Shown here: positions 1 to 64,000 of the stretch, piece after piece
How the letters are laid out: each line of letters begins with the position of its first letter
How positions within the stretch are numbered: position 1 is the stretch's first letter
Assembly (NCBI RefSeq): GCF_014204915.1
Contig: NZ_JACHMH010000001.1
Location: 9,647,501-9,711,500, forward strand
Direction: 5' to 3'
DNA length: 64,000 bases
Origin: Crossiella cryophila
Lineage (GTDB): Bacteria > Actinomycetota > Actinomycetes > Mycobacteriales > Pseudonocardiaceae
Translations under genes and position numbers: made by a program
Notes under the pieces: generated by a model
Seen by the model: only the letters and a program-made list of their open reading frames with translations
Databases searched by the model: none
What the model was told of the DNA's origin: nothing

Positions 1-6
1 CGTTCG

Positions 7-80
7 GGCCAACACGGCGTCCACTTCGGCCAACACACCGTCCCATTTCGGCCAACACACGGTACGAGATCGGCCAACAC
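7..80. repeat. 22-bp-pitch GGCCAACAC repeat array (half array)
   Basis: Copies of the core GGCCAACAC begin at 7, 28, 50 and 72, a spacing of 21-22 bp, joined by linkers that resemble each other (GT followed by C-rich or TACGA sequence). All four point the same way. The array stops just short of the stop codon of the minus-strand MocR gene. It belongs to the family seen again at 8229-8447, 17835-17864, 22195-22346, 33599-33711 and 38187-38362. By the polarity of those arrays, a plus-strand gene probably ends left of the window; this is inference. Confidence 0.85.
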
Positions 81-84
81 GCGG

Positions 85-1479
85 TCAGGGGGTGAGCAGG
101 TCGACCAGGGTGGGGAGGGCGGTGGTGAGCTGGGTGCGGGTGCAGTTGGTGTAGCCGACGGCCAGGCCGTGCCAGCGCGGGGTGGCCTGGTGGTGGCGGG
201 CCAGGCCGTCCACGGACAGGCCGCGGGCGCGGGCGGCGGCGATCACCGCGCGCTCGGTCTCCAGCGAGTCCAGCAGCACCACCACGTGCCCGCCGGCGGA
301 GTCGCCGAAGACCGGGGCCCCGGCCACGGAGAGTGCGGAGACCACGAGTTCGCGCCGCTCGGCCAGTTCCCGGCGCAGCCGGCGCAGGTGCCTGCCGAGA
401 TCGCCGTTGCGGGCCAGCTGCACCATGACCTGCTGTCCGGCCGCGGCCGGGCTGACCCCGCAGCGGTGCCGGTGGTCGAGCACGGCGCGGGCGACCTCGG
501 GCGGGGCCACCATCCAGCCGACGCCGAGGCTGGCGGAGAGGATCTTGCTGGTGGTGCCGAGGTGCACCACCACGTCCGGGGCCAGCGCGGCCAGCAGTGG
601 CAGCGGGGCCACGTCGTAGCGCAGTTCGCCGTCGTAGTCGTCCTCGATGACCAGCCAGCCCTCGGCCCTGGCCCGCCGGACCAGCTCGACCCGGCGCGCG
701 GCGGGCAGCCTGCCGCCGAGCGGGTACTGGTGCGCCGGGGAGCAGTAGACCGCGCGGATCCCGCTGGGCAGTGCGTCCACCACCAGGCCGTCGGCGTCGA
801 TCTCGGCCGGGATGACCCGCATGCCCGCGGCGCGCAGCGCGCCGACCGCGCGCTGGTAGCCGGGTTCCTCGATGGCCACCGTGTCGCCGGGCTGGAACAG
901 CGCGCCCGCCAGTTCGGTGACCGCGGCCGAGGTGCCAAGGGTGGCCAGCACCGCCTCGGCCGGGGTGGCGCCCGCGCCGACCACCAGGCCGCGGTGCCGG
1001 AGCAGGTGCTCGGCCACGATCTCCCGGTAGGCGGGCAGCCCCGCGCGTTCCGGGCGGGGCATGGCAGGCACGTCACCGGCGGCCCGCCAGGCCCGGCGCC
1101 AGGCCGCCCGGTCCACGCCACCGGCCAGGGATGCGCCCGGGATCAGGTCGATCAGGCCGGTGTCCTCGGACTCGGTGTGCTTGGCCGGTCCGGCGCTGGG
1201 GGTGACCGCGGGCGGGGTGGTGGTGACGTAGGTGCCGGAGCCGCGCCTGCCGCCGATCCAGCCCTCGGCGTGCAGCTGTTCGTAGGCGGCCGCGGTGACG
1301 GTCCGGCTGACCTGGAGCCGCCCGGCCAGCGCGCGGGTGGAGGGCAGCCGGTCGCCGTGCCGGAGCTGACCGCTGGCCGCGGCCCTGCGCAGCGCGTCGG
1401 CGAGCTGAACGGCCAGCGGGGTTCCGTTGCCGCGGTCGAGCAGGATGGGCAGTTCGGCGGGCAGCGCGGCGTCGAGCAC
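85..1479 (-). CDS. MocR/PdxR-type GntR regulator with aminotransferase domain
   Basis: A 464-aa transcription factor with an N-terminal GntR winged-helix domain (about residues 15-85: QLADALRRAA, LPSTRALAGRL, SRTVTAAAYEQL, GSGTYV). It is followed by a fold-type I aminotransferase domain that binds PLP, with the Schiff-base lysine expected in TTSKILSASLGVGW. MocR proteins use PLP or an aldimine as effector and usually control a divergent gene; here that is the pyridoxamine oxidase-like gene at 1553. I chose the GTG at 1479 because GAGAGG lies about 9 nt upstream. A longer frame exists to 1710 but would run through the divergent gene. Family assignment is firm; the regulated pathway (vitamin B6 is the common one) is inference. 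Confidence 0.9.
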   Translation of the reverse strand: MLDAALPAELPILLDRGNGTPLAVQLADALRRAAASGQLRHGDRLPSTRALAGRLQVSRTVTAAAYEQLHAEGWIGGRRGSGTYVTTTPPAVTPSAGPAKHTESEDTGLIDLIPGASLAGGVDRAAWRRAWRAAGDVPAMPRPERAGLPAYREIVAEHLLRHRGLVVGAGATPAEAVLATLGTSAAVTELAGALFQPGDTVAIEEPGYQRAVGALRAAGMRVIPAEIDADGLVVDALPSGIRAVYCSPAHQYPLGGRLPAARRVELVRRARAEGWLVIEDDYDGELRYDVAPLPLLAALAPDVVVHLGTTSKILSASLGVGWMVAPPEVARAVLDHRHRCGVSPAAAGQQVMVQLARNGDLGRHLRRLRRELAERRELVVSALSVAGAPVFGDSAGGHVVVLLDSLETERAVIAAARARGLSVDGLARHHQATPRWHGLAVGYTNCTRTQLTTALPTLVDLLTP

Positions 1480-1508
1480 GGTGAGTGGCCTCTCAGGTTC
1501 ACCTGGTA

Positions 1509-1547
1509 TTGGCACTGTGGGAATGCCAGTTGCCACTCGAATACTAG
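1509..1547. promoter_or_regulatory. Divergent MocR / oxidase promoter region
   Basis: The 73-bp gap between two divergent genes contains the inverted repeat TGGCA-9nt-TGCCA (1510-1528) and two related half-sites, TTGGCA and TTGCCA. It also has a -10-like TACTAG (1542-1547) six bases before the GTG at 1553, which would give a leaderless transcript. There is no good -35 at the right distance, as expected of an activator-dependent promoter. Sites are seen; function is inferred from MocR family behaviour. Confidence 0.4.
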
Positions 1548-1552
1548 GTGCC

Positions 1553-2218
1553 GTGACCACTGACGCGCTGTCCCCGACCGGCCGCAGCACGATCCGCCGC
1601 GGCAAGGACCGAGCCCGCACCGACCGCGCCGAACTGCACGCGCTGCTGGACAGCGCGATGCTGTGCCACCTCGGCGTGGTGCTCGACGGCGTGCCGCTGG
1701 TGCTGCCCACCGGCTACGGCCGCGACGGGAACACGCTCTACCTGCACGGATCCTCCGGCGCGGCCAGTCTGCGGGCGGCGGCAGGCACCGAGGTGTGTGT
1801 GAGCGTGACCGAGCTGGACGGCATCGTCTACGCCCGCTCGGTGTTCCACTTCTCGGTCAACTACCGCAGCGCGGTGATCCACGGCCGGGCCGTCCCGGTG
1901 GTCGGCGACGAAGCCCGGCTGCACGGCCTGCGCACGCTGACCGAGCACCTCGCCCCCGGTTCCTGGGACCATGCCCGCCGGCCCGACAAGCGGGAACTGG
2001 CCGCGACCAGGGTGCTCGCGCTGGATCTGACCGAGGCCGCGGTGAAGATCCGCACCGGTCCGCCCAGCGACGACGAGGCCGACCTGGGCACGCCCGGCGT
2101 GTGGGCCGGGGTGCTGCCGCTGCGCCGGACCTGGGGCGAGCCGGAGCCCTGCCCGCTGCTGCCGGCCGACGCCGAAGCGCCGGCGCACGTTCAGTCGCGG
2201 ACCGGGCCGACCGCGTAG
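1553..2218 (+). CDS. Pyridoxamine 5'-phosphate oxidase-like flavin-binding protein
   Basis: A 221-aa protein of the split-barrel FMN-binding type (NimA/Pyridox_ox_2-like) rather than true PdxH. Recognisable segments are RGKDRARTDRAELHALLDSA, CHLGVVLDG, PTGYGRDGNTLYLHGS and VCVSVTELDG. Members bind FMN, F420 or haem and reduce small substrates; the actual substrate is unknown. It is divergent from the MocR regulator, the usual arrangement for a MocR target. GTG at 1553 is the likely start because it follows a -10-like TACTAG directly; an in-frame ATG at 1523 lies inside the inverted-repeat region. The 3' end overlaps the convergent cysteine dioxygenase gene by 28 bp. Confidence 0.8.
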   Translation: MTTDALSPTGRSTIRRGKDRARTDRAELHALLDSAMLCHLGVVLDGVPLVLPTGYGRDGNTLYLHGSSGAASLRAAAGTEVCVSVTELDGIVYARSVFHFSVNYRSAVIHGRAVPVVGDEARLHGLRTLTEHLAPGSWDHARRPDKRELAATRVLALDLTEAAVKIRTGPPSDDEADLGTPGVWAGVLPLRRTWGEPEPCPLLPADAEAPAHVQSRTGPTA

Positions 2219-2670
2219 TCCATCCGGTAGCGCGGCATGTCCCGGCGCTCGCCGTCGAAGACGTGGATGCTCACCGCGGGGTCCGGGCCCTCGTTGATCA
2301 CCTGGTGCACGTAGTGCGGGCCGAACACCCTGGTCTGACCGGCGGTGAGGGCGTGCACCAGTTCGACCGGGCGGCCGTTCTCGCCGAGCCGGGCGACCCG
2401 CTCGGCCAGCACGCCGGAGACCACGGCGAAGGCGCCGGTCGCGCCGCCGTGGTCGTGCAGTTCGGTGCGCTGGCCGGGCAGCCAGCTCATCAGCCAGATC
2501 TCGTGGTCGGGGGTGCGCTCCAGCAGCGCGGTGTAGCGCTCGGCCGGGTCGTAGCGCAGCAGGTGCCCCCAGCGGGAGCGGTCCGCGGCCACGTTCATGG
2601 CGATGCGGGCGGGGTGGGCGGCGGCCCTGGTGGCGTCAACGGCGATGGTGTTGGGCGGAACGGCGAACAT
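2191..2670 (-). CDS. Cysteine dioxygenase family cupin protein
   Basis: A 159-aa cupin whose iron ligands are visible in HDHGG (cupin motif 1) and in the downstream His of GPHYVHQVINE (motif 2). This fits bacterial type I cysteine dioxygenase, which oxidises cysteine with O2 to cysteine sulfinate in the cytosol. The length matches compact actinobacterial members (about 150-200 aa). ATG at 2670 is preceded by AAGGA at a spacing of about 8. The frame is open a further 49 codons upstream, but that stretch is Arg/Ser/Cys-rich and looks non-coding. A LysR gene lies 220 bp upstream on the same strand. Substrate could be another thiol such as mercaptopropionate. Confidence 0.82.
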   Translation of the reverse strand: MFAVPPNTIAVDATRAAAHPARIAMNVAADRSRWGHLLRYDPAERYTALLERTPDHEIWLMSWLPGQRTELHDHGGATGAFAVVSGVLAERVARLGENGRPVELVHALTAGQTRVFGPHYVHQVINEGPDPAVSIHVFDGERRDMPRYRMDYAVGPVRD

Positions 2671-2889
2671 GACGAGGGTCCTTCGAGCTGAGGGTGGTCG
2701 GCGCGCGGCGGACAGCCGGGAGCAACGCCGAAAATGCACTGCGGCGGGGTGTTTCAGCAGGAAGGACAACAGAGCGCGCTGGCAACTCGCAGGAGGCCGA
2801 CAGGACCCCTCTGGCACGAGGATGCGCGACTGGACACGCAGAGAATGGAAGCAGCCTGCTCGGAGGCGGTCAAGTCGACCGGCAGAATC

Positions 2890-3798
2890 TCACAGCGTGG
2901 GCCAGCTCTTCGCTCGTTCGAGCAGGTGCGCGTGCGCCCTGGCCACCACCGGATCGGCCAGCCCGCCCACCCTGGTGGCCAGGAACCCGGTGTTCAGCGG
3001 CGGCACCTCCAGTTCGTGCAGCAGTTCCACCGACCCGGCGGCGAGCGCGGGCTCGGCCACATAGCGGGGCAGCACGGACACGCCCATCCCGGCGATCACC
3101 GCGGTCAGCACCGCGCGCAGGTCCGGCACCACCACGGCCAGCTCGTTCGACGGCCTGCGCCCGAACGCGGTGCGCCAGTAGCGGCGGATGATCGGCAGGT
3201 CCTCGGCGTAGGCCACCAGCGGCAGGTGCGCCAGCGCGCGCACCGGGTCGGTGGCCAGCAGCTCGGCCCGCACGGTGCGGGCGAAGGCGGGCGCGCCCAG
3301 CAGCAGGAACTCCTCGTCCAGGAACGGGGTGGCGGCCACCCCGCGCTGGGTCGGCCGGATCGCCGAGACCACCAGGTCGAGGCGCTCCTCGACCAGTGCG
3401 GTGAGCAGGTCCTCGGCCAGTCCGAACTGCACCCGCAGCCGCAGCCCGCAGGCGGTGAGCGGGGTCAGCGCGGGCAGCACCCGGAGCGTGGTCAGCTCGG
3501 CCGGTCCGCCCAGCCGGAGCTGACCCTGGCGGACCAGGCACTGCTCGTCCTCGGGGTCGAAGGCACTGCGCAGCTTGTCCACGTGCGAGGCGACCTGGGC
3601 GGCCAGGGTGTCCGCCCGCGGGGTGGGCCGCACGCCCTGGTTGGTGCGGGTGAACAGCTCCTCGCCGAGCTGACGCTCCAGCCGGGCCAGCTGGCCGCTG
3701 ACCGCGGGCTGGGACAGCCCACGCCGGGCCGCGGCCGCGGTGAGCGAGCCGGTGCGGTGGATCTCCAGGAAGGTGGCGAGCAGGTCCAGCTCGGGCAC
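2890..3798 (-). CDS. LysR-family transcriptional regulator
   Basis: 302 aa. The N-terminal HTH (residues 1-60) reads LLATFLEIHRTGSLTAAAAR, then LSQPAVSGQLARLE, and is followed by a periplasmic-binding-protein-like effector domain. It is divergent from the DJ-1/PfpI gene at 3906, separated by 107 bp. That intergenic stretch holds the AT-rich, roughly symmetrical CATAACTTAGGTGATG (3846-3861), a reasonable LysR box. Control of the PfpI-like gene and of itself is therefore likely. ATG start with GAGGAG upstream. Effector unknown. Confidence 0.88.
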   Translation of the reverse strand: MPELDLLATFLEIHRTGSLTAAAARRGLSQPAVSGQLARLERQLGEELFTRTNQGVRPTPRADTLAAQVASHVDKLRSAFDPEDEQCLVRQGQLRLGGPAELTTLRVLPALTPLTACGLRLRVQFGLAEDLLTALVEERLDLVVSAIRPTQRGVAATPFLDEEFLLLGAPAFARTVRAELLATDPVRALAHLPLVAYAEDLPIIRRYWRTAFGRRPSNELAVVVPDLRAVLTAVIAGMGVSVLPRYVAEPALAAGSVELLHELEVPPLNTGFLATRVGGLADPVVARAHAHLLERAKSWPTL

Positions 3799-3905
3799 GG
3801 CTCCTCCTCGTCATCAGCGGACCCTGGAACTATTCCACGGCCGCCATAACTTAGGTGATGGCGACGATGTGCGTGACCAGCCCGGACGGGCCTAGCTTTG
3901 CGGCC

Positions 3906-4565
3906 ATGACGAAGAAGATCCTGCTGGTGCTCAGCGGCGCCGACTCGCTCACCCTGGCCGACGGCTCGGCCCACCCCACCGGCTACTGGGTCGAGGAGGC
4001 CGCCGCCTCGCACCGTACCTTCCGCGCGGCGGGCATCGAGGTGGACATCGCCACCCCCGGCGGCGTCACCCCGACCGCGGACCCGGGCAGCAAGGCGGAC
4101 CAGGACGAGCTGGTCGCCTACCTGGACAGCCTCGGCGAGGAACTGACCAAGCCGCTGGACCTGGCCACGGTGTCCCTGGCCGGCTACGACGCGATCTACC
4201 TGCCCGGCGGCCACGGCCCGATGACCGACCTGGCCACCGACAAGCACCTGGCCGCGTTGCTGACCGAGGCACTGGCCCAGGACAAGGTGATCGGCGCGCT
4301 CTGCCACGGCCTGGCCGGACTGCTCAGCGCGGGCAACGCCTTCGCCGGGCGGCGGCTGACCGTGTTCACCGACGCCGAGGAACGCCAGGCCCTCGGCGAG
4401 AACACCCCGTGGTGGGTGGAGTCCGAGCTGCGCGAGCGCGGCGCGGTGATCGAGGCGGGCGAGCCGTGGAGCAACACCGTTGTGGTGGACGGGAAACTGG
4501 TCACCGGACAGAACCCGCAGTCCACTGTGGACACCGCTGCGGCCGTCGTGGCCAAGCTGGTCTGA
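3906..4565 (+). CDS. DJ-1/PfpI (type 1 glutamine amidotransferase-like) protein
   Basis: A 219-aa flavodoxin-like alpha/beta protein. The nucleophile elbow is IGALCHGLAGL (Cys), with upstream YLPGGHGPM supplying the usual glutamate-region loop. Related proteins (Hsp31, YhbO, DJ-1 superfamily) act as glyoxalases, deglycases or chaperones. The N-terminal GYWVEEAAASHRTF closely resembles the Hsp31-like branch. It stands alone, divergent from LysR, and is followed 19 bp later by the convergent cystathionine lyase gene. ATG at 3906 is used; the frame is open to 3855 but without an RBS. A -10-like TAGCTT lies near 3893. Stress response is inferred from the family. Confidence 0.85.
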   Translation: MTKKILLVLSGADSLTLADGSAHPTGYWVEEAAASHRTFRAAGIEVDIATPGGVTPTADPGSKADQDELVAYLDSLGEELTKPLDLATVSLAGYDAIYLPGGHGPMTDLATDKHLAALLTEALAQDKVIGALCHGLAGLLSAGNAFAGRRLTVFTDAEERQALGENTPWWVESELRERGAVIEAGEPWSNTVVVDGKLVTGQNPQSTVDTAAAVVAKLV

Positions 4566-4584
4566 TTGTCCACAGTGGACCGTC

Positions 4585-5712
4585 TCAGCGGACCGCGGTC
4601 TCCAGCGCCACCACGATGTCGGTGACCAGATCCGCGGTGTCCTCACACCCCGCGGACAGCCGCACGAACCCCTCGGGCACGGCGTCGCCCCACTGGGCGC
4701 GCCGGTCCGCGGTGGTGTGCAGGCCGCCGAAGCTGGTGGTGGCCGAGACCAGTTCGCTGGCGTCGATGAACCGGGCCACGGTCTCCTTGTCCGGCAGGGT
4801 GAACCGAAGAACCCCGCCGAACCGGGTCATCTGCCGCTTGGCGATCTCGTGCGCGGGATCGCCGGGCAGGCCCGGCCAGCGCAGGTCGGTGATGGCCGGG
4901 TGCGCGCGCAACGCGGTGGCCAGCGCCTCGGCGTTCTGCGCCTGCCGGGCCAGCCGGAGGTCCAGGGTGCCCAGTCCGCGGTGCGCCAGCCAGGTCTCGA
5001 ACGGACCGGGGATGGCCCCACTGAGCTTGCGGCCCTTGGCGAGCCGGGCGTACAGCTCGGGATCGTTGGTGGAGACGTGGCCCAGCAACAGATCGCTGTG
5101 CCCGGACAGCGCCTTGGTGTCGCTGGCCACCACCACGTCCGCGCCCAGGTCCAGCGGGCGCTGGCCGAGCGGGGTGGCGGTGGTGTTGTCCACGGCCACG
5201 ATCGCGCCCCGCTCGTGCGCGGCATCGCTGAGCGCGATCAGGTCGCAGACGTCCAGCAGCGGGTTGGACGGGGTTTCCACCAGCACCAGCCGCACCCCGT
5301 CGAACACCTCGGGGGTCCACGGGCCGGGGGTGGCGATCTCCCGCATCCGCACGCCGAACTGCCCCAGCTCCTCGCGCACGAGCTGCCGGGTGGCGTAGTA
5401 GCCGTCCGCGGGCACGATCACCGTGTCGCCGGAACGCAGGGTGGCGCGCAGCAGTCCGGCGATGGCGGCCATGCCGGAGGGGTAGACCAGGGCGCGGCCG
5501 CCGTCGAGCGCGCCGATGGCCTCCTCCAGGACCTCCCAGGTCGGGTTCTCCGCGCGGCCGTAGGTGTTGCCGAGCGCGGCCGGCGCGGCCGGGCCGTCCT
5601 GCAGGTGGTAGACCGAGGCGAACACCGGCCCGGACACCAACGGCTGACCCAGCACGGGTTTGACGCTCCCGGCGTGCACGCAGCGGGTGCCGTCGCCCCA
5701 CTCCTCGTTCAC
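4585..5712 (-). CDS. Trans-sulfuration PLP enzyme (cystathionine gamma-lyase-like)
   Basis: A 375-aa Cys/Met metabolism PLP-dependent enzyme. Seen are [46 protein letters not shown] and the PLP lysine K200 in SDTKALSGH. These enzymes cleave cystathionine or related thioethers; the local sequence does not decide between lyase and synthase. The GTG start shares GTGA with the gpsA stop, so the two are translationally coupled. I know this plsC-gpsA-lyase order from other actinomycetes. The original ATG-like upstream extension (to 5784) lies inside gpsA and is not used. Confidence 0.85.
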
Positions 5713-6716
5713 TGGCGTTCGTCCTTCTGCGCCCGCCCCAGCAACTCGGCCGCCATCTTCAACGGTTCCAGGCCCTGGTGGCACACCCGGTACACGCCGT
5801 CGGTGATCGGCATGTCCACGCCGTGCCTGGCGGCCAGCTCGCGGATGGACGAGCAGGACTTCACGCCCTCGGCGACCTGCCCGTTGGTGGCCTCCTGGGC
5901 CTGCACCAGGGTCTCCCCGCGGCCAAGGCGGTCGCCGAAGGAGCGGTTGCGGGACAACGGCGAGGCACAGGTGGCGACCAGGTCACCGAGTCCGGCCAGA
6001 CCGGAGAAGGTGAGCGGGTCCGCGCCAAGGGCCACGCCCAGCCGGGCGGTCTCGGCCAGGCCGCGGGTGATCAGCGCGGCCATCGTGTTGTCGCCGTAGC
6101 CGAGTCCGCCTGCCATGCCGCAGGCCAGCGCGATCACGTTCTTGCAGGCGCCACCCAGCTCGCAGCCCACCACGTCGGTGTTGGTGTAGGAGCGGAAGTA
6201 GTTGGTGAAGCAGGCGCGCTGGAAGGCCACCGCGCGCTCGGCGTCCGGGCAGGCCACCACGCTGGCGGTGGGCTGCTCGGCGGCGATCTCGCGGGCCAGG
6301 TTCGGTCCGGAGACCACCGCGACCTGTCCGGCCGGGACGCCGGCGACCTCGGCCACCACCTCGCTCATCCGCTTGAGCGTGCCCAGTTCCACGCCCTTGG
6401 CCAGGCTCACCAGGGTCGCGCCGGCGGGCAGCGCGGGCCGCCAGCCTGCCAGGTTCTCCCGCAGGGTCTGGCTGGGCACGGCCAGCACCACCGCCTGCGC
6501 GCCGTCCAGCGCGGCCAGCGGGTCCACTGTGGAGCGCAGGGTGGCGGGCAGCGGGATGCCCGGCAGGTAGTCGGGGTTCTCACCGCGGTCGGTGATGGCC
6601 GCGGCCACCTCGGGGCGGCGGGCCCACAGCACCACGTCGCGGCCGGCGTCGGCGAGCACCTTGGCGAAGGTGGTGCCCCAGGACCCGGCGCCCAGCACCG
6701 CGATCCGCTGCGGCAT
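5709..6716 (-). CDS. gpsA: Glycerol-3-phosphate dehydrogenase [NAD(P)+]
   Basis: 335 aa. It makes sn-glycerol 3-phosphate from dihydroxyacetone phosphate for phospholipid synthesis, in the cytosol. The N-terminal Rossmann motif is [10 protein letters not shown]. The GpsA signature regions [31 protein letters not shown] and [17 protein letters not shown] are intact. ATG 6716 overlaps the plsC stop by one base (TGATG); GTG at 6719 is an alternative. It forms one operon with plsC upstream and the lyase downstream. Orthologue of Rv2982c by sequence and order. The ddl gene that follows gpsA in mycobacteria is not here. Confidence 0.96.
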
Positions 6717-7495
6717 CACTGCTCGCCGTCCTTCTGGGTCGCGTTCTTGTCGGCGGCCTCGCCCGGCTCGGCGTCCTTCTTCTTGCGCACGGTGTAGAAC
6801 TCGGTCGGCGCGGTCTCCTGGCGCACCTCGGCCAGCAGCGTGCGCACCTCGCCCATCAGGTGATCGGTGACCTCGCGCAGCAGGTCGGCGTCCACCTCAC
6901 GGCCCTGGAACCGGGACAGGTCCAGCGGCGGCCCGGCCTTGATGGTGACGTTCTTGCGGGGGAACAGGCTCAGCTTCTTCTTGTACTTGTCGAAGACCAG
7001 GTGGGTGTTCCAGTGCACCATCGGCACGCAGATCGCCTCGCCGTTGACACAGTGGTCCACCGCCAGCCGCCCGACGCCGACGTGCGAGTGCATCGGCCAG
7101 ACCTCGGGGTCCCTGGTGATGGTGCCCTCGGGGTAGATCACCACGACCTTGCCGTCGCCGAGGGCCTCCAGGCCGGACTGCAGGCTGCGCCGGGCGTCCA
7201 CCGAGCCGCGGTGCACCGGGATCTGGCCGGAGCCCTTGAGGATCTGGCCGAGCACCGGGATCTTCCACAGGCTGGCCTTGGCCAGGAACCGGGGCACCCG
7301 GCGGGCGCTGCGCACGAACACCGCGCTGTAGACCGGGTCCAGGTAGGAGATGTGGTTGGCGACCACCAGTACCGGCCGGTCGAACGGGATGTGCTCGAGT
7401 CCGACGAACTTCCGCCTGGCCAGGATCCTGGTCATCGGGAAGAAGATCGCCGCGGCCAGCCCGACCCAGAAGCCGCCCTTCTCCTTCTTGGCCAC
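6716..7495 (-). CDS. plsC: 1-acyl-sn-glycerol-3-phosphate acyltransferase
   Basis: A 259-aa membrane-associated acyltransferase that converts lysophosphatidate to phosphatidate. The catalytic NHxxxxD motif is NHISYLD, and the substrate-binding motif is YPEGTITRD. An N-terminal hydrophobic stretch ([12 protein letters not shown]) anchors it. The C-terminal roughly 40 residues are charged and Lys/Asp-rich ([20 protein letters not shown]), probably disordered. First gene of the operon with gpsA, supplying the next lipid step after GpsA. ATG start with GGAGACAAC upstream. Confidence 0.93.
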
Positions 7496-7584
7496 CCTGT
7501 TGTCTCCTTCGTCTCACCGGTGCGTGTTGCCGCCGTGAGTCTTCCCCGCGAGGGTGGTGAAGGTCCAGTTGGGAGGATGTCAGG

Positions 7585-8217
7585 GTGTCCAACCGTGTCG
7601 ATCTCGTGGTCCCGGTGAAGGTTCTGCTCCGGGCCAAGTCCAGGCTGCTCGGCGCCGCTGACGGCGGCGCGGGCGACCGGACCGCGCATGAACGCCTGGC
7701 CCTGGCCCTGGTGACCGACACCATGACCGCCGCGCGGGCGGCCCGTGGCGTGCGCAGGCTGCTGGCCATCACCTCGGACCCGCACGTGGCCGAGGTGCTC
7801 ACCGGCCTGGGCGTGGAGACGGTGCCGGATGTGGCAGGCGGCCTGAACGCGGCCCTGGCCTACGGCGCTGAGCTGCTCCGCCAGGACCACCCGGACTGCC
7901 GGATCGGCGCCTTGCAGGCCGACCTGCCCGCCCTGCGCCCCGAGGAGCTGGACGCGGCCCTGGCCGCCGCCCCGGAACGGGCCTTCTGCCCGGACCGCCA
8001 GGGCACCGGCACCACCCTGCTGCTGGCCGGCCACGGCCCACTGGACCCACGCTTCGGCCCCGGCTCGGCAACGGCCCACGCGGCCTCCGGCGCGACGGAG
8101 CTGCTGGGCCCCTGGCCCTCCCTGCGCTGCGACGTGGACACCGCCGAGGACCTGCTCGCCGCCGCCACCATCGGCCTCGGCGAACACACCGCCCGCCTAC
8201 TCACCCCAGCCGCCTAA
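7585..8217 (+). CDS. fbiD: Phosphoenolpyruvate/2-phospho-lactate guanylyltransferase (F420 synthesis)
   Basis: A 210-aa CofC/FbiD protein that activates PEP (or 2-phospho-L-lactate) with GTP for coenzyme F420 synthesis. Features are the nucleotidyltransferase start VDLVVPVKVLLRAKSRL, LQADLPALRPEEL and the C-terminal CDVDTAEDL. Orthologue of Rv2983 and in the same place between gpsA and ppk1. It indicates that the organism makes F420. GTG start at 7585 after AGGATG. Downstream lies the convergent repeat array 8229-8447. Confidence 0.9.
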   Translation: MSNRVDLVVPVKVLLRAKSRLLGAADGGAGDRTAHERLALALVTDTMTAARAARGVRRLLAITSDPHVAEVLTGLGVETVPDVAGGLNAALAYGAELLRQDHPDCRIGALQADLPALRPEELDAALAAAPERAFCPDRQGTGTTLLLAGHGPLDPRFGPGSATAHAASGATELLGPWPSLRCDVDTAEDLLAAATIGLGEHTARLLTPAA

Positions 8218-8228
8218 CCCCCCACAAC

Positions 8229-8447
8229 CCCCAACACACCGTCCCCCAACGGCCAGCACACCGTCCCAGAACGGCCAACACACCGTACGACAACGGCCAA
8301 CACTGCGTACAAGAACGGCCAACACGCCGGAAGGGTGGGAACGCCTCCGGCGTGTTGGCCCGAATGGACGGTGTGTTGGCCGTTCTTGTACGGCGTGTTG
8401 GCCGTTCTTGTACGTCAGGTTGGCTGTTGTTGTACGTCGGGTTGGTT
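8229..8447. repeat. Convergent 22-bp-pitch repeat array (5 + 5 units)
   Basis: The left arm has cores GGCCAACAC (outer copies degenerate) beginning at 8229, 8251, 8273, 8295 and 8317, exactly 22 bp apart. The right arm has inverted cores GTGTTGGCC at 8352, 8373, 8395, 8417 and 8439 (21, 22, 22, 22). The arms are reverse complements around an 18-26 bp centre with an inner GCCGGA/TCCGGC stem. Linkers between cores mostly contain CGTACGANAA or CGTACAAGAA. The array fills the gap between two converging genes, fbiD and the LVIVD gene. Each arm reads GGCCAACAC in the sense direction of its adjoining gene. The outermost copies are the most decayed. Confidence 0.95.
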
Positions 8448-8460
8448 GGGGTGGGACGGG

Positions 8461-10059
8461 TCAGCAGCAGCTGGCGGCGCCTTCGGTGCAGCCTTGGCCG
8501 CCGCGGCGGAGCACCATCGGGCAGGCCCAGCCGTAGTCCGGGTCCGGTGCCAGCGGCAGCCTGCCGGAGCGGTTGGTGGTGGTCAGCACCGCGCCGTCGA
8601 CCGGCTTGCTGGTCTTGAGCACGACCTCCTGGCCGGCCTCGCGCGCCTCGTCCGCGCCCTTGGTCAGCTTGACGATCTCCACCCCGCGGGCGATGTCGGC
8701 GATGTAGGCCCGGCCCTTGTACCAGTACGGCGAGAAGGAGACCGCCGCCTCCGGCCGGTAGTAGGCGATCTGGAACGGCTTGGCCGGGTCGCTGATGTCG
8801 ATGAACCGGGTGCCCTGGCCGTAGAAGGAGTAGGCCACCACGCGGTCGTGGATGTCGAAGTAGTGCGCCGAGCAGCCCGCGTCGGTGATGGTGCCCTCCT
8901 GGTCGTGCGGGCTCCACACGCTGACCGTCTCCAGGTGGAACGGCTTCTGCTCGGTGGCCTGCCAGGACTCGCCCTTGCCAGAGCCCTTCAGCGAGGAGAT
9001 CACGAACCGGCCCTGATCGGCGCAGGTCGGCGAGCCGAATGCCTCCTCGGTGTGCAGCAGCAGACTGCCGGCCGGGTGCTTGGCCGAGGGCCTGGGACCG
9101 TCGTCGAGCCGGTCGCCGACCGGGCGGATCGAGTTGTGGCTGAACGCCCTGGGCATGTCCTTGGTGGGCACGCCGCCGCCCGCGTACGGGATCGGGTTGT
9201 TCGCGGTGGCCTCGCGGAACCGCTTGGTCAGCGGGTCGAAGTGCCAGCCGGAGGTGCGGTAGCCGCGGGTGCCGCCGGTGCCCGCGACCCAGGCGATGCC
9301 CGTGGCGTCCACCTGGACGTCGTGGGTCATGTGCGTCTTGCCCTGGTTGCGGTTGAGGTCCACGTAGGTGGCCGAGGTCTTCGGGTTGCGCGGGTCCCGG
9401 ATGTCGGTGACGAAGATCTTCCCGGACCGCTTGTACAGGTCGGGGTCGGTCGTCGGCGTGCCGTCGTAACCCGCGGTCCACAGGTACTGGCAGTCGTTGA
9501 CGCAGGTGGTGGTGTGCCCGGTGCCCATCTCGGCGAAGCTGAGCAGCTTCAGGTCGGCCGGGTCCTTGGCGTCCAGGATGTACACGCCGGTCGGCCGCTC
9601 CCCGCCGACCTGGCGCCCGAACGCGCTGCGCTCGCGGGCCATGAAGACCAGCTTGCGCTTGTGGTCGACGTCGACGTCCTCGTTCTCCCAGAACCGCTTG
9701 GTCACATCGTCGCCGGGCAGTGCCAGCGCCGCGTTCTCCAGGTGATCCAGGAACACCGGTTTGTCCGGATTGGACACGTCGTAGGACTTGAGGCCGAACT
9801 CACCACTGACGAACATCACCTCCTTCTTCCGCCAGCCTGCGCGGTAGGTGGTGTAGTTGATCGAGATCGCGCCCTTGGTGTCGGGCAGCCGGTCGACCAC
9901 CTCGACATTGGCGGAAGCGGCCTGCAGTTCGGGCAGTTCGGCGGCGGCGGACTGCGCGGCGGACAACGGCGCGGCCTGCGGCGCCGGACCGGCGACGGCG
10001 AAACCGCCCCCGGTCAGCGCGGTGGCCAGCGCGGCGGTCAGCACCACCAGCGTCTTCAT
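8461..10059 (-). CDS. Secreted LVIVD-repeat (beta-propeller-like) protein
   Basis: 532 aa with a Sec signal peptide (residues 1-23, MKTLVVLTAALATALTGGG, then AVAGPA cleavage region). A long repetitive body follows with blades of the LVIVD type: GLKSYDVSNPDKPVFLD, GVYILDAKDPADLKLLSF, KIFVTDIRDPRNPK, TRFIDISDPAKPFQI, GVEIVKLTKG. Such proteins are surface or secreted and of unknown function, presumed protein-binding propellers. The C-terminus carries an unusual Cys cluster (ACP, QGC, ASCC as the last residues). ATG at 10059 fits the signal peptide; AAGAGGGGA precedes it. Convergent with fbiD. Not part of the conserved mycobacterial order. Confidence 0.85.
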   Translation of the reverse strand: MKTLVVLTAALATALTGGGFAVAGPAPQAAPLSAAQSAAAELPELQAASANVEVVDRLPDTKGAISINYTTYRAGWRKKEVMFVSGEFGLKSYDVSNPDKPVFLDHLENAALALPGDDVTKRFWENEDVDVDHKRKLVFMARERSAFGRQVGGERPTGVYILDAKDPADLKLLSFAEMGTGHTTTCVNDCQYLWTAGYDGTPTTDPDLYKRSGKIFVTDIRDPRNPKTSATYVDLNRNQGKTHMTHDVQVDATGIAWVAGTGGTRGYRTSGWHFDPLTKRFREATANNPIPYAGGGVPTKDMPRAFSHNSIRPVGDRLDDGPRPSAKHPAGSLLLHTEEAFGSPTCADQGRFVISSLKGSGKGESWQATEQKPFHLETVSVWSPHDQEGTITDAGCSAHYFDIHDRVVAYSFYGQGTRFIDISDPAKPFQIAYYRPEAAVSFSPYWYKGRAYIADIARGVEIVKLTKGADEAREAGQEVVLKTSKPVDGAVLTTTNRSGRLPLAPDPDYGWACPMVLRRGGQGCTEGAASCC

Positions 10060-10172
10060 CGTGGGGATCCCCTCTTCCTCAACGGCTCTCCCCGCACCCT
10101 CGCAGCGGCCCCGGCCTGCGGCAACAGCCGTTAGTCGTAGGTCATTCGCCGTTGTCACTAGGCTCCCGGGGC

Positions 10173-10385
10173 ATGGGATCACCTGGACCGGAACAGGCGA
10201 CCGTGCACACCGTGCACGCCGACGGATCGCTCACCGCGCTGCGCGATGACGGCCTCCTGGTCGACGCCCCGGCCGCCGCGGTGGCCGCCGGTGGCTGGCT
10301 CGCGCCCCGGCCGGGGCAGCGGGTGACCCTGGACCGGACGGAGGGCCAGGTCACAGCGGTACGCCCGCCGGTTCCGCCCGCTTAA
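10173..10385 (+). CDS. Small conserved-looking hypothetical protein upstream of ppk1
   Basis: A 70-aa ORF with a beta-rich pattern ([35 protein letters not shown]) that looks like a small OB- or SH3-like barrel; that is a guess from the hydrophobic pattern. It has no recognised domain. The coding signature (G/C in third positions) is good. It sits divergent from the secreted LVIVD protein and 77 bp ahead of ppk1 on the same strand, so it may be cotranscribed with ppk1. ATG at 10173, with GGCTCCCGGGG upstream a weak RBS. Confidence 0.6.
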
Positions 10386-10462
10386 TCCGAAGTTCACACC
10401 GAGCAGGCGGTTCCCACCACGCGCAGGGCGCGATAACCCTCCCCGTCAGCAACAATGGCCGG

Positions 10463-13102
10463 GTGAGCACGGACCGCAGCGAGGAAAAGCCGACCGACCC
10501 GACGACGAAACCGGGTCGCGCCCGATCGTCCACTCGGAACACCACCGCGAAGGCCGCCACCTCTGCCCAGCGGGGACGCAAGACCACCCCCGCCGCGCCG
10601 CCCGACTCCCCCGCGCCCGAACCGGTGAAACCCGCGGCCCGGCGCACCCGCAAACCCGCCGAGGCCCCACCGGAACCCGCGGCCGCCCCGGCCCCGCGGA
10701 GCCGGACCCGGCGCACACCCAGTCAGCCGGCGGCGGTGGCCCTGCCCACCGACCGCAAACCCGCCGCCCCGCAGACCGTGGCCGCCGTACCCGCCGCGGC
10801 CAAGCCGACCACCGCCCGGCGCACCCCGGCCAAGCCCGTCGCCAAACCCGCGACCGCCCGCCGCACCGCCGCCGCCCAGCGCCGCACCGCCAGCGCCACC
10901 GCCACGGCCGCCCCGGCCACCAACGGCGTCGCCGCGGGCGTGCGCACCGCGCGCCAGGGCACCCCGGTCGTGCCGCCGGTGGAATCCGCGCCGCCCAAGG
11001 CATCCCCGGCCGCGCCGCCCGCGGTGACCGAACCGCCCACCATCAAGGACCTGCCCGACGACCGGTACTTCAACCGGGAACTCTCCTGGCTGGACTTCAA
11101 CGCCAGGGTGCTCGCACTGGCCGAGGACGTCTCCGAACCGTTGCTGGAGCGGGCCAAGTTCCTGGCCATCTTCGCCTCCAACCTGGACGAGTTCTACATG
11201 GTCCGGGTGGCCGGGCTGAAGCGCCGCGAGGAGACCGGGCTGTCCGTGCGCAGCGCCGACGGCCTGTCCCCGCGCGAACAACTCGCCCGCATCTCCACCC
11301 GCGCGCAGGACCTGGTCGAGCTGCACTCGCGCACCTTCCTGGACCAGATCCAGCCCGAACTGGAGAAGTACCAGGTGCGCATCGTGGCCTGGGACGACCT
11401 GGACGACCCGGACCGGCTGCGGCTGACCAACTACTTCAGCGACCACATCTTCCCGGTGCTGACCCCCCTCGCGGTCGATCCGGCGCACCCCTTCCCCTAC
11501 ATCTCCGGCCTGTCCCTCAACCTCGCCGTCACCGTGCGGGATCCCGAGGGCGGCCAGGAACGCTTCGCCCGCGTCAAGGTGCCGGACAACGTGCCGAGGC
11601 TGGTCAGGGTCGAACTCGACCGGGACGCCGACACCGCGACCTACCTGCCGCTGGAAGAACTCATCTCGGCCCACCTCACCGACCTGTTCGCGGGCATGGA
11701 CGTGCTGGAGCACCACGTGTTCCGGGTCACCCGCAACGCCGACCTCGAGGTCGAGGAGGACCGGGACGAGGACCTCCTGCAAGCCCTGGAACGGGAACTG
11801 GCCCGCCGCCGGTTCGGCCCGCCGGTACGCCTGGAAGTCGCCGACACCATGAGCGAGCACATGCTCGAACTCCTGCTGCGCGAGCTGGAGGTGGACCCGC
11901 ACGACGTGGTCGAGGTGCCCGGCCTGCTCGACCTGTCCTGCCTGTGGCAGCTCTACGGCCTGGCCCGCCCTGAACTCAAGGACAAGCCGTTCGTGCCTGC
12001 CACGCACCAGGCATTCAGCGAGGGGGAGACACCCAAGAGCGTGTTCGCCACCCTGCGCGAGGGCGATGTGCTGGTGCACCACCCGTACGACTCCTTCTCC
12101 ACCAGCGTGCAGCGCTTCATCGAACAGGCCGCCGCCGACCCGCACGTGCTGGCCATCAAGCAGACCCTCTACCGCACCTCCGGTGACTCGCCGATCGTGG
12201 ACGCGCTCATCGACGCGGCCGAGGCAGGCAAACAGGTCGTGGCGCTGGTGGAACTGAAGGCCCGCTTCGACGAGCAGGCCAACATCAAGTGGGCCCGGCA
12301 GCTGGAACGCGCGGGCGTGCACGTGGTCTACGGCCTGGTCGGCCTCAAGACGCACTGCAAGACCGCGCTGGTGGTGCGTCAGGAGGGCTCCACCATCCGG
12401 CGCTACTGCCACATCGGCACCGGCAACTACAACCCCAAGACCGCCCGGCTCTACGAGGACATCGGCCTGCTCACCGCCGAACCCGCCATCGGCCAGGACC
12501 TCACCGACCTGTTCAACGTGCTCACCGGCTACTCCCGCCAGCACACCTACCGCAGCCTGCTGGTCGCGCCCTACGGCGTGCGCCGCGGCATCATCGAGCG
12601 GGTCGAGGCCGAGATCGCGCTGGCCAGGCAGGGCAAGCGGACCGGGATCCGGCTGAAGGTCAACTCGCTGGTGGACGAACAGGTCATCGACGCCTTCTAC
12701 CGCGCCTCCCAGGCCGGGGTGCCGATCGAGGTGGTGGTGCGCGGCATCTGCTCCCTCAAACCAGGCGTCCCTGGACTGAGCGAGAACATCACCGTGCGCT
12801 CGATCCTGGGCCGCTTCCTCGAGCACTCCAGGGTGGTGCACTTCCGCGGCGGCAACGAGCACTGGTTCGGCAGCGCGGACATGATGCACCGCAACCTGGA
12901 CCGCCGGATCGAGGTGATGGTCCGGGTGGCCGATCCCAAGCTGACCCACGACCTGGACGTGATGTTCGACTCCTGCATGGACCCGGCCACCCGCTGCTGG
13001 GAGCTGGAACCCAACGGGCACTGGAGTCCCTCGCCACAGGCGGGCGACCGGGTGCTGGACCACCAGGAGGAGATGCTGCGCAGGCACGGGGCCAAGGCGT
13101 GA
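10463..13102 (+). CDS. ppk1: Polyphosphate kinase 1
   Basis: An 879-aa enzyme that reversibly makes polyphosphate from ATP. The conserved four-domain PPK1 core starts at about residue 193 ([20 protein letters not shown]). The autophosphorylated histidine lies in [14 protein letters not shown] and a second in [19 protein letters not shown]. Unusually, about 190 residues precede the core: an Ala/Pro/Arg/Lys/Thr-rich low-complexity tail with repeats such as [14 protein letters not shown] and [14 protein letters not shown]. It is absent from ordinary about 690-740-aa PPK1 and is probably disordered and strongly basic. GTG at 10463. It is coupled to mutT1 by a GTGA overlap. Orthologue of Rv2984. 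Confidence 0.95.
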
Positions 13103-14013
13103 GCGCGCTGCACGCGGCTGGCGCCGCACTGTGGCGGGAAACCCCGGCAGGCGTGGAACTGGCGGTGGCGCACCGTCCGCGCTACGACGACTGGTCGCTG
13201 CCCAAGGGCAAGTGCGACCCCGGCGAGACGCTGACCGAGACCGCGGTCAGGGAGATCGCCGAGGAGACCGGTTACCACGCGGTACTGGGCCGGATGCTGC
13301 CAGCCGCGCACTATGAGGTGTCCACTAAGGACGGAAATACGCGGCCGAAAAGAGTCACCTATTACTCCGCCGAGGCCATTGGCGGGGACTTCGTCCCGAA
13401 CGAAGAGGTCGACGAACTGCGCTGGCTGAGCGCGGACAAAGCCCGCGCGCTGCTGAGCTATGAGCACGACCGGGTGGTGCTGGACGCCTTCACCGCGCTG
13501 CCAGCCCGCGTCCGCACCGTGCTGCTGGTCCGGCACGCCAAGGCGGGCAAGCGGGAGAAGTGGGCCGGGCCGGACGAGCTGCGCCCGCTCACACCCTCCG
13601 GCACGCACCAGGCGCGCTGCCTCGGCCGGATGCTGCCGGCCTTCGCCCCGCAGCGCCTCTACGCGGCTCCCAGGGTGCGTTGCGCGCAGACCGTGGAGCC
13701 CTTGGCCGAGCAGCTGGGGCTGCCTATCACCGAGGAGTGGTTGCTGGCCGAGGAGGGCTTCTGGCCGGACCCGGACGCGGGGGTGCGCCGGTTCCTGGCC
13801 ATCGCCGCCGATGGGGCCGCGGTGGTCTCCAGTCAGGGCGGGGTGATCCCGGAGTTGGTGGAGCGGCTGGCGGTCAAAGCCGGCCTGCCGCTGACCGAGT
13901 TCCCCAGCCGCAAGGGCAGCACCTGGATCCTCACCTTCGACGCCGATCCGGCCGGTCCGACCCTGCTCGCGGCGGACTACTGCGAAACCCCGCTGCCGCC
14001 GGTCCGCGACTGA
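13099..14013 (+). CDS. mutT1: Nudix hydrolase fused to histidine phosphatase (MutT1 type)
   Basis: 304 aa. The N-terminal Nudix domain has the box [20 protein letters not shown] and sanitises 8-oxo-dGTP or diadenosine polyphosphates. The C-terminal SixA/RHG-type histidine phosphatase domain begins near residue 136 ([11 protein letters not shown], with the phospho-acceptor His). This two-domain layout and the position after ppk1 match mycobacterial MutT1 (Rv2985). GTG at 13099 overlaps the ppk1 stop (GTGA). The last codons lie 17 bp before a strong terminator. Pairing with ppk1 suggests a shared role in phosphoanhydride or nucleotide-pool metabolism. Confidence 0.92.
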
Positions 14014-14029
14014 TCCCAGGCACAAAAGA

Positions 14030-14059
14030 AAGGCCCCGCCGGCGTCCCGGCGGGGCCTT
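14030..14059. terminator. Intrinsic terminator between mutT1 and hupB
   Basis: A perfect 13-bp stem (AAGGCCCCGCCGG, paired with 14047-14059) closes a 4-nt CGTC loop, with A-rich sequence before and TTAT after. It separates the converging mutT1 and hupB genes and can serve both strands. Confidence 0.92.
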
Positions 14060-14111
14060 ATCTCAGTCTTCCCGAAGCGGTTTGGGTGTCAGGACCGCCT
14101 CAGGCGTGACT

Positions 14112-14765
14112 TCACTTCTTGCGGGCCGCCGGCTTCTTGGCGGCCGGCGCCTTGGCGGCTGCGGGCTTCTTCGCAGCAGCGGCCGGCTTCTTGGCCGCCG
14201 GAGCTGCCTTGGGGGCGGCAGCCTTGGCGGTGGTCGCCTTGGCGGCGGCCGGCTTCTTCGCAGCCGCGGCGGCCTTGGGGGCGGCAGCCTTGGCGGCGGC
14301 AGCGGGCTTCGCAGCCGCAGCCTTGCGGGTGGTCGCCGGCTTGGCGGCGGCCTTGGTGGCCGGCGCCTTGGTGGCGGTGGCGGTCGCCCGCGCGGTACGC
14401 GTGGCGGTGGTCTTGGCCGCGGCAGCGGCCTTCGGGGCAGCGGCCTTGGCAGCGGCGGCCTTGGGGGCAGCGGCGGCCTTCGGCAGCTTGGTGGTGCCGC
14501 TGATCACGTTCTTGAACGTGGTGCCGGCGCGGAATGCGGGGACGTTGGTCTTCTTGACCTTCACGGTCTCACCGGTACGCGGGTTGCGAGCGGTGCGGGC
14601 CGCGCGGGCCCGCTTCTCGAAAACACCGAAGCCGGTGATGGTGACCTTGTCACCCTTGTGGACAGCGCGGACGATGACGTCGACGATGCCGTCGACTGCG
14701 GTGCCGGCGGTCTTCTTGTCGCCAAGACGCTCGGCGAGCGCATCGATGAGCTGGGCCTTGTTCAC
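14112..14765 (-). CDS. hupB: HU-family nucleoid protein with long Lys/Ala tail
   Basis: 217 aa. Residues 1-92 are a canonical HU domain ([35 protein letters not shown] with the DNA-intercalating arm). Residues about 95-217 form a histone-H1-like tail of Ala/Lys/Pro repeats ([10 protein letters not shown] and PKAAAAAK type) ending in KKPAARKK. This is the actinobacterial HupB/HupS form; it compacts DNA and is often lysine-acetylated. Orthologue of Rv2986c. ATG start, with GGAGGGAC upstream. Convergent with mutT1. The tail DNA is a set of near-identical GCC/GCG-rich repeats prone to copy-number change. Confidence 0.97.
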
Positions 14766-14943
14766 CTTCAGTCCCTCCCAGGACGCTTACGGCCCTACAA
14801 CTCAGGCCGACTAGAAGGCAACGGTAAGGCCAAGCGCCAATACTTTCCACGCGCCACGCCCAAAAATCCATTGCGACGCGCGGAGTTCCGCCCGTCCGAG
14901 GTACTCCGGGCGGTGGAATGGGCGGGTTCGGGGCCCGCCGTTT

Positions 14944-14985
14944 CCGGACCTGAATCCCCTTCCCCACCAGGGGATTCAGGTCCGG
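14944..14985 (-). terminator. Hairpin downstream of leuD
   Basis: A perfect 16-bp inverted repeat (CCGGACCTGAATCCCC and its complement) with a 10-nt loop, 15 bp after the leuD stop. There is no U-run on the leuD side, common for actinobacterial terminators. It lies between leuD and the promoter region of hupB. The rest of 14766-14943 is hupB 5' region with no other feature seen. Confidence 0.75.
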
Positions 14986-14999
14986 CGAAGGCGGATTTC

Positions 15000-15611
15000 T
15001 CAGCCGCTGCGGGCCGGAAGGGTCCTCGGCAGCCAACTTGGCCGCGATTTTTCGAACGCATCAACACTTTCGGCGTGTCGCAGGGTGAGTCCGATGTCGT
15101 CGAGCCCCTCCAGCAGCCGCCAGCGGGTGTAGTCGTCGACCTGGAAGGGCGCTTGGAACTCCTTGGCTCGCACCGTCTTCGACTCGAGGTCCACAGTGAC
15201 CTCGGTGCCCGGTTCGGCCTCCAGCAGCTTCCAGAGCTGCTCGACGTCGCTTTGCTCACACTGGGCGGCGAGCAGACCCTGCTTGCCGGAGTTGCCACGG
15301 AAGATGTCGGCGAACCGGGAGGAGATCACCGCCCGGAACCCGTAGTCCCCCAGCGCCCACACCGCGTGCTCCCGGGAGGAGCCGGTGCCGAAGTCGGGTC
15401 CGGCCACCAGGACCGAGCCGTTCCGGAAGGGCTCTGCGTTGAGCACGAACTCGGGGTCGTTGCGCCAGGCGGCGAAGAGCCCGTCCTCGAATCCGGTCCG
15501 GGTGACCCGCTTCAGGTACACCGCCGGGATGATCTGGTCGGTGTCCACGTTGGACCGTCGGAGCGGCACCCCGACGCCCGTGTGCGTGGTGAACGGCTTC
15601 ATCGCACCCAT
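15000..15611 (-). CDS. leuD: 3-Isopropylmalate dehydratase small subunit
   Basis: 203 aa. It partners LeuC in isomerising 2-isopropylmalate to 3-isopropylmalate, and also citramalate in the CimA route. The swivel-domain signatures [16 protein letters not shown] and [17 protein letters not shown] are intact. ATG at 15611 has GAGAGGGG seven bases upstream; a second ATG lies three codons in. One base separates it from the leuC stop, so the two are coupled. Orthologue of Rv2987c. Confidence 0.97.
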
Positions 15612-15612
15612 C

Positions 15613-17028
15613 TCAGAACCCCTCTCCGGCCAGATCCGCGGGCGAGGACAGGTGTCCGGTTACGGCCGTGGCCGCGGCCACCAACGGGGACACCAGGTGC
15701 GTCCGGCCGCCCTTGCCCTGCCGCCCCTCGAAGTTCCGGTTGGAGGTCGAGGCCGACCGCTCCCCCGGCTTGAGCTGATCCGGGTTCATGCCAAGGCACA
15801 TCGAGCACCCGGCCTGCCGCCACTCCGCGCCCGCCGCGCTGAAAACCGTGTGCAGCCCCTCGGCCTCGGCCTGCGCGCGCACCCGCATCGACCCCGGCAC
15901 CACCAGCATCCGCACGCCCTCGGCCACCTTGCGCCCCTTGAGCACGGCGGCGGCGGCGCGCAGGTCCTCGATGCGTCCGTTGGTACAGGAGCCGAGGAAG
16001 ACGGTGTCCACCCCGATCTCCTTCAGCGGCTGCCCGGCGGTCAGCCCCATGTAGGCCAACGCCTTCTCCGCAGTAGTCCGTTCGACCTCATCCACGATCA
16101 GCTCGGGATCCGGCACAGAAGCCGAAAGCGGCAGCCCCTGCCCCGGGTTCGTCCCCCAGGTCACGAACGGCGCCAACTCCGCCGCGTCAAGCACGATCTC
16201 CTCGTCGAAGACCGCGTCGTCATCGGTCCGCAACGACTTCCAGTACTCCACCGCGGTGTCCCAGTCCGCGCCCTCGGCGGCATGCGGCCGCCCCTCGAGG
16301 TACTCGAACGTGGTCTCGTCCGGCGCGATCATCCCCGCCCGCGCGCCCGCCTCGATCGACATGTTGCACACCGTCATGCGGGCTTCCATGGACAGCGTGG
16401 TGATGGCACTGCCCCGGTACTCCAGGACATACCCCTGCCCCCCACCGGTACCGATCCGCGCGATCACCGCCAGGATCAGGTCCTTGGCCGTGACCCCCTC
16501 GGCCAGCTCGCCCTCGACCGTGATGGCCATCGTCTTGAACGGCCGCAACGGCAACGTCTGGGTGGCGAGCACATGCTCGACCTCAGACGTCCCAATCCCG
16601 AACGCCAACGCCCCAAAGGCACCGTGCGTCGACGTGTGGCTGTCCCCACAGACAACAGTCATCCCAGGCTGGGTCAGCCCCAACTGCGGCCCGACCACGT
16701 GCACGATGCCCTGCTCCAGATCCCCCATGGGGTGGAGCCGGACCCCGAACTCCTGACAGTTCTTCCGAAGCGTGTCCACCTGCGTCCGCGACACCAGATC
16801 CGCGATCGGCTTGTCGATGTCCACAGTCGGCACGTTGTGGTCCTCGGTGGCGATCGTGAGATCCGGCCGCCGAACCGGTCTCCCCGCCAACCGCAGGCCG
16901 TCAAACGCCTGCGGACTGGTCACTTCATGCACCAGGTGGAGATCGATGTACAGCAGATCGGGCTCAGCCCCACTGCCCCGACGCACAACATGCGCGTCCC
17001 ACACCTTCTCCGCGAGCGTGCGTCCCAT
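15613..17028 (-). CDS. leuC: 3-Isopropylmalate dehydratase large subunit
   Basis: 471 aa, aconitase superfamily. The [4Fe-4S] cysteines are seen in [11 protein letters not shown] and [11 protein letters not shown]; substrate regions include [11 protein letters not shown]. It is the catalytic subunit for leucine synthesis and, with CimA, isoleucine synthesis. ATG at 17028 with GGAGCGATG context. Divergent from the IclR-family regulator at 17096, with a 67-bp shared control region carrying a clear inverted repeat. Orthologue of Rv2988c. Confidence 0.97.
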
Positions 17029-17062
17029 CGCTCCTCCGCTCGAGGTAAGAAAACAACGCTGG

Positions 17063-17083
17063 ACTTCCCAAATACCGGGAAGT
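17063..17083. promoter_or_regulatory. Candidate IclR-family operator between leuC and iclR
   Basis: An inverted repeat ACTTCCC-7nt-GGGAAGT lies in the 67-bp gap between divergent leuC and the IclR gene. IclR homologues at this locus (NdgR in Streptomyces, LtbR in Corynebacterium) are known to control leuCD. The palindrome is seen; its use is inferred. Confidence 0.6.
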
Positions 17084-17095
17084 TAGTATCGGCTC

Positions 17096-17797
17096 GTGGG
17101 ACAGCATAGCGGCATCGGAGTACTCGACAAGGCAGTGGCAGTGCTGCACGCGGTGGCAACAGACCCCTGCGGCCTGGCCGAGCTGTGCCAAAGAACAGGC
17201 CTGCCAAGGGCAACGGCACACCGCCTCGCAGTAGGCCTTGAAGTCCATCGCCTCCTCCAGCGAGGCCCCGACGGCCGCTGGCGCCCAGGCACCGCCCTGG
17301 CCGAACTGGCAGGCGGCGTAACGGATCCCCTCCTCGACGCCGCCTCAGCCGTCCTCCCCAGACTCCGGGACATCACCGGCGAAAGCGTCCAGCTCTACCG
17401 CCGAGACGGAACCCAAAGAGTCTGCGTCGCCTCAGCAGAACCCCCCGCAGGCCTAAGGGACACCGTCCCCATCGGCTCCCGCCTCCCCATGACAGCCGGC
17501 AGCGGAGCCAAAGTCCTGGCCGCCTGGTCCGACCCAACCACCCAACGCGCAGTCCTGGCCGACGCCGTCTACGGCGAGCGAACCCTCCTGGACGTAAGAC
17601 GCCGAGGCTGGGCCCAAAGCGTCGCAGAACGCGAACCAGGCGTAGCCAGCGTCAGCGCCCCCGTAAGAGACAGCACCGGCCAGGTAGTAGCCGCAGTCTC
17701 AGTCTCAGGCCCAGTAGACAGAATCGGCCGCCGCCCAGGCGCCCGCTGGGCCGCAGACCTCCTAGCCGCCGCAGAAGCCCTACAGTCCCGCCTCTAG
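17096..17797 (+). CDS. IclR-family regulator of leuCD (NdgR/LtbR-like)
   Basis: 233 aa. The N-terminal winged helix reads GVLDKAVAVLHAV, LAELCQRTGLPRATAHRLAV. The C-terminal GAF-like effector domain contains MTAGSGAKVLAAW, characteristic of NdgR/LtbR. Orthologue of Rv2989 by order. It probably represses or modulates leuCD and itself through the inverted repeat at 17063. GTG at 17096. Codon use is a little looser (more A-ending codons) than in neighbours. The 3' end is followed by two repeat units and an intrinsic terminator. Confidence 0.9.
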   Translation: MGQHSGIGVLDKAVAVLHAVATDPCGLAELCQRTGLPRATAHRLAVGLEVHRLLQRGPDGRWRPGTALAELAGGVTDPLLDAASAVLPRLRDITGESVQLYRRDGTQRVCVASAEPPAGLRDTVPIGSRLPMTAGSGAKVLAAWSDPTTQRAVLADAVYGERTLLDVRRRGWAQSVAEREPGVASVSAPVRDSTGQVVAAVSVSGPVDRIGRRPGARWAADLLAAAEALQSRL

Positions 17798-17834
17798 CCC
17801 AGAGACCCTCCGGACACCCCGAACGCCCCACAAC

Positions 17835-17864
17835 GGCCAACAAGGCGTCCACAACGGCCAACAC
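17835..17864. repeat. Two repeat units (GGCCAACAC family) after iclR
   Basis: Cores GGCCAACAA at 17835 and GGCCAACAC at 17856, 21 bp apart, in sense orientation relative to iclR. No opposing arm is present. A terminator follows at 17879. Confidence 0.8.
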
Positions 17865-17878
17865 ACGCACAGCCCCTC

Positions 17879-17906
17879 GGCCCCAGCTGCCCTAGCAGCT
17901 GGGGCC
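17879..17906 (+). terminator. Intrinsic terminator of iclR
   Basis: A perfect 11-bp stem (GGCCCCAGCTG with its complement) and a 6-nt loop, followed by ACTCTTG. It ends the iclR transcript just after the repeat pair. Confidence 0.8.
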
Positions 17907-18155
17907 ACTCTTGTCCGTGACCCACATCACGCCCCGGTTGCAAACCAGCATCAGCCCCACGACTCGGCCGCCAGGCCGAGAGCCCATGAGCGACCATCCC
18001 CAAGAAGCCCCACAAGAGGACCCAAAACAATGAGCAACAGGCCAGCCCGAAGGGCTAGGCCAAAACAATGATGGAAATCAATAGAACCCCGCTGGTTCCG
18101 CAACCCACCGCACCGTGGGGGTCCGGGGGCTCGAGCCCCCGGGATAAAATGCGAA
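17907..18155. other. Non-coding stretch before the tRNA genes
   Basis: No credible gene is seen. It contains two copies of CAAAACAATGA (near 18023 and 18062) and a perfect 20-bp palindrome at 18123-18142 (CCGGGGGCTC and its complement), just before the tRNA terminator. The palindrome could be a second terminator or a protein site. Confidence 0.5.
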
Positions 18156-18190
18156 AGCGGCCTGATCCAGTTCTTCCGGATCAGGCCGCT
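18156..18190 (-). terminator. Terminator of the tRNA-Gln/tRNA-Glu transcript
   Basis: A 13-bp perfect stem (AGCGGCCTGATCC with its complement) around a 9-nt loop. On the minus strand it is followed by UUUCGCAUUUUAUCC, a good U-rich tail. Confidence 0.88.
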
Positions 18191-18200
18191 CCCACCGATG

Positions 18201-18273
18201 TAGCCCCGACGGGATTTGAACCCGCGCTACCGCCTTGAGAGGGCGGCGTCCTAGGCCGCTAGACGACGGGGCC
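18201..18273 (-). tRNA. tRNA-Glu (CTC)
   Basis: A 73-nt cloverleaf. The acceptor stem GGCCCCG/CGGGGCT includes a G1-U72 wobble, and A73 is the discriminator. The anticodon loop CCTCTCAA gives anticodon CTC. The T arm GGTTCAAATCC is intact. CCA is not encoded. It lies just upstream of its own terminator and downstream of tRNA-Gln, as near gltX in mycobacteria. Confidence 0.96.
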
Positions 18274-18308
18274 TAGCTAGAGGATTCCTATTACTAGGCT
18301 TCCTCCTG

Positions 18309-18380
18309 CTGGGGTACCAGGACTCGAACCTAGACTAACGGAATCAGAATCCGTTGTGCTGCCAATTACACCATACCCCA
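18309..18380 (-). tRNA. tRNA-Gln (CTG)
   Basis: 72 nt with a perfect TGGGGTA/TACCCCA acceptor stem. The anticodon loop ATTCTGATT gives CTG, the T arm is GGTTCGAGTCC, and G73 is the discriminator. It starts with U1-A72, typical of Gln tRNAs recognised by the GatCAB pathway. 35 nt separate it from tRNA-Glu; probably one transcript. Confidence 0.96.
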
Positions 18381-18508
18381 TCGCGCGATGGCCAACCCCA
18401 GGGGCTCCGTTCCGGAGTCTCTGTCGCTGTCCGCCGTGCTGAGATGAATACTAGACCACGATCCCAGCGAATACCTAATCGACCCCCCGGGAACCCCTTC
18501 TGCCCAGC

Positions 18509-19258
18509 TCAACGCACTCGCAGCGGGGCCTCCGCCAGCTCGCACACCAACAGCTCCGGAAGCTGTTCCAGGGACCCGATCACCGACACCCGTGCCGGAA
18601 GATCGACAACCCCATCCCCGCTCCGGTCGAGCCACACCCCGTACATCCCCGCATCCCGGGCGCCGACCGCATCCAAGTCCAACCGGTCCCCCACATGCAC
18701 CGCTTGCTCTGGAGCGATCCCAAGTGCGGCGCAGGTCGTGTGGAAGATCACCTCGTCCGGCTTCGCGACCCCCAGCTCGCCCGCGATGACGACTTCCTCG
18801 AAGTACTCGGCCAGCCCGCAGTCCGCCAGCTTCACCCGTTGGAGCGCCCCGCTGGCATTCGTGATCGCGGCCATCCGCAGCCCGGCCCCGCGCAACCACT
18901 CCAGACACGGCCCGGCGTCGTCGAAGAGCCGCCAGGCGCGGCGCATGGCGGCCACCCGGCGTTCCTCGCGGGCAATTGCCTCTGAGTCGGAGATGAACTC
19001 ACCGAGATCGGCGAAGAAGGTGCGCGAGCGCTCCTTGCGCATGGTGTCGTAGTCGATCTCGCCGGCAATGAGGCGGGCCAACTGACATTCCGTTGCGCGT
19101 TCCCAGGCTGACCACCCGTTGTCGTGACCGAGTAACGCGGCCAAACCGAGCCGGGCCGAAGTCGCATAGTCGACCAGTGTGTCGTCGATGTCGAAGCACA
19201 CTGCTCGGATTTGGCCGACCTTCTGCGGGGCAGCGGAGAACGCTAACGCGGATGTCAC
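18509..19258 (-). CDS. HAD-superfamily hydrolase (phosphatase-like)
   Basis: 249 aa. HAD motif I is CFDIDDTLVD, motif II ITNASG, and motifs III/IV are VAKPDEVIF and VHVGDRLDLD, with an alpha-helical C1 cap between motifs I and II. It is a probable small-molecule phosphatase; substrate unknown. It lies between the tRNAs and gltX on the same strand, separated from gltX by 92 bp. ATG start. The upstream gap contains CTTGACC, a possible -35. Confidence 0.88.
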   Translation of the reverse strand: MTSALAFSAAPQKVGQIRAVCFDIDDTLVDYATSARLGLAALLGHDNGWSAWERATECQLARLIAGEIDYDTMRKERSRTFFADLGEFISDSEAIAREERRVAAMRRAWRLFDDAGPCLEWLRGAGLRMAAITNASGALQRVKLADCGLAEYFEEVVIAGELGVAKPDEVIFHTTCAALGIAPEQAVHVGDRLDLDAVGARDAGMYGVWLDRSGDGVVDLPARVSVIGSLEQLPELLVCELAEAPLRVR

Positions 19259-19350
19259 CCGGTGAGGTTAGACGCGTACCAGCCGTGTTCGAGACTGCTA
19301 AAGAGGTGACATTTGCCCGGCTGGCACGGTCAAGTGGTAATCCTGAGTAA

Positions 19351-20853
19351 TCAGGAGGCGGTGGGGACCGCCTCCAGCGCCCGGTTCAACCGCCCGAGCG
19401 AGCGGTCCCGGCCCAGCAGTTCGAGGGACTCGTACAGCGGCGGTGACACAGTGCGACCGCTCACCGCGACCCGCACCGGCGCGAACGCCTTCCGCGGCTT
19501 CAGCCCCAGTCCGTCGATCAGCGCGGCCTTCAACGCCGCCTCGATCGCCTCGGTCTTCCACTCCGCCAGACCCGTCAACGCCTCCACCGAAGCCCGGAGA
19601 ACCGGCTCAGCGTCCGCCCCCAGAGCCTTCGCCGCGGACTCCGGCTCAACCTCGAACTCAGATTCCTCAGCGAACAGGAACGCGAGCATCCCGGCCGCCT
19701 CGGCCAGCAGCCCGACCCGCTCCTGCACCAGCGGCGCCGCCCCCGCCAGCAGCTCCAGCTGCTCAGCCGTCGGCTCCGCGGGCAGCACGCCAGCCTGCAC
19801 CAGATACGGCACCAGCCGCTCCCGGAAGTCCGCCGGCGCGAGCAGCCGCATGTGGCTGCCGTTGATCGCCTCGGCCTTCTTCAGGTCGAACCGGGCCGGG
19901 TTGGCCGAGACCTTGCCGATGTCGAATGCCTCGATCATCTCGGCCATGGTGAAGACGTCCCGGTCCTCGGCGATGGACCAGCCGAGCAGCGCGAGGTAGT
20001 TCAGCAGGCCCTCTGGCAGGAAACCCCGGTCCCGGTGGTGGAACAGGTTCGAGGACGGGTCCCGCTTGGACAGCTTCTTGTTGCCCTCGCCCATGACGAA
20101 GGGCAGGTGCCCGAACCGCGGCGTGTACTCCGCCACCCCGATCCGCCGCAGCGCCGCGTACAACGCGATCTGCCGGGGGGTCGACGGCAGCAGGTCCTCG
20201 CCGCGGAGCACGTGGGTGATCCGCATCAGCGCGTCGTCGACCGGGTTCACCAGGGTGTAGAGCGGGTCGCCGTTGGCGCGCACCAGCACCTGGTCCGGGA
20301 TCGAGCCCGCCGGGAAGGTGATCTCGCCGCGCACCAGGTCGGTGAAGGTGATGTCCTCGTTCGGCATCGGCAGCCGCAGCACGGGCTCGCGACCCTCGGC
20401 GCGGAAGGCGGCCTTCTGCTCCTCGGTGAGGTCGCGGTCGAAGTTGTCGTAGCCCAGCTTGGGATCGCGACCGGCCGCGCGGTGCCGCGCCTCGACCTCC
20501 TCGGTGCTGGAGAAGGACTCGTACAGCTCGCCGGCGGCCACCAGCTTGGCGATCACCTCGCGGTAGATCTCCCGGCGCTGGCTCTGCCGGTACGGCGCGT
20601 GCGGGCCGCCGACCTCGGGGCCCTCGTCCCAGTCGAGGCCGAGCCAGCGCAGCCCGTCCAGCAGGGCCTCGTAGGACTCCTCGGAGTCCCGCGCGGCGTC
20701 GGTGTCCTCGATGCGGAAGACCAGCTTGCCGCCCTGGTTGCGGGCGTAGGCCCAGTTGAACAGCGCGGTGCGGATCAACCCCACGTGCGGGGTGCCGGTG
20801 GGGGAAGGACAGAAGCGCACGCGGACCTCATTCACGGCGGAGAGGTTACTCAT
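19351..20853 (-). CDS. gltX: Glutamyl-tRNA synthetase
   Basis: 500-aa class I synthetase. The HIGH motif is HVGL (in [10 protein letters not shown]) and the KMSKS motif is KLSKRD. In actinobacteria lacking GlnRS the enzyme also charges tRNA-Gln with Glu for correction by GatCAB (present at 49-53 kb). Orthologue of Rv2992c. ATG at 20853, overlapping no neighbour. The stop lies in a weak CCTGAGTAATCAGG hairpin. Confidence 0.97.
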
Positions 20854-20900
20854 CCGATCGGTGGTTGACGAACCGGTTGCCCCAGAGGATCCTGACCTTA

Positions 20901-20916
20901 TTCAACAAGCGTTGAA
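20901..20916 (+). promoter_or_regulatory. Operator-like palindrome before the FAD monooxygenase
   Basis: The inverted repeat TTCAAC-AAGC-GTTGAA overlaps a -10-like TATTCA (20899-20904) that is 16-17 bp after TTGCCC. The symmetry and sequence look like a TetR-family operator, but no TetR gene adjoins. Confidence 0.5.
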
Positions 20917-20931
20917 AAGGGGATGATCACC

Positions 20932-22236
20932 ATGACTGACCAGGGCGCCACGGGGTGCGTCGTGATCGGCGGCGGACCGGCCGGGATGGTGCTGGGCCTG
21001 CTGCTGGCCCGCGCCGGGGTGCGGGTGACGGTGCTGGAGAAGCACGGGGACTTCCTGCGGGACTTCCGCGGCGACACCGTGCACCCGTCCACGCTGACCC
21101 TGCTGGACGAGCTGGGGCTGGGCGAGGAGTTCGCCAAGGTGCCGCAGCGGCGGGTGGACCGGCTGCGGGTGCAGCTGGCGGACGGCATCGTGCCCATCGG
21201 CGACCTGCGCCACCTGCCCGGCGGGCACAAGCACATCGCGCTGGTGCCGCAGTGGGACTTCCTGGACCTGCTCGCCGCGGCGAGCAGGCGTGAACCCGGG
21301 TTCGAGCTGCGGATGAACACCGAGGTCACCGGGCTGATCAGGGAGAACGGCAAGGTCGTCGGCGTGCGCCACCGCGACCGGGAGACCGGGATCAGCGGTG
21401 AGCTGCGGGCCGGGCTGACCGTGGCCTGCGACGGCCGCAACTCGATCGCGCGCGCCGCGGCCGGGCTGCCGACCAGGGAGTTCGGCGTGCCGATGGACGT
21501 GTGGTGGTTCCGGCTGCCCCGGCAGGACGGGGACCCGGCAGGCGGCATCGGCCGGTTCACCGCGGGCCACGCCGCGGTGCTGATCGACCGGGGCGAGTAC
21601 TTCCAGACCGCCTACCTGATCCGCAAGGGCTCGGACGCCCAGGTGCGCACCGAGGGGGTGCAGGCCTTCCGGGAGCGGATCAGCGCGCTGATCCCCTGGC
21701 TGGCCGACCGGATGCACACGGTGGAGTCACTGGAGGAGGTGAAGCTGCTCGACGTCCGGCTGAACCGGTTGCACCGCTGGCACACCGACGGCCTGCTGTG
21801 CATCGGCGACGCCGCGCACGCCATGTCACCGGTGTTCGGGGTGGGCATCAACCTGGCCGTGCAGGACGCGGTGGCCACCGCCCGCCTGCTCGCCACGCCA
21901 CTACGCCGCGGCCGGGTCCGCCCCGCCGACCTGGCCAGGGTGCGCCGCCGCCGCTGGCTGCCAACGGTCGTACTCCAGAGCCTGCAGCGCTTCGTGCACA
22001 AACGCCTGCTCAGCCGCACTCTCAGCAGCCAGATCAACCCCAGCGCCGGCATGCCCAAACCCATCGCGCTGATGCAACGCTTCCCGATCCTCCAGCGCAT
22101 CCCGGCCTACGTGGTCGGCATCGGCCCCCGCCCCGAACACGCCCCCACCTTCGCCCGCCGCCACCCCACCCCCACCCCTAACCCGCCCCACAACGCCCAC
22201 CCAGACGTCCAAAAACGGCCAACACACCGCCCATAA
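20932..22236 (+). CDS. FAD-dependent monooxygenase/oxidoreductase
   Basis: A 434-aa PHBH-fold flavoprotein: FAD motif GGGPAGMVLGLLLARAG, NAD(P)H/FAD DG motif ACDGRNS, and FAD ribityl motif GDAAHAMSPVFGVG. It probably hydroxylates an aromatic or lipophilic substrate; identity unknown. I prefer the ATG at 20932, nine bases after AAAAGGGG, over the ATG at 20923, which abuts that RBS. Residues after about 405 are Pro/His/Arg-rich, and the final codons are made of GGCCAACAC repeat units, so the repeat array has extended into the reading frame. Not in the mycobacterial order; an insertion between gltX and the FAH gene. Confidence 0.88.
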   Translation: MTDQGATGCVVIGGGPAGMVLGLLLARAGVRVTVLEKHGDFLRDFRGDTVHPSTLTLLDELGLGEEFAKVPQRRVDRLRVQLADGIVPIGDLRHLPGGHKHIALVPQWDFLDLLAAASRREPGFELRMNTEVTGLIRENGKVVGVRHRDRETGISGELRAGLTVACDGRNSIARAAAGLPTREFGVPMDVWWFRLPRQDGDPAGGIGRFTAGHAAVLIDRGEYFQTAYLIRKGSDAQVRTEGVQAFRERISALIPWLADRMHTVESLEEVKLLDVRLNRLHRWHTDGLLCIGDAAHAMSPVFGVGINLAVQDAVATARLLATPLRRGRVRPADLARVRRRRWLPTVVLQSLQRFVHKRLLSRTLSSQINPSAGMPKPIALMQRFPILQRIPAYVVGIGPRPEHAPTFARRHPTPTPNPPHNAHPDVQKRPTHRP

Positions 22237-22346
22237 CGGCCAACACACCGTACGAAACCGGCCAACACTCCAAGAGCGAAAACCCCGCCCCGAGTGTTGG
22301 CCGATGTCGTACGCAGTGTTGGCCGTTTTTGTACGCCGTGTTGGCC
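22195..22346. repeat. Convergent 22-bp-pitch repeat array (4 + 3 units)
   Basis: Left-arm cores are at 22195 (decayed), 22217, 22238 and 22260; right-arm inverted cores are at 22294, 22316 and 22338, so pitch is 21-22 bp. The centre has ACTC/GAGT ends around a purine-rich 21-bp loop. It spans the gap between the converging FAD monooxygenase and FAH genes. The two leftmost units lie within the monooxygenase frame, whose TAA stop (22234-22236) falls in the linker between units 2 and 3. Confidence 0.93.
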
Positions 22347-22357
22347 GTTGTGGGGGG

Positions 22358-23140
22358 TTACCTCGCGGCGATCGGGTTGGTCAGGGTGCCGAGGCCCTCG
22401 ATCGAGACCGCGACGGTCTGGCCCGGTCGCATCGGGCCCACGCCTGCCGGGGTGCCGGTGAGGATCACGTCGCCGGGCAGCAGGGTCATGATGTGCGAGA
22501 TGAACTCGATCAGCGCCGGGATGTCGTGCACCATCTGCGCGGTGTGGCCGTCCTGCTTGACCTCGCCGTCCAGCTCGGTCTTGATCTCCACGTCGGCCGC
22601 GTCCAGCACGGTCTCCACCCACGGGCCCAGCGGGCAGAAGGTGTCGTAGGTCTTGGCCCTGCCGAAGCCGCCGTCGGCCTTCTGCTGGTCGCGCGCGGTG
22701 ACGTCGTTGGCGATGGTGTAGCCCAGGATGACCTCCCTGGCCTTGGCCGCCGGGACGTCCTTGCACGGGCGGCCGATGACCACGGCCAGCTCGCCCTCGA
22801 AGTCCACCCGCTCGGAACTGGCCGGGAGCTTGATCGCCACGTTCGGGCCGATCACCGTGGTGGAGGGCTTGAGGAAGATGATCGGGCTGGCCGGGGCCTC
22901 GCCACCCATCTCCTTGGCGTGGTCGGCGTAGTTGCGGCCGACGCAGACGACCTTGCTGGGCAGCATCGGCGCCAGCAGGCGGACGTCGGCCAGCGGCCAG
23001 CGCCTGCCGGTGAACTGGACCTGGCCGAAGGGGTGTTCGGCGATCTCGGCCACGGTCAGCTGATCGGCCGGGCCGTCGAGGTCGCCCTCGATCGCGGCGA
23101 AGGCCATGCCCTCGGGGTGGGCTACACGAGCGATACGCAC
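22358..23140 (-). CDS. Fumarylacetoacetate hydrolase-family protein
   Basis: 260 aa. The FAH fold is seen from CVGRNYADHAKEMG, the metal-binding FEGELAVVIG, IANDVTARDQQ and the C-terminal TGTPAGVGPM. Family members hydrolyse C-C bonds in acylpyruvates, decarboxylate oxaloacetate, or isomerise homoprotocatechuate intermediates; the specific reaction cannot be read here. Orthologue of Rv2993c by order. ATG at 23140, only 9 bp after the response regulator stop, so the two are likely cotranscribed. Confidence 0.9.
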   Translation of the reverse strand: MRIARVAHPEGMAFAAIEGDLDGPADQLTVAEIAEHPFGQVQFTGRRWPLADVRLLAPMLPSKVVCVGRNYADHAKEMGGEAPASPIIFLKPSTTVIGPNVAIKLPASSERVDFEGELAVVIGRPCKDVPAAKAREVILGYTIANDVTARDQQKADGGFGRAKTYDTFCPLGPWVETVLDAADVEIKTELDGEVKQDGHTAQMVHDIPALIEFISHIMTLLPGDVILTGTPAGVGPMRPGQTVAVSIEGLGTLTNPIAAR

Positions 23141-23149
23141 CGGATCACC

Positions 23150-23854
23150 CTACGACGGCCCGGCAGGCGGCGTCGGGGGACGTAGCACGTAGCCGGTGCG
23201 CGGGATGGTGTGGATCATCGGCTCGCGCCGGGCGTCGACCTTGCGGCGGAGGTAGCTGATGTAGGTCGGCACCACCGAGTCCTCGCCCGCGTAGTCGTAC
23301 TCCCACACGTGGTCCAGGATGTGCTGCTTGGTCAGCACCCGGTTCTGGTGCGTCAGCAGGTGCCGCAGCAGCCGGAACTCGGTCGGACTCAGATCCACCC
23401 TGGTCTCGTCCCGCAGCACCAGGTGCGCGTCCTCGTCCAGCCGCAGCCCCGCACAGCTCAGCAGCGGCGACCCGGCCCCGGTACTGCGCCGCAACGCCGC
23501 CCGGCAGCGGGCCACCAACTCACCAAGGCTGAACGGTTTGCCCAGGTAGTCGGCACCGGGCACGGACAATCCGGTGATCTTGTCCTGCTGGGTGGCGTCC
23601 CGGCCGAGCAGGAACAGCACCGGGATCGAGCAGCCGAACCGGCGCAGTTGATCAGCCAGCGAACCCCCAGGCCCCTTGGCCAGCCGCAGGTCCAGCACGA
23701 GCAGGTCGGGCCGCCTGCTCAGCCCCACGGCCAGCGCCGCCCCACCGGTCCCGGCCACCTCGGCCTGGAACCCGGCCCGGCGCAACGCGTTGGCGGCCAG
23801 GTCGGCCAGGTAGTGCTCGTCGTCGACGACCAGGATGCGCGCGCCCTCCGTCAT
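23150..23854 (-). CDS. Orphan OmpR-type response regulator with atypical receiver
   Basis: 234 aa. The receiver domain (residues 1-120) has the acidic pair VVDDE, phospho-acceptor Asp in LLVLDLRL and the Lys of YLGKPFSL. However, the conserved Thr/Ser of the switch is Leu (PVLFLLGRD), so phosphorylation signalling may be altered. The C-terminal winged helix is OmpR/PhoB-like (LSPTEFRLLRHLL, SYLRRKVD, RTGYVLRPP). No histidine kinase is nearby. ATG at 23854 chosen; the frame is open 14 codons further. It precedes the FAH gene by 9 bp. Confidence 0.87.
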   Translation of the reverse strand: MTEGARILVVDDEHYLADLAANALRRAGFQAEVAGTGGAALAVGLSRRPDLLVLDLRLAKGPGGSLADQLRRFGCSIPVLFLLGRDATQQDKITGLSVPGADYLGKPFSLGELVARCRAALRRSTGAGSPLLSCAGLRLDEDAHLVLRDETRVDLSPTEFRLLRHLLTHQNRVLTKQHILDHVWEYDYAGEDSVVPTYISYLRRKVDARREPMIHTIPRTGYVLRPPTPPAGPS

Positions 23855-23938
23855 CCGGACAGTGTCGACCAACCGGGGGCCGGAAAGCGAGCGCACCGCA
23901 CAATCCTGTGTGGACTGTGCGGCACGCTCTTCCGGTGC

Positions 23939-24811
23939 CTACAGATCCTTGACCTGGTCGTAGATGCTGCGGGCGAGGTCACCGAAATAGGCCGCGGTGT
24001 TGTCGCCGCCGGAGTGGTGTTCGCTGGTGACCCCCATCACCAGGCCCAGCCCGTTCGCGTCGTAGTCGTACAACCACGGGCCGCCGCTGGCTTCACCGCC
24101 CAGGCCGCAGCGCATGATGTGCGCGTCGTCCACCGCGATCCGGCCAGGGATCCCGCCGCAGAACACCTGCCGGAAACCGCGTTCCACGGTGATCGGGTAA
24201 CCGACGACCTGGGTCTGCTGGCTGTGCGGGGCGTTGAACCACAGACCGTGCGAACTGACCAGGTCGCCGACCCGGTCGCCGTTGGGCCGGTCCTTCATGA
24301 TCACGAAACCGAAGTCCCACTTGCGGTCCTGGACCAGCGTCCAGCTCTTGGGCACCACGAACCGGGCGGCCTCGAAGCCGCCGATCGGCTCGAACGGATC
24401 CTCGTTGGCGTCGGGCTCCAGGCCGGGCACGAACCGCATCGTCTGGATCCAGGGCCGGGCCATTCCGTGGTGGTACAGGCAGTGCGCCGCGGTGACCAGC
24501 ACCCGCCTGCTCGGGGTGTTGACCACCGAGGCCGAGCACCCCTGGATCTTGCCGTCACCGGTCCAGGCGGCGGTCTTGCCGTTGGTCAGGGAGTAGATCC
24601 CGGCGGCCGATGCGGCCTTCCGCGGCGCGGCCGGTGGCACCTTCTCGGACAGCGCGGACAGTGTCGCCAGCGGCACCCGCATGGTCGAGGAACCCCCGCC
24701 CACCTCGTGCACGGCCATTTCCACGCTCGCCGCGGGCGCGGCGGACGCACCGCCGGCCAGGGTCGCGCTCAGCACCAGGGCCGCGCCCAGGGCAGCTCGA
24801 AGCAAACGCAT
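23939..24811 (-). CDS. Secreted trypsin-like serine peptidase (copy 2)
   Basis: 290 aa with a signal peptide (residues 1-24, LLRAALGAALVLSATLAGG, ASA cleavage). It then has a pro-like segment and a chymotrypsin-fold domain. Catalytic triad: His in TAAHCLYHHG, Asp in KWDFGFVIM, Ser in GGEASGGPWLY. Cys pairs around SCAS-type regions suggest disulphides. The paralogue at 24821 lies 9 bp upstream in the same direction, giving a two-gene peptidase operon. It is similar to glutamyl endopeptidase-like (V8) secreted enzymes; specificity is not determinable. Confidence 0.88.
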   Translation of the reverse strand: MRLLRAALGAALVLSATLAGGASAAPAASVEMAVHEVGGGSSTMRVPLATLSALSEKVPPAAPRKAASAAGIYSLTNGKTAAWTGDGKIQGCSASVVNTPSRRVLVTAAHCLYHHGMARPWIQTMRFVPGLEPDANEDPFEPIGGFEAARFVVPKSWTLVQDRKWDFGFVIMKDRPNGDRVGDLVSSHGLWFNAPHSQQTQVVGYPITVERGFRQVFCGGIPGRIAVDDAHIMRCGLGGEASGGPWLYDYDANGLGLVMGVTSEHHSGGDNTAAYFGDLARSIYDQVKDL

Positions 24812-24820
24812 GTCTCCCCC

Positions 24821-25603
24821 TCAGCGGTTGGCGACCGACAGGTACAGGGCCTTGGCCTCTGGGCCGAAGTACGGCGCGTGGTTGATCTTGTTCGGGTTGG
24901 TGCTGGTCACGCTGATCACGTCGCCGAGCCCGTTGGGCTTGTAGTTGCGCAGCCAGGGACCGCCGCTGGCGCCGTCGTTGCCGTCGCAGCCCATCGTGTG
25001 CCGGTTGGTGCCGGCCTCCCGGCCCGCGGTGCCCCAGCAGTACCACTGGGCCTCGCCGTTCTCCATCCGGTACGGGTAGCCGGCGACGTGCACCTGCTGG
25101 CGGTAGGCGCTGTTGATGATCAGTCCGTGCGCACCGGCCACATCCACCAGCCGCCTGCCGTCCGGCAGGTCGTTCGTCACCAGGAACGCGTAGTCGTGCC
25201 GGTAGTCACCCTGCAGCCACTGCGGCGCCGCCTCGGCATAGGCCACGGTGAAGGCGGGCAGTCGCACACCCATGTGGTACCCGGGGTGGTAGGTGAAGTT
25301 CGTGGACACACCGCCGGTGGAGGCCCGGTACACGCAGTGCCCCGCGGTCACCACGACCCGGCCGCTCGGGCTGTTGACCGAGGAGGCCGAGCACTCGCTG
25401 TTCTCCCCGTTCCCGTTCACATAGGTCAGCTTGCCGTTGGTCGTGGAGTACCAGGCGTCCTTGGTGCCGGGCCCAGCCGCGACGGCCGGTGCGACCGGGC
25501 TGGCCAGTCGTTCCGGCGCCGCGGGTGCCGCCTGCGCGGTGGCCCCACTGAGCGCCGCGCCCACCACCAGCGCCAGCACCGGCACGATCCGTGCGATCCG
25601 CAT
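24821..25603 (-). CDS. Secreted trypsin-like serine peptidase (copy 1)
   Basis: 260 aa with a signal peptide (VPVLALVVGAALSGATAQA). The triad is His in TAGHCVY, Asp in YRHDYAFLV and Ser in NDGASGGPWLRNY. It aligns with the downstream copy throughout (STTNGKLTYV versus SLTNGKTAAW; ASGGPWL in both), so the pair arose by tandem duplication but has diverged widely. ATG at 25603 after AGGGGAGAGC. First gene of the operon, downstream of the cimA terminator. Confidence 0.88.
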   Translation of the reverse strand: MRIARIVPVLALVVGAALSGATAQAAPAAPERLASPVAPAVAAGPGTKDAWYSTTNGKLTYVNGNGENSECSASSVNSPSGRVVVTAGHCVYRASTGGVSTNFTYHPGYHMGVRLPAFTVAYAEAAPQWLQGDYRHDYAFLVTNDLPDGRRLVDVAGAHGLIINSAYRQQVHVAGYPYRMENGEAQWYCWGTAGREAGTNRHTMGCDGNDGASGGPWLRNYKPNGLGDVISVTSTNPNKINHAPYFGPEAKALYLSVANR

Positions 25604-25658
25604 TCTTGCTCTCCCCTAGCTCGGCGACAGCCCCGCTGGGCCGCCGCCGAATGCTAAG

Positions 25659-25706
25659 CAAAGGGAGAAGTCGTTGTCCTGCAACGGGATTCGACTTCTC
25701 CCTTTG
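25659..25706 (-). terminator. Terminator of cimA
   Basis: A perfect 15-bp inverted repeat (CAAAGGGAGAAGTCG and its complement) with an 18-nt loop, 19 bp after the cimA stop. It also bounds the peptidase operon upstream. Confidence 0.85.
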
Positions 25707-25724
25707 AGGCAGAACGCTAGGCCA

Positions 25725-27374
25725 TCAGTGTGTGGTGAGCGTCTCCACCCGCATCGCCTTGTGTGCCAGCGCGTCGCACAGCGCCAGCCAGCTCGCCTCG
25801 ACGATGTTGCCGTGCACACCCACCGTGGTCCACTCGGCCTGGCCGTCGGAGGACTCCACCAGCACCCTGGTCACCGCGTCGGTGCCGTGTTGTTCGGTGA
25901 GGATGCGCACCTTGTAGTCGATGAGTTGCACCGAGGCCAGCCAGGGCAGGTGCGGCAGCAGGGCCTTGCGCAACGCGGCGTCCAGGGCGTGCACCGGGCC
26001 GTTGCCCTCGGCGGTGGCGATCACGCGTTCGCCGCCGACGTGCACCTTGACCGTGGCCTCGGAGATCACCACGCCGTCCGGGCGGTGGTCGAGCACAACC
26101 CGGTAGGAGTCAAGGACGAACGGCGGCGAGACCGTCTCCTGTGGACCGTCCGGAGTGGACATCTCGCCGCGCAGCAGCAGTTCCAGCGAGGCGTCGGCCG
26201 CCTCGAAGGACCAGCCGCGGGCCTCCAGTTCCTTGACCTTGCGCACGGTGCGGGTGACCGCTTCCCCCTGGCCGGCCAGGTCCAGTCCAAGCTCTTTTCC
26301 CTTGAGCTCGATACTGGCCCGGCCGGCCATCTCGGTGACCAGGACTCGCATGCCGTTGCCGACGGTGGCCGGATCGATGTGGTTGTACAGATCCGGGTCC
26401 ACCTTGATCGCGCTCGCGTGCAGACCCGCCTTGTGAGCGAAAGCCGCTGTCCCGACATACGCCTGGTGGGCGTCGGGTGCGATGTTGGCGATCTCGGCCA
26501 GGGCATGGGAAACGCGAGTCAGCTCGGACAGCGCAGCGGTGGGTAGCACCGGCATGTCCAGCTTGGTCACCAGGTTTGCCACCACGGCGAACAGGTCGGC
26601 GTTGCCTGCCCGTTCGCCGTAGCCGTTCGCGGTGCACTGCACGTGGGTGGCGCCGGCCTGTACGGCGGCCACGCTGTTGCCCACGGCGCAGGCGGTGTCG
26701 TCCTGGCAGTGGATGCCGACCCGGAAACCGGTCCGCTCCACCACCTCGGCGACGGTCTTGGCGATGCCCAGCGGGAGCTGGCCGCCGTTGGTGTCACACA
26801 ACACCACGACGTCCGCGCCCGCCTCCACCCCGGCGCTGAGCACGCGCAGCGCGCAGTCCGGGTCGTGGGCGTAGCCGTCGAAGAAGTGCTCGGCGTCCAG
26901 GAACACCCGGCGGCCCTGCCCGGTGAGGAAGGACACCGTGTCGGCGACCATCGCGGCCGCCTCCTCCACGCTGGTGCGCAGCGCGCGTTCGATGTGCCGC
27001 CGGTCGGACTTGGCCACCAGCGTGATCACCGGCGCCTGCGAGTCCAGCAGCGCGCGCACCTGCGGATCGGTCTCCGCCTTCGCGCCCGGCCGCCTGGTGG
27101 CGCCGAAGGCGACCAGCGCGGCGTGCCGCAGCTGCAGCTCACCGGCCGCCGCCCTGGCGAAGAACTCGGTGTCCTTGGGCAGCGCGCCCGGCCAGCCACC
27201 CTCGATGAAGCCCACCCCGACCGAGTCCAGCAACCGGGCCACCGCGAGCTTGTCGGTGGCCGAGTAGGTGATGCCCTCGCGCTGCGCGCCGTCCCGCAGG
27301 GTCGTGTCGTAGACGTGGAAGCTGTCACCGAGCGGGGTCTCGGCCGGGCTGGTGCGGGTCACGGGAGGCTCCAT
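25725..27374 (-). CDS. cimA: (R)-citramalate synthase
   Basis: A 549-aa alpha-isopropylmalate synthase-family enzyme that condenses pyruvate with acetyl-CoA, giving citramalate for isoleucine synthesis. The TIM barrel begins VYDTTLRDGAQREG; metal and catalytic regions are CDTNGGQLP, GIHCQDDT and AFAHKAGLHASA. The C-terminal LeuA allosteric domain (from about residue 400) suggests isoleucine feedback. The size and FIEGGWPGALPKD segment fit CimA (TIGR00977-type) rather than LeuA. ATG at 27374 is chosen; its mRNA leader contains a peptide with three Ile codons and an attenuator (27422-27515). With LeuCD, LeuB and IlvBNCD here, the complete threonine-free isoleucine route is present. Confidence 0.93.
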   Translation of the reverse strand: MEPPVTRTSPAETPLGDSFHVYDTTLRDGAQREGITYSATDKLAVARLLDSVGVGFIEGGWPGALPKDTEFFARAAAGELQLRHAALVAFGATRRPGAKAETDPQVRALLDSQAPVITLVAKSDRRHIERALRTSVEEAAAMVADTVSFLTGQGRRVFLDAEHFFDGYAHDPDCALRVLSAGVEAGADVVVLCDTNGGQLPLGIAKTVAEVVERTGFRVGIHCQDDTACAVGNSVAAVQAGATHVQCTANGYGERAGNADLFAVVANLVTKLDMPVLPTAALSELTRVSHALAEIANIAPDAHQAYVGTAAFAHKAGLHASAIKVDPDLYNHIDPATVGNGMRVLVTEMAGRASIELKGKELGLDLAGQGEAVTRTVRKVKELEARGWSFEAADASLELLLRGEMSTPDGPQETVSPPFVLDSYRVVLDHRPDGVVISEATVKVHVGGERVIATAEGNGPVHALDAALRKALLPHLPWLASVQLIDYKVRILTEQHGTDAVTRVLVESSDGQAEWTTVGVHGNIVEASWLALCDALAHKAMRVETLTTH

Positions 27375-27421
27375 GTGGCGGGAGGCACTACGGGTTTCGA
27401 CAGTCGGAAGGCCAAACAAAA

Positions 27422-27447
27422 AGACCCCCCGCGAATGCGAGAGGTCT
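27422..27447 (-). terminator. Attenuator terminator in the cimA leader
   Basis: An 11-bp stem (AGACCUCUCGC/GCGGGGGGUCU, two G-U pairs) with an AUUC loop is followed by UUUUGUUU, 47 nt before the cimA start. It is preceded by a perfect 11-bp hairpin over the leader-peptide stop (GCGCGUCGGGU with ACCCGGCGCGC). A CCUCUC segment in the loop of that hairpin repeats the terminator's 5' arm and could compete for its G-tract. Confidence 0.85.
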
Positions 27448-27470
27448 GCGCGCCGGGTGCTGGAGAGGCA

Positions 27471-27500
27471 CTACCCGACGCGCTCGTCAATAATGATCAC
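27471..27500 (-). CDS. cimA leader peptide (Ile-Ile-Ile)
   Basis: A nine-codon ORF, GTG start, reading M-I-I-I-D-E-R-V-G and a TAG stop, immediately before the attenuator hairpins. An in-frame GTG at 27515 would give 14 residues (MTSRFVIIIDERVG). Three consecutive Ile codons in an isoleucine-pathway leader are the hallmark of ribosome-mediated attenuation. No strong RBS is visible; translation may be from a leaderless or near-leaderless transcript. Confidence 0.78.
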   Translation of the reverse strand: MIIIDERVG

Positions 27501-27604
27501 GAAACGTGAAGTCACGCCAAGGATGCTGCCACACACCCGCACCGAATATCCAGCACACGGACGGGTGCTCCCAGATCGCGGGACAACGCGACGGCAGGCC
27601 CTGG

Positions 27605-29089
27605 TCAGTCGTCGGCCGCGGCCAGCCTGCGGATTCCCTCCCTGACCCGCTCCGGCGACACCGAGTAACCGACCCGCAGCCACTCGCGCAGGCCCTCGGC
27701 CGCGGAATAGGCGGGCCCCGGCACCACCAGCACCCCGTGCTTGCGCGCCCGCGCGGCCAGCGCCACCGAGTCCCGGCCGGGTGCGCGCAGCCACAGCGCC
27801 GCCCCGCCCAGCGGCCGGGCGAACTCCCAGCCGGGCAGGTGCTCGTGCGCGGCCTGCTCGGCCGCGGTCAGCCCGGCGGAGAGCTGGCCCATCCGCAGCC
27901 GCCGGGCGTGATCGCTGTGCGGCAACAACTTCAGCCCGAGCAGCTGACTGGGCACCGAACTGCCCAGATCGGCGGCGTTCTTCACCCGGCTCAGCCGCGT
28001 GATCAGATCCGGCGGCCCGTGCACCCAGCCGACCCGCAGCCCGCCCCAGAACAGTTTGGACAGTGAGCCCACGGAGAACACGGTGGCGGGCACGCCGTGC
28101 TCGGCGGCCACCGCGGCCAGCGGCGCGGGCGGCGGCCAGCTCAGCGAGGTGTCCACAGTGGACCCGTCGTCCACCACGGCCACCCCGGTGGCCGCGGCCG
28201 CGCGCACCACCCGCAGCCGGTCGGCCAGGCCGAGGGTGGCGCCGGTCGGGTTGTGCGCGGTGGGCAGTAGATAGAGCAGCTTCGGGCGGCGGGACTCCAG
28301 CAGCCGCTCCAGCACCTCGATGTCCACCCCGCCGGGACCGCGCCGCCCGGTGCGCACCGGCACCGAGAGCACCTTGGCGCCCCTGGCCCGGAACGCCTCC
28401 AGCGCGCCGCGGTAAGTGGGCTCCTCCAGCACGATCTCATCGCCCGGTTGCAGCAGCCCCTGGGCGAGCATGTCCACCGCTTGCTGGGAGCCGCTGGTGA
28501 CGATGACGTCCTCGGCCGCCGCGGGCACCCCACGTCCGGCCAGCTGGGTGGCCAGCGCCACCCGCAGCTCGGGCAGGCCACCGACGAAGTAGCCGTGATG
28601 GTCCAGCAGACCGGCGTAGTCGGCCGCGCCCACGGTGGCGGCGATCTCGGCCACCATCGGCAGGCCGGGCAGCGCGCCGGTGGACAGGTCCACGGTGTCC
28701 GGCGGGTTGGGCAGGTGCGCGCCGGTGAGCGGGGCCGGCACCGCGCCGCTGCGGCCGAGGCCGAGCGCGCCCGCCCTGGACTCCGGCGCCGGGTAGTCGA
28801 TGCCGGGCCGCCGCGCCCAGGTGCCGCTGCCCTGACGGCTGGCCAGCCAGCCCTCGCTGCGCAGGTCGTCGTAGGCGGCCACCACGGTGGACCGGCTCAC
28901 CGCGAGCGAGACCGCCATCGCCCGTTCGGCGGGCAGCCGGGTGCCCGCTGGCAGTTCCCCGCTCTCCACGAGCTGCCGGATCGCGAGTGCCAGCCGTCGG
29001 TGCAGGGACCCGGTTTCCTCGGTCCAACCCTGGAGTAGTCCAGCCAGACGGGTGACGCTGATCGCGGATTTGCCCAGTCGAGCGGACAC
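27605..29089 (-). CDS. MocR-type GntR/aminotransferase regulator
   Basis: 494 aa. The GntR HTH is at residues 25-95 (LHRRLALAIRQLVESGELPA, LAVSRSTVVAAYDDL, RQGSGTW), followed by a PLP aminotransferase-like domain with the expected lysine in SVGSLSKLFWGGLRVGW. GTG start at 29089. Divergent from the Tm-1-like/PEP-hydrolase-like operon at 29252, so it probably controls those genes. The 162-bp intergenic gap has no obvious palindrome but includes related GGCC/TGCTC half-sites. It is the second MocR in the window; sequence differs clearly from the first. Confidence 0.88.
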   Translation of the reverse strand: MSARLGKSAISVTRLAGLLQGWTEETGSLHRRLALAIRQLVESGELPAGTRLPAERAMAVSLAVSRSTVVAAYDDLRSEGWLASRQGSGTWARRPGIDYPAPESRAGALGLGRSGAVPAPLTGAHLPNPPDTVDLSTGALPGLPMVAEIAATVGAADYAGLLDHHGYFVGGLPELRVALATQLAGRGVPAAAEDVIVTSGSQQAVDMLAQGLLQPGDEIVLEEPTYRGALEAFRARGAKVLSVPVRTGRRGPGGVDIEVLERLLESRRPKLLYLLPTAHNPTGATLGLADRLRVVRAAAATGVAVVDDGSTVDTSLSWPPPAPLAAVAAEHGVPATVFSVGSLSKLFWGGLRVGWVHGPPDLITRLSRVKNAADLGSSVPSQLLGLKLLPHSDHARRLRMGQLSAGLTAAEQAAHEHLPGWEFARPLGGAALWLRAPGRDSVALAARARKHGVLVVPGPAYSAAEGLREWLRVGYSVSPERVREGIRRLAAADD

Positions 29090-29251
29090 CCGCAGTCCAC
29101 CTCCGCGGAATTGGCCTGCTCAGGGCCGATCGGACCGGAGCAGTCTCTGATCTGATGGGCCGCAACGTATCGGAATGATCATCTCCGTAGTCGCGCACAC
29201 CTCATTCGACGTTACTTCACGCTGGACTTCCGCTGGAAGGAGCCGCTCGCC

Positions 29252-30529
29252 TTGGCGACCGTGGTGCTGGTCGGGACCCTGGACACCAAGGGAGTTGAGT
29301 ACGCCTGGCTCGCCGAGCGGATCACCGCGGCGGGCTGCGCGGTGCTGCTGGTGGACACCGGAGTCCTCGGCGATCCGTTGACCAGGGCGGACATCAGCGC
29401 CCGGGAGGTCGCCGCGGCGGCAGGGGTGGAGCTGGGCGAGCTGCGCGCGGCCGGGGACCGGGGCGCGGCGCTGACCGCGATGGCCACCGGCGCGGCCGCG
29501 ATCGTCACCTGTCTGCACCAGCAGGGCATGCTGCACGGCATCATCGGCCTCGGCGGCTCCGGCGGGTCCGCGGTGGCCAGCGCGGCCATGCGGGCGCTGC
29601 CGGTGGGCGTGCCCAAGCTGCTGGTGTCCACGATGGCCTCCGGGGACACCACGCCGTACGTGGACGCCATCGACCTGGCCATGATGTACAGCGTGGTGGA
29701 CATCGCCGGGCTCAACTCGGTCTCCGAGCTGATCCTGCGCAACGCCGCCAACGGGATCGCCGGCATGTCCCAGGGCTACGAGCACGCACTGCAGAACGCC
29801 GACCCGCGCGGCGCGGAGCAGCGGCCGGTGGTGGCCGCGACCATGTTCGGCGTCACCACCCCGGCGGTGGACGCCGCCCGCGACCGGCTGACCGAACTCG
29901 GCTACGAGGTGCTGGTCTTCCACGCCACCGGCTCCGGCGGCAGGTCGATGGAGGCACTGGCCGGAAGCGGACTGCTGGCAGGCGTGCTGGACCTGACCAC
30001 AACCGAACTGGCCGACGACCTGGTCGGCGGAGTGCTCTCGGCCGGACCGCAGCGGCTGGCCGCGGCAGGCCGGGCCGGACTGCCGCAGGTGGTGAGCCTC
30101 GGCGCGCTGGACATGGTCAACTTCGGTCCGCTGGAGACCGTGCCGGAGCGCTTCGCCGAGCGGAACCTGTACGTGCACAACGCGACCGTGACCCTGATGC
30201 GCACCACCCCGGCGGAGAACCGGGAGCTGGGCAGGCGGATCGCGGCCAAACTGCGTGCGGCCACCGGACCGGCCGCGTTGTTCGTGCCGCTGCGCGGGGT
30301 CTCCGCGATCGACGCCGCGGACGGGCCCTTCGACGACCGGGTGGCCGATGCCGCCCTGTTCGGGGTGTTGCGCACCTCGCTGGCCGGCAGCACGGTGGAG
30401 CTGCACGAGCACGACGCGCACATCAACGACCCGGAGTTCGCCGTCGCGATGGCCGACCGGTTGCACGAGTTGATCACAGCGGGGGCCCGGACCGGGAACG
30501 CGGCGCTCGCGGGAGGGCCCGCACGATGA
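29252..30529 (+). CDS. Tm-1-like ATP-binding (UPF0261) protein
   Basis: A 425-aa UPF0261 protein equivalent to the N-terminal domain of the tomato Tm-1 virus-resistance protein. Motifs are [62 protein letters not shown] and [14 protein letters not shown]. The N-terminal half looks like a nucleotide-binding Rossmann fold. TTG at 29252 is used, with AAGGAG about 10 bases before it. It is coupled to the next gene by an ATGA overlap. Bacterial function unknown. Confidence 0.87.
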
Positions 30530-31347
30530 GTCGTGGCGAGATCCTGGCCGGATTGCGGTCCACAGTGGAACAGGGCAGGCCGATCATTGGCGCGGGCGCG
30601 GGCAACGGCCTCTCCGCCAAGTGCGCCGAGGCCGGTGGCGCGGACCTGCTGATCATCTACAACTCCGGCCGGTACCGGATGAACGGCCGCGGTTCGCTGG
30701 CCGGGCTGATGCCCTACGGCGACGCGAACGCGATCGTGCTGGAGATGGCGGGCGAGGTGTTACCGGTGGTGCGGCACACCCCGGTGCTGGCCGGGGTCTG
30801 CGGCACGGATCCGTTCCGGGTCATGCCGCACTTCCTGGACCAGCTGGCCGCACTCGGTTTCGCCGGCGTGCAGAACTTCCCCACGGTCGGCCTGATCGAC
30901 GGGGTGTTCCGGGCCAACCTGGAGGAGACCGGGATGGGCTACGACCTGGAGGTCGAACTCATCCGCCTTGCCGCGCAACGGGATCTGCTCACCGCCCCGT
31001 ACGTCTTCGACCCGGACCAGGCGGCCGCGATGGCCGCGGCGGGCGCGGATGTGCTGGTGCCGCACATGGGCCTGACCACCAAGGGCTCGATCGGGGCGGC
31101 CACCGCGGTGTCCCTGGACGAGGCGGTGGCCCGGGTGCAGGCCATGCGGGACGCGGCGGTGGCGGTGAACCCGGAGATCCTGGTGCTCTGCCATGGCGGC
31201 CCGATCGCCGATCCGGCCGACGCCGAGTACGTGCTGGCCAGGACCGAGGGGGTGGCCGGGTTCTTCGGCGCCTCCTCGATGGAACGACTACCGACCGAGA
31301 TCGCGCTGACCGCGCGGGTGGCGGAGTTCAAGAACATCCCGATCTGA
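30526..31347 (+). CDS. PEP hydrolase-like TIM-barrel protein
   Basis: A 273-aa protein of the 'phosphoenolpyruvate hydrolase' TIM-barrel family (PEP mutase relatives), matching the C-terminal domain of plant Tm-1. Seen are [70 protein letters not shown] and [13 protein letters not shown] overlaps the upstream stop (ATGA). It acts presumably with the Tm-1-like partner. The catalytic reaction is unproven. Confidence 0.87.
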
Positions 31348-31438
31348 CCCCCAGACCCGGCCGTCGACGGTTTCCCCCAGGACCCGAGTCGGCCTGCCAG
31401 TCGTCCGGTGCGGCCCGCCAGCCCACCGGACGACCCCG

Positions 31439-31473
31439 AAGCCCCCCGTGTTGCCCGTCATCACGGGGGGCTT
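31439..31473 (+). terminator. Terminator after the Tm-1-like operon
   Basis: A perfect 12-bp stem AAGCCCCCCGTG with an 11-nt loop, 91 bp after the plus-strand operon. The DNA between the stop codon and the stem shows no gene. Confidence 0.8.
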
Positions 31474-31487
31474 CACCCCATCAACGC

Positions 31488-31528
31488 AAGGAGCCCCGAT
31501 CGTCCACTTCGGACGATCGGGGCTCCTT
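31488..31528 (-). terminator. Terminator of leuB
   Basis: A perfect 18-bp inverted repeat (AAGGAGCCCCGATCGTCC and complement) with a 5-nt ACTTC loop, ending 12 bp before the leuB stop codon. Back-to-back with the terminator at 31439 between converging transcripts. Confidence 0.9.
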
Positions 31529-31540
31529 GGACTTGTGGGA

Positions 31541-32581
31541 TCAGGCTCCGGTGCGCTGCCCGGAACTCACCAGCGCGGCCAGCCGGTCGCCGACCGCGTA
31601 GGTCGCGCCGGGCGCCGTGTGGTCCCTGGTGGCCAGGTCGAAGGCCACCGCGGCCTCGATCCGGCGGGCGGACTCGGGCTCGCCGAGGTGGTCGAGCATG
31701 AGCGCGACGGAGAGCACCGCCGCGGTCGGGTCGGCCACGCCCTGCCCCGCGATGTCCGGGGCGGAGCCGTGCACCGGCTCGAACATGCTCGGGTTGCGCC
31801 GGGTGACGTCCATGTTGCCGCTGGCCGCCAGGCCGATGCCGCCGGTGACCGCCGCGGCCAGGTCGGTGATGATGTCGCCGAAGAGGTTGTCGGTGACGAT
31901 CACGTCGAACCGGCCGGGGTCGGTGACCAGGTGGATCGTGGTGGCGTCCACGTGCTGGTAGGCCACGGAGACGTCCGGGTACTGCAGCGAGACCTCCTCG
32001 ACCACCCGCGACCACAACTGGCCCGCGTAGGTCAGCACGTTGGTCTTGTGCACCAGGGTGAGGTGCTTGCGCGGCCGGTTGGAGGCCCTGGCGAAGGCAT
32101 CCCGCACCACGCGCTCGACCCCGAACAGCGTGTTGATGCTGACCTCGGTGGCGATCTCGTGCGGGGTGTCCTTGCGCAGCAGGCCGCCGTTGCCGGCGTA
32201 GAGGCCCTCGGTGCCCTCGCGCACCACGACCATGTCGACCTCTGGCGAGTCGGCCAGCGGGCTGCGCACGCCGGGGTAGAGCCGCGCCGGACGCAGGTTG
32301 ACGTGGTGATCAAGCTCGAAGCGCAGGCGCAGCAACAGCCCTCGTTCGAGGATGCCGCTGGGCACCGACGGGTCGCCCACCGCGCCCAGCAGGATCGCGT
32401 CGTGCTGGCGCAGCTCGCCGAGCACGGATTCAGGCAAAAGCTCCCCCGTGGCGTGCCAGCGGGCCGCACCGAGGTCGAAGCGGGTGATCTCCGCGGTCGG
32501 AAGGACCTCACCGAGCACCTTGAGCGCTTCAGCGATCACCTCGGGGCCGATCCCATCTCCTGGGATCACCGCGAGCCGCAT
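31541..32581 (-). CDS. leuB: 3-Isopropylmalate dehydrogenase
   Basis: 346 aa. It oxidatively decarboxylates 3-isopropylmalate (and 3-methylmalate in the CimA route) with NAD+. Motifs are [25 protein letters not shown] and [15 protein letters not shown], then [14 protein letters not shown] at 32581 is seven bases after AGGAGG; a GTG two codons upstream is less likely. Orthologue of Rv2995c. Preceded by about 320 bp of non-coding DNA. Confidence 0.97.
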
Positions 32582-32907
32582 GCACACACCTCCTGGCTAG
32601 TTGCCCCACCTACAGGGACAAACCGTTGCGCGCAGGTTACCGGCTGAGGGGCTGGAAAACGCAGTCCGGACACGCTTTCCGACCGATCTCTCCCGTACTG
32701 CGGGACACCCGATCGGGTTTCCCCCGTCAAGGGAGCCCGATTTTGGCCGTTTCGAAGGGTGGAAAGCCCGTCTCAACCGACGAAGTCCCGCCGTGGGGCG
32801 GGAGGATGGCAGCCTAACCGGGCTTCCGGGGGCGAAACCGGTCACCAGCGGGGCGTGCCCGATGTTTGCCCAAAGTCCACTCGTCTGGGTGAGTAGACGG
32901 CTCTGTC
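32582..32907. other. Long leuB upstream region
   Basis: No convincing gene is seen on either strand. It contains the hairpin 32712-32741 (ATCGGG/CCCGAT outer stem, TCCC/GGGA inner stem), which on the plus strand is followed by TTTT like a terminator although no plus gene precedes it. I found no leader peptide rich in Leu codons or T-box consensus here. It could hold the leuB promoter and a small RNA. Confidence 0.4.
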
Positions 32908-33513
32908 TCACTCCGGATCGCGGGCGGAGAGCACCACCGTCGGCAGCGTTCCGGAGAGCGTTTCCTGGGTCAGCCGGACCCCGGTGACCCGCTCGGCCAG
33001 CGCCAGCGCGGCCGCGTCCGGATCGGGCGCGGTCCCACCATCCGGATCGAGGCCGACCGCCAGCATCACCGGCAGCAGCGCGTCCGGCAGGCTGCCCCAG
33101 CGCAGGTACGGCACCAGCTGGTCGAAGGCGGTGCGCAGACCGCCGTCCACCGCGTGGCTGATCTGCCCGACCGCGTCCAGGTTGCGGTAGACCGAGAGCA
33201 CCTCGCCGCCGGTGGAGACCACCGAGAGCACCTCGTCCAAAGTGGACTGGAACCCGTTCGGCTCCACCACCAGCACCCAGTCGCCCACCTTGGTCACCGC
33301 GGCCAGCAGCAACGACTCGGGCAGCGCGTCCTGCTGCGCCCGGTCGATCGCGTCCAGCGTCATCGGCCTGGCCGTGTCCGGATCGGCCCCGAACCGGCGC
33401 AGCACCTCGGCCTCGTCGACCCCGCGCACGAAGGCCAGCGCGAACGCCGCCCCCAGCGGCAGCTCGGCCAGCCACGCGTAGTCCCCGGCGCCGTCACCCA
33501 CGCCGGAGAACAT
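32908..33513 (-). CDS. DUF6461-like hypothetical protein
   Basis: A 201-aa acidic soluble protein: DYAWLAELPLGAAFALAFVR, LLAAVTKVGDWVLVVEPNGF, VYRNLDAVGQISHAVDGGL, then a C-terminal segment with AERVTGVRLTQE. It resembles the actinobacterial DUF6461 family, whose role is unknown. The Trp-rich WVLVVEPNGF strand and the acidic start are typical. ATG at 33513 is preferred; upstream codons to 33552 look non-coding. A repeat array separates it from serA. Confidence 0.65.
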   Translation of the reverse strand: MFSGVGDGAGDYAWLAELPLGAAFALAFVRGVDEAEVLRRFGADPDTARPMTLDAIDRAQQDALPESLLLAAVTKVGDWVLVVEPNGFQSTLDEVLSVVSTGGEVLSVYRNLDAVGQISHAVDGGLRTAFDQLVPYLRWGSLPDALLPVMLAVGLDPDGGTAPDPDAAALALAERVTGVRLTQETLSGTLPTVVLSARDPE

Positions 33514-33598
33514 CCCGACCCCTGGAGATCCACATACGCCGAATGCTGCCACCAGAACCCGCCGGACTCCACGGTCTTCCGTCGGTCCCGCCCAGATC

Positions 33599-33711
33599 GA
33601 CCAACGAGACGTACGACAACGGCCAACACTCCGGCGGCGGTTCGAGCGACCTCCGCGAGTGTTGGCCGTTGTCGTACGGGGTGTTGGCCGTTGTCGTACC
33701 TGGTGTTGGCC
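33599..33711. repeat. Convergent 22-bp-pitch repeat array (1-2 + 3 units)
   Basis: The left arm has one good core at 33621 (a decayed one at 33599). Right-arm inverted cores are at 33659, 33681 and 33703, exactly 22 bp apart. The left and first right unit with their GTACGACAA linkers form a long near-perfect hairpin. The right arm directly follows the serA stop (minus strand). Here the left neighbour is the 5' side of a minus-strand gene, so this array is not between convergent genes. Confidence 0.92.
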
Positions 33712-33724
33712 GATCTGGGTCAGG

Positions 33725-35323
33725 TCAGAAGGAGATGGCCTTCACGGTGCGCGCGCCAACGGTGGCGCCGATGGGCTCGAGCACGCCGGCGTCGACCGGG
33801 CGGTCCACCCGCAGCAGCATGGTGGCGTCCGCGCCGTCGCGGGTCTGGGAGATCTGCGCGGCCTCCACGTTGACCCCGGCCTCGCCGAGCAGGGTGCCGA
33901 CGGTGCCCATCACGCCGGGGCGGTCCGGGTACTCCAGCAGCAGCACGTGGCCCTCGGCGCGCAGGTCGAAGCTGCGGCCGTTGACCTCGACCAGCTTCTC
34001 CACCTGGTTGCGGCCGCTGAGCGAGCCGGAGACGCTGTAGGCGGTGCCGTCCGCGCCGACCGTGCGCACGGTGACCAGGCTGCGGTGGTTGGCGCTCTCG
34101 GACTCGGTGACCACCCGCACGTCCACACCGAGGTCGGCGGCCAGCTTGGGCGCGTTGACGAAGGTGACCTGCTCGTCGACCAGGTGCGCGAACACCCCGC
34201 GCAGCGCGGCCAGCGGCAGCACCCGGACGTCCTCAGTGGACAGTTCGCCGCGCACCTCGACGGTGACCGAGACCGGGGCCTTGTTGGCGCCGAAGGCGGC
34301 CAGCACCGCGCCCAGCTTCTGGGTCAGCGGCAGGTACGGCCGGACCTCCTCGCCGACCACGCCGCCGCCCTGCACGTTCACCGCGTCCGGCACGAAGTCC
34401 CCGCGCAGCGCGAGCACCACGGACCGGGCCACGTCGGTGCCCGCGCGGTCCTGGGCCTCGCCGGTGGAGGCGCCGAGGTGCGGGGTCACCACGGCCTTGG
34501 GCAGCTCGAAGAGCGGGCTCTCGGTGCACGGCTCGGTGACGAAGACGTCGATGCCGGCGCCGCCGACCTGGCCCTCGCGGATGGCGTCGGCCAGCGCGGC
34601 CTCGTCGATCAGACCGCCGCGGGCGGCGTTGACGATCAGCACGCCCTTCTTGGTCTTGGCCAGCTGCTCCTTGCCGATCAGACCGAGGGTCTCCGGGGTC
34701 TTGGGCAGGTGGATGGAGAACGCGTCCGCGCGCTCCAGCAGCTCCTCCAGGCTGACCAGCTCGATGCCGAGCTGGGCGGCGCGGGCCGGGGCCACGTAGG
34801 GGTCGTAGGCGATCAGCGTGGTGCCGAAGGCGGCGATCCGCTGGGCGAAGAGCTGGCCGATCTTGCCGAGGCCGACCACGCCGACGGTCTTGCCGTTGAG
34901 TTCCACGCCGCCGTAGGCGCTGCGCTTCCACTGGCCGCTGCGCAGGCTGGCGTCGGCCGGGGCGATGTTGCGGGCCACCGCGAGCAGCAGCGCGACCGCG
35001 TGCTCGGCGGCGGAGACGATGTTGGAGGTGGGCGCGTTGACCACCATCACGCCGCGCGCGGTGGCGGCGGGCACCTCGACGTTGTCCAGGCCGACACCGG
35101 CCCTGGCCACGACCTTGAGCTTGCTGGTCGCGGCGAACACCTCGGCGTCGACCTTGGTCGCCGAGCGCACGAGCAGCGCGTCGGCCTCGGCCACCGCGGA
35201 CAGCAGTGCGGTGCGGTCGGTGCCGTCGACGTGCCGGATCTCGACGTCGTCGCCGAGCACCTCCAGCACCGAGGGCGCGAGTTTCTCCGCGATCAGCACG
35301 ACGGGGCGGTTGGGGTTGGTCAC
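33725..35323 (-). CDS. serA: D-3-phosphoglycerate dehydrogenase
   Basis: A 532-aa type 1 PGDH that begins serine synthesis. The NAD-binding motif is VGLGKIGQLFAQR. Catalytic residues are in NAARGGLIDE (Arg), the Glu region after it, and VTPHLGAST (His). The intervening allosteric substrate-binding domain and a C-terminal ACT domain (DRPGVMGTVGTLLGEAGVNV) predict serine feedback, as in the mycobacterial enzyme. GTG at 35323 has AGGAG seven bases upstream. Orthologue of Rv2996c. Confidence 0.96.
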   Translation of the reverse strand: MTNPNRPVVLIAEKLAPSVLEVLGDDVEIRHVDGTDRTALLSAVAEADALLVRSATKVDAEVFAATSKLKVVARAGVGLDNVEVPAATARGVMVVNAPTSNIVSAAEHAVALLLAVARNIAPADASLRSGQWKRSAYGGVELNGKTVGVVGLGKIGQLFAQRIAAFGTTLIAYDPYVAPARAAQLGIELVSLEELLERADAFSIHLPKTPETLGLIGKEQLAKTKKGVLIVNAARGGLIDEAALADAIREGQVGGAGIDVFVTEPCTESPLFELPKAVVTPHLGASTGEAQDRAGTDVARSVVLALRGDFVPDAVNVQGGGVVGEEVRPYLPLTQKLGAVLAAFGANKAPVSVTVEVRGELSTEDVRVLPLAALRGVFAHLVDEQVTFVNAPKLAADLGVDVRVVTESESANHRSLVTVRTVGADGTAYSVSGSLSGRNQVEKLVEVNGRSFDLRAEGHVLLLEYPDRPGVMGTVGTLLGEAGVNVEAAQISQTRDGADATMLLRVDRPVDAGVLEPIGATVGARTVKAISF

Positions 35324-35482
35324 CGGTGCGCTCCTGAGAGGACGGATTGCCTTGGTCCGGGTCACCGCGTTGTGCCCCGAGCGGGAAAGCCGCAGTCTAG
35401 CTGCGGTGTTACCGGCATGTTTCAGGTGGCGGGGGCGAGCTTGGTCACCCCCGCTCCACCCGATGTTCACCGGGGCCCGGAC

Positions 35483-35776
35483 TCACCAGGGTTCGGTGAA
35501 CTCCCCATCCTTGGCCCCGGCCAGGAACGCTTCCCATTCGCTGGTGGTGAAAACCAGGATCGGCCCCTCGGGCTGCGCGCTGTTGCGCATCCCGATGTAG
35601 GTCGTCCCCGCGGAGTCGACGAAGGCGATCTCCACCTTGCCGGTGCCGTCCGGGTCCTCCTCGCCGGAGAGCCACCGCGCCCGGGAGAAGTCGAGCGTGT
35701 CCCGGATCCCGGCCTTGTCGTCATAGACCGGGACTCTGCTGTTGGGCACTGCCGTGCTGGGGTGCTGCCCAGTCAC
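35483..35776 (-). CDS. DUF397-like protein (97 aa)
   Basis: A small protein with the DUF397 layout: DFSRARWLSGEEDPDGTGKV, VEIAFVDSAGTTYIGMRNSA, then TSEWEAFLAGAKDGEF. DUF397 proteins pair with XRE/DUF5753 regulators in Streptomyces-type developmental loci (WhiJ/BldB neighbourhoods). GTG at 35776 overlaps the stop of the preceding DUF397 gene (GTGA), so they are coupled. The N-terminus is longer than usual. Confidence 0.82.
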   Translation of the reverse strand: MTGQHPSTAVPNSRVPVYDDKAGIRDTLDFSRARWLSGEEDPDGTGKVEIAFVDSAGTTYIGMRNSAQPEGPILVFTTSEWEAFLAGAKDGEFTEPW

Positions 35777-35982
35777 GCCCGGGACCCGTGCAGGGCCGGG
35801 GCGCTGGCGAGGAAGCCGTGCCACTGCGCGCGGGTGAAGGTCAGCGCGCCGCCCGCGCGGTTCTTGGAGTCCCGCACCGCGGCCGCCGCGGCGGGCAGCG
35901 CGACCTCGACGCAGTTGTTGCCGCCGCCGCTGTAGCTGCTGACGCGCCAGGAAAGCGATTCGGTGTTGTAGCTGGCCAACAT
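35773..35982 (-). CDS. DUF397 protein (69 aa)
   Basis: A canonical DUF397: SWRVSSYSGGGNNCVEVALP, AAAVRDSKNRAGGALTF, TRAQWHGFLASA. It lies 68 bp after the XRE regulator and overlaps the second DUF397 gene. In known pairs the small protein is thought to modulate or bind its XRE partner. ATG at 35982 with AAGGAGAAAG upstream, a strong RBS. Confidence 0.9.
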   Translation of the reverse strand: MLASYNTESLSWRVSSYSGGGNNCVEVALPAAAAAVRDSKNRAGGALTFTRAQWHGFLASAPALHGSRA

Positions 35983-36050
35983 GACTTTCTCCTTGCCGGA
36001 TAACAGATGGTGCGATGGTCGAGCGCAGCGCCGGATGGCCTGCCTCCTGC

Positions 36051-36899
36051 TCATGCGAGTTCCTCCGCCATGGCGGCCATCAGGGCGACCGATTCCTCGG
36101 TGCCCAGCGCCGCGGCCCGGACGTGGTCGAAAACCGTGCTGTACAACCGGATCTCCTCCGGCTTCTCCAGGTAGAGCGCGCTGGTGAGGCTCTCCACGTA
36201 GACCACGGTGGGGTCCAGCGGATCGGGGAAGCCGAGCATCACGAACGGGCCGTCGGAGGCCGCGTGCCCGCCCGCGCTGAACGGGAGCACCTGGATCTCC
36301 ACGTTCGGCAGCGAACTCATCTTCACCAGCCGGTCGAGCTGTTCGCGCATGACGTCGGCGTCGCCGACCCGCCGCCGCAGCGCGCCCTCGTCCAGCACGG
36401 CCCAGTACTTGGGCCCGTGGTCGGAGGAGAGCAGTCCCTGCCTGGCCATCCGGGCGGAGACCCGGCGCTCGACCTCGTTGGGCGCGGCCTTGGGCCGCAC
36501 CGCGCGGAAGACCGCCAGCGCGTACCGCTCGGTCTGCAGCAGCCCCGGCACCACGAGGGACTCGAAGGTGCGGATCGAGGACGCCTCGGCCTCCATCCCG
36601 GCGAACCCGCCGGTGAGCACGTCGCCGTAGTTGTGCCACCAGCCCTTGAGTTTCGCCATCCGGGCCAGGTCGATCAGCGCGTTCTGCCGCTCGCCCTCGA
36701 CGCCGTAGAGGACCAGCATGTCCCGCACATCGCGCGGGTTGACCCCGGTGCGGCCGGTCTCGATCCGGCTGACCTTGGCCGCGGAGCACTCCAGGTGTGC
36801 CGCGACCTCCTCACAGGTGAGGTTCGAGCTTTCGCGCAGTCGCCGTAACTCGGAGGCCAGCCGCCTTCTGCGCACGGTCGGGCTGTGACTGGTGGACAT
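36051..36899 (-). CDS. XRE-family regulator with DUF5753 (WhiJ-like)
   Basis: 282 aa. The HTH_31-type helix-turn-helix is at residues 10-65 (LASELRRLRESSNLTCEEVA, SAAKVSRIETGRTGV). The DUF5753 domain covers about 85-275 (RTFESLVVPGLLQTERYALA, LPFSAGGHAASDGPF, YVESLTSALYLEK). These regulators act with adjacent DUF397 proteins in morphological or antibiotic control. ATG at 36899 is preceded by GGAGGCC. Head of a three-gene operon inserted between serA and ilvC. Confidence 0.92.
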   Translation of the reverse strand: MSTSHSPTVRRRRLASELRRLRESSNLTCEEVAAHLECSAAKVSRIETGRTGVNPRDVRDMLVLYGVEGERQNALIDLARMAKLKGWWHNYGDVLTGGFAGMEAEASSIRTFESLVVPGLLQTERYALAVFRAVRPKAAPNEVERRVSARMARQGLLSSDHGPKYWAVLDEGALRRRVGDADVMREQLDRLVKMSSLPNVEIQVLPFSAGGHAASDGPFVMLGFPDPLDPTVVYVESLTSALYLEKPEEIRLYSTVFDHVRAAALGTEESVALMAAMAEELA

Positions 36900-37195
36900 C
36901 TCCTGGCCTCCGGGCAAGTTCGCGAGATCGCGGCGCGTCCGTGGCGCGGTGCCGGCCGCCCGCCGTGACGCGCAGTGAGAGGGAACTCGCGCAGTGTGCC
37001 CGCCCAGGCTAGCTAGCTGCAATCGCTTGTGGTTTGCAGGACGACACTCTCACCCGATCGTGTCTTTCGCAGTATGTACGTTGCATTTCTGGGGCACCGT
37101 CTTGCACGCTAGGTACCCACGTCGTCGCTCTCCGAAATCGACGGCAGCCACGAACCGTAAGCGCTCGGTGACGCAGACTACTCAAGTTAGGGGCG

Positions 37196-37639
37196 GTGGA
37201 GACCGTGTGGTCGTCAGGCAGGCCCATCCTGGATGTGCACGAGCCGCCGGATCGCTGCACGACCCGCGGCCGCGAGTGCTACCGCGCGGTGGCCACCCGG
37301 CTCGCCGAGCTGGCCGAACTCGCCGCGACGCAGTCCGACCCCACCGCCCGCAACGCCCTGCTGCGCACCGTGCACGGCTGGCAGTTCCTGCTCGCCCAGC
37401 ACCGCGCCGTCGGCCGGAAAAAGCGCCGACGCTGCCGCTTATGCCGCCCAGCCTGGGGCCTAGGCGGCGAATGGCCCTGCCCCACCTGGCGGATCGCCTA
37501 CGTCCAGCTCTGCCTGGTCGAGGACTCCCCCACCCCTGAGCTGTCGTCCTGGCCCAGTAGCCCCCCGCCGGGCCAGGACGACATCCCCGTACAACGCGCC
37601 CGGCATCGCCTGCGGGTGGCGCCTGGCGTGGTGGCCTGA
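37196..37639 (+). CDS. Cys-motif small hypothetical protein
   Basis: 147 aa, divergent from the XRE gene. The N-terminal half is helical (CYRAVATRLAELAELAA, LRTVHGWQFLLAQH). It is followed by CRLC and WPCPTW spaced by about 12 residues, a probable metal-binding knuckle. The C-terminus is Pro/Ser-rich. The protein at 38363 has the same helix-then-CxxC-x(n)-C arrangement. GTG at 37196, or 37205 with GGTGGAG upstream. Function not known; such small proteins commonly adjoin XRE/DUF397 loci. Confidence 0.65.
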   Translation: METVWSSGRPILDVHEPPDRCTTRGRECYRAVATRLAELAELAATQSDPTARNALLRTVHGWQFLLAQHRAVGRKKRRRCRLCRPAWGLGGEWPCPTWRIAYVQLCLVEDSPTPELSSWPSSPPPGQDDIPVQRARHRLRVAPGVVA

Positions 37640-37817
37640 GCCCAGGCGGGCGGCTGGGCGGGCTGCCGGGTTGCCGGGCGGCGGATCGGCGCTTGACGGA
37701 AGTGGTTGCGCCAGAACGGGTTTTCCGTGGCGAGCCGGAGATCCCGAGGCAGGCCATAGCTTGCCAGGCGGGCAAAAGCTCTGAGACGGCCCGGAGGCGT
37801 GGCGAGACGAAGACTTT
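37640..37817. other. Intergenic stretch in the regulatory island
   Basis: Nothing convincing is seen. Composition is slightly lower in GC than the surroundings, and several short AGGC-rich inverted words occur. It probably carries the promoter of the following ORF. Confidence 0.3.
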
Positions 37818-38159
37818 GTGGCGGACATGGTCGGCACGGACCATCCCTGGGTCCGTGCCGATCATGCTGTCCGGCCCCTGCCGCTGACTACGTTGCGTGA
37901 TGACGCCCGCAGCGCTGCCGCCGAACGGATCAGCTTCGCTGGACACGTCGGAGCGGTCTTGTGCAGGTTGCATCAACTTGCGTTACCGATGTGCAGGACG
38001 GCGGCGTCCACTTCATCGACCATGACCGGGTTACCGCACGGGCGGTCGACGGCATCGCCAGCACACGGCACTCCACCGTGCCGCTGCCGCGCAGCCTGCT
38101 GGATGCGATGCCCACCCGGCAAGCGACCTTCGTCGCATCCCGGGTAGCCCCTACTTCCC
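37818..38159 (+). pseudogene. Possible frameshifted hypothetical gene
   Basis: A GTG start at 37818 opens a frame (VADMVGTDHPWVRADHAVRP, LRDDARSAAAERISFAGHVG) with fair third-position bias until about 37955. From about 37961 the bias shifts to another frame (CVTDVQDGGVHFIDHDRVTA, then VPLPRSLLDAMPTRQATFVA), which runs into the repeat array. The two halves read like one small protein broken by a frameshift, or an N-terminal fragment plus a separate ORF. Sense-oriented repeat units follow at 38187, as after real plus-strand genes. No family recognised. Confidence 0.4.
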
Positions 38160-38186
38160 ACACCACGCAACAACACTTCCCACACA

Positions 38187-38362
38187 GCCCACCCCCGCGT
38201 ACGACAACAGCCAACACGGCGTACAAGAACGGCCAACACGGCGTACGACTTCGGCCAACACTCCGGGTGGGTTGGGCTTTGCTCGGAGTGTTGGCCGTTC
38301 TCGTACGGGGTGTTGGCCGTTGTGGGACTGGGTGTTGGCTGTTGTGGGGTGGCGGGTGGGGG
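38187..38362. repeat. Convergent 22-bp-pitch repeat array (4 + 3-4 units)
   Basis: Left cores are at 38187 (decayed), 38209, 38231 and 38253; right inverted cores are at 38288, 38310 and 38332, with a degenerate copy near 38354, all 22 bp apart. The centre is closed by ACTCCG/CGGAGT. The right arm directly follows the stop of the minus-strand gene at 38363. Confidence 0.93.
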
Positions 38363-38716
38363 CTAGTGCAGGGCGTGGCGGGGGCGGTTGTCGGCGAAGG
38401 CCGAGTGCTGGGCCTGGACGAGCATCTGGGGGAGGCCGCGTTCCACTGCCAGGAAGCGCTGGGCGCTGTCGTAGGCGCGGCACGGCTCGAACGGCAGGCG
38501 GTGGCGGCGTTTGCCTGGCTGGCACTGCCTGCAGTGGCCGTACTCGTCCGGCTCGTGCGCGTCCAGCACGAGCTTCAACGCGGAGATGAGGCGGGGCATC
38601 TCTGCCCTGGCCAGCTCGGCCACGTCCGGGTCGTCGAGGGTGTGGATGAGGGTGAACAACTTGGCCAGGTGGGTTCGGACAGACTCGTCCAGGCCACCGG
38701 TCATGTTGCCGGTCAT
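38363..38716 (-). CDS. Cys-motif small hypothetical protein
   Basis: 117 aa: a helical first half (SVRTHLAKLFTLIHTLDDPD, MPRLISALKLVLDAH), then HCRQC, an Arg/His-rich spacer and FEPCRAYDSAQRFLA. The CxxC-x(12)-C layout resembles the 37196 protein, so the two may be related. ATG at 38716 with GGGGAG about 12 bases upstream; an ATG at 38743 is possible. The AT-rich DNA upstream (38822-38866) is a probable promoter. Confidence 0.65.
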   Translation of the reverse strand: MTGNMTGGLDESVRTHLAKLFTLIHTLDDPDVAELARAEMPRLISALKLVLDAHEPDEYGHCRQCQPGKRRHRLPFEPCRAYDSAQRFLAVERGLPQMLVQAQHSAFADNRPRHALH

Positions 38717-38821
38717 GGCTTTGCACGCTCCCCGCGTCGTCATGAGGCGGCGCTTCCGCCGTCTCCCTGCTGCCGGGCCGAGGTCCCAAGCCCCGCCGGC
38801 TGACTGCGGATCACTGTGAAG

Positions 38822-38866
38822 TCCATGCTAAATAAGCAAATTACTGATTGAAATGAACTGATCGGG
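38822..38866 (-). promoter_or_regulatory. AT-rich putative promoter of the small Cys-motif gene
   Basis: A strikingly AT-rich island in GC-rich DNA contains, on the minus strand, TTGCTTATTTAGCATG with a TATTTA -10-like element and an upstream TTCATT. It stands 100 bp before the 38363-38716 gene. Confidence 0.4.
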
Positions 38867-38904
38867 TGGGATCTCGGATCACCCTCCGTAACCCCCTGAA
38901 CAGC

Positions 38905-38940
38905 GCGAACGCCGCCCACTCTCGGGTGGACGGCGTTCGC
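38905..38940 (-). terminator. Terminator of ilvBNC
   Basis: A 15-bp stem with one G-U pair (GCGAACGCCG arms) and a 6-nt loop, 20 bp after the ilvC stop. Confidence 0.88.
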
Positions 38941-38959
38941 TCTGTGCTGGTTGCAGACG

Positions 38960-39997
<1,038 letters not shown>

Positions 39998-40002
39998 TTA
40001 TC

Positions 40003-40509
40003 TCAACGGACCGCGGTCGCGGTGATGGAACGGGCGCCCCTGCCGATGGCCACCATGCCGGACTGGACCATCTCCCTGATGCCGTAGGGCTCCAGCATGC
40101 GCAGCAGGGCGTCGAGCTTGTCGGTGGTGCCGGTGGCCTCGATGGTCAGTGCCTCCGGCGAGGCGTCGACCACCTTGGCGCGGAAGAGCTGCACGGTCTC
40201 CAGCACCTGGCTGCGCACGGTGGCATCAGCCCGCACCTTGACCAGCAGCAGTTCCCGGCGCACCGAGATGGCCTGGTCCAGCTCGACGATCTTGATGACG
40301 TTCACGAGCTTGTTGAGCTGCTTGGTGACCTGCTCCAGCGGCAGCAGCTCCACGGCGACCACGATGGTCATCCGGGACACCTCGGGGTTCTCGGTCGGGC
40401 CGACCGCGAGGCTCTCGATGTTGAAGCCCCGCCGGGAGAACAGTCCGGCCACCCTGGCGAGCACACCGGGCTTGTTCTCCACCAGCACGCTCAGCGTGTG
40501 CCGAGTCAT
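40003..40509 (-). CDS. ilvN: Acetolactate synthase regulatory subunit
   Basis: 168 aa with an N-terminal ACT domain (LSVLVENKPGVLARVAGLFS, RRGFNIESLAVGPTE) and a C-terminal ALS_ss domain that binds and activates IlvB and gives valine feedback. Start ATG at 40509, four bases after the ilvB stop. Orthologue of Rv3002c. Confidence 0.97.
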   Translation of the reverse strand: MTRHTLSVLVENKPGVLARVAGLFSRRGFNIESLAVGPTENPEVSRMTIVVAVELLPLEQVTKQLNKLVNVIKIVELDQAISVRRELLLVKVRADATVRSQVLETVQLFRAKVVDASPEALTIEATGTTDKLDALLRMLEPYGIREMVQSGMVAIGRGARSITATAVR

Positions 40510-40513
40510 CGCC

Positions 40514-42340
40514 TCACACCTCGTCTTCGTCGAACAGCGGGCGGATGCCGCGCGCGGCCATGATCTCGTCGTTGCCGGTGCCCGCGGCCACCATCGGCCA
40601 CACCTGCGCGTCCTTGCCCACCACGAAATCGATCACGACCGGGCGGTCGTTGATCTCCATCGCCTGCTGGATGACCGAGTCGACCTCGTCCTTGGTCTCC
40701 GCGCGCAGACCGGCGCAGCCCAGGGCCTCGCCCAGCAGCACGAAGTCCGGGATGCGGTGCTTGTGCGTGCCGAGGTCGGTGTTGGAGTAGCGCTCGGAGT
40801 AGAAGAGGTTCTGCCACTGCCGGACCATGCCCAGGTTGCCGTTGTTCATCACCGCGACCTTGATCGGGATGCCCTCGATCGCGCAGGTGGCCAGTTCCTG
40901 GTTGGTCATCTGGAAGCAGCCGTCGCCGTCGATGGCCCACACCGCGGTGTCCGGCAGGCCCGCCTTGGCGCCCATGGCCGCCGGGACGGCGAAGCCCATG
41001 GTGCCGAGGCCGCCGGAGTTGATCCAGGTGGCGGGCTTCTCGTACTTGACGAACTGGGCGGCCCACATCTGGTGCTGGCCGACGCCCGCGGTGTAGACCG
41101 CGTCCGGCCCGACCAGCGCGCCGATCCGCTCGATGCAGTACTGCGGGGACAGCGAACCGTCGGAGGGCCAGTCATAACCCAGCGGGAACGAGCCGCGGAT
41201 GTCGTTGAGCATGGTCCACCAGGCGGAGATGTCCGCCCTGGTGCCGCCGTCGTACTCGGCGCGCACGGCCGGGACCAGGTCGGCGATGATGTCCTTCACA
41301 TCGCCCACGATCGGCACATCGGCCTTGCGGTTCTTGGAGATCTCGGCCGGGTCGATGTCGGCGTGGATGACCTGCGCGTCCGGCGCGAAGGTGCCCAGCT
41401 GGCCGGTGACCCGGTCGTCGAAGCGCGCGCCCAGGGTGATCAGCAGGTCCGAGCGCTGCAGCGCGGCCACCGCGGCCACCGTGCCGTGCATGCCCGGCAT
41501 GCCCAGGTGCGAGCGGTGCGAGTCGGGGAAGGCGCCGCGGGCCATCAGCGTGGTGACCACCGGGATGCCGGTCAGCTCGGCCAGGTCCAGCAGTTCGGCG
41601 CTGGCCCGGCCGCGGACCACGCCGCCGCCGACGTAGAGCACCGGGCGCTTGGCCGCGGCGATCAGCTTGGCCGCCTCACGCACCTGCTTGCCGTGCGGTT
41701 TGGTGGTCGGCCGGTAGCCGGGCAGCCGCATCTCCGGCGGCCAGGTGAAGGAGGTGGTGGCCTGCAGGATGTCCTTGGGCAGGTCGACCAGGACCGGGCC
41801 GGGCCTGCCGGTGCTGGCGATGTGGAATGCCTCGGCGATCGCGCGCGGGATGTCCGCGGCCTCGGTCACCAGGATGTTGTGCTTGGTGATCGGCATGGTG
41901 ATGCCGCAGATGTCGGCTTCCTGGAAGGCATCCGTGCCGATGGAGGAGCGGGCCACCTGACCGGTGATCGCGACCATCGGGATGGAGTCCATGTAGGCGT
42001 CCGCGATCGGGGTGACCAGGTTGGTCGCGCCGGGGCCGGAGGTGGCCATGCACACACCAACCCGGCCGGTGGCGTGGGCGTACCCGGAGGCGGCGTGACC
42101 GGCGCCCTGCTCGTGCCGGACCAGGATGTGCCGCACCTTGGTGGAGTCCAGCAGCGGGTCGTAGGCGGGCAGGATGGCGCCGCCGGGGATGCCGAAGACG
42201 ATCTCGCAGCCCACCGACTCGAGCGAACGCACGAGCGACTGCGCGCCGGTCACCCGGACCGGGGCGCCGGCAGGCGGGGTCGGTCGGGGTCTTGCCCCCT
42301 GGGACGGCGGGGGCGGCGGCGTGGGCCTCACCTGGGTCAT
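40514..42340 (-). CDS. ilvB: Acetolactate synthase catalytic subunit
   Basis: A 608-aa ThDP enzyme. Catalytic Glu in [16 protein letters not shown]; ThDP/Mg2+ motif [14 protein letters not shown] ending in NN; FAD-binding central domain with [12 protein letters not shown]. It makes acetolactate and acetohydroxybutyrate. A Pro-rich N-terminal about 25 residues precede the core. Start GTG/ATG at 42340. Transcript preceded by an attenuator leader. Orthologue of Rv3003c (ilvB1). Confidence 0.97.
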
Positions 42341-42381
42341 CGGGTCTGCCTCGTGTTCGGTGTGAGCAAGCTACGGGCAAC

Positions 42382-42420
42382 AAAAAACCCTCGTCGGCCC
42401 GGGTCGGCCATACGAGGGTT
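42382..42420 (-). terminator. Attenuator terminator in the ilvB leader
   Basis: The stem AACCCUCGU/ACGAGGGUU (9 bp) with an inner GGCC/GGCC pair is followed by UUUU, 41 nt before ilvB. Upstream is a perfect 11-bp hairpin (GCGCGUCGACG 42455-42445 with 42431-42421) over the leader-peptide stop. The segment CUCGUCG (42433-42427) can instead pair with CGACGAG of the terminator's 3' arm (42396-42390), giving an antiterminator. Confidence 0.9.
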
Positions 42421-42439
42421 GCGCGTCGACGAGTGCTTC

Positions 42440-42490
42440 CTAGGCGTCGACGCGCCTGGGAAGTACGAGGAGGAAAGTCTTGCGCTGCAC
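42440..42490 (-). CDS. ilvB leader peptide (Leu-Leu-Val-Leu)
   Basis: A 16-aa ORF beginning GTG: M-Q-R-K-T-F-L-L-V-L-P-R-R-V-D-A, TAG stop. Branched-chain codons cluster at positions 7-10, just ahead of the pause hairpin. It starts 0-1 base after the predicted transcription start, so it is probably translated from a leaderless mRNA. Length and composition match BCAA leader peptides known from other actinobacteria. Confidence 0.8.
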   Translation of the reverse strand: MQRKTFLLVLPRRVDA

Positions 42491-42497
42491 CCTGTCG

Positions 42498-42527
42498 ACG
42501 CTAGTACTTGGCCGGGACAGGCGTCAA
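42498..42527 (-). promoter_or_regulatory. ilvB promoter
   Basis: -35 TTGACG (42527-42522), 18-bp spacer, -10 TAGCGT (42503-42498). The predicted +1 is at the GTG of the leader peptide (42490/42491). Confidence 0.6.
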
Positions 42528-42619
42528 CTCTGCGGGACGGTACTCCCGCATGTTGGACACGACCGAGGGACAAGGAACCTTCGACAGGGGGTGTTCACGC
42601 ACGTGGGAGGATCGGTTCC

Positions 42620-43018
42620 GTGAGCGGACTGATTTTCCGGATCCCCACCACGGCTATGATTCCGGTGGCGTTGCTGTTCCTGTGCGCGACACCACTCGCC
42701 TTCGGCGCGCCGGGGCTCCAGGTGATCTACCTGGTGCCGATCGCACTGGTCCTGTGGGTGATCCGCACCAGGACCGTGGTCGACGCCGAACAGGTGCGCA
42801 TCCGCACGATGTTCGGCGCCCGCAGCATCGCCTGGTCGGAGATCGCCTCGCTGCGACTGACCAAGCGCTCCGGCGTGAAGGCCGTGCTGGCCGACGAGTC
42901 CGAGGTCACGCTGCCCGCGGTGCGGGTGCGCGATCTGGACGCGCTGGCCCAGGCCAGTGGCGGCCGCTTCGGCGAGTCCGGCACGACCGAACCCGGCAAG
43001 ACTGACGAACCCCGTTAA
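42620..43018 (+). CDS. PH-domain membrane protein (Cfp6-like)
   Basis: 132 aa with two transmembrane helices near the start (MIPVALLFLCATPLAFGA and VIYLVPIALVLWVI) and a bacterial PH-like domain (VDAEQVRIRTMFGARSIAWS, IASLRLTKRSGVKAVLADES). It matches Rv3004 (Cfp6) in order and layout. Function unknown. GTG at 42620 after GGGAGG. Divergent from ilvB, 10 bp ahead of ilvD and probably cotranscribed with it. Confidence 0.82.
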   Translation: MSGLIFRIPTTAMIPVALLFLCATPLAFGAPGLQVIYLVPIALVLWVIRTRTVVDAEQVRIRTMFGARSIAWSEIASLRLTKRSGVKAVLADESEVTLPAVRVRDLDALAQASGGRFGESGTTEPGKTDEPR

Positions 43019-43027
43019 GGAGGAGCA

Positions 43028-44872
43028 GTGCCCCCGCTCCGCTCCCGCGTGACCACCCACGGCCGCAACGCGGCAGGCGCCCGTTCGCTGTGGCGCGCCA
43101 CCGGTATGACCGACTCCGACTTCGGCAAGCCGATCGTGGCGATCGCCAACTCCTACACCCAGTTCGTGCCGGGCCACGTGCACCTGCGCGACCTCGGGGA
43201 CATCGTGGCCGAGAAGATCGCCGAAGCCGGCGGGGTGGCCAGGGAGTTCCACACCATCGCGGTGGACGACGGCATCGCCATGGGGCACGGCGGCATGCTC
43301 TACTCGCTGCCCTCCCGCGAGCTGATCGCGGACGCGGTGGAGTACATGGTCAACGGCCACGCGGCGGACGCGCTGGTGTGCATCTCCAACTGCGACAAGA
43401 TCACCCCCGGCATGCTGATGGCCGCGCTGCGGCTGAACATCCCGGTGGTCTTCGTCTCCGGCGGGCCGATGGAGGCTGGCAAAGCCGTTGTGGTGGACGG
43501 GGTCGCCCAGGCGCCGACCGACCTGATCACCGCGATCGCCGCCTCGGCCAGCCCGGACGTGGACGACGAGGGTCTGTCCATCGTGGAGCGCTCGGCCTGT
43601 CCGACCTGTGGCTCCTGTTCGGGCATGTTCACCGCCAACTCGATGAACTGCCTCACCGAGGCGCTCGGGCTGTCCCTGCCCGGCAACGGGTCCACCCTGG
43701 CCACGCACGCCGCCCGCCGGGCGCTGTTCGAGCGGGCCGGGACCACCGTGGTGGAGCTGGCCAAGCGGTACTACCAGCAGGACGACGAGTCCGCGCTGCC
43801 GCGCAACATCGCCAACCGGGCCGCCTTCGAGAACGCGATGGCGCTGGACGTGGCCATGGGTGGCTCGACCAACACGGTGCTGCACGTCCTGGCCGCCGCG
43901 CACGAGGCGGAGATCGACTTCACCATGGCCGACATCGACGCGGTCAGCCGCCGGGTGCCCTGCCTGGCCAAGGTGAGCCCGAACTCCGACTACCACATGG
44001 AGGACGTGCACCGGGCCGGTGGCATCCCGGCCATCCTGGGCGAACTGGACCGCGGCGGGCTGCTCAACCGCGCGGTGCACACGGTGCACAGCGCGAACAT
44101 CGACGAGTGGCTGGGCACCTGGGACATCCGCGCCGAATCGCCATCGGCCGAGGCGGTGGAGCTGTTCCACGCCGCGCCGGGCGGGGTGCGCACCACCAAG
44201 GCGTTCTCCACCGAGAACCGCTGGTCCTCGCTGGACACCGACGCGGCTGGCGGCTGCATCCGGGACCGGGAACACGCCTACACCAAGGACGGCGGCCTGG
44301 CCGTGCTGCGCGGCAACCTGGCCGAGGACGGCGCGGTGATCAAGACCGCGGGCATCGACGAGGAGCTGTGGGTCTTCCGCGGCCCGGCTCGGGTGGTGGA
44401 GAGCCAGGAGCAGGCGGTCTCGGCGATCCTGGGCAAGCAGGTGCAGCCGGGCGAGGTCGTGGTGGTCCGGTACGAGGGCCCCTCCGGCGGGCCGGGGATG
44501 CAGGAGATGTTGCACCCCACCGCGTTCCTCAAGGGCGCCGGGCTGGGCAAGGTGTGCGCGCTGATCACCGACGGCCGCTTCTCCGGCGGCTCCTCTGGCA
44601 TCTCGGTCGGGCACATCTCGCCGGAGGCTGCCGACGGCGGGCTGATCGGACTGGTCCAGGACGGGGACGAGATCGTCATCGACGTGCACCAGCGCAAGCT
44701 GGAGCTGCTGGTGGACCCGGCGGTGCTGGCCGAGCGGCGGGCCAAGATGGACGCCAGTGAGAACCCGTGGCAGCCGGTGGACCGGCAGCGCCCGGTGTCC
44801 AAGGCCCTGCGTGCCTACGCCCGGCTGGCCACCTCGGCCGCCACCGGCGCGGTCCGCGACCCCGGTAAATAA
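43028..44872 (+). CDS. ilvD: Dihydroxy-acid dehydratase
   Basis: A 614-aa Fe-S enzyme that dehydrates 2,3-dihydroxy-acids to 2-keto acids for Val, Leu and Ile. Cluster cysteines: [10 protein letters not shown] and [18 protein letters not shown]; metal region [21 protein letters not shown] near the end. GTG at 43028 with AAGGAGGAG upstream. In mycobacteria ilvD lies elsewhere, so its presence next to ilvBNC is a difference in this lineage. Confidence 0.96.
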
Positions 44873-44878
44873 GCGCGA

Positions 44879-44926
44879 AACGACCGCGGGCCCGCTTCCG
44901 AGACAGGAAGCGGGCCCGCGGTCGTT
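44879..44926. terminator. Bidirectional terminator ilvD / doxX
   Basis: A perfect 21-bp stem (arms 44879-44899 and 44906-44926) with a 6-nt loop between converging genes. Confidence 0.93.
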
Positions 44927-44932
44927 CGGGTG

Positions 44933-45571
44933 TTAGCGGAGGACTACCAGGGTGATCACCGAGGAGCCTGCCGCGACCAGGAGGAAGAGCACGCCCCACG
45001 GGAGTGGGACGCGCGCCCAGGCGCGACCGTTGTCCAGGGATGCCCGGCCGGGGCCGATGAAGAGCAGCGCGGCGGCCAGGGCGCCGAGCACCAGGTCGAA
45101 CTCGAAACCGGTGCCGGTGGAGCCGAGGAAGAAGCCGTTGTTCCACTTCAGCGTGACCACGTTGATCATCACGCCGAGCAGTCCGGCCGCGCCGAGCGGG
45201 GTCAGGAAGCCGAGCACGATCAGCGCGCCGCCGCCCAGCTCGGTGATCCCGGTGACATAGGCCAGGATCCGGGTCTGCTGGAAGCCGAAGGACTCCAGGA
45301 ACTTGGCGAATCCGCTGATGCCCGGTCCGTTGAACGCGCCGAAGAGTTTCTGCGCGCCGTGCGCGATGAACGTGCCACCGAGCACCAGGCGCAGGACGAG
45401 CAGCCCGAGGTCGGCGCCACCGTTCCACGCGAAGGGCTTGCGCCGCACGGTGTCCGCACCGCCGGCCTGGTCAACGGGCAGCGCCGCCGTGGTTCCGGTG
45501 GACGTGTAGCCCGCGTCGTCGAAGTGGTGCGCGCCCCCGCTGGTGCCGGGGCCGCTGTCGTGAGTGCTCAC
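44933..45571 (-). CDS. DoxX-family membrane protein
   Basis: 212 aa. A Gly/Thr-rich cytosolic N-terminus (about 45 residues) is followed by four transmembrane helices: LGLLVLRLVLGGTFIAHGAQ, ELGGGALIVLGFLTPLGAAG, FDLVLGALAAALLFIG and WGVLFLLVAAGSSVITLVVL. Members (Rv3005c, part of the mycobacterial DoxX-SodA-SseA redox complex) help oxidative stress defence. GTG at 45571. Convergent with ilvD. Confidence 0.88.
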   Translation of the reverse strand: MSTHDSGPGTSGGAHHFDDAGYTSTGTTAALPVDQAGGADTVRRKPFAWNGGADLGLLVLRLVLGGTFIAHGAQKLFGAFNGPGISGFAKFLESFGFQQTRILAYVTGITELGGGALIVLGFLTPLGAAGLLGVMINVVTLKWNNGFFLGSTGTGFEFDLVLGALAAALLFIGPGRASLDNGRAWARVPLPWGVLFLLVAAGSSVITLVVLR

Positions 45572-45694
45572 GCCCAAGCAGGCTAGGTGATCCGGGCCAC
45601 TTCGGCGACCCGGGCGGCGGGGTGGGGGTGGGGGCGGCGGCAACGGCGCTGGTCAGCGCGCCGGCCTGTGAGATCGGCCTCGCTGGGGCCGAGG

Positions 45695-46519
45695 TCAGTC
45701 GGCCAGCAACCCGTTGAGGTGGTGGCCGAAACGCAGCTCCAGGTCCCCCGGCTGCTGCAGGCCCTTCCGGAACAACGCCGCCACCCGCGCCTGCGTCTCC
45801 GGCCAGGCCAGCGTGGCGCCGAAGGCTCGCTGGCTCTCCAGCAGGTGCTCGTCGGCAGGCAGCGTGACCCGGTCGACCAGGCGTTTGGCCGAGGCGATCG
45901 GGCGGCGGTCGAAGGAGGCGATCCGGCAGGCGAAGGCGTCCACGAAGGAGTCGAGTTCGGCGTCGGGGATCGCGCGGTTGACGTAGCCGTACCGCTCGGC
46001 GGTCTCGGCGTCGAAGTCGTCGGCGCCGATGATGATCTCCAGCGCCCGCGCGCGGCCGACCAGGTGGGACAGCCGCTCCGCCCCGCCGCCACCGGGGATG
46101 ACGCCCGCGCCGACCTCGGGCTGACCGAGCACGGCGTTCTCCCGGCTGGCGAACCGCACATCGCAGGCCAGCACGAACTCGCTGCCCACCCCTCGGGCCC
46201 GGCCGCGGATCTTGGCGATACTGAGCACCGGTGCGGCGGCCAGGCGGGTGAGGAGATCGGAGATCGCGGGCAGTCCGGACGGGCCGATCCCGCGGGCGGC
46301 CTCGACGGAGGCGCCGCTCATGTCGAAGTGGGCGAGGAAGAACTCCGGATCGGCGCTGTCGAAGACCACCACGCGCAGCTCCTCGCTGGCCTCGATGCGG
46401 TCCAGCAGCGTGCCGAGGCCCTCGATGACCGCGGTGTCGAAGACGTTGATCGGCGGGTTGTCGATGGTCACCTGCCAGTGGGCGGGCGAGATCTCCTGCA
46501 CCTGGACGGCATCTGACAT
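45695..46519 (-). CDS. Enoyl-CoA hydratase/isomerase-family protein
   Basis: A 274-aa crotonase fold. The N-terminal WQVTIDNPPINVFD replaces the usual substrate loop. The oxyanion region is FDMSG, then IRGRARGVGSEFVLACDVRF and GQPEVGAGVIPGGGGAERL with the catalytic Glu expected there. True hydratase activity is uncertain because the first catalytic Glu region (RARGVGSE) keeps only part of the pattern. Divergent from the HxlR gene at 46659 and probably its target. Confidence 0.85.
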   Translation of the reverse strand: MSDAVQVQEISPAHWQVTIDNPPINVFDTAVIEGLGTLLDRIEASEELRVVVFDSADPEFFLAHFDMSGASVEAARGIGPSGLPAISDLLTRLAAAPVLSIAKIRGRARGVGSEFVLACDVRFASRENAVLGQPEVGAGVIPGGGGAERLSHLVGRARALEIIIGADDFDAETAERYGYVNRAIPDAELDSFVDAFACRIASFDRRPIASAKRLVDRVTLPADEHLLESQRAFGATLAWPETQARVAALFRKGLQQPGDLELRFGHHLNGLLAD

Positions 46520-46545
46520 GGCGTTTCTCCCTGGGCACCGAATCT

Positions 46546-46628
46546 GACTTGCAAAACTATATCCAGAGTCTAGCGCGCGATCCGGAGCCGGTCACCAGGT
46601 GCGGCGGATGCTGAGTTGTAAACTGCTA
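46546..46628. promoter_or_regulatory. Candidate HxlR operators
   Basis: Two similar words lie in the divergent promoter region: ACTTGCAAAACTATA (46547-46561) and AGTTGTAAACTGCTAAC (46613-46629). HxlR proteins commonly bind such TTGCAAA-type repeats. Sites seen; binding inferred. Confidence 0.45.
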
Positions 46629-46658
46629 ACCAGGGGGTCGGCCGGAGGAGGCAGCACG

Positions 46659-47135
46659 ATGGTCGAGGAAGCCTGGCGGCGGCAGGACGAGCCGGCCTGT
46701 TCGATCGAGCGCAGCCTCCAGGTGCTCGGCGAACGCTGGACGCTGCTGGTGCTGCGCGAGGTCTTCGCGGGCAGGCACCGCTTCTCCGAGATCCGCGCTT
46801 CCCTCGGCCTGGCCCCGAACCTGCTCAGCGACCGGCTGAAAACCCTGGTGGAGGCAGGCGTGCTGGAAACGCGCGGCTACCAGGAACCGGGCAGCAGGCC
46901 CCGGGAGAGCTACCACCTGACCGAGTCAGGCCGGGAGCTGCGGCTGGTCTTGGGCGCGCTGCAGCAGTGGGGGGACCGGCACCGGCCCCGTCCTGGCGGG
47001 CCGACGGTGCTGCGCCGCACCGCGGACGGGGACAAGCCGGTGCACGTGGCCTTCCACGACGACGAGGGCAACCAGGTCCCGGCCACCGACGTCGCCTTCG
47101 TCTGGAACCCGGTGGCGGCCGGGCTGGGTCAGTAG
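46659..47135 (+). CDS. HxlR-family regulator
   Basis: A 158-aa MarR/HxlR winged helix: CSIERSLQVLGERWTLLVLR, FSEIRASLGLAPNLLSDRL, ESYHLTESGRELRLVL. The N-terminal Cys is typical of redox- or quinone-sensing HxlR proteins. ATG at 46659 after GGAGGAGG. It overlaps the convergent dehydrogenase gene by 7 bp. Confidence 0.9.
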   Translation: MVEEAWRRQDEPACSIERSLQVLGERWTLLVLREVFAGRHRFSEIRASLGLAPNLLSDRLKTLVEAGVLETRGYQEPGSRPRESYHLTESGRELRLVLGALQQWGDRHRPRPGGPTVLRRTADGDKPVHVAFHDDEGNQVPATDVAFVWNPVAAGLGQ

Positions 47136-48052
47136 CTGCCGCGGATCAGGTTGTCCGGGTCCTGGCCCGCCGCGAACTGGGCGATCTGCCGGGCCACGAT
47201 GGTGAATGCACGCTTGTGCTGACCGGCCACGCTGCCGGCCACGTGCGGGGTGAGCAGCAGGTTCGGCGCGGTCCACAGCGGATGTCCGGCAGGCAGCGGT
47301 TCCGGGTCGGTGACGTCCAGGGCGGCGCGCAGGCGGCCGCTGGTGAGTTCGGCCAGCAGCGCGTCGGTGTCCACCACCGGGCCGCGGGCGGCGTTGACGA
47401 AGATCGCGCCGTCGGCCATGCAGGCCAGGAACTTGGCGTCCACCAGGTGCCGGGTGTCCTCGGTCATCGGCACCACCACGATCACCACGTCGTACTGGCC
47501 GAGCAGGTCGGGCAGCTCGTCCTCGCCGCGCACGCCCTCCCGCGCGGTGCGGCCGACCAGGGTGACCTCGGTGTCGAACGGGGTCAGCCTGCGTTCGAGC
47601 TGATGGCCCAGGTCACCGGCGCCGACGACCAGGATCCGCTTGTCCTGGAGGGTGTCGGTCTGGTGGTAGGACCACTCCCCCGCGCGCTGGGCGGCGTCGA
47701 ACTCGCGGAGGTCGCGGTAGATCGACAGCAGCGTGCCGACCACCCATTCCGCGGTGCTGCCGCCGTGCGCGCCCCGGCAGTTGGACAGCTTCACCTGCTC
47801 GGGCAAGGCGCCGATCCACGCCTCGGCGCCCGCGCTGAGCAGCTGCACCAGTTTGAGCTTGGGGAAGGTCTTCGCCAGCGGCACCAGTTTGCGCGAGGCC
47901 AGGAACGGGGGCACGAAGACCTCGGCCTCGACCGCCTCGGCCGGCATGCTGAGCTGGTCCTGCGGGTCGTAGCTGACCACCCGCACCCCGTCGATCGCGG
48001 AGACCAGCTCGGCGGCCCCCGGGTAGTCGGGCAAGAGCACTGTCAGGGTCAC
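47129..48052 (-). CDS. D-isomer 2-hydroxyacid dehydrogenase
   Basis: 307 aa. NAD(P)-binding VVGAGDLGHQLERRL; catalytic Arg in NAARGPVVD, Glu in DPEPLP, His in LLTPHVAGS. Related to glyoxylate/hydroxypyruvate reductases; substrate unknown. ATG at 48052 with AGGTGACC context. Divergent from the LppZ-like gene. Confidence 0.88.
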   Translation of the reverse strand: MTLTVLLPDYPGAAELVSAIDGVRVVSYDPQDQLSMPAEAVEAEVFVPPFLASRKLVPLAKTFPKLKLVQLLSAGAEAWIGALPEQVKLSNCRGAHGGSTAEWVVGTLLSIYRDLREFDAAQRAGEWSYHQTDTLQDKRILVVGAGDLGHQLERRLTPFDTEVTLVGRTAREGVRGEDELPDLLGQYDVVIVVVPMTEDTRHLVDAKFLACMADGAIFVNAARGPVVDTDALLAELTSGRLRAALDVTDPEPLPAGHPLWTAPNLLLTPHVAGSVAGQHKRAFTIVARQIAQFAAGQDPDNLIRGSY

Positions 48053-48101
48053 CTGCCGACTCTAACCCCGGGTTCACCTGCGCCCACCTACCCTGGGGAC
48101 C

Positions 48102-49265
48102 ATGCCAGCCCCGGGTTCGACGCGACGGACGTCCCTAGTCGGGATGGTGGCGCTCGCCCTGCTGGTCTCCGGCTGCGCGAGTTTCCCCGAGGTCCGCCAG
48201 GCCGACTGGACCGAGCAGCCCCGGCTGCAGCCGCAGGGCGGTCCGCCGCCAGGTGGTGGCGGTGGGAGCGGCGGCGGTGGGGGCCAGCAGCAGCGGCCGA
48301 ACACCCCGGTGCCACCGCCGGACGGGTGCAAGGACTTCGACCCCGCCGTGGTGGCGACCTGCCTGGACCAGGTGGCCGCGATCGCGGTGCTGCCGGACGG
48401 GCAGTCGGCGCTGGCCGCCGAGCGGGTCAGCGGCCGGATCTTCAAGGTCCAGCCCGGCCAGGCCCCGGTCGAGTTCGCCCGCATCCCGGTGGACGGCGCC
48501 ACCGGCGGCGGGCTGACCGGGCTGGCGCTCTCGCCGAGCTACGTCGAGGACGGCCTGGTCTTCGCCTACATCACCACCGGCGCGGACAACCGGGTGGTGC
48601 GCATCGCCAAGGGCGACGGCCCCAAGCCGGTGCTCACCGGCATCCCGCGCGGTCCGCGCAACAACGGCGGCGCGCTGGCCAAGGACCGCACCGGCGCGCT
48701 GCTGGTGGCCACCGGCAACGCGGGCAACGGCAACTCGGCCAACGATCCGGCCTCGCTGGCCGGCAAGGTCCTGCGGATCACCACCTCCGGCAAGCCTGCC
48801 GAGGGCAACCCGACCGCGTCCAGCGCGGTCATCGCCAACGGCCTGACCAGCCCCGGCGGCATCTGCAGCACCAGCGACCACCGCAGCACCTGGGTCACCG
48901 ACCGCACCGACAAGCAGGACGTGGTCTACAAGCTCGCCATGGGCAAGCCGCTGGGCACCCCGGCCTGGACCTGGCCGGACCGCCCCGGCGTGGCGGGCTG
49001 CGCGGCCTACACCGACCGGCTCTCGGTGGCGCTGACCGCGGGCGCCGGCATGTTCAACCTGGCGCTGAGCAACACCGGGGCGTTCACCGGGCGGCCGGAG
49101 ACCACGTTGAAGGGCGTCTACGGGCAGCTCGGCGGGGTCGACCTGGCGCCGGACGGCAACTCCTGGGTGGGCACGCTGAACAAGGCCGGTGGCAAGCCGG
49201 TCTCCAGTGACGACCGGGTGTTCGTGCTGCCGCCGCAGGGTGGCGGGGGCGGCGGGAACGACTGA
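48102..49265 (+). CDS. Sugar dehydrogenase-like lipoprotein (LppZ-like)
   Basis: 387 aa. The lipobox LLVSGC (Cys about residue 25) marks a lipid-anchored exported protein. A Gly/Gln/Pro-rich linker (GGPPPGGGGG, SGGGGGQQQR) is followed by a PQQ-dependent sugar dehydrogenase-like beta-propeller (GLTGLALSPSYVEDG, GIPRGPRNNGGALAKD, ANGLTSPGGICSTS). Orthologue of Rv3006 LppZ in sequence style and order. Ligand unknown. ATG at 48102. Confidence 0.87.
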   Translation: MPAPGSTRRTSLVGMVALALLVSGCASFPEVRQADWTEQPRLQPQGGPPPGGGGGSGGGGGQQQRPNTPVPPPDGCKDFDPAVVATCLDQVAAIAVLPDGQSALAAERVSGRIFKVQPGQAPVEFARIPVDGATGGGLTGLALSPSYVEDGLVFAYITTGADNRVVRIAKGDGPKPVLTGIPRGPRNNGGALAKDRTGALLVATGNAGNGNSANDPASLAGKVLRITTSGKPAEGNPTASSAVIANGLTSPGGICSTSDHRSTWVTDRTDKQDVVYKLAMGKPLGTPAWTWPDRPGVAGCAAYTDRLSVALTAGAGMFNLALSNTGAFTGRPETTLKGVYGQLGGVDLAPDGNSWVGTLNKAGGKPVSSDDRVFVLPPQGGGGGGND

Positions 49266-49280
49266 GCGAGGCTTCGAACG

Positions 49281-49318
49281 ACCGCTGCCCCCGGGAGAAC
49301 TTCCCCGGGGGCAGCGGT
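49281..49318. terminator. Bidirectional terminator lppZ / gatB
   Basis: A perfect 15-bp stem (ACCGCTGCCCCCGGG and complement) with an 8-nt loop between converging genes. Confidence 0.93.
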
Positions 49319-49331
49319 GTTCTCGGGGCTG

Positions 49332-50843
49332 TTACTGCCCGCAGCGTTCCAGGACCAGTTCACGGACGCGCTTGGCGTCGGCCTGGCCCTTGGTGGCCTT
49401 CATGACCGCGCCGACCACGGCGCCCGCCGCGGCGACCTTGCCGGAGCGGATCTTCTCGGCCACGTCCGGCTGGGCGGCCAGTGCCTCGTCGATCGCGGTG
49501 AGCAGGGCCGAGTCGTCGGAGACCACGACCAGGCCGCGGGCCTCGACGACAGTGTCCGGGTCGCCTTCACCGGCGAGCACGCCGTCGACGACCTGGCGGG
49601 CCAGCTTGTTGGTCAGCTTGCCCTCGGCCACCAGCACGATCACCCTGGCCAGCTGGGCAGGGGTGATGGCCAGCGCGGTCAGTTCGATGCCCTGGGTGTT
49701 GGCCTGCTGGGACAGGTAGGCCACCCACCAGGAGCGGGCCTCATCCGGCGAGGCGCCCGCCTCGACGGTGGCCGCGACCAGGTCCAGCGCGCCCGCGTTG
49801 ACCAGGTCGCGCAGTTCCAGGTCGGAGAGCTGCCAGTCCTGCTGGATGCGCCTGCGGCGCTGCCAGGGCAGTTCGGGCAGGGTCGCGCGGAGTTCCTCCA
49901 CCCAGTCCCGGGTGGGCGCGATCGGCACCAGGTCGGGCTCCGGGAAGTACCGGTAGTCCTCGCTGGTCTCCTTGCGCCGTCCGGCCCTGGTGCTGCCGGT
50001 GGACTCGTCGAAGTGCCTGGTCTCCTGGATGACCTCGCCACCGCTGGTCAGCACCGCGGCGTGCCTGCGCATCTCGAAGTGCACGGCCCGCTCGACGCTG
50101 CGCAGCGAGTTGACGTTCTTGGTCTCCGAGCGGGTGCCCAGTTCGGTGCTGCCCTTGGGCATCAGCGAGACGTTCGCGTCGCAGCGCAGCGAGCCCTGGT
50201 CCATCCGCACGTCGGAGACGTCGAGGGCCTTGAGCAGGTCGCGCAGCGCGCTGACGTAGGCGCGGGCCACCTCGGGCGCGCGCTCACCGGTGCCGTGGAT
50301 CGTCTTGGTGACGATCTCGATCAGCGGCACGCCGGCCCGGTTGTAGTCGAGCAGGGAGAACTCGGCGCCGTGGATGCGCCCGGTCGCGCCGCCGACGTGC
50401 AGCGACTTGCCGGTGTCCTCCTCCATGTGCGCGCGCTCGATCTGCACCCGGAAGATCTCGCCGTCGTCGAGCACCACGTCCAGGTAGCCGTTGAAGGCGA
50501 TGGGCTCGTCGTACTGCGAGGTCTGGAAGTTCTTCGGCATGTCCGGGTAGAAGTAGTTCTTGCGCGCGAACCGGCACCACTCCGCGATCTCGCAGTTGAG
50601 CGCGAGACCGATCCGGATGGCCGACTCGACCGCCTTGCCGTTGACCACCGGCAGCGCGCCGGGCAGGCCGAGGCAGGTCGGGCAGACCTGGGTGTTGGGG
50701 TCGGCGCCGAACTGTGTCGGACAACCGCAGAACATCTTCGTGTTGGTGTGCAGCTCGACGTGCACTTCCAGCCCCAGCACCGGGTCGAAGCGCTCGACCA
50801 CGTCGGAGTAGGGCAGCAGGTCTGCCGTGACGTCAGTCGTCAT
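49332..50843 (-). CDS. gatB: Asp/Glu-tRNA amidotransferase subunit B
   Basis: A 503-aa kinase-like subunit that activates Glu-tRNA-Gln. Seen are [20 protein letters not shown], the zinc-binding FCGCP and [15 protein letters not shown] and [10 protein letters not shown], then a tRNA-binding YqeY-like tail. ATG at 50843 overlaps the preceding small ORF by 11 bp. Orthologue of Rv3009c. The pfkA gene found between gatB and gatA in mycobacteria is missing. Confidence 0.97.
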
Positions 50844-51102
50844 CGCCGTCGTCCTCCCAGTCGGACAGGATGTCCCGCTTGAGCAGCTCGGACTGGAGCA
50901 CCATCGTCCCGAGCAGTTCCTCGTCGTTGATCCCGGCGGTGCGCCGGGTACACCAGGTGGGCGTGCCGCTGGCATCAAGGCACTTCACCACCGCGAGCGC
51001 CTCGATCGGCGTCCAGCCGTCGGGCAGCGGGAACAGTTCCAGTCCCCGCAGCACCTGGCCGACCGCCTGGCGGGTGTCCTCCCGCTCGCTGCGTTCGCTC
51101 AC
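50833..51102 (-). CDS. 89-aa hypothetical protein inside the gatCAB operon
   Basis: A short acidic protein with no known domain: [58 protein letters not shown] and an acid tail ([10 protein letters not shown]). GTG at 51102 shares GTGA with the gatA stop, and its end overlaps the gatB start, so it is translated in a chain of three coupled genes. That coupling, and good codon bias, argue it is real. A role in amidotransferase function is a guess. Confidence 0.8.
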
Positions 51103-52622
51103 CGCACGCCCGCCGCGAGGTCCGGCACCCGGTGGATCTGCGCACCGCCCTCGGCGTCGTTGCGCGCGACCTCGTACGCCGCGGCCACCCGGTACATCCG
51201 CTCGTCGGCCAGCGCGGGGGCCATGATCTGCAGCCCGACCGGCAGCCCGTCCTCGTCGGACAGGCCGCTGGGCACGCTCATCGCCGCGTTGCCCGCCAGG
51301 TTGGCCGGGATGGTGCAGAGGTCGGCCAGGTACATCTGCATCGGGTCGGCGGTGCGCTCGCCGATGCGGAAGGCGGTGGTCGGCGTCGTCGGCGAGATCA
51401 ACACGTCGACCTGCTCGAACGCGGTGGTGAAGTCCCGCGAGATGAGCGTGCGGACCTTCTGCGCCGAGCCGTAGTAGGCGTCGTAGTAGCCGGCCGAGAG
51501 CGCGTAGGTGCCCAGGATGACCCGGCGCTTGACCTCGGGGCCGAACCCGGCCTCGCGGGTCAGCGACATGACCTGCTCGGCGTCCAGCGACGGGTCGTCG
51601 CCACCGACCCGCAGGCCGTAGCGCATGGCGTCGAAGCGGGCCAGGTTGGAGGAGCACTCGCTGGGCGCGATCAGGTAGTAGGCGGGCAGCGCGTAGGTGA
51701 AGTTGGGGCAGGAGACCTCGACGACCTCCGCGCCCAGCTTCTCCAGGGTGGCCACCGCGGCCTCGAAGGAGCGCAGCACGCCCGGCTGGTAGCCGTCGCC
51801 GCTGAACTCGCTGACCACGCCGATGCGCAGGCCGGACAGGTCGCCGGTGGCGCCCTGGCGGGCGGCCGCGACCACCGGCGGCACCGGCACGTTCAGCGAG
51901 GTGGAGTCGAGCGGGTCGTGCCCGGCGATGACCTCGTGCAGCAGCGCCGCGTCCAGCACGGTGCGCGCGCACGGCCCTGCCTGGTCCAGCGAGGAGGAGA
52001 AGGCGACCAGGCCGTAGCGGGAGACGCCGCCGTAGGTGGGCTTGACGCCGACGGTGCCGGTGACCGCGCCGGGCTGGCGGATCGAGCCACCGGTGTCGGT
52101 GCCGATGGCCAGGGGGGCCTCGAAGGCGGCCAGCGCGGCGGAGGAGCCGCCGCCGGAGCCGCCGGGGATGCGGTCCAGGTCCCACGGGTTGTGCGTGGGG
52201 CCGTAGGCGGAGTTCTCGGTGGAGGAGCCCATCGCGAACTCGTCCATGTTGGTCTTGCCGAGGATGACCACGCCGGCCTCGCGCAGCCGCCGGGTGACGG
52301 TGGCGTCGTACGGCGGGATCCAGCCCTCGAGCATCTTGGAGCCGCAGGTGGTGGGCACGCCCTTGGTGGTGAGCACGTCCTTGAGCGCCAGCGGCACCCC
52401 GGCCAGCGGGGAGGCGGGGGCCTCGCCGGCGGCGATGGACTTGTCCACGGCCTCGGCGGCGGCCAGCGCACCGGCGGTGTCCACGTGCAGGAAGGCGTGC
52501 ACCGCGCCGTCCACCGCGGCCACCCGGTCCAGGTGCGCCTTGGCGACCTCCACCGCGGACACTTCACGCGAGTGGATCTTCGCGGCCAGCTCGGCCGCGG
52601 TGAGCCTGGTCAGGTCAGTCAT
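51099..52622 (-). CDS. gatA: Asp/Glu-tRNA amidotransferase subunit A
   Basis: A 507-aa amidase-signature enzyme that releases ammonia from glutamine. The Ser-cisSer-Lys triad lies in [10 protein letters not shown] (Lys), [11 protein letters not shown] and [12 protein letters not shown] (nucleophile Ser). ATG at 52622, two bases after the gatC stop. Orthologue of Rv3011c. Confidence 0.97.
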
Positions 52623-52624
52623 GA

Positions 52625-52921
52625 TCACGCCTCCCCGAGGATGCGCGGCACGCGGAAGCGGCCGTCTTCGCTGGCGGGCGCGGCGGCGAGCGCGTCCTCG
52701 TGTGACAGGCAGGGCACGATCTCGTCGGCGCGGAAGACGTTGGTCAGCGGCACCGAGTGCGAGGTCGGCGGGACGTCCTCGGCGGCTACCTCGCCGACCT
52801 TGGCCACCGCCTGGATGATGCCGTCCAGCTGGCCGGCGAACAGGTCCAGTTCGGCATCGGTGACGGCGAGCCTGGCCAGTCTGGCCAGGTGCGCTACCTC
52901 GTCGCGCGAGATGGTGGGCAC
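52625..52921 (-). CDS. gatC: Asp/Glu-tRNA amidotransferase subunit C
   Basis: A 98-aa helical scaffold protein: [42 protein letters not shown] at 52921. First gene of gatC-gatA-orf-gatB; stabilises GatA-GatB. Orthologue of Rv3012c. Confidence 0.95.
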
Positions 52922-53108
52922 TGGTGGACTCCCTGAAAGTTGCTGCCCGGATGCGGGGCATTGTTCGGGGCGAGTCTATGGCGCACCCATGCGCGGTCCC
53001 GAACGGGTTGTTGGTCGGACGGTCACGCTGTGGATAACTGGACGGGTTCTCTCGACATGTGGACGGCGGAATCGGCGTTGTCATCCGGGTCTGCGACAAT
53101 CGGCGGCC

Positions 53109-53762
53109 GTGTCCTTCCTGATCCGCGTGCAGCTTCCCGACCGTCCCGGCACCCTGGGGGCGGTCGCGTCGGCGCTCGGGGAGATCGGGGCCGACATCCT
53201 GAGCGTGGACGTGGTCGAACGCGGGGTCGGCGTGGCCATCGACGACCTGGTGGTGGAGCTGCCATCGGGCCGGTTGCCGGACGTGCTGATCACCGCGGCG
53301 GAATCGGTCGAGGGCGTCGAGGTGGACGCGGTCCGGCCGTACGCGGGCATCCTGAACACCCACCGTGAGCTGGAGCTGGTCGAGGAGGTCGCCGCCGAGC
53401 CGCGCAAGGGGCTCGCGGTGTTCACCGAGGGCGTGCCGCGGATCATCCGGGCCGGCTGGGCGGTGGTGGTCGGCGACAACGGCGACGGCCCGTACCGGCT
53501 GGCGGCCAGCAGCGCCGCCCCGGAGACCAAGGCGATCGAGCTGCCCTGGCTGCCGCTGCACAAGGCGACGGTGCTCGACGGCGAGGAGCCGTGGGTGCCG
53601 GAGACCTGGCAGGAGCTGGGCACGGAGCTGGCGGCCACGCCACTGGGCAACCCGGAGCGGGTGCTGCTGGTGGGGCGGCCGGGCGGGCCGATGTTCCGGG
53701 CGGCGGAGGTGGCGCGGCTGGCGCACCTGGCCGGGATCGTCGCGGTGGTGCTGCCCGACTAG
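53109..53762 (+). CDS. ACT-domain protein
   Basis: 217 aa. The N-terminal ACT domain ([33 protein letters not shown]) is followed by an acetyltransferase-like or unknown C-terminal region ending in [19 protein letters not shown]. Orthologue of Rv3013 by order. It may sense an amino acid; ligand not predictable. GTG at 53109, divergent from gatC. Confidence 0.85.
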
Positions 53763-53907
53763 CTCGGGTTCCGGCGACCGGGTTCGGCAATCTGGCGCGG
53801 ATTCCGGCTGACCGGCGCGGGGCCGGGCGGGTTAGCGCGGGTTCCGGCGGTTCGCGTCTGCCGGATTGCAGACGCGGCGGGAGCGTCCGGGCGGACAGCC
53901 TGGGCGG

Positions 53908-55404
53908 GTGAACTTGACCTTTCGTGTGCTCGCCGCGGCGGTCGGCGCGACGCTGGCCGCGCTGATCGCGCCACCCGCCAGTGCCCTGCCCGCCCCGGGC
54001 CCCGCGGCCACCGCTGACACCACCGCCCTCGCCGCCGCCGAGTCGATCGAGCCGCCCGCGGCCACGCCCGCGCTGTCCTGGCGGGATTGCGGCCCCGGCC
54101 TCCAGTGCGCCGCCCTGCCCCTGCCCACCGACCACGCCGCCGTCGGCAGCCCGCGCTTCGACCTCGCCCTGGCCCGCTTCCCCGCCCGCGACCAGTCCCG
54201 CCGCCTCGGCTCCATCGTGGTCAACCCCGGCGGCCCCGCCGCGATCCTCGACCTGCTGCCGCACCTGCGCACGCAGTTCACCGACCTGACCGAGTGGTTC
54301 GACGTGGTCCTGTTCGACCCGCGTGGCCTGGGCCGCAGTGCCGGGATCAGCTGTCCGACCCCGGCCCCGATGCCGCTGGAGTGGGCGTTCCCGTCCGAGG
54401 CCGCGCATCGCGAGTACACCGAACGCAGCCGGGCCTTCGGCGCGGGCTGCACGGCCGCGGCCGGAGCGTTGGCCGGGAAGCTGGACAGCTGGCAGGTGGC
54501 GCACGACCTGGACGCTTTGCGGGCCGCGCTCGGCGAATCCCGGTTGCGTTACCTGGGCAACTCCTACGGCACCGTGTTCGGGCAGGCCTACCTGTCCCTG
54601 TTCCCGCAGCGGGCCGGGCGGTTCTTCCTGGACAGCGTCTACGACCACACCAACCGCTCGCAGCGGGACTGGGTGGCCTCCCGGGCCGCGGTGACCGAGC
54701 GGAACCTGCACCGGTTCGCCCAATGGTGTGACCGCACGCCGTCCTGCGCGCTGCACGGGCGGGATCTGGTGCGGGTGTGGACCGAGCTGGTGGCCCGTGC
54801 CGAACAGCAGCCGATCCCGGCGCCGAGTGCGGTGCACGGCGGGCCGGGCACGGCCGCGCGGATCATCTCCAGCACCTTCGTGGACTTCGAGCGGGAGTGG
54901 CCGCGGCTGGCCGAGGGCATTGCCGAGGCGGACGCGGGTGATGCCGGCAAGCTGGTCGGGGTGCCGTCGATCCCGGTGGAGACCGATGTCAACCGGCTGA
55001 TCAACTGCTCGGACTTCGCCTACCCCACCGGGTACGCCGAGGTGAGCCGGATCGTGGCCGATGTCCGGGCGACCGTGGCGCCGTTGCTGGGCTGGCGGCA
55101 CGCGTGGGTGAACGTGCTCAAGTGCACCGGCTTCCCGGCGGTGAAACCCTTTGCCCCGCAACCGATCCGGCCCGCGTTCCGGCCGCCCTCGCTGCTGGCC
55201 GACGGGATCCACGACGCGGTGTCCACAGTGGAGTACGGGCGGCGGCTGACCGCGCAGCTGCCCGGTTCCCGGCACATCGCGGTGGACGGCGCGCACGCGA
55301 ACTACCTCTACGGCGCCAACCGCTGCCTGCGCGACCACGTGCACCGCTACCTGACCACCGGTGCACTTCCGCCGAACGGCACGACCTGCCCGGCCAATCC
55401 GTGA
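53908..55404 (+). CDS. Secreted alpha/beta hydrolase (TAP-like)
   Basis: 498 aa. Signal peptide residues 1-25 (VLAAAVGATLAALIAPPASA). Hydrolase fold: oxyanion VVNPGGPA, nucleophile Ser in GNSYGTVFG, the DPRGLGRS strand, and C-terminal His near VDGAHANYLYG, with a TAP C-terminal domain. Related to secreted tripeptidyl aminopeptidases of Streptomyces (SlpD/SlpE, Tap). The usual GGP after the signal (VNPGGPA) is present. GTG at 53908. It lies 10 bp ahead of a two-component pair. Confidence 0.86.
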   Translation: MNLTFRVLAAAVGATLAALIAPPASALPAPGPAATADTTALAAAESIEPPAATPALSWRDCGPGLQCAALPLPTDHAAVGSPRFDLALARFPARDQSRRLGSIVVNPGGPAAILDLLPHLRTQFTDLTEWFDVVLFDPRGLGRSAGISCPTPAPMPLEWAFPSEAAHREYTERSRAFGAGCTAAAGALAGKLDSWQVAHDLDALRAALGESRLRYLGNSYGTVFGQAYLSLFPQRAGRFFLDSVYDHTNRSQRDWVASRAAVTERNLHRFAQWCDRTPSCALHGRDLVRVWTELVARAEQQPIPAPSAVHGGPGTAARIISSTFVDFEREWPRLAEGIAEADAGDAGKLVGVPSIPVETDVNRLINCSDFAYPTGYAEVSRIVADVRATVAPLLGWRHAWVNVLKCTGFPAVKPFAPQPIRPAFRPPSLLADGIHDAVSTVEYGRRLTAQLPGSRHIAVDGAHANYLYGANRCLRDHVHRYLTTGALPPNGTTCPANP

Positions 55405-55414
55405 CACTGACCCG

Positions 55415-56461
55415 GTGATCGCCTTGTCGCGGCCCCTGCGCCAGGACGCCCTCCTGGCCGGGGCCGCCTTCCTCGCCCTGCTCGGCGGCGTGCTGCTGGA
55501 ACGCGGCACGCTGTCCTGGCCGCCGGTGCTGGCCAGCCTGGCGCTGAGCCTGCCGCTGGTGCTGCGCCGCCGGTACCCGGTCGGCGTGGCCCTGGTCTGC
55601 GCGGTGATCGCCTTCCTGGGCACCGGCCTGCCCGGCTGGTCCGGCCGCACGGTCACCGCGGCCGCGTTCTGTTCCGCCGTCTACCACCGGCGGGACCGGT
55701 TCGCGCTGGTGGTGACGTTGTCGCTGACCTGGACCGTGCTGTACGGCCTGGCCGCGCCCGCCCCACCCGCGACCCCGTTCCTCACCGAGGCGCTGCTGCT
55801 GGGCCTGTCCCCGATCGCGGCCGGGACCGCGTTGCGGCTGCACCGGGAGCGGGTGCACTCGGCGGCGTTGCTGCGGCGGGCCGAACTGGGCCGGGTGGTC
55901 GCGGACGAGCGGCTGCGGATCGCCCGCGACGTGCACGACGCGGTGGGCCACCACCTGACCGCGATCCGGTTGCAGGCCATGGCGGGCAGCCGGGTTCCGA
56001 CGGCCGCGCCGGGCGCGCTGGAACGGATCACCGAGCTGTCCGCGACCGCGCTGACCGAGACCCGCGAACTGCTGGCGGCACTGCGGGAGGAGCCGGGACT
56101 GGACCGGCTGCCGGAGCTGGCGGCGCGGCTGGGGCATGGCGGGCCGCGGATCACCGTGCGCGGGGCGGACACGCCGGTGCCGGAGTTGCTGGGGCAACAC
56201 GCCTACCGGATCGTGCAGGAGTCACTGACCAACGCGGTGCGGCACGCGGGCGCGTCGGAGATCGAGGTGGAGTTGCGGCGGGACGGGGCGGAACTGGCGA
56301 TCACGGTGGCCGACAACGGGTCCGGCGGGTCGGCCTCGGCCGAGGGGCATGGCCTGCGCGGCCTGCGCGAGCGGGCGGAGTTGCTCGGCGGTTCCTGCGT
56401 GGCGGGTCCGGTCGAGGGCGGCTGGCGGGTGCACGCGGTGCTGCCCTGGACGCCGCGATGA
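55415..56461 (+). CDS. Sensor histidine kinase (NarL type)
   Basis: 348 aa. The N-terminal half has several membrane helices (ALLAGAAFLALLGGVLL, VLASLALSLPLVL, VALVCAVIAFLGTGL, ALVVTLSLTWTVLYGL). The HisKA_3 dimerisation helix carries the phospho-His in RDVHDAVGHHL. HATPase_c is near the end (NAVRHAGASEIEVEL, VADNGSGG, GHGLRGLRERAELLGG). GTG at 55415. Coupled to the response regulator by ATGA. Confidence 0.93.
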   Translation: MIALSRPLRQDALLAGAAFLALLGGVLLERGTLSWPPVLASLALSLPLVLRRRYPVGVALVCAVIAFLGTGLPGWSGRTVTAAAFCSAVYHRRDRFALVVTLSLTWTVLYGLAAPAPPATPFLTEALLLGLSPIAAGTALRLHRERVHSAALLRRAELGRVVADERLRIARDVHDAVGHHLTAIRLQAMAGSRVPTAAPGALERITELSATALTETRELLAALREEPGLDRLPELAARLGHGGPRITVRGADTPVPELLGQHAYRIVQESLTNAVRHAGASEIEVELRRDGAELAITVADNGSGGSASAEGHGLRGLRERAELLGGSCVAGPVEGGWRVHAVLPWTPR

Positions 56462-57090
56462 TCCGGGTGCTGCTGGCCGACGACCAGCAACCCGTGCGCG
56501 AGGCACTGCGCCTGCTGCTCTCCGCCGAACCCGATATCGAGATCGTCGGCGAGGCGGCCAACGGCGCCGAGGCCGTGCACCTGACCCGCTGGCGGCGCCC
56601 GGACGTGGTGCTGATGGACATCCGGATGCCGCATCAGGACGGCCTGGCCGCGATCGAGGAGCTGGCAGGCACCCCGGCCCGGATCCTGGTGCTCACCACC
56701 TTCGACCTGGACGACTACCTCTACCGCGCGCTGCGTGCCGGAGCGGCCGGATTCCTGTTGAAGGACAACGATCCCGAGCTGCTGACCACCGCGATCCGGG
56801 CCGCCCACCAGGGTCACGGGCTGATCGATCCGAAGGTCACCGGCAGCCTGGTCCGGCGGTTCGCCGAACTCTCGCCCGCACCGCCGGGACCGGAGCTGGC
56901 GACGCTGACCGGGCGGGAGCGGACCGTGTTGCGGGCCTTGGCCCGCGGGCTGAGCAACGCCGGGATCGCCGCCGAACTCGGCGTTGGCGAGGGCACGGTG
57001 AAGACCCACGTGGCCAGGGTGCTGGCCAAACTCGGGCTGCGCACCCGGGTGCACGCGGTGATCTACGCGCACGAGCACGACCTGGGCTAG
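56458..57090 (+). CDS. LuxR/NarL-family response regulator
   Basis: 210 aa. Receiver: LLADDQQPVREAL, phospho-Asp in VVLMDIRMP, Thr in VLTTFD, Lys in FLLKDNDPE. Intact switch. Output LuxR HTH: LTGRERTVLRALARGLSNAG, EGTVKTHVARVLAKLGLRT. ATG overlaps the kinase stop. Its target may include the secreted hydrolase or the convergent oxidoreductase gene. The end overlaps that gene by 4 bp. Confidence 0.94.
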   Translation: MIRVLLADDQQPVREALRLLLSAEPDIEIVGEAANGAEAVHLTRWRRPDVVLMDIRMPHQDGLAAIEELAGTPARILVLTTFDLDDYLYRALRAGAAGFLLKDNDPELLTTAIRAAHQGHGLIDPKVTGSLVRRFAELSPAPPGPELATLTGRERTVLRALARGLSNAGIAAELGVGEGTVKTHVARVLAKLGLRTRVHAVIYAHEHDLG

Positions 57091-57866
57091 AACCCGGCCC
57101 GGTGGTCGGCCACCCACTGCCGGAAGGTGCGGGCGGGCCGCCCGGTCACCGCCTCGACATCACCGGTGATCTCGGGATCAGGCTGGGCCGCCATCGCCGC
57201 GTAGGCGTCCAGCAGGACGTCCACAAAGGACAGTGGCAGGCCGTCGGCGAGCAGCTGGGCGCGGGCGGACGGGCGGTCGAGTTCCACCCAGCGCAGTGGG
57301 CGGCCGAGCACCTCGCCGAGGATCCGCACCTGCGCGGCCTGGCTGAGCACCTCGGGTCCGGTGAGCCGGTACACCCGGCCGTGGTGGCCGTCCGCGGTGA
57401 GCGCGCGCACCGCGACCGCGGCGATGTCCGCCTCGTGCAGCAGCGCCATCCCGAGCCCGCCGTGACTGCCGCGCACCTCATCCCCGGCCCGGATCTGCCC
57501 GGCCCACCAACGGGTGTTGACCGCGAAGGTGCTCGGCCGCAGCACCGTCCACTCCAGACCGCAGCGCCGGATCAACTCCTCCTGCCCGGCCATGCTGAGG
57601 TCCCGCACCCCGCCCGAGCCCAGGAACACCACCCGGCGCGCGTGCCGGGCGATCTCGGTGAGCACGCCGGGCAGGGCAGCGCCGCTGTGCAGTGGCCAGA
57701 GCAGGAACACCGCGTCCACCCCACGCAGGCACTCCCGCAGGCTCTCCGAGCGCGCCAGATCGACCCGATCTCGTTGCGGGACAACCACTTCCACGGCCGA
57801 GAGTTGAGCGAGCAGCTGGCGGCCGACGTTGCCGGTCGCCCCGGTCACCAGAATCCGTGTTGTCAT
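57087..57866 (-). CDS. NmrA-like NAD(P)H-binding oxidoreductase
   Basis: A 259-aa atypical SDR: TGATGNVGRQLLAQL nucleotide-binding start, FLGSGGVRDLSMAGQEE, LRPSTFAVNT and TGPEVLSQAAQVRIL. NmrA-type proteins often sense the NADP(H)/quinone state. ATG at 57866. Divergent from the Lrp-like regulator at 57921, likely its controller. Confidence 0.88.
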   Translation of the reverse strand: MTTRILVTGATGNVGRQLLAQLSAVEVVVPQRDRVDLARSESLRECLRGVDAVFLLWPLHSGAALPGVLTEIARHARRVVFLGSGGVRDLSMAGQEELIRRCGLEWTVLRPSTFAVNTRWWAGQIRAGDEVRGSHGGLGMALLHEADIAAVAVRALTADGHHGRVYRLTGPEVLSQAAQVRILGEVLGRPLRWVELDRPSARAQLLADGLPLSFVDVLLDAYAAMAAQPDPEITGDVEAVTGRPARTFRQWVADHRAGF

Positions 57867-57920
57867 GCCGCCAGCGTCGCCCCGGGGTGCGGATTTCCGC
57901 CCGTGGCTTACCGTGATCCG

Positions 57921-58802
57921 GTGGAATCCGTCATGCTGGACGAGCTGGAGCGGGAAATCGTCAACCACCTCCGGGTGGACGGCCGGGCCCCGTTCCGCCG
58001 GATCGCCGCGGCCCTGGAGGTCTCGGAGAACACCGTGGCCCGCCGGTACCAGAAGCTGCGTTCGGCCGGACTGCTGCGCGTGATCGGCTCGGTCAACGGC
58101 CCGCTGATCGGCCGCACCTCCTGGACCCTGCGCATCCGCTGCACCCCCGACGCCGCCGACCCCATCGCCACCGCGCTGGCCCGCCGCCCGGACACCTTCT
58201 GGGTGCACCTGCTCTCCGGCGGCACCGAGATCTCCTGCAACGTCCAGGCCCGCTCCGACACCGCCCGGGACACCCTGCTGATGGACAAACTGCCGCGCAC
58301 CACCCGGGTCCTGGACGTCAGCGCGCACGCCCTGCTCGGCGAGTCCGGCCCCGAGGTGGCCCTGGACGAGGGCGATCACGCGCTGCTGGCCGCACTGGCC
58401 ATGGACGGCCGGGCCCGGCACACCGAACTCGCCACCGCCACCGGCTGGTCGGAGTCCACGGTGAAACGCCGGATCGAGGGCCTGCGCGCCGCCGGCGTGC
58501 TGGTGTTCGAGGTGGACCTGCCCCCGGCGGCACTGGGTCTGCGGGCCGAGGCGCGGCTGTGGCTGACCGTCCGGCCCTCGGCGCTGCGCCGGGTCGCCGC
58601 GGCGATCGCCGGTCACCCGGAGGTGGTCTTCAGCGCGGTCACCACCGGGCGGACGAACCTGACCGCGATGGTGGCCTGCCGGGATTCCGGGGCGCTGTAC
58701 CGGTATCTGACCGAGCGGGTGGGCGGGCTGGACGAGGTGCACACCGCGGAGACCGCGCCGGTGATCCGCACGGTGAAACGGGCCGGGCCGGCACTGCCCT
58801 GA
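57921..58802 (+). CDS. Double-domain Lrp/AsnC regulator
   Basis: 293 aa, twice the usual Lrp size. The first HTH is near residues 8-60 (LEREIVNHLRVDGRAPFRRI, VSENTVARRYQKL), then a ligand-binding domain. The second HTH is near residues 150-205 (DHALLAALAMDGRARHTEL, SESTVKRRIEGLR) followed by another RAM-like domain. This tandem form is common in actinobacteria. GTG at 57921 or ATG at 57933. Confidence 0.88.
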   Translation: MESVMLDELEREIVNHLRVDGRAPFRRIAAALEVSENTVARRYQKLRSAGLLRVIGSVNGPLIGRTSWTLRIRCTPDAADPIATALARRPDTFWVHLLSGGTEISCNVQARSDTARDTLLMDKLPRTTRVLDVSAHALLGESGPEVALDEGDHALLAALAMDGRARHTELATATGWSESTVKRRIEGLRAAGVLVFEVDLPPAALGLRAEARLWLTVRPSALRRVAAAIAGHPEVVFSAVTTGRTNLTAMVACRDSGALYRYLTERVGGLDEVHTAETAPVIRTVKRAGPALP

Positions 58803-58807
58803 CCTGG

Positions 58808-59539
58808 TCAGTACTCCTGAGCGGCCCGGATCAGCTCCGAGTTGTCCGCGGCGGTCTCACCGTCCGGCAGCATCAGCGTGTCCTCCAGCCCGATCCGCCG
58901 CGGCAGCCCCAGCCGGGCCGCCTCGGCGAACACCGGCCAGGCGCCCGCCTCCTCGCCGTGCAGCAGGATCGGCAGGTCGTCGGGCAGGAAGTCCAGGGCG
59001 TCGAGCAGGGCGGTGGCGGCGGACAGGGAGCGGTCCGGGTTGGTTTCCTGGACCTCGGCCAGTACCCGGACCGTGCCGGGTGGTGGGCCGCCCGCGGCGC
59101 GCAGGCGGGCGGCGGCGGGGATGGTGAACACGCCCAGTTCGATGCCGATGCCCGCCCGGTGCAGCACCGCGCAGACCTCCAGCCAGCCGGGTTCGTGCAC
59201 GTTCACCGAGGCCACGTCCGGACGGCCGGCGGCCAGGCCGGACCAGCCCGCGACGAGTTCGGCGCGGCGCACCGGGTCGGGGGTGATCCAGGCCCCGGTG
59301 CTGACGCCGATCTCCACGCCGGGGGCCGCGGCGCGCACGGTGGCGACCACGGTGGCCAGTTCGGGGCCTGCCAGGGTCTCCAGGCCGACCGCGTCCCGTG
59401 GGTGCAGGTGCACCGAGGTGACGCCCAGTTCGGCGACCTCGGCCACCGTGCTGGCCAGTTGCCAGGGGGTGATGGGCACGGCGGGGTGTGCCTCCGCCGG
59501 TCGGTTGCCGTTGGGACAGCACTGCAGCAGCGGAAGCAT
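58808..59539 (-). CDS. 3-Keto-5-aminohexanoate cleavage-type (BKACE) enzyme
   Basis: A 243-aa TIM barrel. Zn2+ ligands are likely in SVHLHPRD, and the acetyl-CoA/beta-keto acid site in CCPNGNRPAEAHPAVPI and GLEDTLMLPDGETAADN. BKACE enzymes condense or cleave beta-keto acids with acetyl-CoA. It is shorter than typical members (about 270-310 aa), but the motifs are intact. ATG at 59539, 9 bp after the GNAT stop. Confidence 0.85.
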   Translation of the reverse strand: MLPLLQCCPNGNRPAEAHPAVPITPWQLASTVAEVAELGVTSVHLHPRDAVGLETLAGPELATVVATVRAAAPGVEIGVSTGAWITPDPVRRAELVAGWSGLAAGRPDVASVNVHEPGWLEVCAVLHRAGIGIELGVFTIPAAARLRAAGGPPPGTVRVLAEVQETNPDRSLSAATALLDALDFLPDDLPILLHGEEAGAWPVFAEAARLGLPRRIGLEDTLMLPDGETAADNSELIRAAQEY

Positions 59540-59548
59540 CGCTGGCTC

Positions 59549-62198
<2,650 letters not shown>

Positions 62199-62224
62199 TC
62201 ATCCCCACCGACAGTTCCGGCCGG

Positions 62225-62896
62225 TCAGCGGCCGGAGTGTCGGCGGTCCAGCTCGCGCACGAGTTCACGCAGTTCGACCAGTGTGATGGCGTCCTCCGGC
62301 TCGGCGTCGGCGGTCTCCACCCGGCCCAGCCGGTCCCCGGCCAGCCGCTCGCCCAGGGTGGCGTCCAGCGGCAGGAAGGTCATCGCGGCCTTGCCCGCGT
62401 CGTCCAGGGCGGCGATGCCGGGGTGGAACACCGCGACGTCGACCAGCCCGGCTTCCTCGTCGATCAGCGCGGCCAGCCGCACCTGGGACAGCGGCAGCCG
62501 GTGCGCGCCGAGGTTGACGGTGACCTCGTTGGGGTCGGGCACCGGCGGGACCGCGTCGTAGAACTCCCACATCGGCCCTGGATCGGGCGCCGCGGCCAGC
62601 CAGGCGTCGGTGTAGGGCCGCAGGTCGGGGTCGCCCTGGGCACTGAGCACCAGCGCGTAGATGGCCTGCTGGCCGCGTTCGACGGCGAACTGCAGGTTGG
62701 GGTGGATCGCGGTGACCGCCTCGACCACCAGGTTCTCCACCCGGCCCGGGTCCTTGTCCCCGAGCGCGGCGCTCACCTGCGGCAGCAGCTCGTCGTTCCA
62801 GCGCTGCCAGAAGAGCACGGCGGCCTCCCGCGGGTCGGCTGGCTCGACCGGGTCGGGCTCGAAGCCGCCGCGCAGTTTGCGCAGGAACCGTTTCAT
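62225..62896 (-). CDS. Hypothetical protein upstream of ligA
   Basis: 223 aa, no recognised domain. A basic N-terminus (MKRFLRKLRGGFEPD) is followed by an acidic body: VLFWQRWNDELLPQVSAALG, IHPNLQFAVERGQQAIYALV, MWEFYDAVPPVPDPNEVTVN. The C-terminus has two charged helices. It is a soluble protein by composition. ATG at 62896 with AAGGA about 9 bases upstream. Same strand as ligA, gap 41 bp. Confidence 0.7.
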   Translation of the reverse strand: MKRFLRKLRGGFEPDPVEPADPREAAVLFWQRWNDELLPQVSAALGDKDPGRVENLVVEAVTAIHPNLQFAVERGQQAIYALVLSAQGDPDLRPYTDAWLAAAPDPGPMWEFYDAVPPVPDPNEVTVNLGAHRLPLSQVRLAALIDEEAGLVDVAVFHPGIAALDDAGKAAMTFLPLDATLGERLAGDRLGRVETADAEPEDAITLVELRELVRELDRRHSGR

Positions 62897-62950
62897 GGCC
62901 GCCATTCCTTACATCTCATCGCGGTATCAGAACCCACCGTAGCGTTGATG

Positions 62951-63862
62951 TCACCGGGCTGGGCGAGAAGCTCGGGTCGCGACTGCCAGCAATGCTGCCG
63001 CCGGCGCAGCCAGCACCCGGCCGGCCGGCCACACCGCCCGCAGTTCACGCCGCAGGTCGATGCCGCTGACCGGCACCTCGACCAGGCGCCGGTCGGCCAG
63101 GTCCGCCTCGACCGCGAGCACGCTGAGCACCGCCGGACCCGATCCGGCGGCCACCGCGCCCCGCACGGCCGTGGTGGAGCCCAGCTCGGCGAGTGCCCGG
63201 ACCTTACCCACTCCAGTGCGTGCCATCGCCCGTTCGAGGGTTTCCCTGGTGCCGGAACCCCGTTCGCGGACAACCAGCGGAGTACCCACGAGTTCCACCG
63301 GTCCAACCGGCCTGCGCCGTTTCGCCCACGGATGCCCCGGCGCGACCACCACGGCCAGCCGGTCCACCGCCACCCGCCGGGTGCGCAGGCCGCGCGGCAC
63401 GGTGGGTGACTCGACGAAGCCGAGGTCGACCTCGCCGCGGCGGGCCAGTTCGGCCACCGCGGCGGAGTTGGTCACCTGGAGGCCCACGTACAGCTCGGGG
63501 TTGGCGCGGCGCAGTTCGGTGATCCAGCCGGGCACCAGGTGCTCGGCCACGGTCATGCTGGCCGCCACGCTCAGCTCGGCGGCCACCCTGGCGCGCAACG
63601 CGGCCGCGCCGTGCAGCAGCACGTCCAGTTCGGCGAGTACCCGTTTGGCCCATTCGGTGACCATCTGGCCGGACTCGGTGAGGGTGGATCCCCTGGTGCT
63701 GCGGTCGACCAGGGCTAGTCCGAGCCGCTTCTCCAGGGTGGCCAGGCGTTTGCTGGCCGCGGGCTGGCTGATGCCCAGCTGGGTGGCGGCCTGGCCGAGG
63801 CTGCCCAGCTCGGCGAGCCGGACGAGCAGGGCGAGTGACTCCGGGTCCGGCGGCTTGCTCAT
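62951..63862 (-). CDS. LysR-family regulator, CysB-like
   Basis: 303 aa. HTH: ALLVRLAELGSLGQAATQLG, ISQPAASKRLATLE; effector domain from about residue 90 (LSVAASMTVAEHLVPGWITE, AVVVAPGHPWAKRRRPVG). The arrangement next to a YeiH-type transporter and the style suggest control of sulfur or similar export. ATG at 63862. Divergent from the partial gene at 63944. Confidence 0.85.
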   Translation of the reverse strand: MSKPPDPESLALLVRLAELGSLGQAATQLGISQPAASKRLATLEKRLGLALVDRSTRGSTLTESGQMVTEWAKRVLAELDVLLHGAAALRARVAAELSVAASMTVAEHLVPGWITELRRANPELYVGLQVTNSAAVAELARRGEVDLGFVESPTVPRGLRTRRVAVDRLAVVVAPGHPWAKRRRPVGPVELVGTPLVVRERGSGTRETLERAMARTGVGKVRALAELGSTTAVRGAVAAGSGPAVLSVLAVEADLADRRLVEVPVSGIDLRRELRAVWPAGRVLAAPAAALLAVATRASRPAR

Positions 63863-63943
63863 AACCGGAGGGTATGACGACCTGCCGAAGACGGCCTACC
63901 GGAGTGTCACACGGAGGGTGACCCTGAGGTGGTGAGGACTTCT

Positions 63944-64000
63944 GTGCGTGGCCCGGCAATGGCGCCGGGTCTGGCCGTGGTCGCCATCGCGGTGGCGATC
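63944..64000 (+). CDS. Start of a probable YeiH-type exporter (partial)
   Basis: GTG at 63944 with GAGG about 6 bases upstream opens MRGPAMAPGLAVVAIAVAI, a hydrophobic N-terminus cut by the window edge. YeiH-type putative sulfate exporters are often divergent from a LysR like the one at 62951. Only 19 residues are visible, so identity is a suggestion. GTG at 63932 is an alternative start. Confidence 0.5.
   Translation, partial: MRGPAMAPGLAVVAIAVAI

Follow-up and report, generated by a model that had tools for sequence, protein, structure and literature searches.

Extragenic arrays of a phased 21- to 22-bp repeat at gene 3' ends in Crossiella cryophila and their likely role at transcript ends

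The arrays in the window

The window (the whole stretch of DNA that was analysed, 64 kb in length, from the soil bacterium Crossiella cryophila) contains six intergenic sites at which a 9-bp core, GGCCAACAC, is iterated. An earlier note on this DNA had listed six such sites, and all six are present:

7..80, + strand: array A1, four exact cores at 7, 28, 50 and 72
8229..8325, + strand: array A2, left arm, five units, the outer two decayed
8326..8351, unstranded: array A2, central hairpin, seen by eye and in the fold
8352..8447, - strand: array A2, right arm, exact cores at 8352, 8373 and 8395, then decayed units
17835..17864, + strand: array A3, two cores, one exact and one with 1 mismatch
22217..22346, no single strand: array A4, three + cores facing three - cores, in a gap that is convergent by gene calls
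33621..33711, no single strand: array A5, one + core facing three - cores, in a tandem gap
38209..38340, no single strand: array A6, three + cores facing three - cores, the outer with 1 mismatch, in a gap that is convergent by gene calls

With one mismatch or none allowed, the core occurs 88 times in the window, against a mean of 25.7 (sd 5.2, maximum 49) in 100 shuffles. A1 may lack its other arm because the site begins at the window edge; its right neighbour gene has its 3' end at 85. The left cores of A2 start at 8229 (2 mismatches), 8251 (1 mismatch), 8273, 8295 and 8317 (all exact), and the pitch is 22 with some 21. This array had been described as five units facing five. The five left units are there, but the right side consists of three cores plus remnants, and A2 is counted as five facing three since the further right units exceed 2 mismatches. 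As DNA, 8229-8447 folds with z = -8.6. A3 lies between the probable end of a + strand open reading frame (17096-17797) and two - strand tRNA genes; its gap was tallied as tandem because the gene caller skipped that reading frame. Decayed units extend A4 to about 22195, and A5 is located 14 bp beyond the 3' end of the gene at 33725-35323 (-). At the gathering score, Rfam (which holds described families only) matched two tRNAs in the whole window and none of the arrays.

The repeat in the chromosome

Below, G000 is the C. cryophila source genome and G001 to G004 are other Crossiella genomes. The 10.06-Mb G000 chromosome contains 289 forward and 281 reverse pairs of exact GGCCAACAC spaced by 12-13 bases, while the same pattern read backwards has no match, so the arrays do form a dispersed family, as had been claimed. 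The window, 80 evenly spaced stretches and a further 24 that were targeted add up to 1.946 Mb of G000 and contain 362 exact cores. Where two of them on one strand lie no more than 70 bp apart, the distance is always 21 (22 cases), 22 (156 cases), 42-44 or 63-66, which bears out the strict 21-22 bp pitch and is compatible with cores on one helical face. A search of G000 that assumed no core returned CGGCCAACA/GGCCAACAC as the top 9-mers recurring at a lag of 21-22.

Among the matches listed, no array pair falls in the 1.34 Mb from 398,863 to 1,738,839 of the G000 chromosome. The ten sampled stretches of this region contain 31 convergent gaps; elsewhere 21 of 203 hold arrays. There may be a second array-thin region at about 4.9-5.7 Mb, again among the matches listed. 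Two near-alike arrays are found about 10 kb apart (143,792-143,922 and 153,707-153,837): their left linkers are identical, their centres nearly so, and one right linker differs.

The repeat unit and the arms

The typical element is two opposed arms, each of about three 21-22 bp units, flanking a short hairpin. The 79 clusters comprise 29 convergent (+ then -), 14 divergent (- then +), 34 that are single-armed by strict cores and two mixed ones. In G000 the innermost facing cores start 34-38 bp apart in 28 of 41 convergent cases and 43-45 bp apart in 11; the centres are mostly hairpins by eye (for example GCGCGGAGGGTTGAAACCCTCGCCGGC), and some recur at several loci. Centres in G003 are longer and more varied. 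The earlier observation that outer copies are decayed and inner ones clean holds for 43 convergent arrays of sampled G000, selected for exact innermost cores, in which the fraction of exact units falls with rank from the centre (second, 71/86; third, 33/75; fourth, 5/60; fifth, 0/47).

The linkers are partly fixed and partly free. Among 156 exact 22-bp pairs in G000, with 74 distinct linkers, positions 13, 14, 16, 18 and 22 are invariant (156/156) whereas position 10 is free (0.02 bit), and the unit can be written C N5 C GGCCAACAC. The linker word CGTACGA singled out earlier does occur, but as just one variant of N-N-N-G-T-(A/C)-C-N-A-... Seven bases before the next core (position -7), G000 always has a C (156/156 at pitch 22 and 22/22 at pitch 21), as does G003 (59/59), where the C at -1 is present in 51/59 and the linkers belong to another dialect, around GAGGTACGGGATC. 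Amycolatopsis acidicola has a 21-bp pitch, and none of its linker bases is better kept than the C at -7 (1.81 bits; 80 pairs, 68 linkers). The same base is invariant in genome G233, also of 21-bp pitch (2.0 bits, 21 pairs), and not outstanding in G222 (1.03 bits, only 5 pairs). One G233 array (L304:4659-4850) has a left arm that repeats GGCCAACAC and a facing arm of GGCAAACAC; each arm is uniform within and unlike the other.

Placement relative to genes

The arrays are strongly biased toward gene 3' ends, a check that the earlier note had set. Genes were called with a custom codon-usage script. In an even sample of G000, made up of 80 stretches of 20 kb each and of the window, itself chosen on account of the finding, arrays occupy 21/234 convergent, 9/860 tandem and 1/230 divergent gaps, with 5 of 36 array loci, at stretch edges, left unclassed. 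By Fisher's test the convergent excess has a P value of 7e-6 against divergent and 9e-9 against tandem gaps. Further stretches were chosen by their array matches (24 targeted ones in G000, 16 in G003 and 20 others). With the targeted loci included, 60 G000 loci were classified as 34 convergent, 23 tandem and 3 divergent, with five more at edges. The distance from array edge to stop codon is mostly 2-68 bp, and in 18 of the 23 tandem-gap cases the array is 2-61 bp from the stop codon. Array-picked loci of G003 (n=18) number 9 convergent, 8 tandem and 1 divergent; those of the Amycolatopsis clade (n=22) number 13 convergent, 7 tandem, 1 divergent and 1 at an edge, and one tandem array of the latter falls inside a called gene.

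Folding and arm covariation

All 44 two-armed clusters fold better than their shuffles (z<=-3; median -9.6), and none of 34 single-arm clusters folds well alone. A strong hairpin past the stop codon in a convergent gap is thus a property solely of the two-armed clusters. Strong folds (z<=-3) are also common in sampled array-free gaps that are convergent (47/60, drawn from gaps of 50-250 bp), and less so in tandem (14/60) and divergent ones (7/60). Nineteen loci have one strict arm within 1 kb; by eye, a single core or decayed units form the facing arm at several of them, and at some (for example L148) no partner arm was seen.

Facing arms are not consistently matched. The 39 arm pairs of G000 have 71 matches at free positions against 80.8 expected (206/3000 nulls at or below). 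An apparent avoidance of matching between G000 arms, with 1921/2000 nulls reaching the observed value at first, faded as data were added, and no claim is made of it. The G003 result is mixed: convergent arms have 43 matches against 41.8 expected (13 pairs), divergent arms 58 against 52.8 (17 pairs; 2836/3000 nulls at or below), and position 17 is above expectation in both. Since facing linkers are not consistently alike beyond chance, RNA pairing alone fails to explain how the unit is kept. Rho (rut) sites are disfavoured by the occurrence of both arm orientations.

Orthologous sites in other Crossiella species

The six sites in four relatives give 24 cases, of which 11 have an array or array-like remnant, one has no located orthologue and 12 are array-less by eye. 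Six of these 12 gaps have a perfect stem of 9-12 bp that was reached by no more than 5/100 shuffles, one has an 11-bp stem reached by 2/20 shuffles, and five have no stem beyond chance; for two of the 12 (the A1 gaps of G003 and G004) a single flank served as anchor, and many hairpin and array-like calls in relatives were made by eye. At the A1 place, array-like sequence is present in G001 and G002 and no array was seen in G003 or G004. The A2 site carries arrays in G000, G001 (a variant) and G002 (in the other orientation), a 9-bp stem in G004 and, in G003, a 7-bp stem matched by 33/100 shuffles. At A3, G001 has degenerate array-like sequence by eye. A4 has an array-like counterpart by eye in G001 and no array in the orthologous gaps of G002, G003 and G004. 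The A5 site holds arrays with differing linkers in four Crossiella genomes (G000 to G003) and a 12-bp perfect stem in G004. In another 100 kb of G000, each of the two arrays is matched by array-like sequence in G001, in one case seen from the right flank only, and a single array on the G001 side is without a G000 counterpart because the G000 gap differs. These comparisons, which the earlier note had called for, suggest that positions tend to persist while the sequence turns over: arrays are retained at several sites with their sequence replaced.

In G001 the orthologue of 22195-22346 is split by a prophage-like insert of about 32 kb, as if A4 had served as its integration site, judging from gene layout and protein starts.

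Distribution across genomes

A match at any gap of 1-31 was found in 32 of 249 family genomes. Pair counts are 87, 164, 251 and 570 in four of the five Crossiella genomes and two (1+1) in G004. A second genus (g26) has 120 pairs in G233, 50 in G222, 11 in G269 and seven in G169; it is taken to be Amycolatopsis because G269 shares matches with A. alkalitolerans. A. acidicola, which appears to be genome G174, has 139 pairs. G013 has 10, every other family genome has five or fewer, and controls reach three. Within the genomes searched, only Crossiella and some Amycolatopsis carry the family.

A collection-wide scan also returned, among the matches listed, GGCCAACAC arrays in rumen Bacteroidales, Hymenobacter and Magnetococcales. 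Of 393 Bacteroidales genomes, however, five have matches and five have control matches, so that no enrichment is seen; one of the five is G183 (8 pairs), by which the order had been chosen, and the other four have their matches at other pitches. A cross-phylum family was rejected and, in the absence of enrichment, the core shared with Bacteroidales is taken as chance. Rumen Bacteroidales have 22-bp tandem arrays of their own (L043, L049, L050, L108, L113 and L034), mostly apparently intergenic. A plasmid collection returned distant matches only, most at 60-80% identity. The earlier statement that no named family has this form agrees with the open-licence PMC literature, in which, among the matches listed, the repeat is undescribed.

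Known repeat families and alternative explanations

In passages of PMC3733652, PMC3116915 and PMC2817692, REP, BIME and REPIN sequences are described as extragenic, present in hundreds of copies, forming hairpins as inverted pairs and favouring convergent and unidirectional gaps, with a few tandem REP arrays known. The Crossiella arrays resemble them in being extragenic, in their hundreds of copies, in their hairpin-forming inverted pairs and in preferring convergent and unidirectional gaps, and differ in layout, with units in tandem every 21-22 bp where REPs alternate. A REP is a palindrome of 20-40 bp tagged GTAG or CGTC at one end; the array unit is non-palindromic on inspection, and its linker word in the 156 pitch-22 pairs of G000 is GTAC (137) or GTCC (19) and never GTAG, although the word CGTC occurs inside some linkers. 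The transposase domain Y1_Tnp (PF01797) was found in three of 16 genomes (G000, with one in-frame TGA, G001 and G016), and no Y1_Tnp/RAYT transposase was found in the array-rich G002, G003, G233, G222 and G174, on which ground RAYT/REP mobility was rejected. The arrays therefore lack two defining features of REP/BIME (the transposase and the tagged palindrome); they are extragenic terminator-associated repeats, REP/BIME-like in working and not REP/BIME.

The strongest rival, considered possible though unlikely, is a REP- or MITE-like selfish miniature element that copies itself and persists chiefly in 3' gaps, since it does harm when inserted elsewhere. The hairpin would then be a transposition structure and termination incidental. 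Consistent with this are the patchy presence among genomes, the lack of A4 in three of four relatives, the lack of pairs at 398.9 kb-1.739 Mb among the matches listed, the hairpin-forming inverted doublets reported for REPINs in a portion of PMC3116915, and the recurrence at distant loci (85-97% identity) of arrays together with their flanks and of composites in which two arrays enclose a 700-bp element. Against it, the Y1_Tnp domain is absent from the five array-rich genomes, a target duplication at A4 is not visible by eye, sites are kept between species while their sequence is replaced, and adjacent units of G000 are near random at free positions and invariant at the others. The ends of Tn7 carry TnsB sites, each about 22 bp long, lined up in tandem and in opposed groups. 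The arrays are similar in layout; in an unsystematic view, no transposase was seen between the arms.

The element in the composites is non-coding and a repeat in its own right: it is about 600-700 bp long, consists of large hairpins and is found in convergent gaps. Its copies are:

L169:4310-5000, 700-bp repeat
L196:2336-3030, 700-bp repeat
L196:15925-16602, 700-bp repeat
L137:11970-12705, 700-bp repeat

The L169 copy and the two L196 copies are 87-94% identical to one another, and one copy folds with z -12.4. By eye, array arms lie outside the repeat in G000 and G001, and it is bare in G002 and G004. Matches were found in 4/150 family genomes, G003 not among them (3 candidates scored per genome), and Rfam gave one match only, far below its gathering score. 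The composites exist in several similar copies, which lends the mobile-element reading some probability.

A DNA-level anchor (gyrase or nucleoid-protein sites) that relieves positive supercoils between convergent genes, as proposed for BIMEs, is rather improbable. Convergent placement, a pitch of two helical turns with variable linkers and a fixed core, and arms without consistent covariation all accord with it. The centres, however, are hairpin-like by eye, there is no direct evidence for an anchor, and RNA 3' ends are indicated instead because 6/12 array-less orthologous gaps have terminator-like hairpins.

Functionless tandem repeats grown by neutral slippage are very improbable. Their tandem form and decayed outer units would fit, but the core is fixed and common to genera with different linkers, and placement across gap types is strongly biased. 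Slippage expansion, suggested earlier, has no clear support in G000, where adjacent same-arm linkers agree at 2.31 of 5 free positions against 2.16 at random (647/3000 nulls reach this value) and 3/45 pairs are identical (1.1 expected). G003 does show greater likeness between neighbouring linkers than at random (63/3000 nulls; 5/32 identical against 0.9 expected).

Neisseria and Haemophilus uptake sequences have a core of about 9-10 bp, many copies and some inverted pairs, according to part of PMC1590033. The short core, high copy number and inverted pairs of the arrays are similar, but the arrays are tandem and phased. Uptake sequences of Neisseria and Haemophilus can serve as terminators. 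A DUS/USS-like signal that biased uptake maintains, with occasional doubling to form terminators, would account for hundreds of copies of a 9-bp core, often in inverted pairs at gene ends, but it is hardly credible and was rejected, since isolated cores show no excess: 39 were counted, whereas in 1.664 Mb an order-4 model predicts 61 cores, isolated or not.

Proposed function

Stem-loops of bacteria prefer convergent spaces, as stated in a section of PMC1590033. The arrays resemble bidirectional hairpin terminators in occupying the same gaps and forming strong hairpins, and differ from them in sharing a repeated, sequence-constrained unit across many loci. Ordinary terminators are not known to have such a shared sequence.

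The reading preferred here, with a probability of roughly one half, is that the arrays are lineage-specific extragenic 3'-end elements, likely acting as a two-way transcription stop and insulator, whose unit is probably recognised by a protein. We infer termination from the placement after stop codons, the hairpin form and the simple hairpins at some of the relatives' junctions, which make a two-way stop the best reading. The arrays stand directly after stop codons, mainly between convergent genes; in the proposed mechanism, they would stop transcription there from both sides and insulate the genes, replacing a simple hairpin terminator such as related species have at some of these junctions. 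The combination of fixed and free bases, the lack of consistent covariation and the core common to genera point to a reader of sequence, most simply a protein, and sequence-specific recognition fits better than pure RNA pairing. Speculatively, this putative protein would bind units two helical turns apart and, once bound, may block polymerase or hold the 3' end; no candidate array-binding protein was found. Several observations run against the stop reading: 3/60 classified loci are between divergent genes, both arm orientations occur, no single arm folds well (0/34), G004 is nearly array-free, and in 5/12 array-less orthologous gaps no stem exceeds chance.

A more far-reaching version, put forward as doubtful, is a dedicated transcription-stop system in which a putative protein acts on phased 16-22 bp sites at gene 3' ends chromosome-wide. 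The site would have drifted into dialects (Crossiella G000 to G002; Crossiella G003; Amycolatopsis, at 21-bp pitch), and whole sets of sites would track the protein at fixed gene junctions. If this were true, a dedicated terminator-binding factor would insulate bacterial genes.

The U-tract of textbook terminators is often missing in high-GC actinobacteria, and the arrays bear on how such bacteria end transcripts between convergent genes. One repeat family stands in for simple hairpins at some junctions, and its base pattern suggests a factor acting in trans. The same junctions with arrays, without them and with arrays of a different dialect in close relatives constitute a natural experiment.
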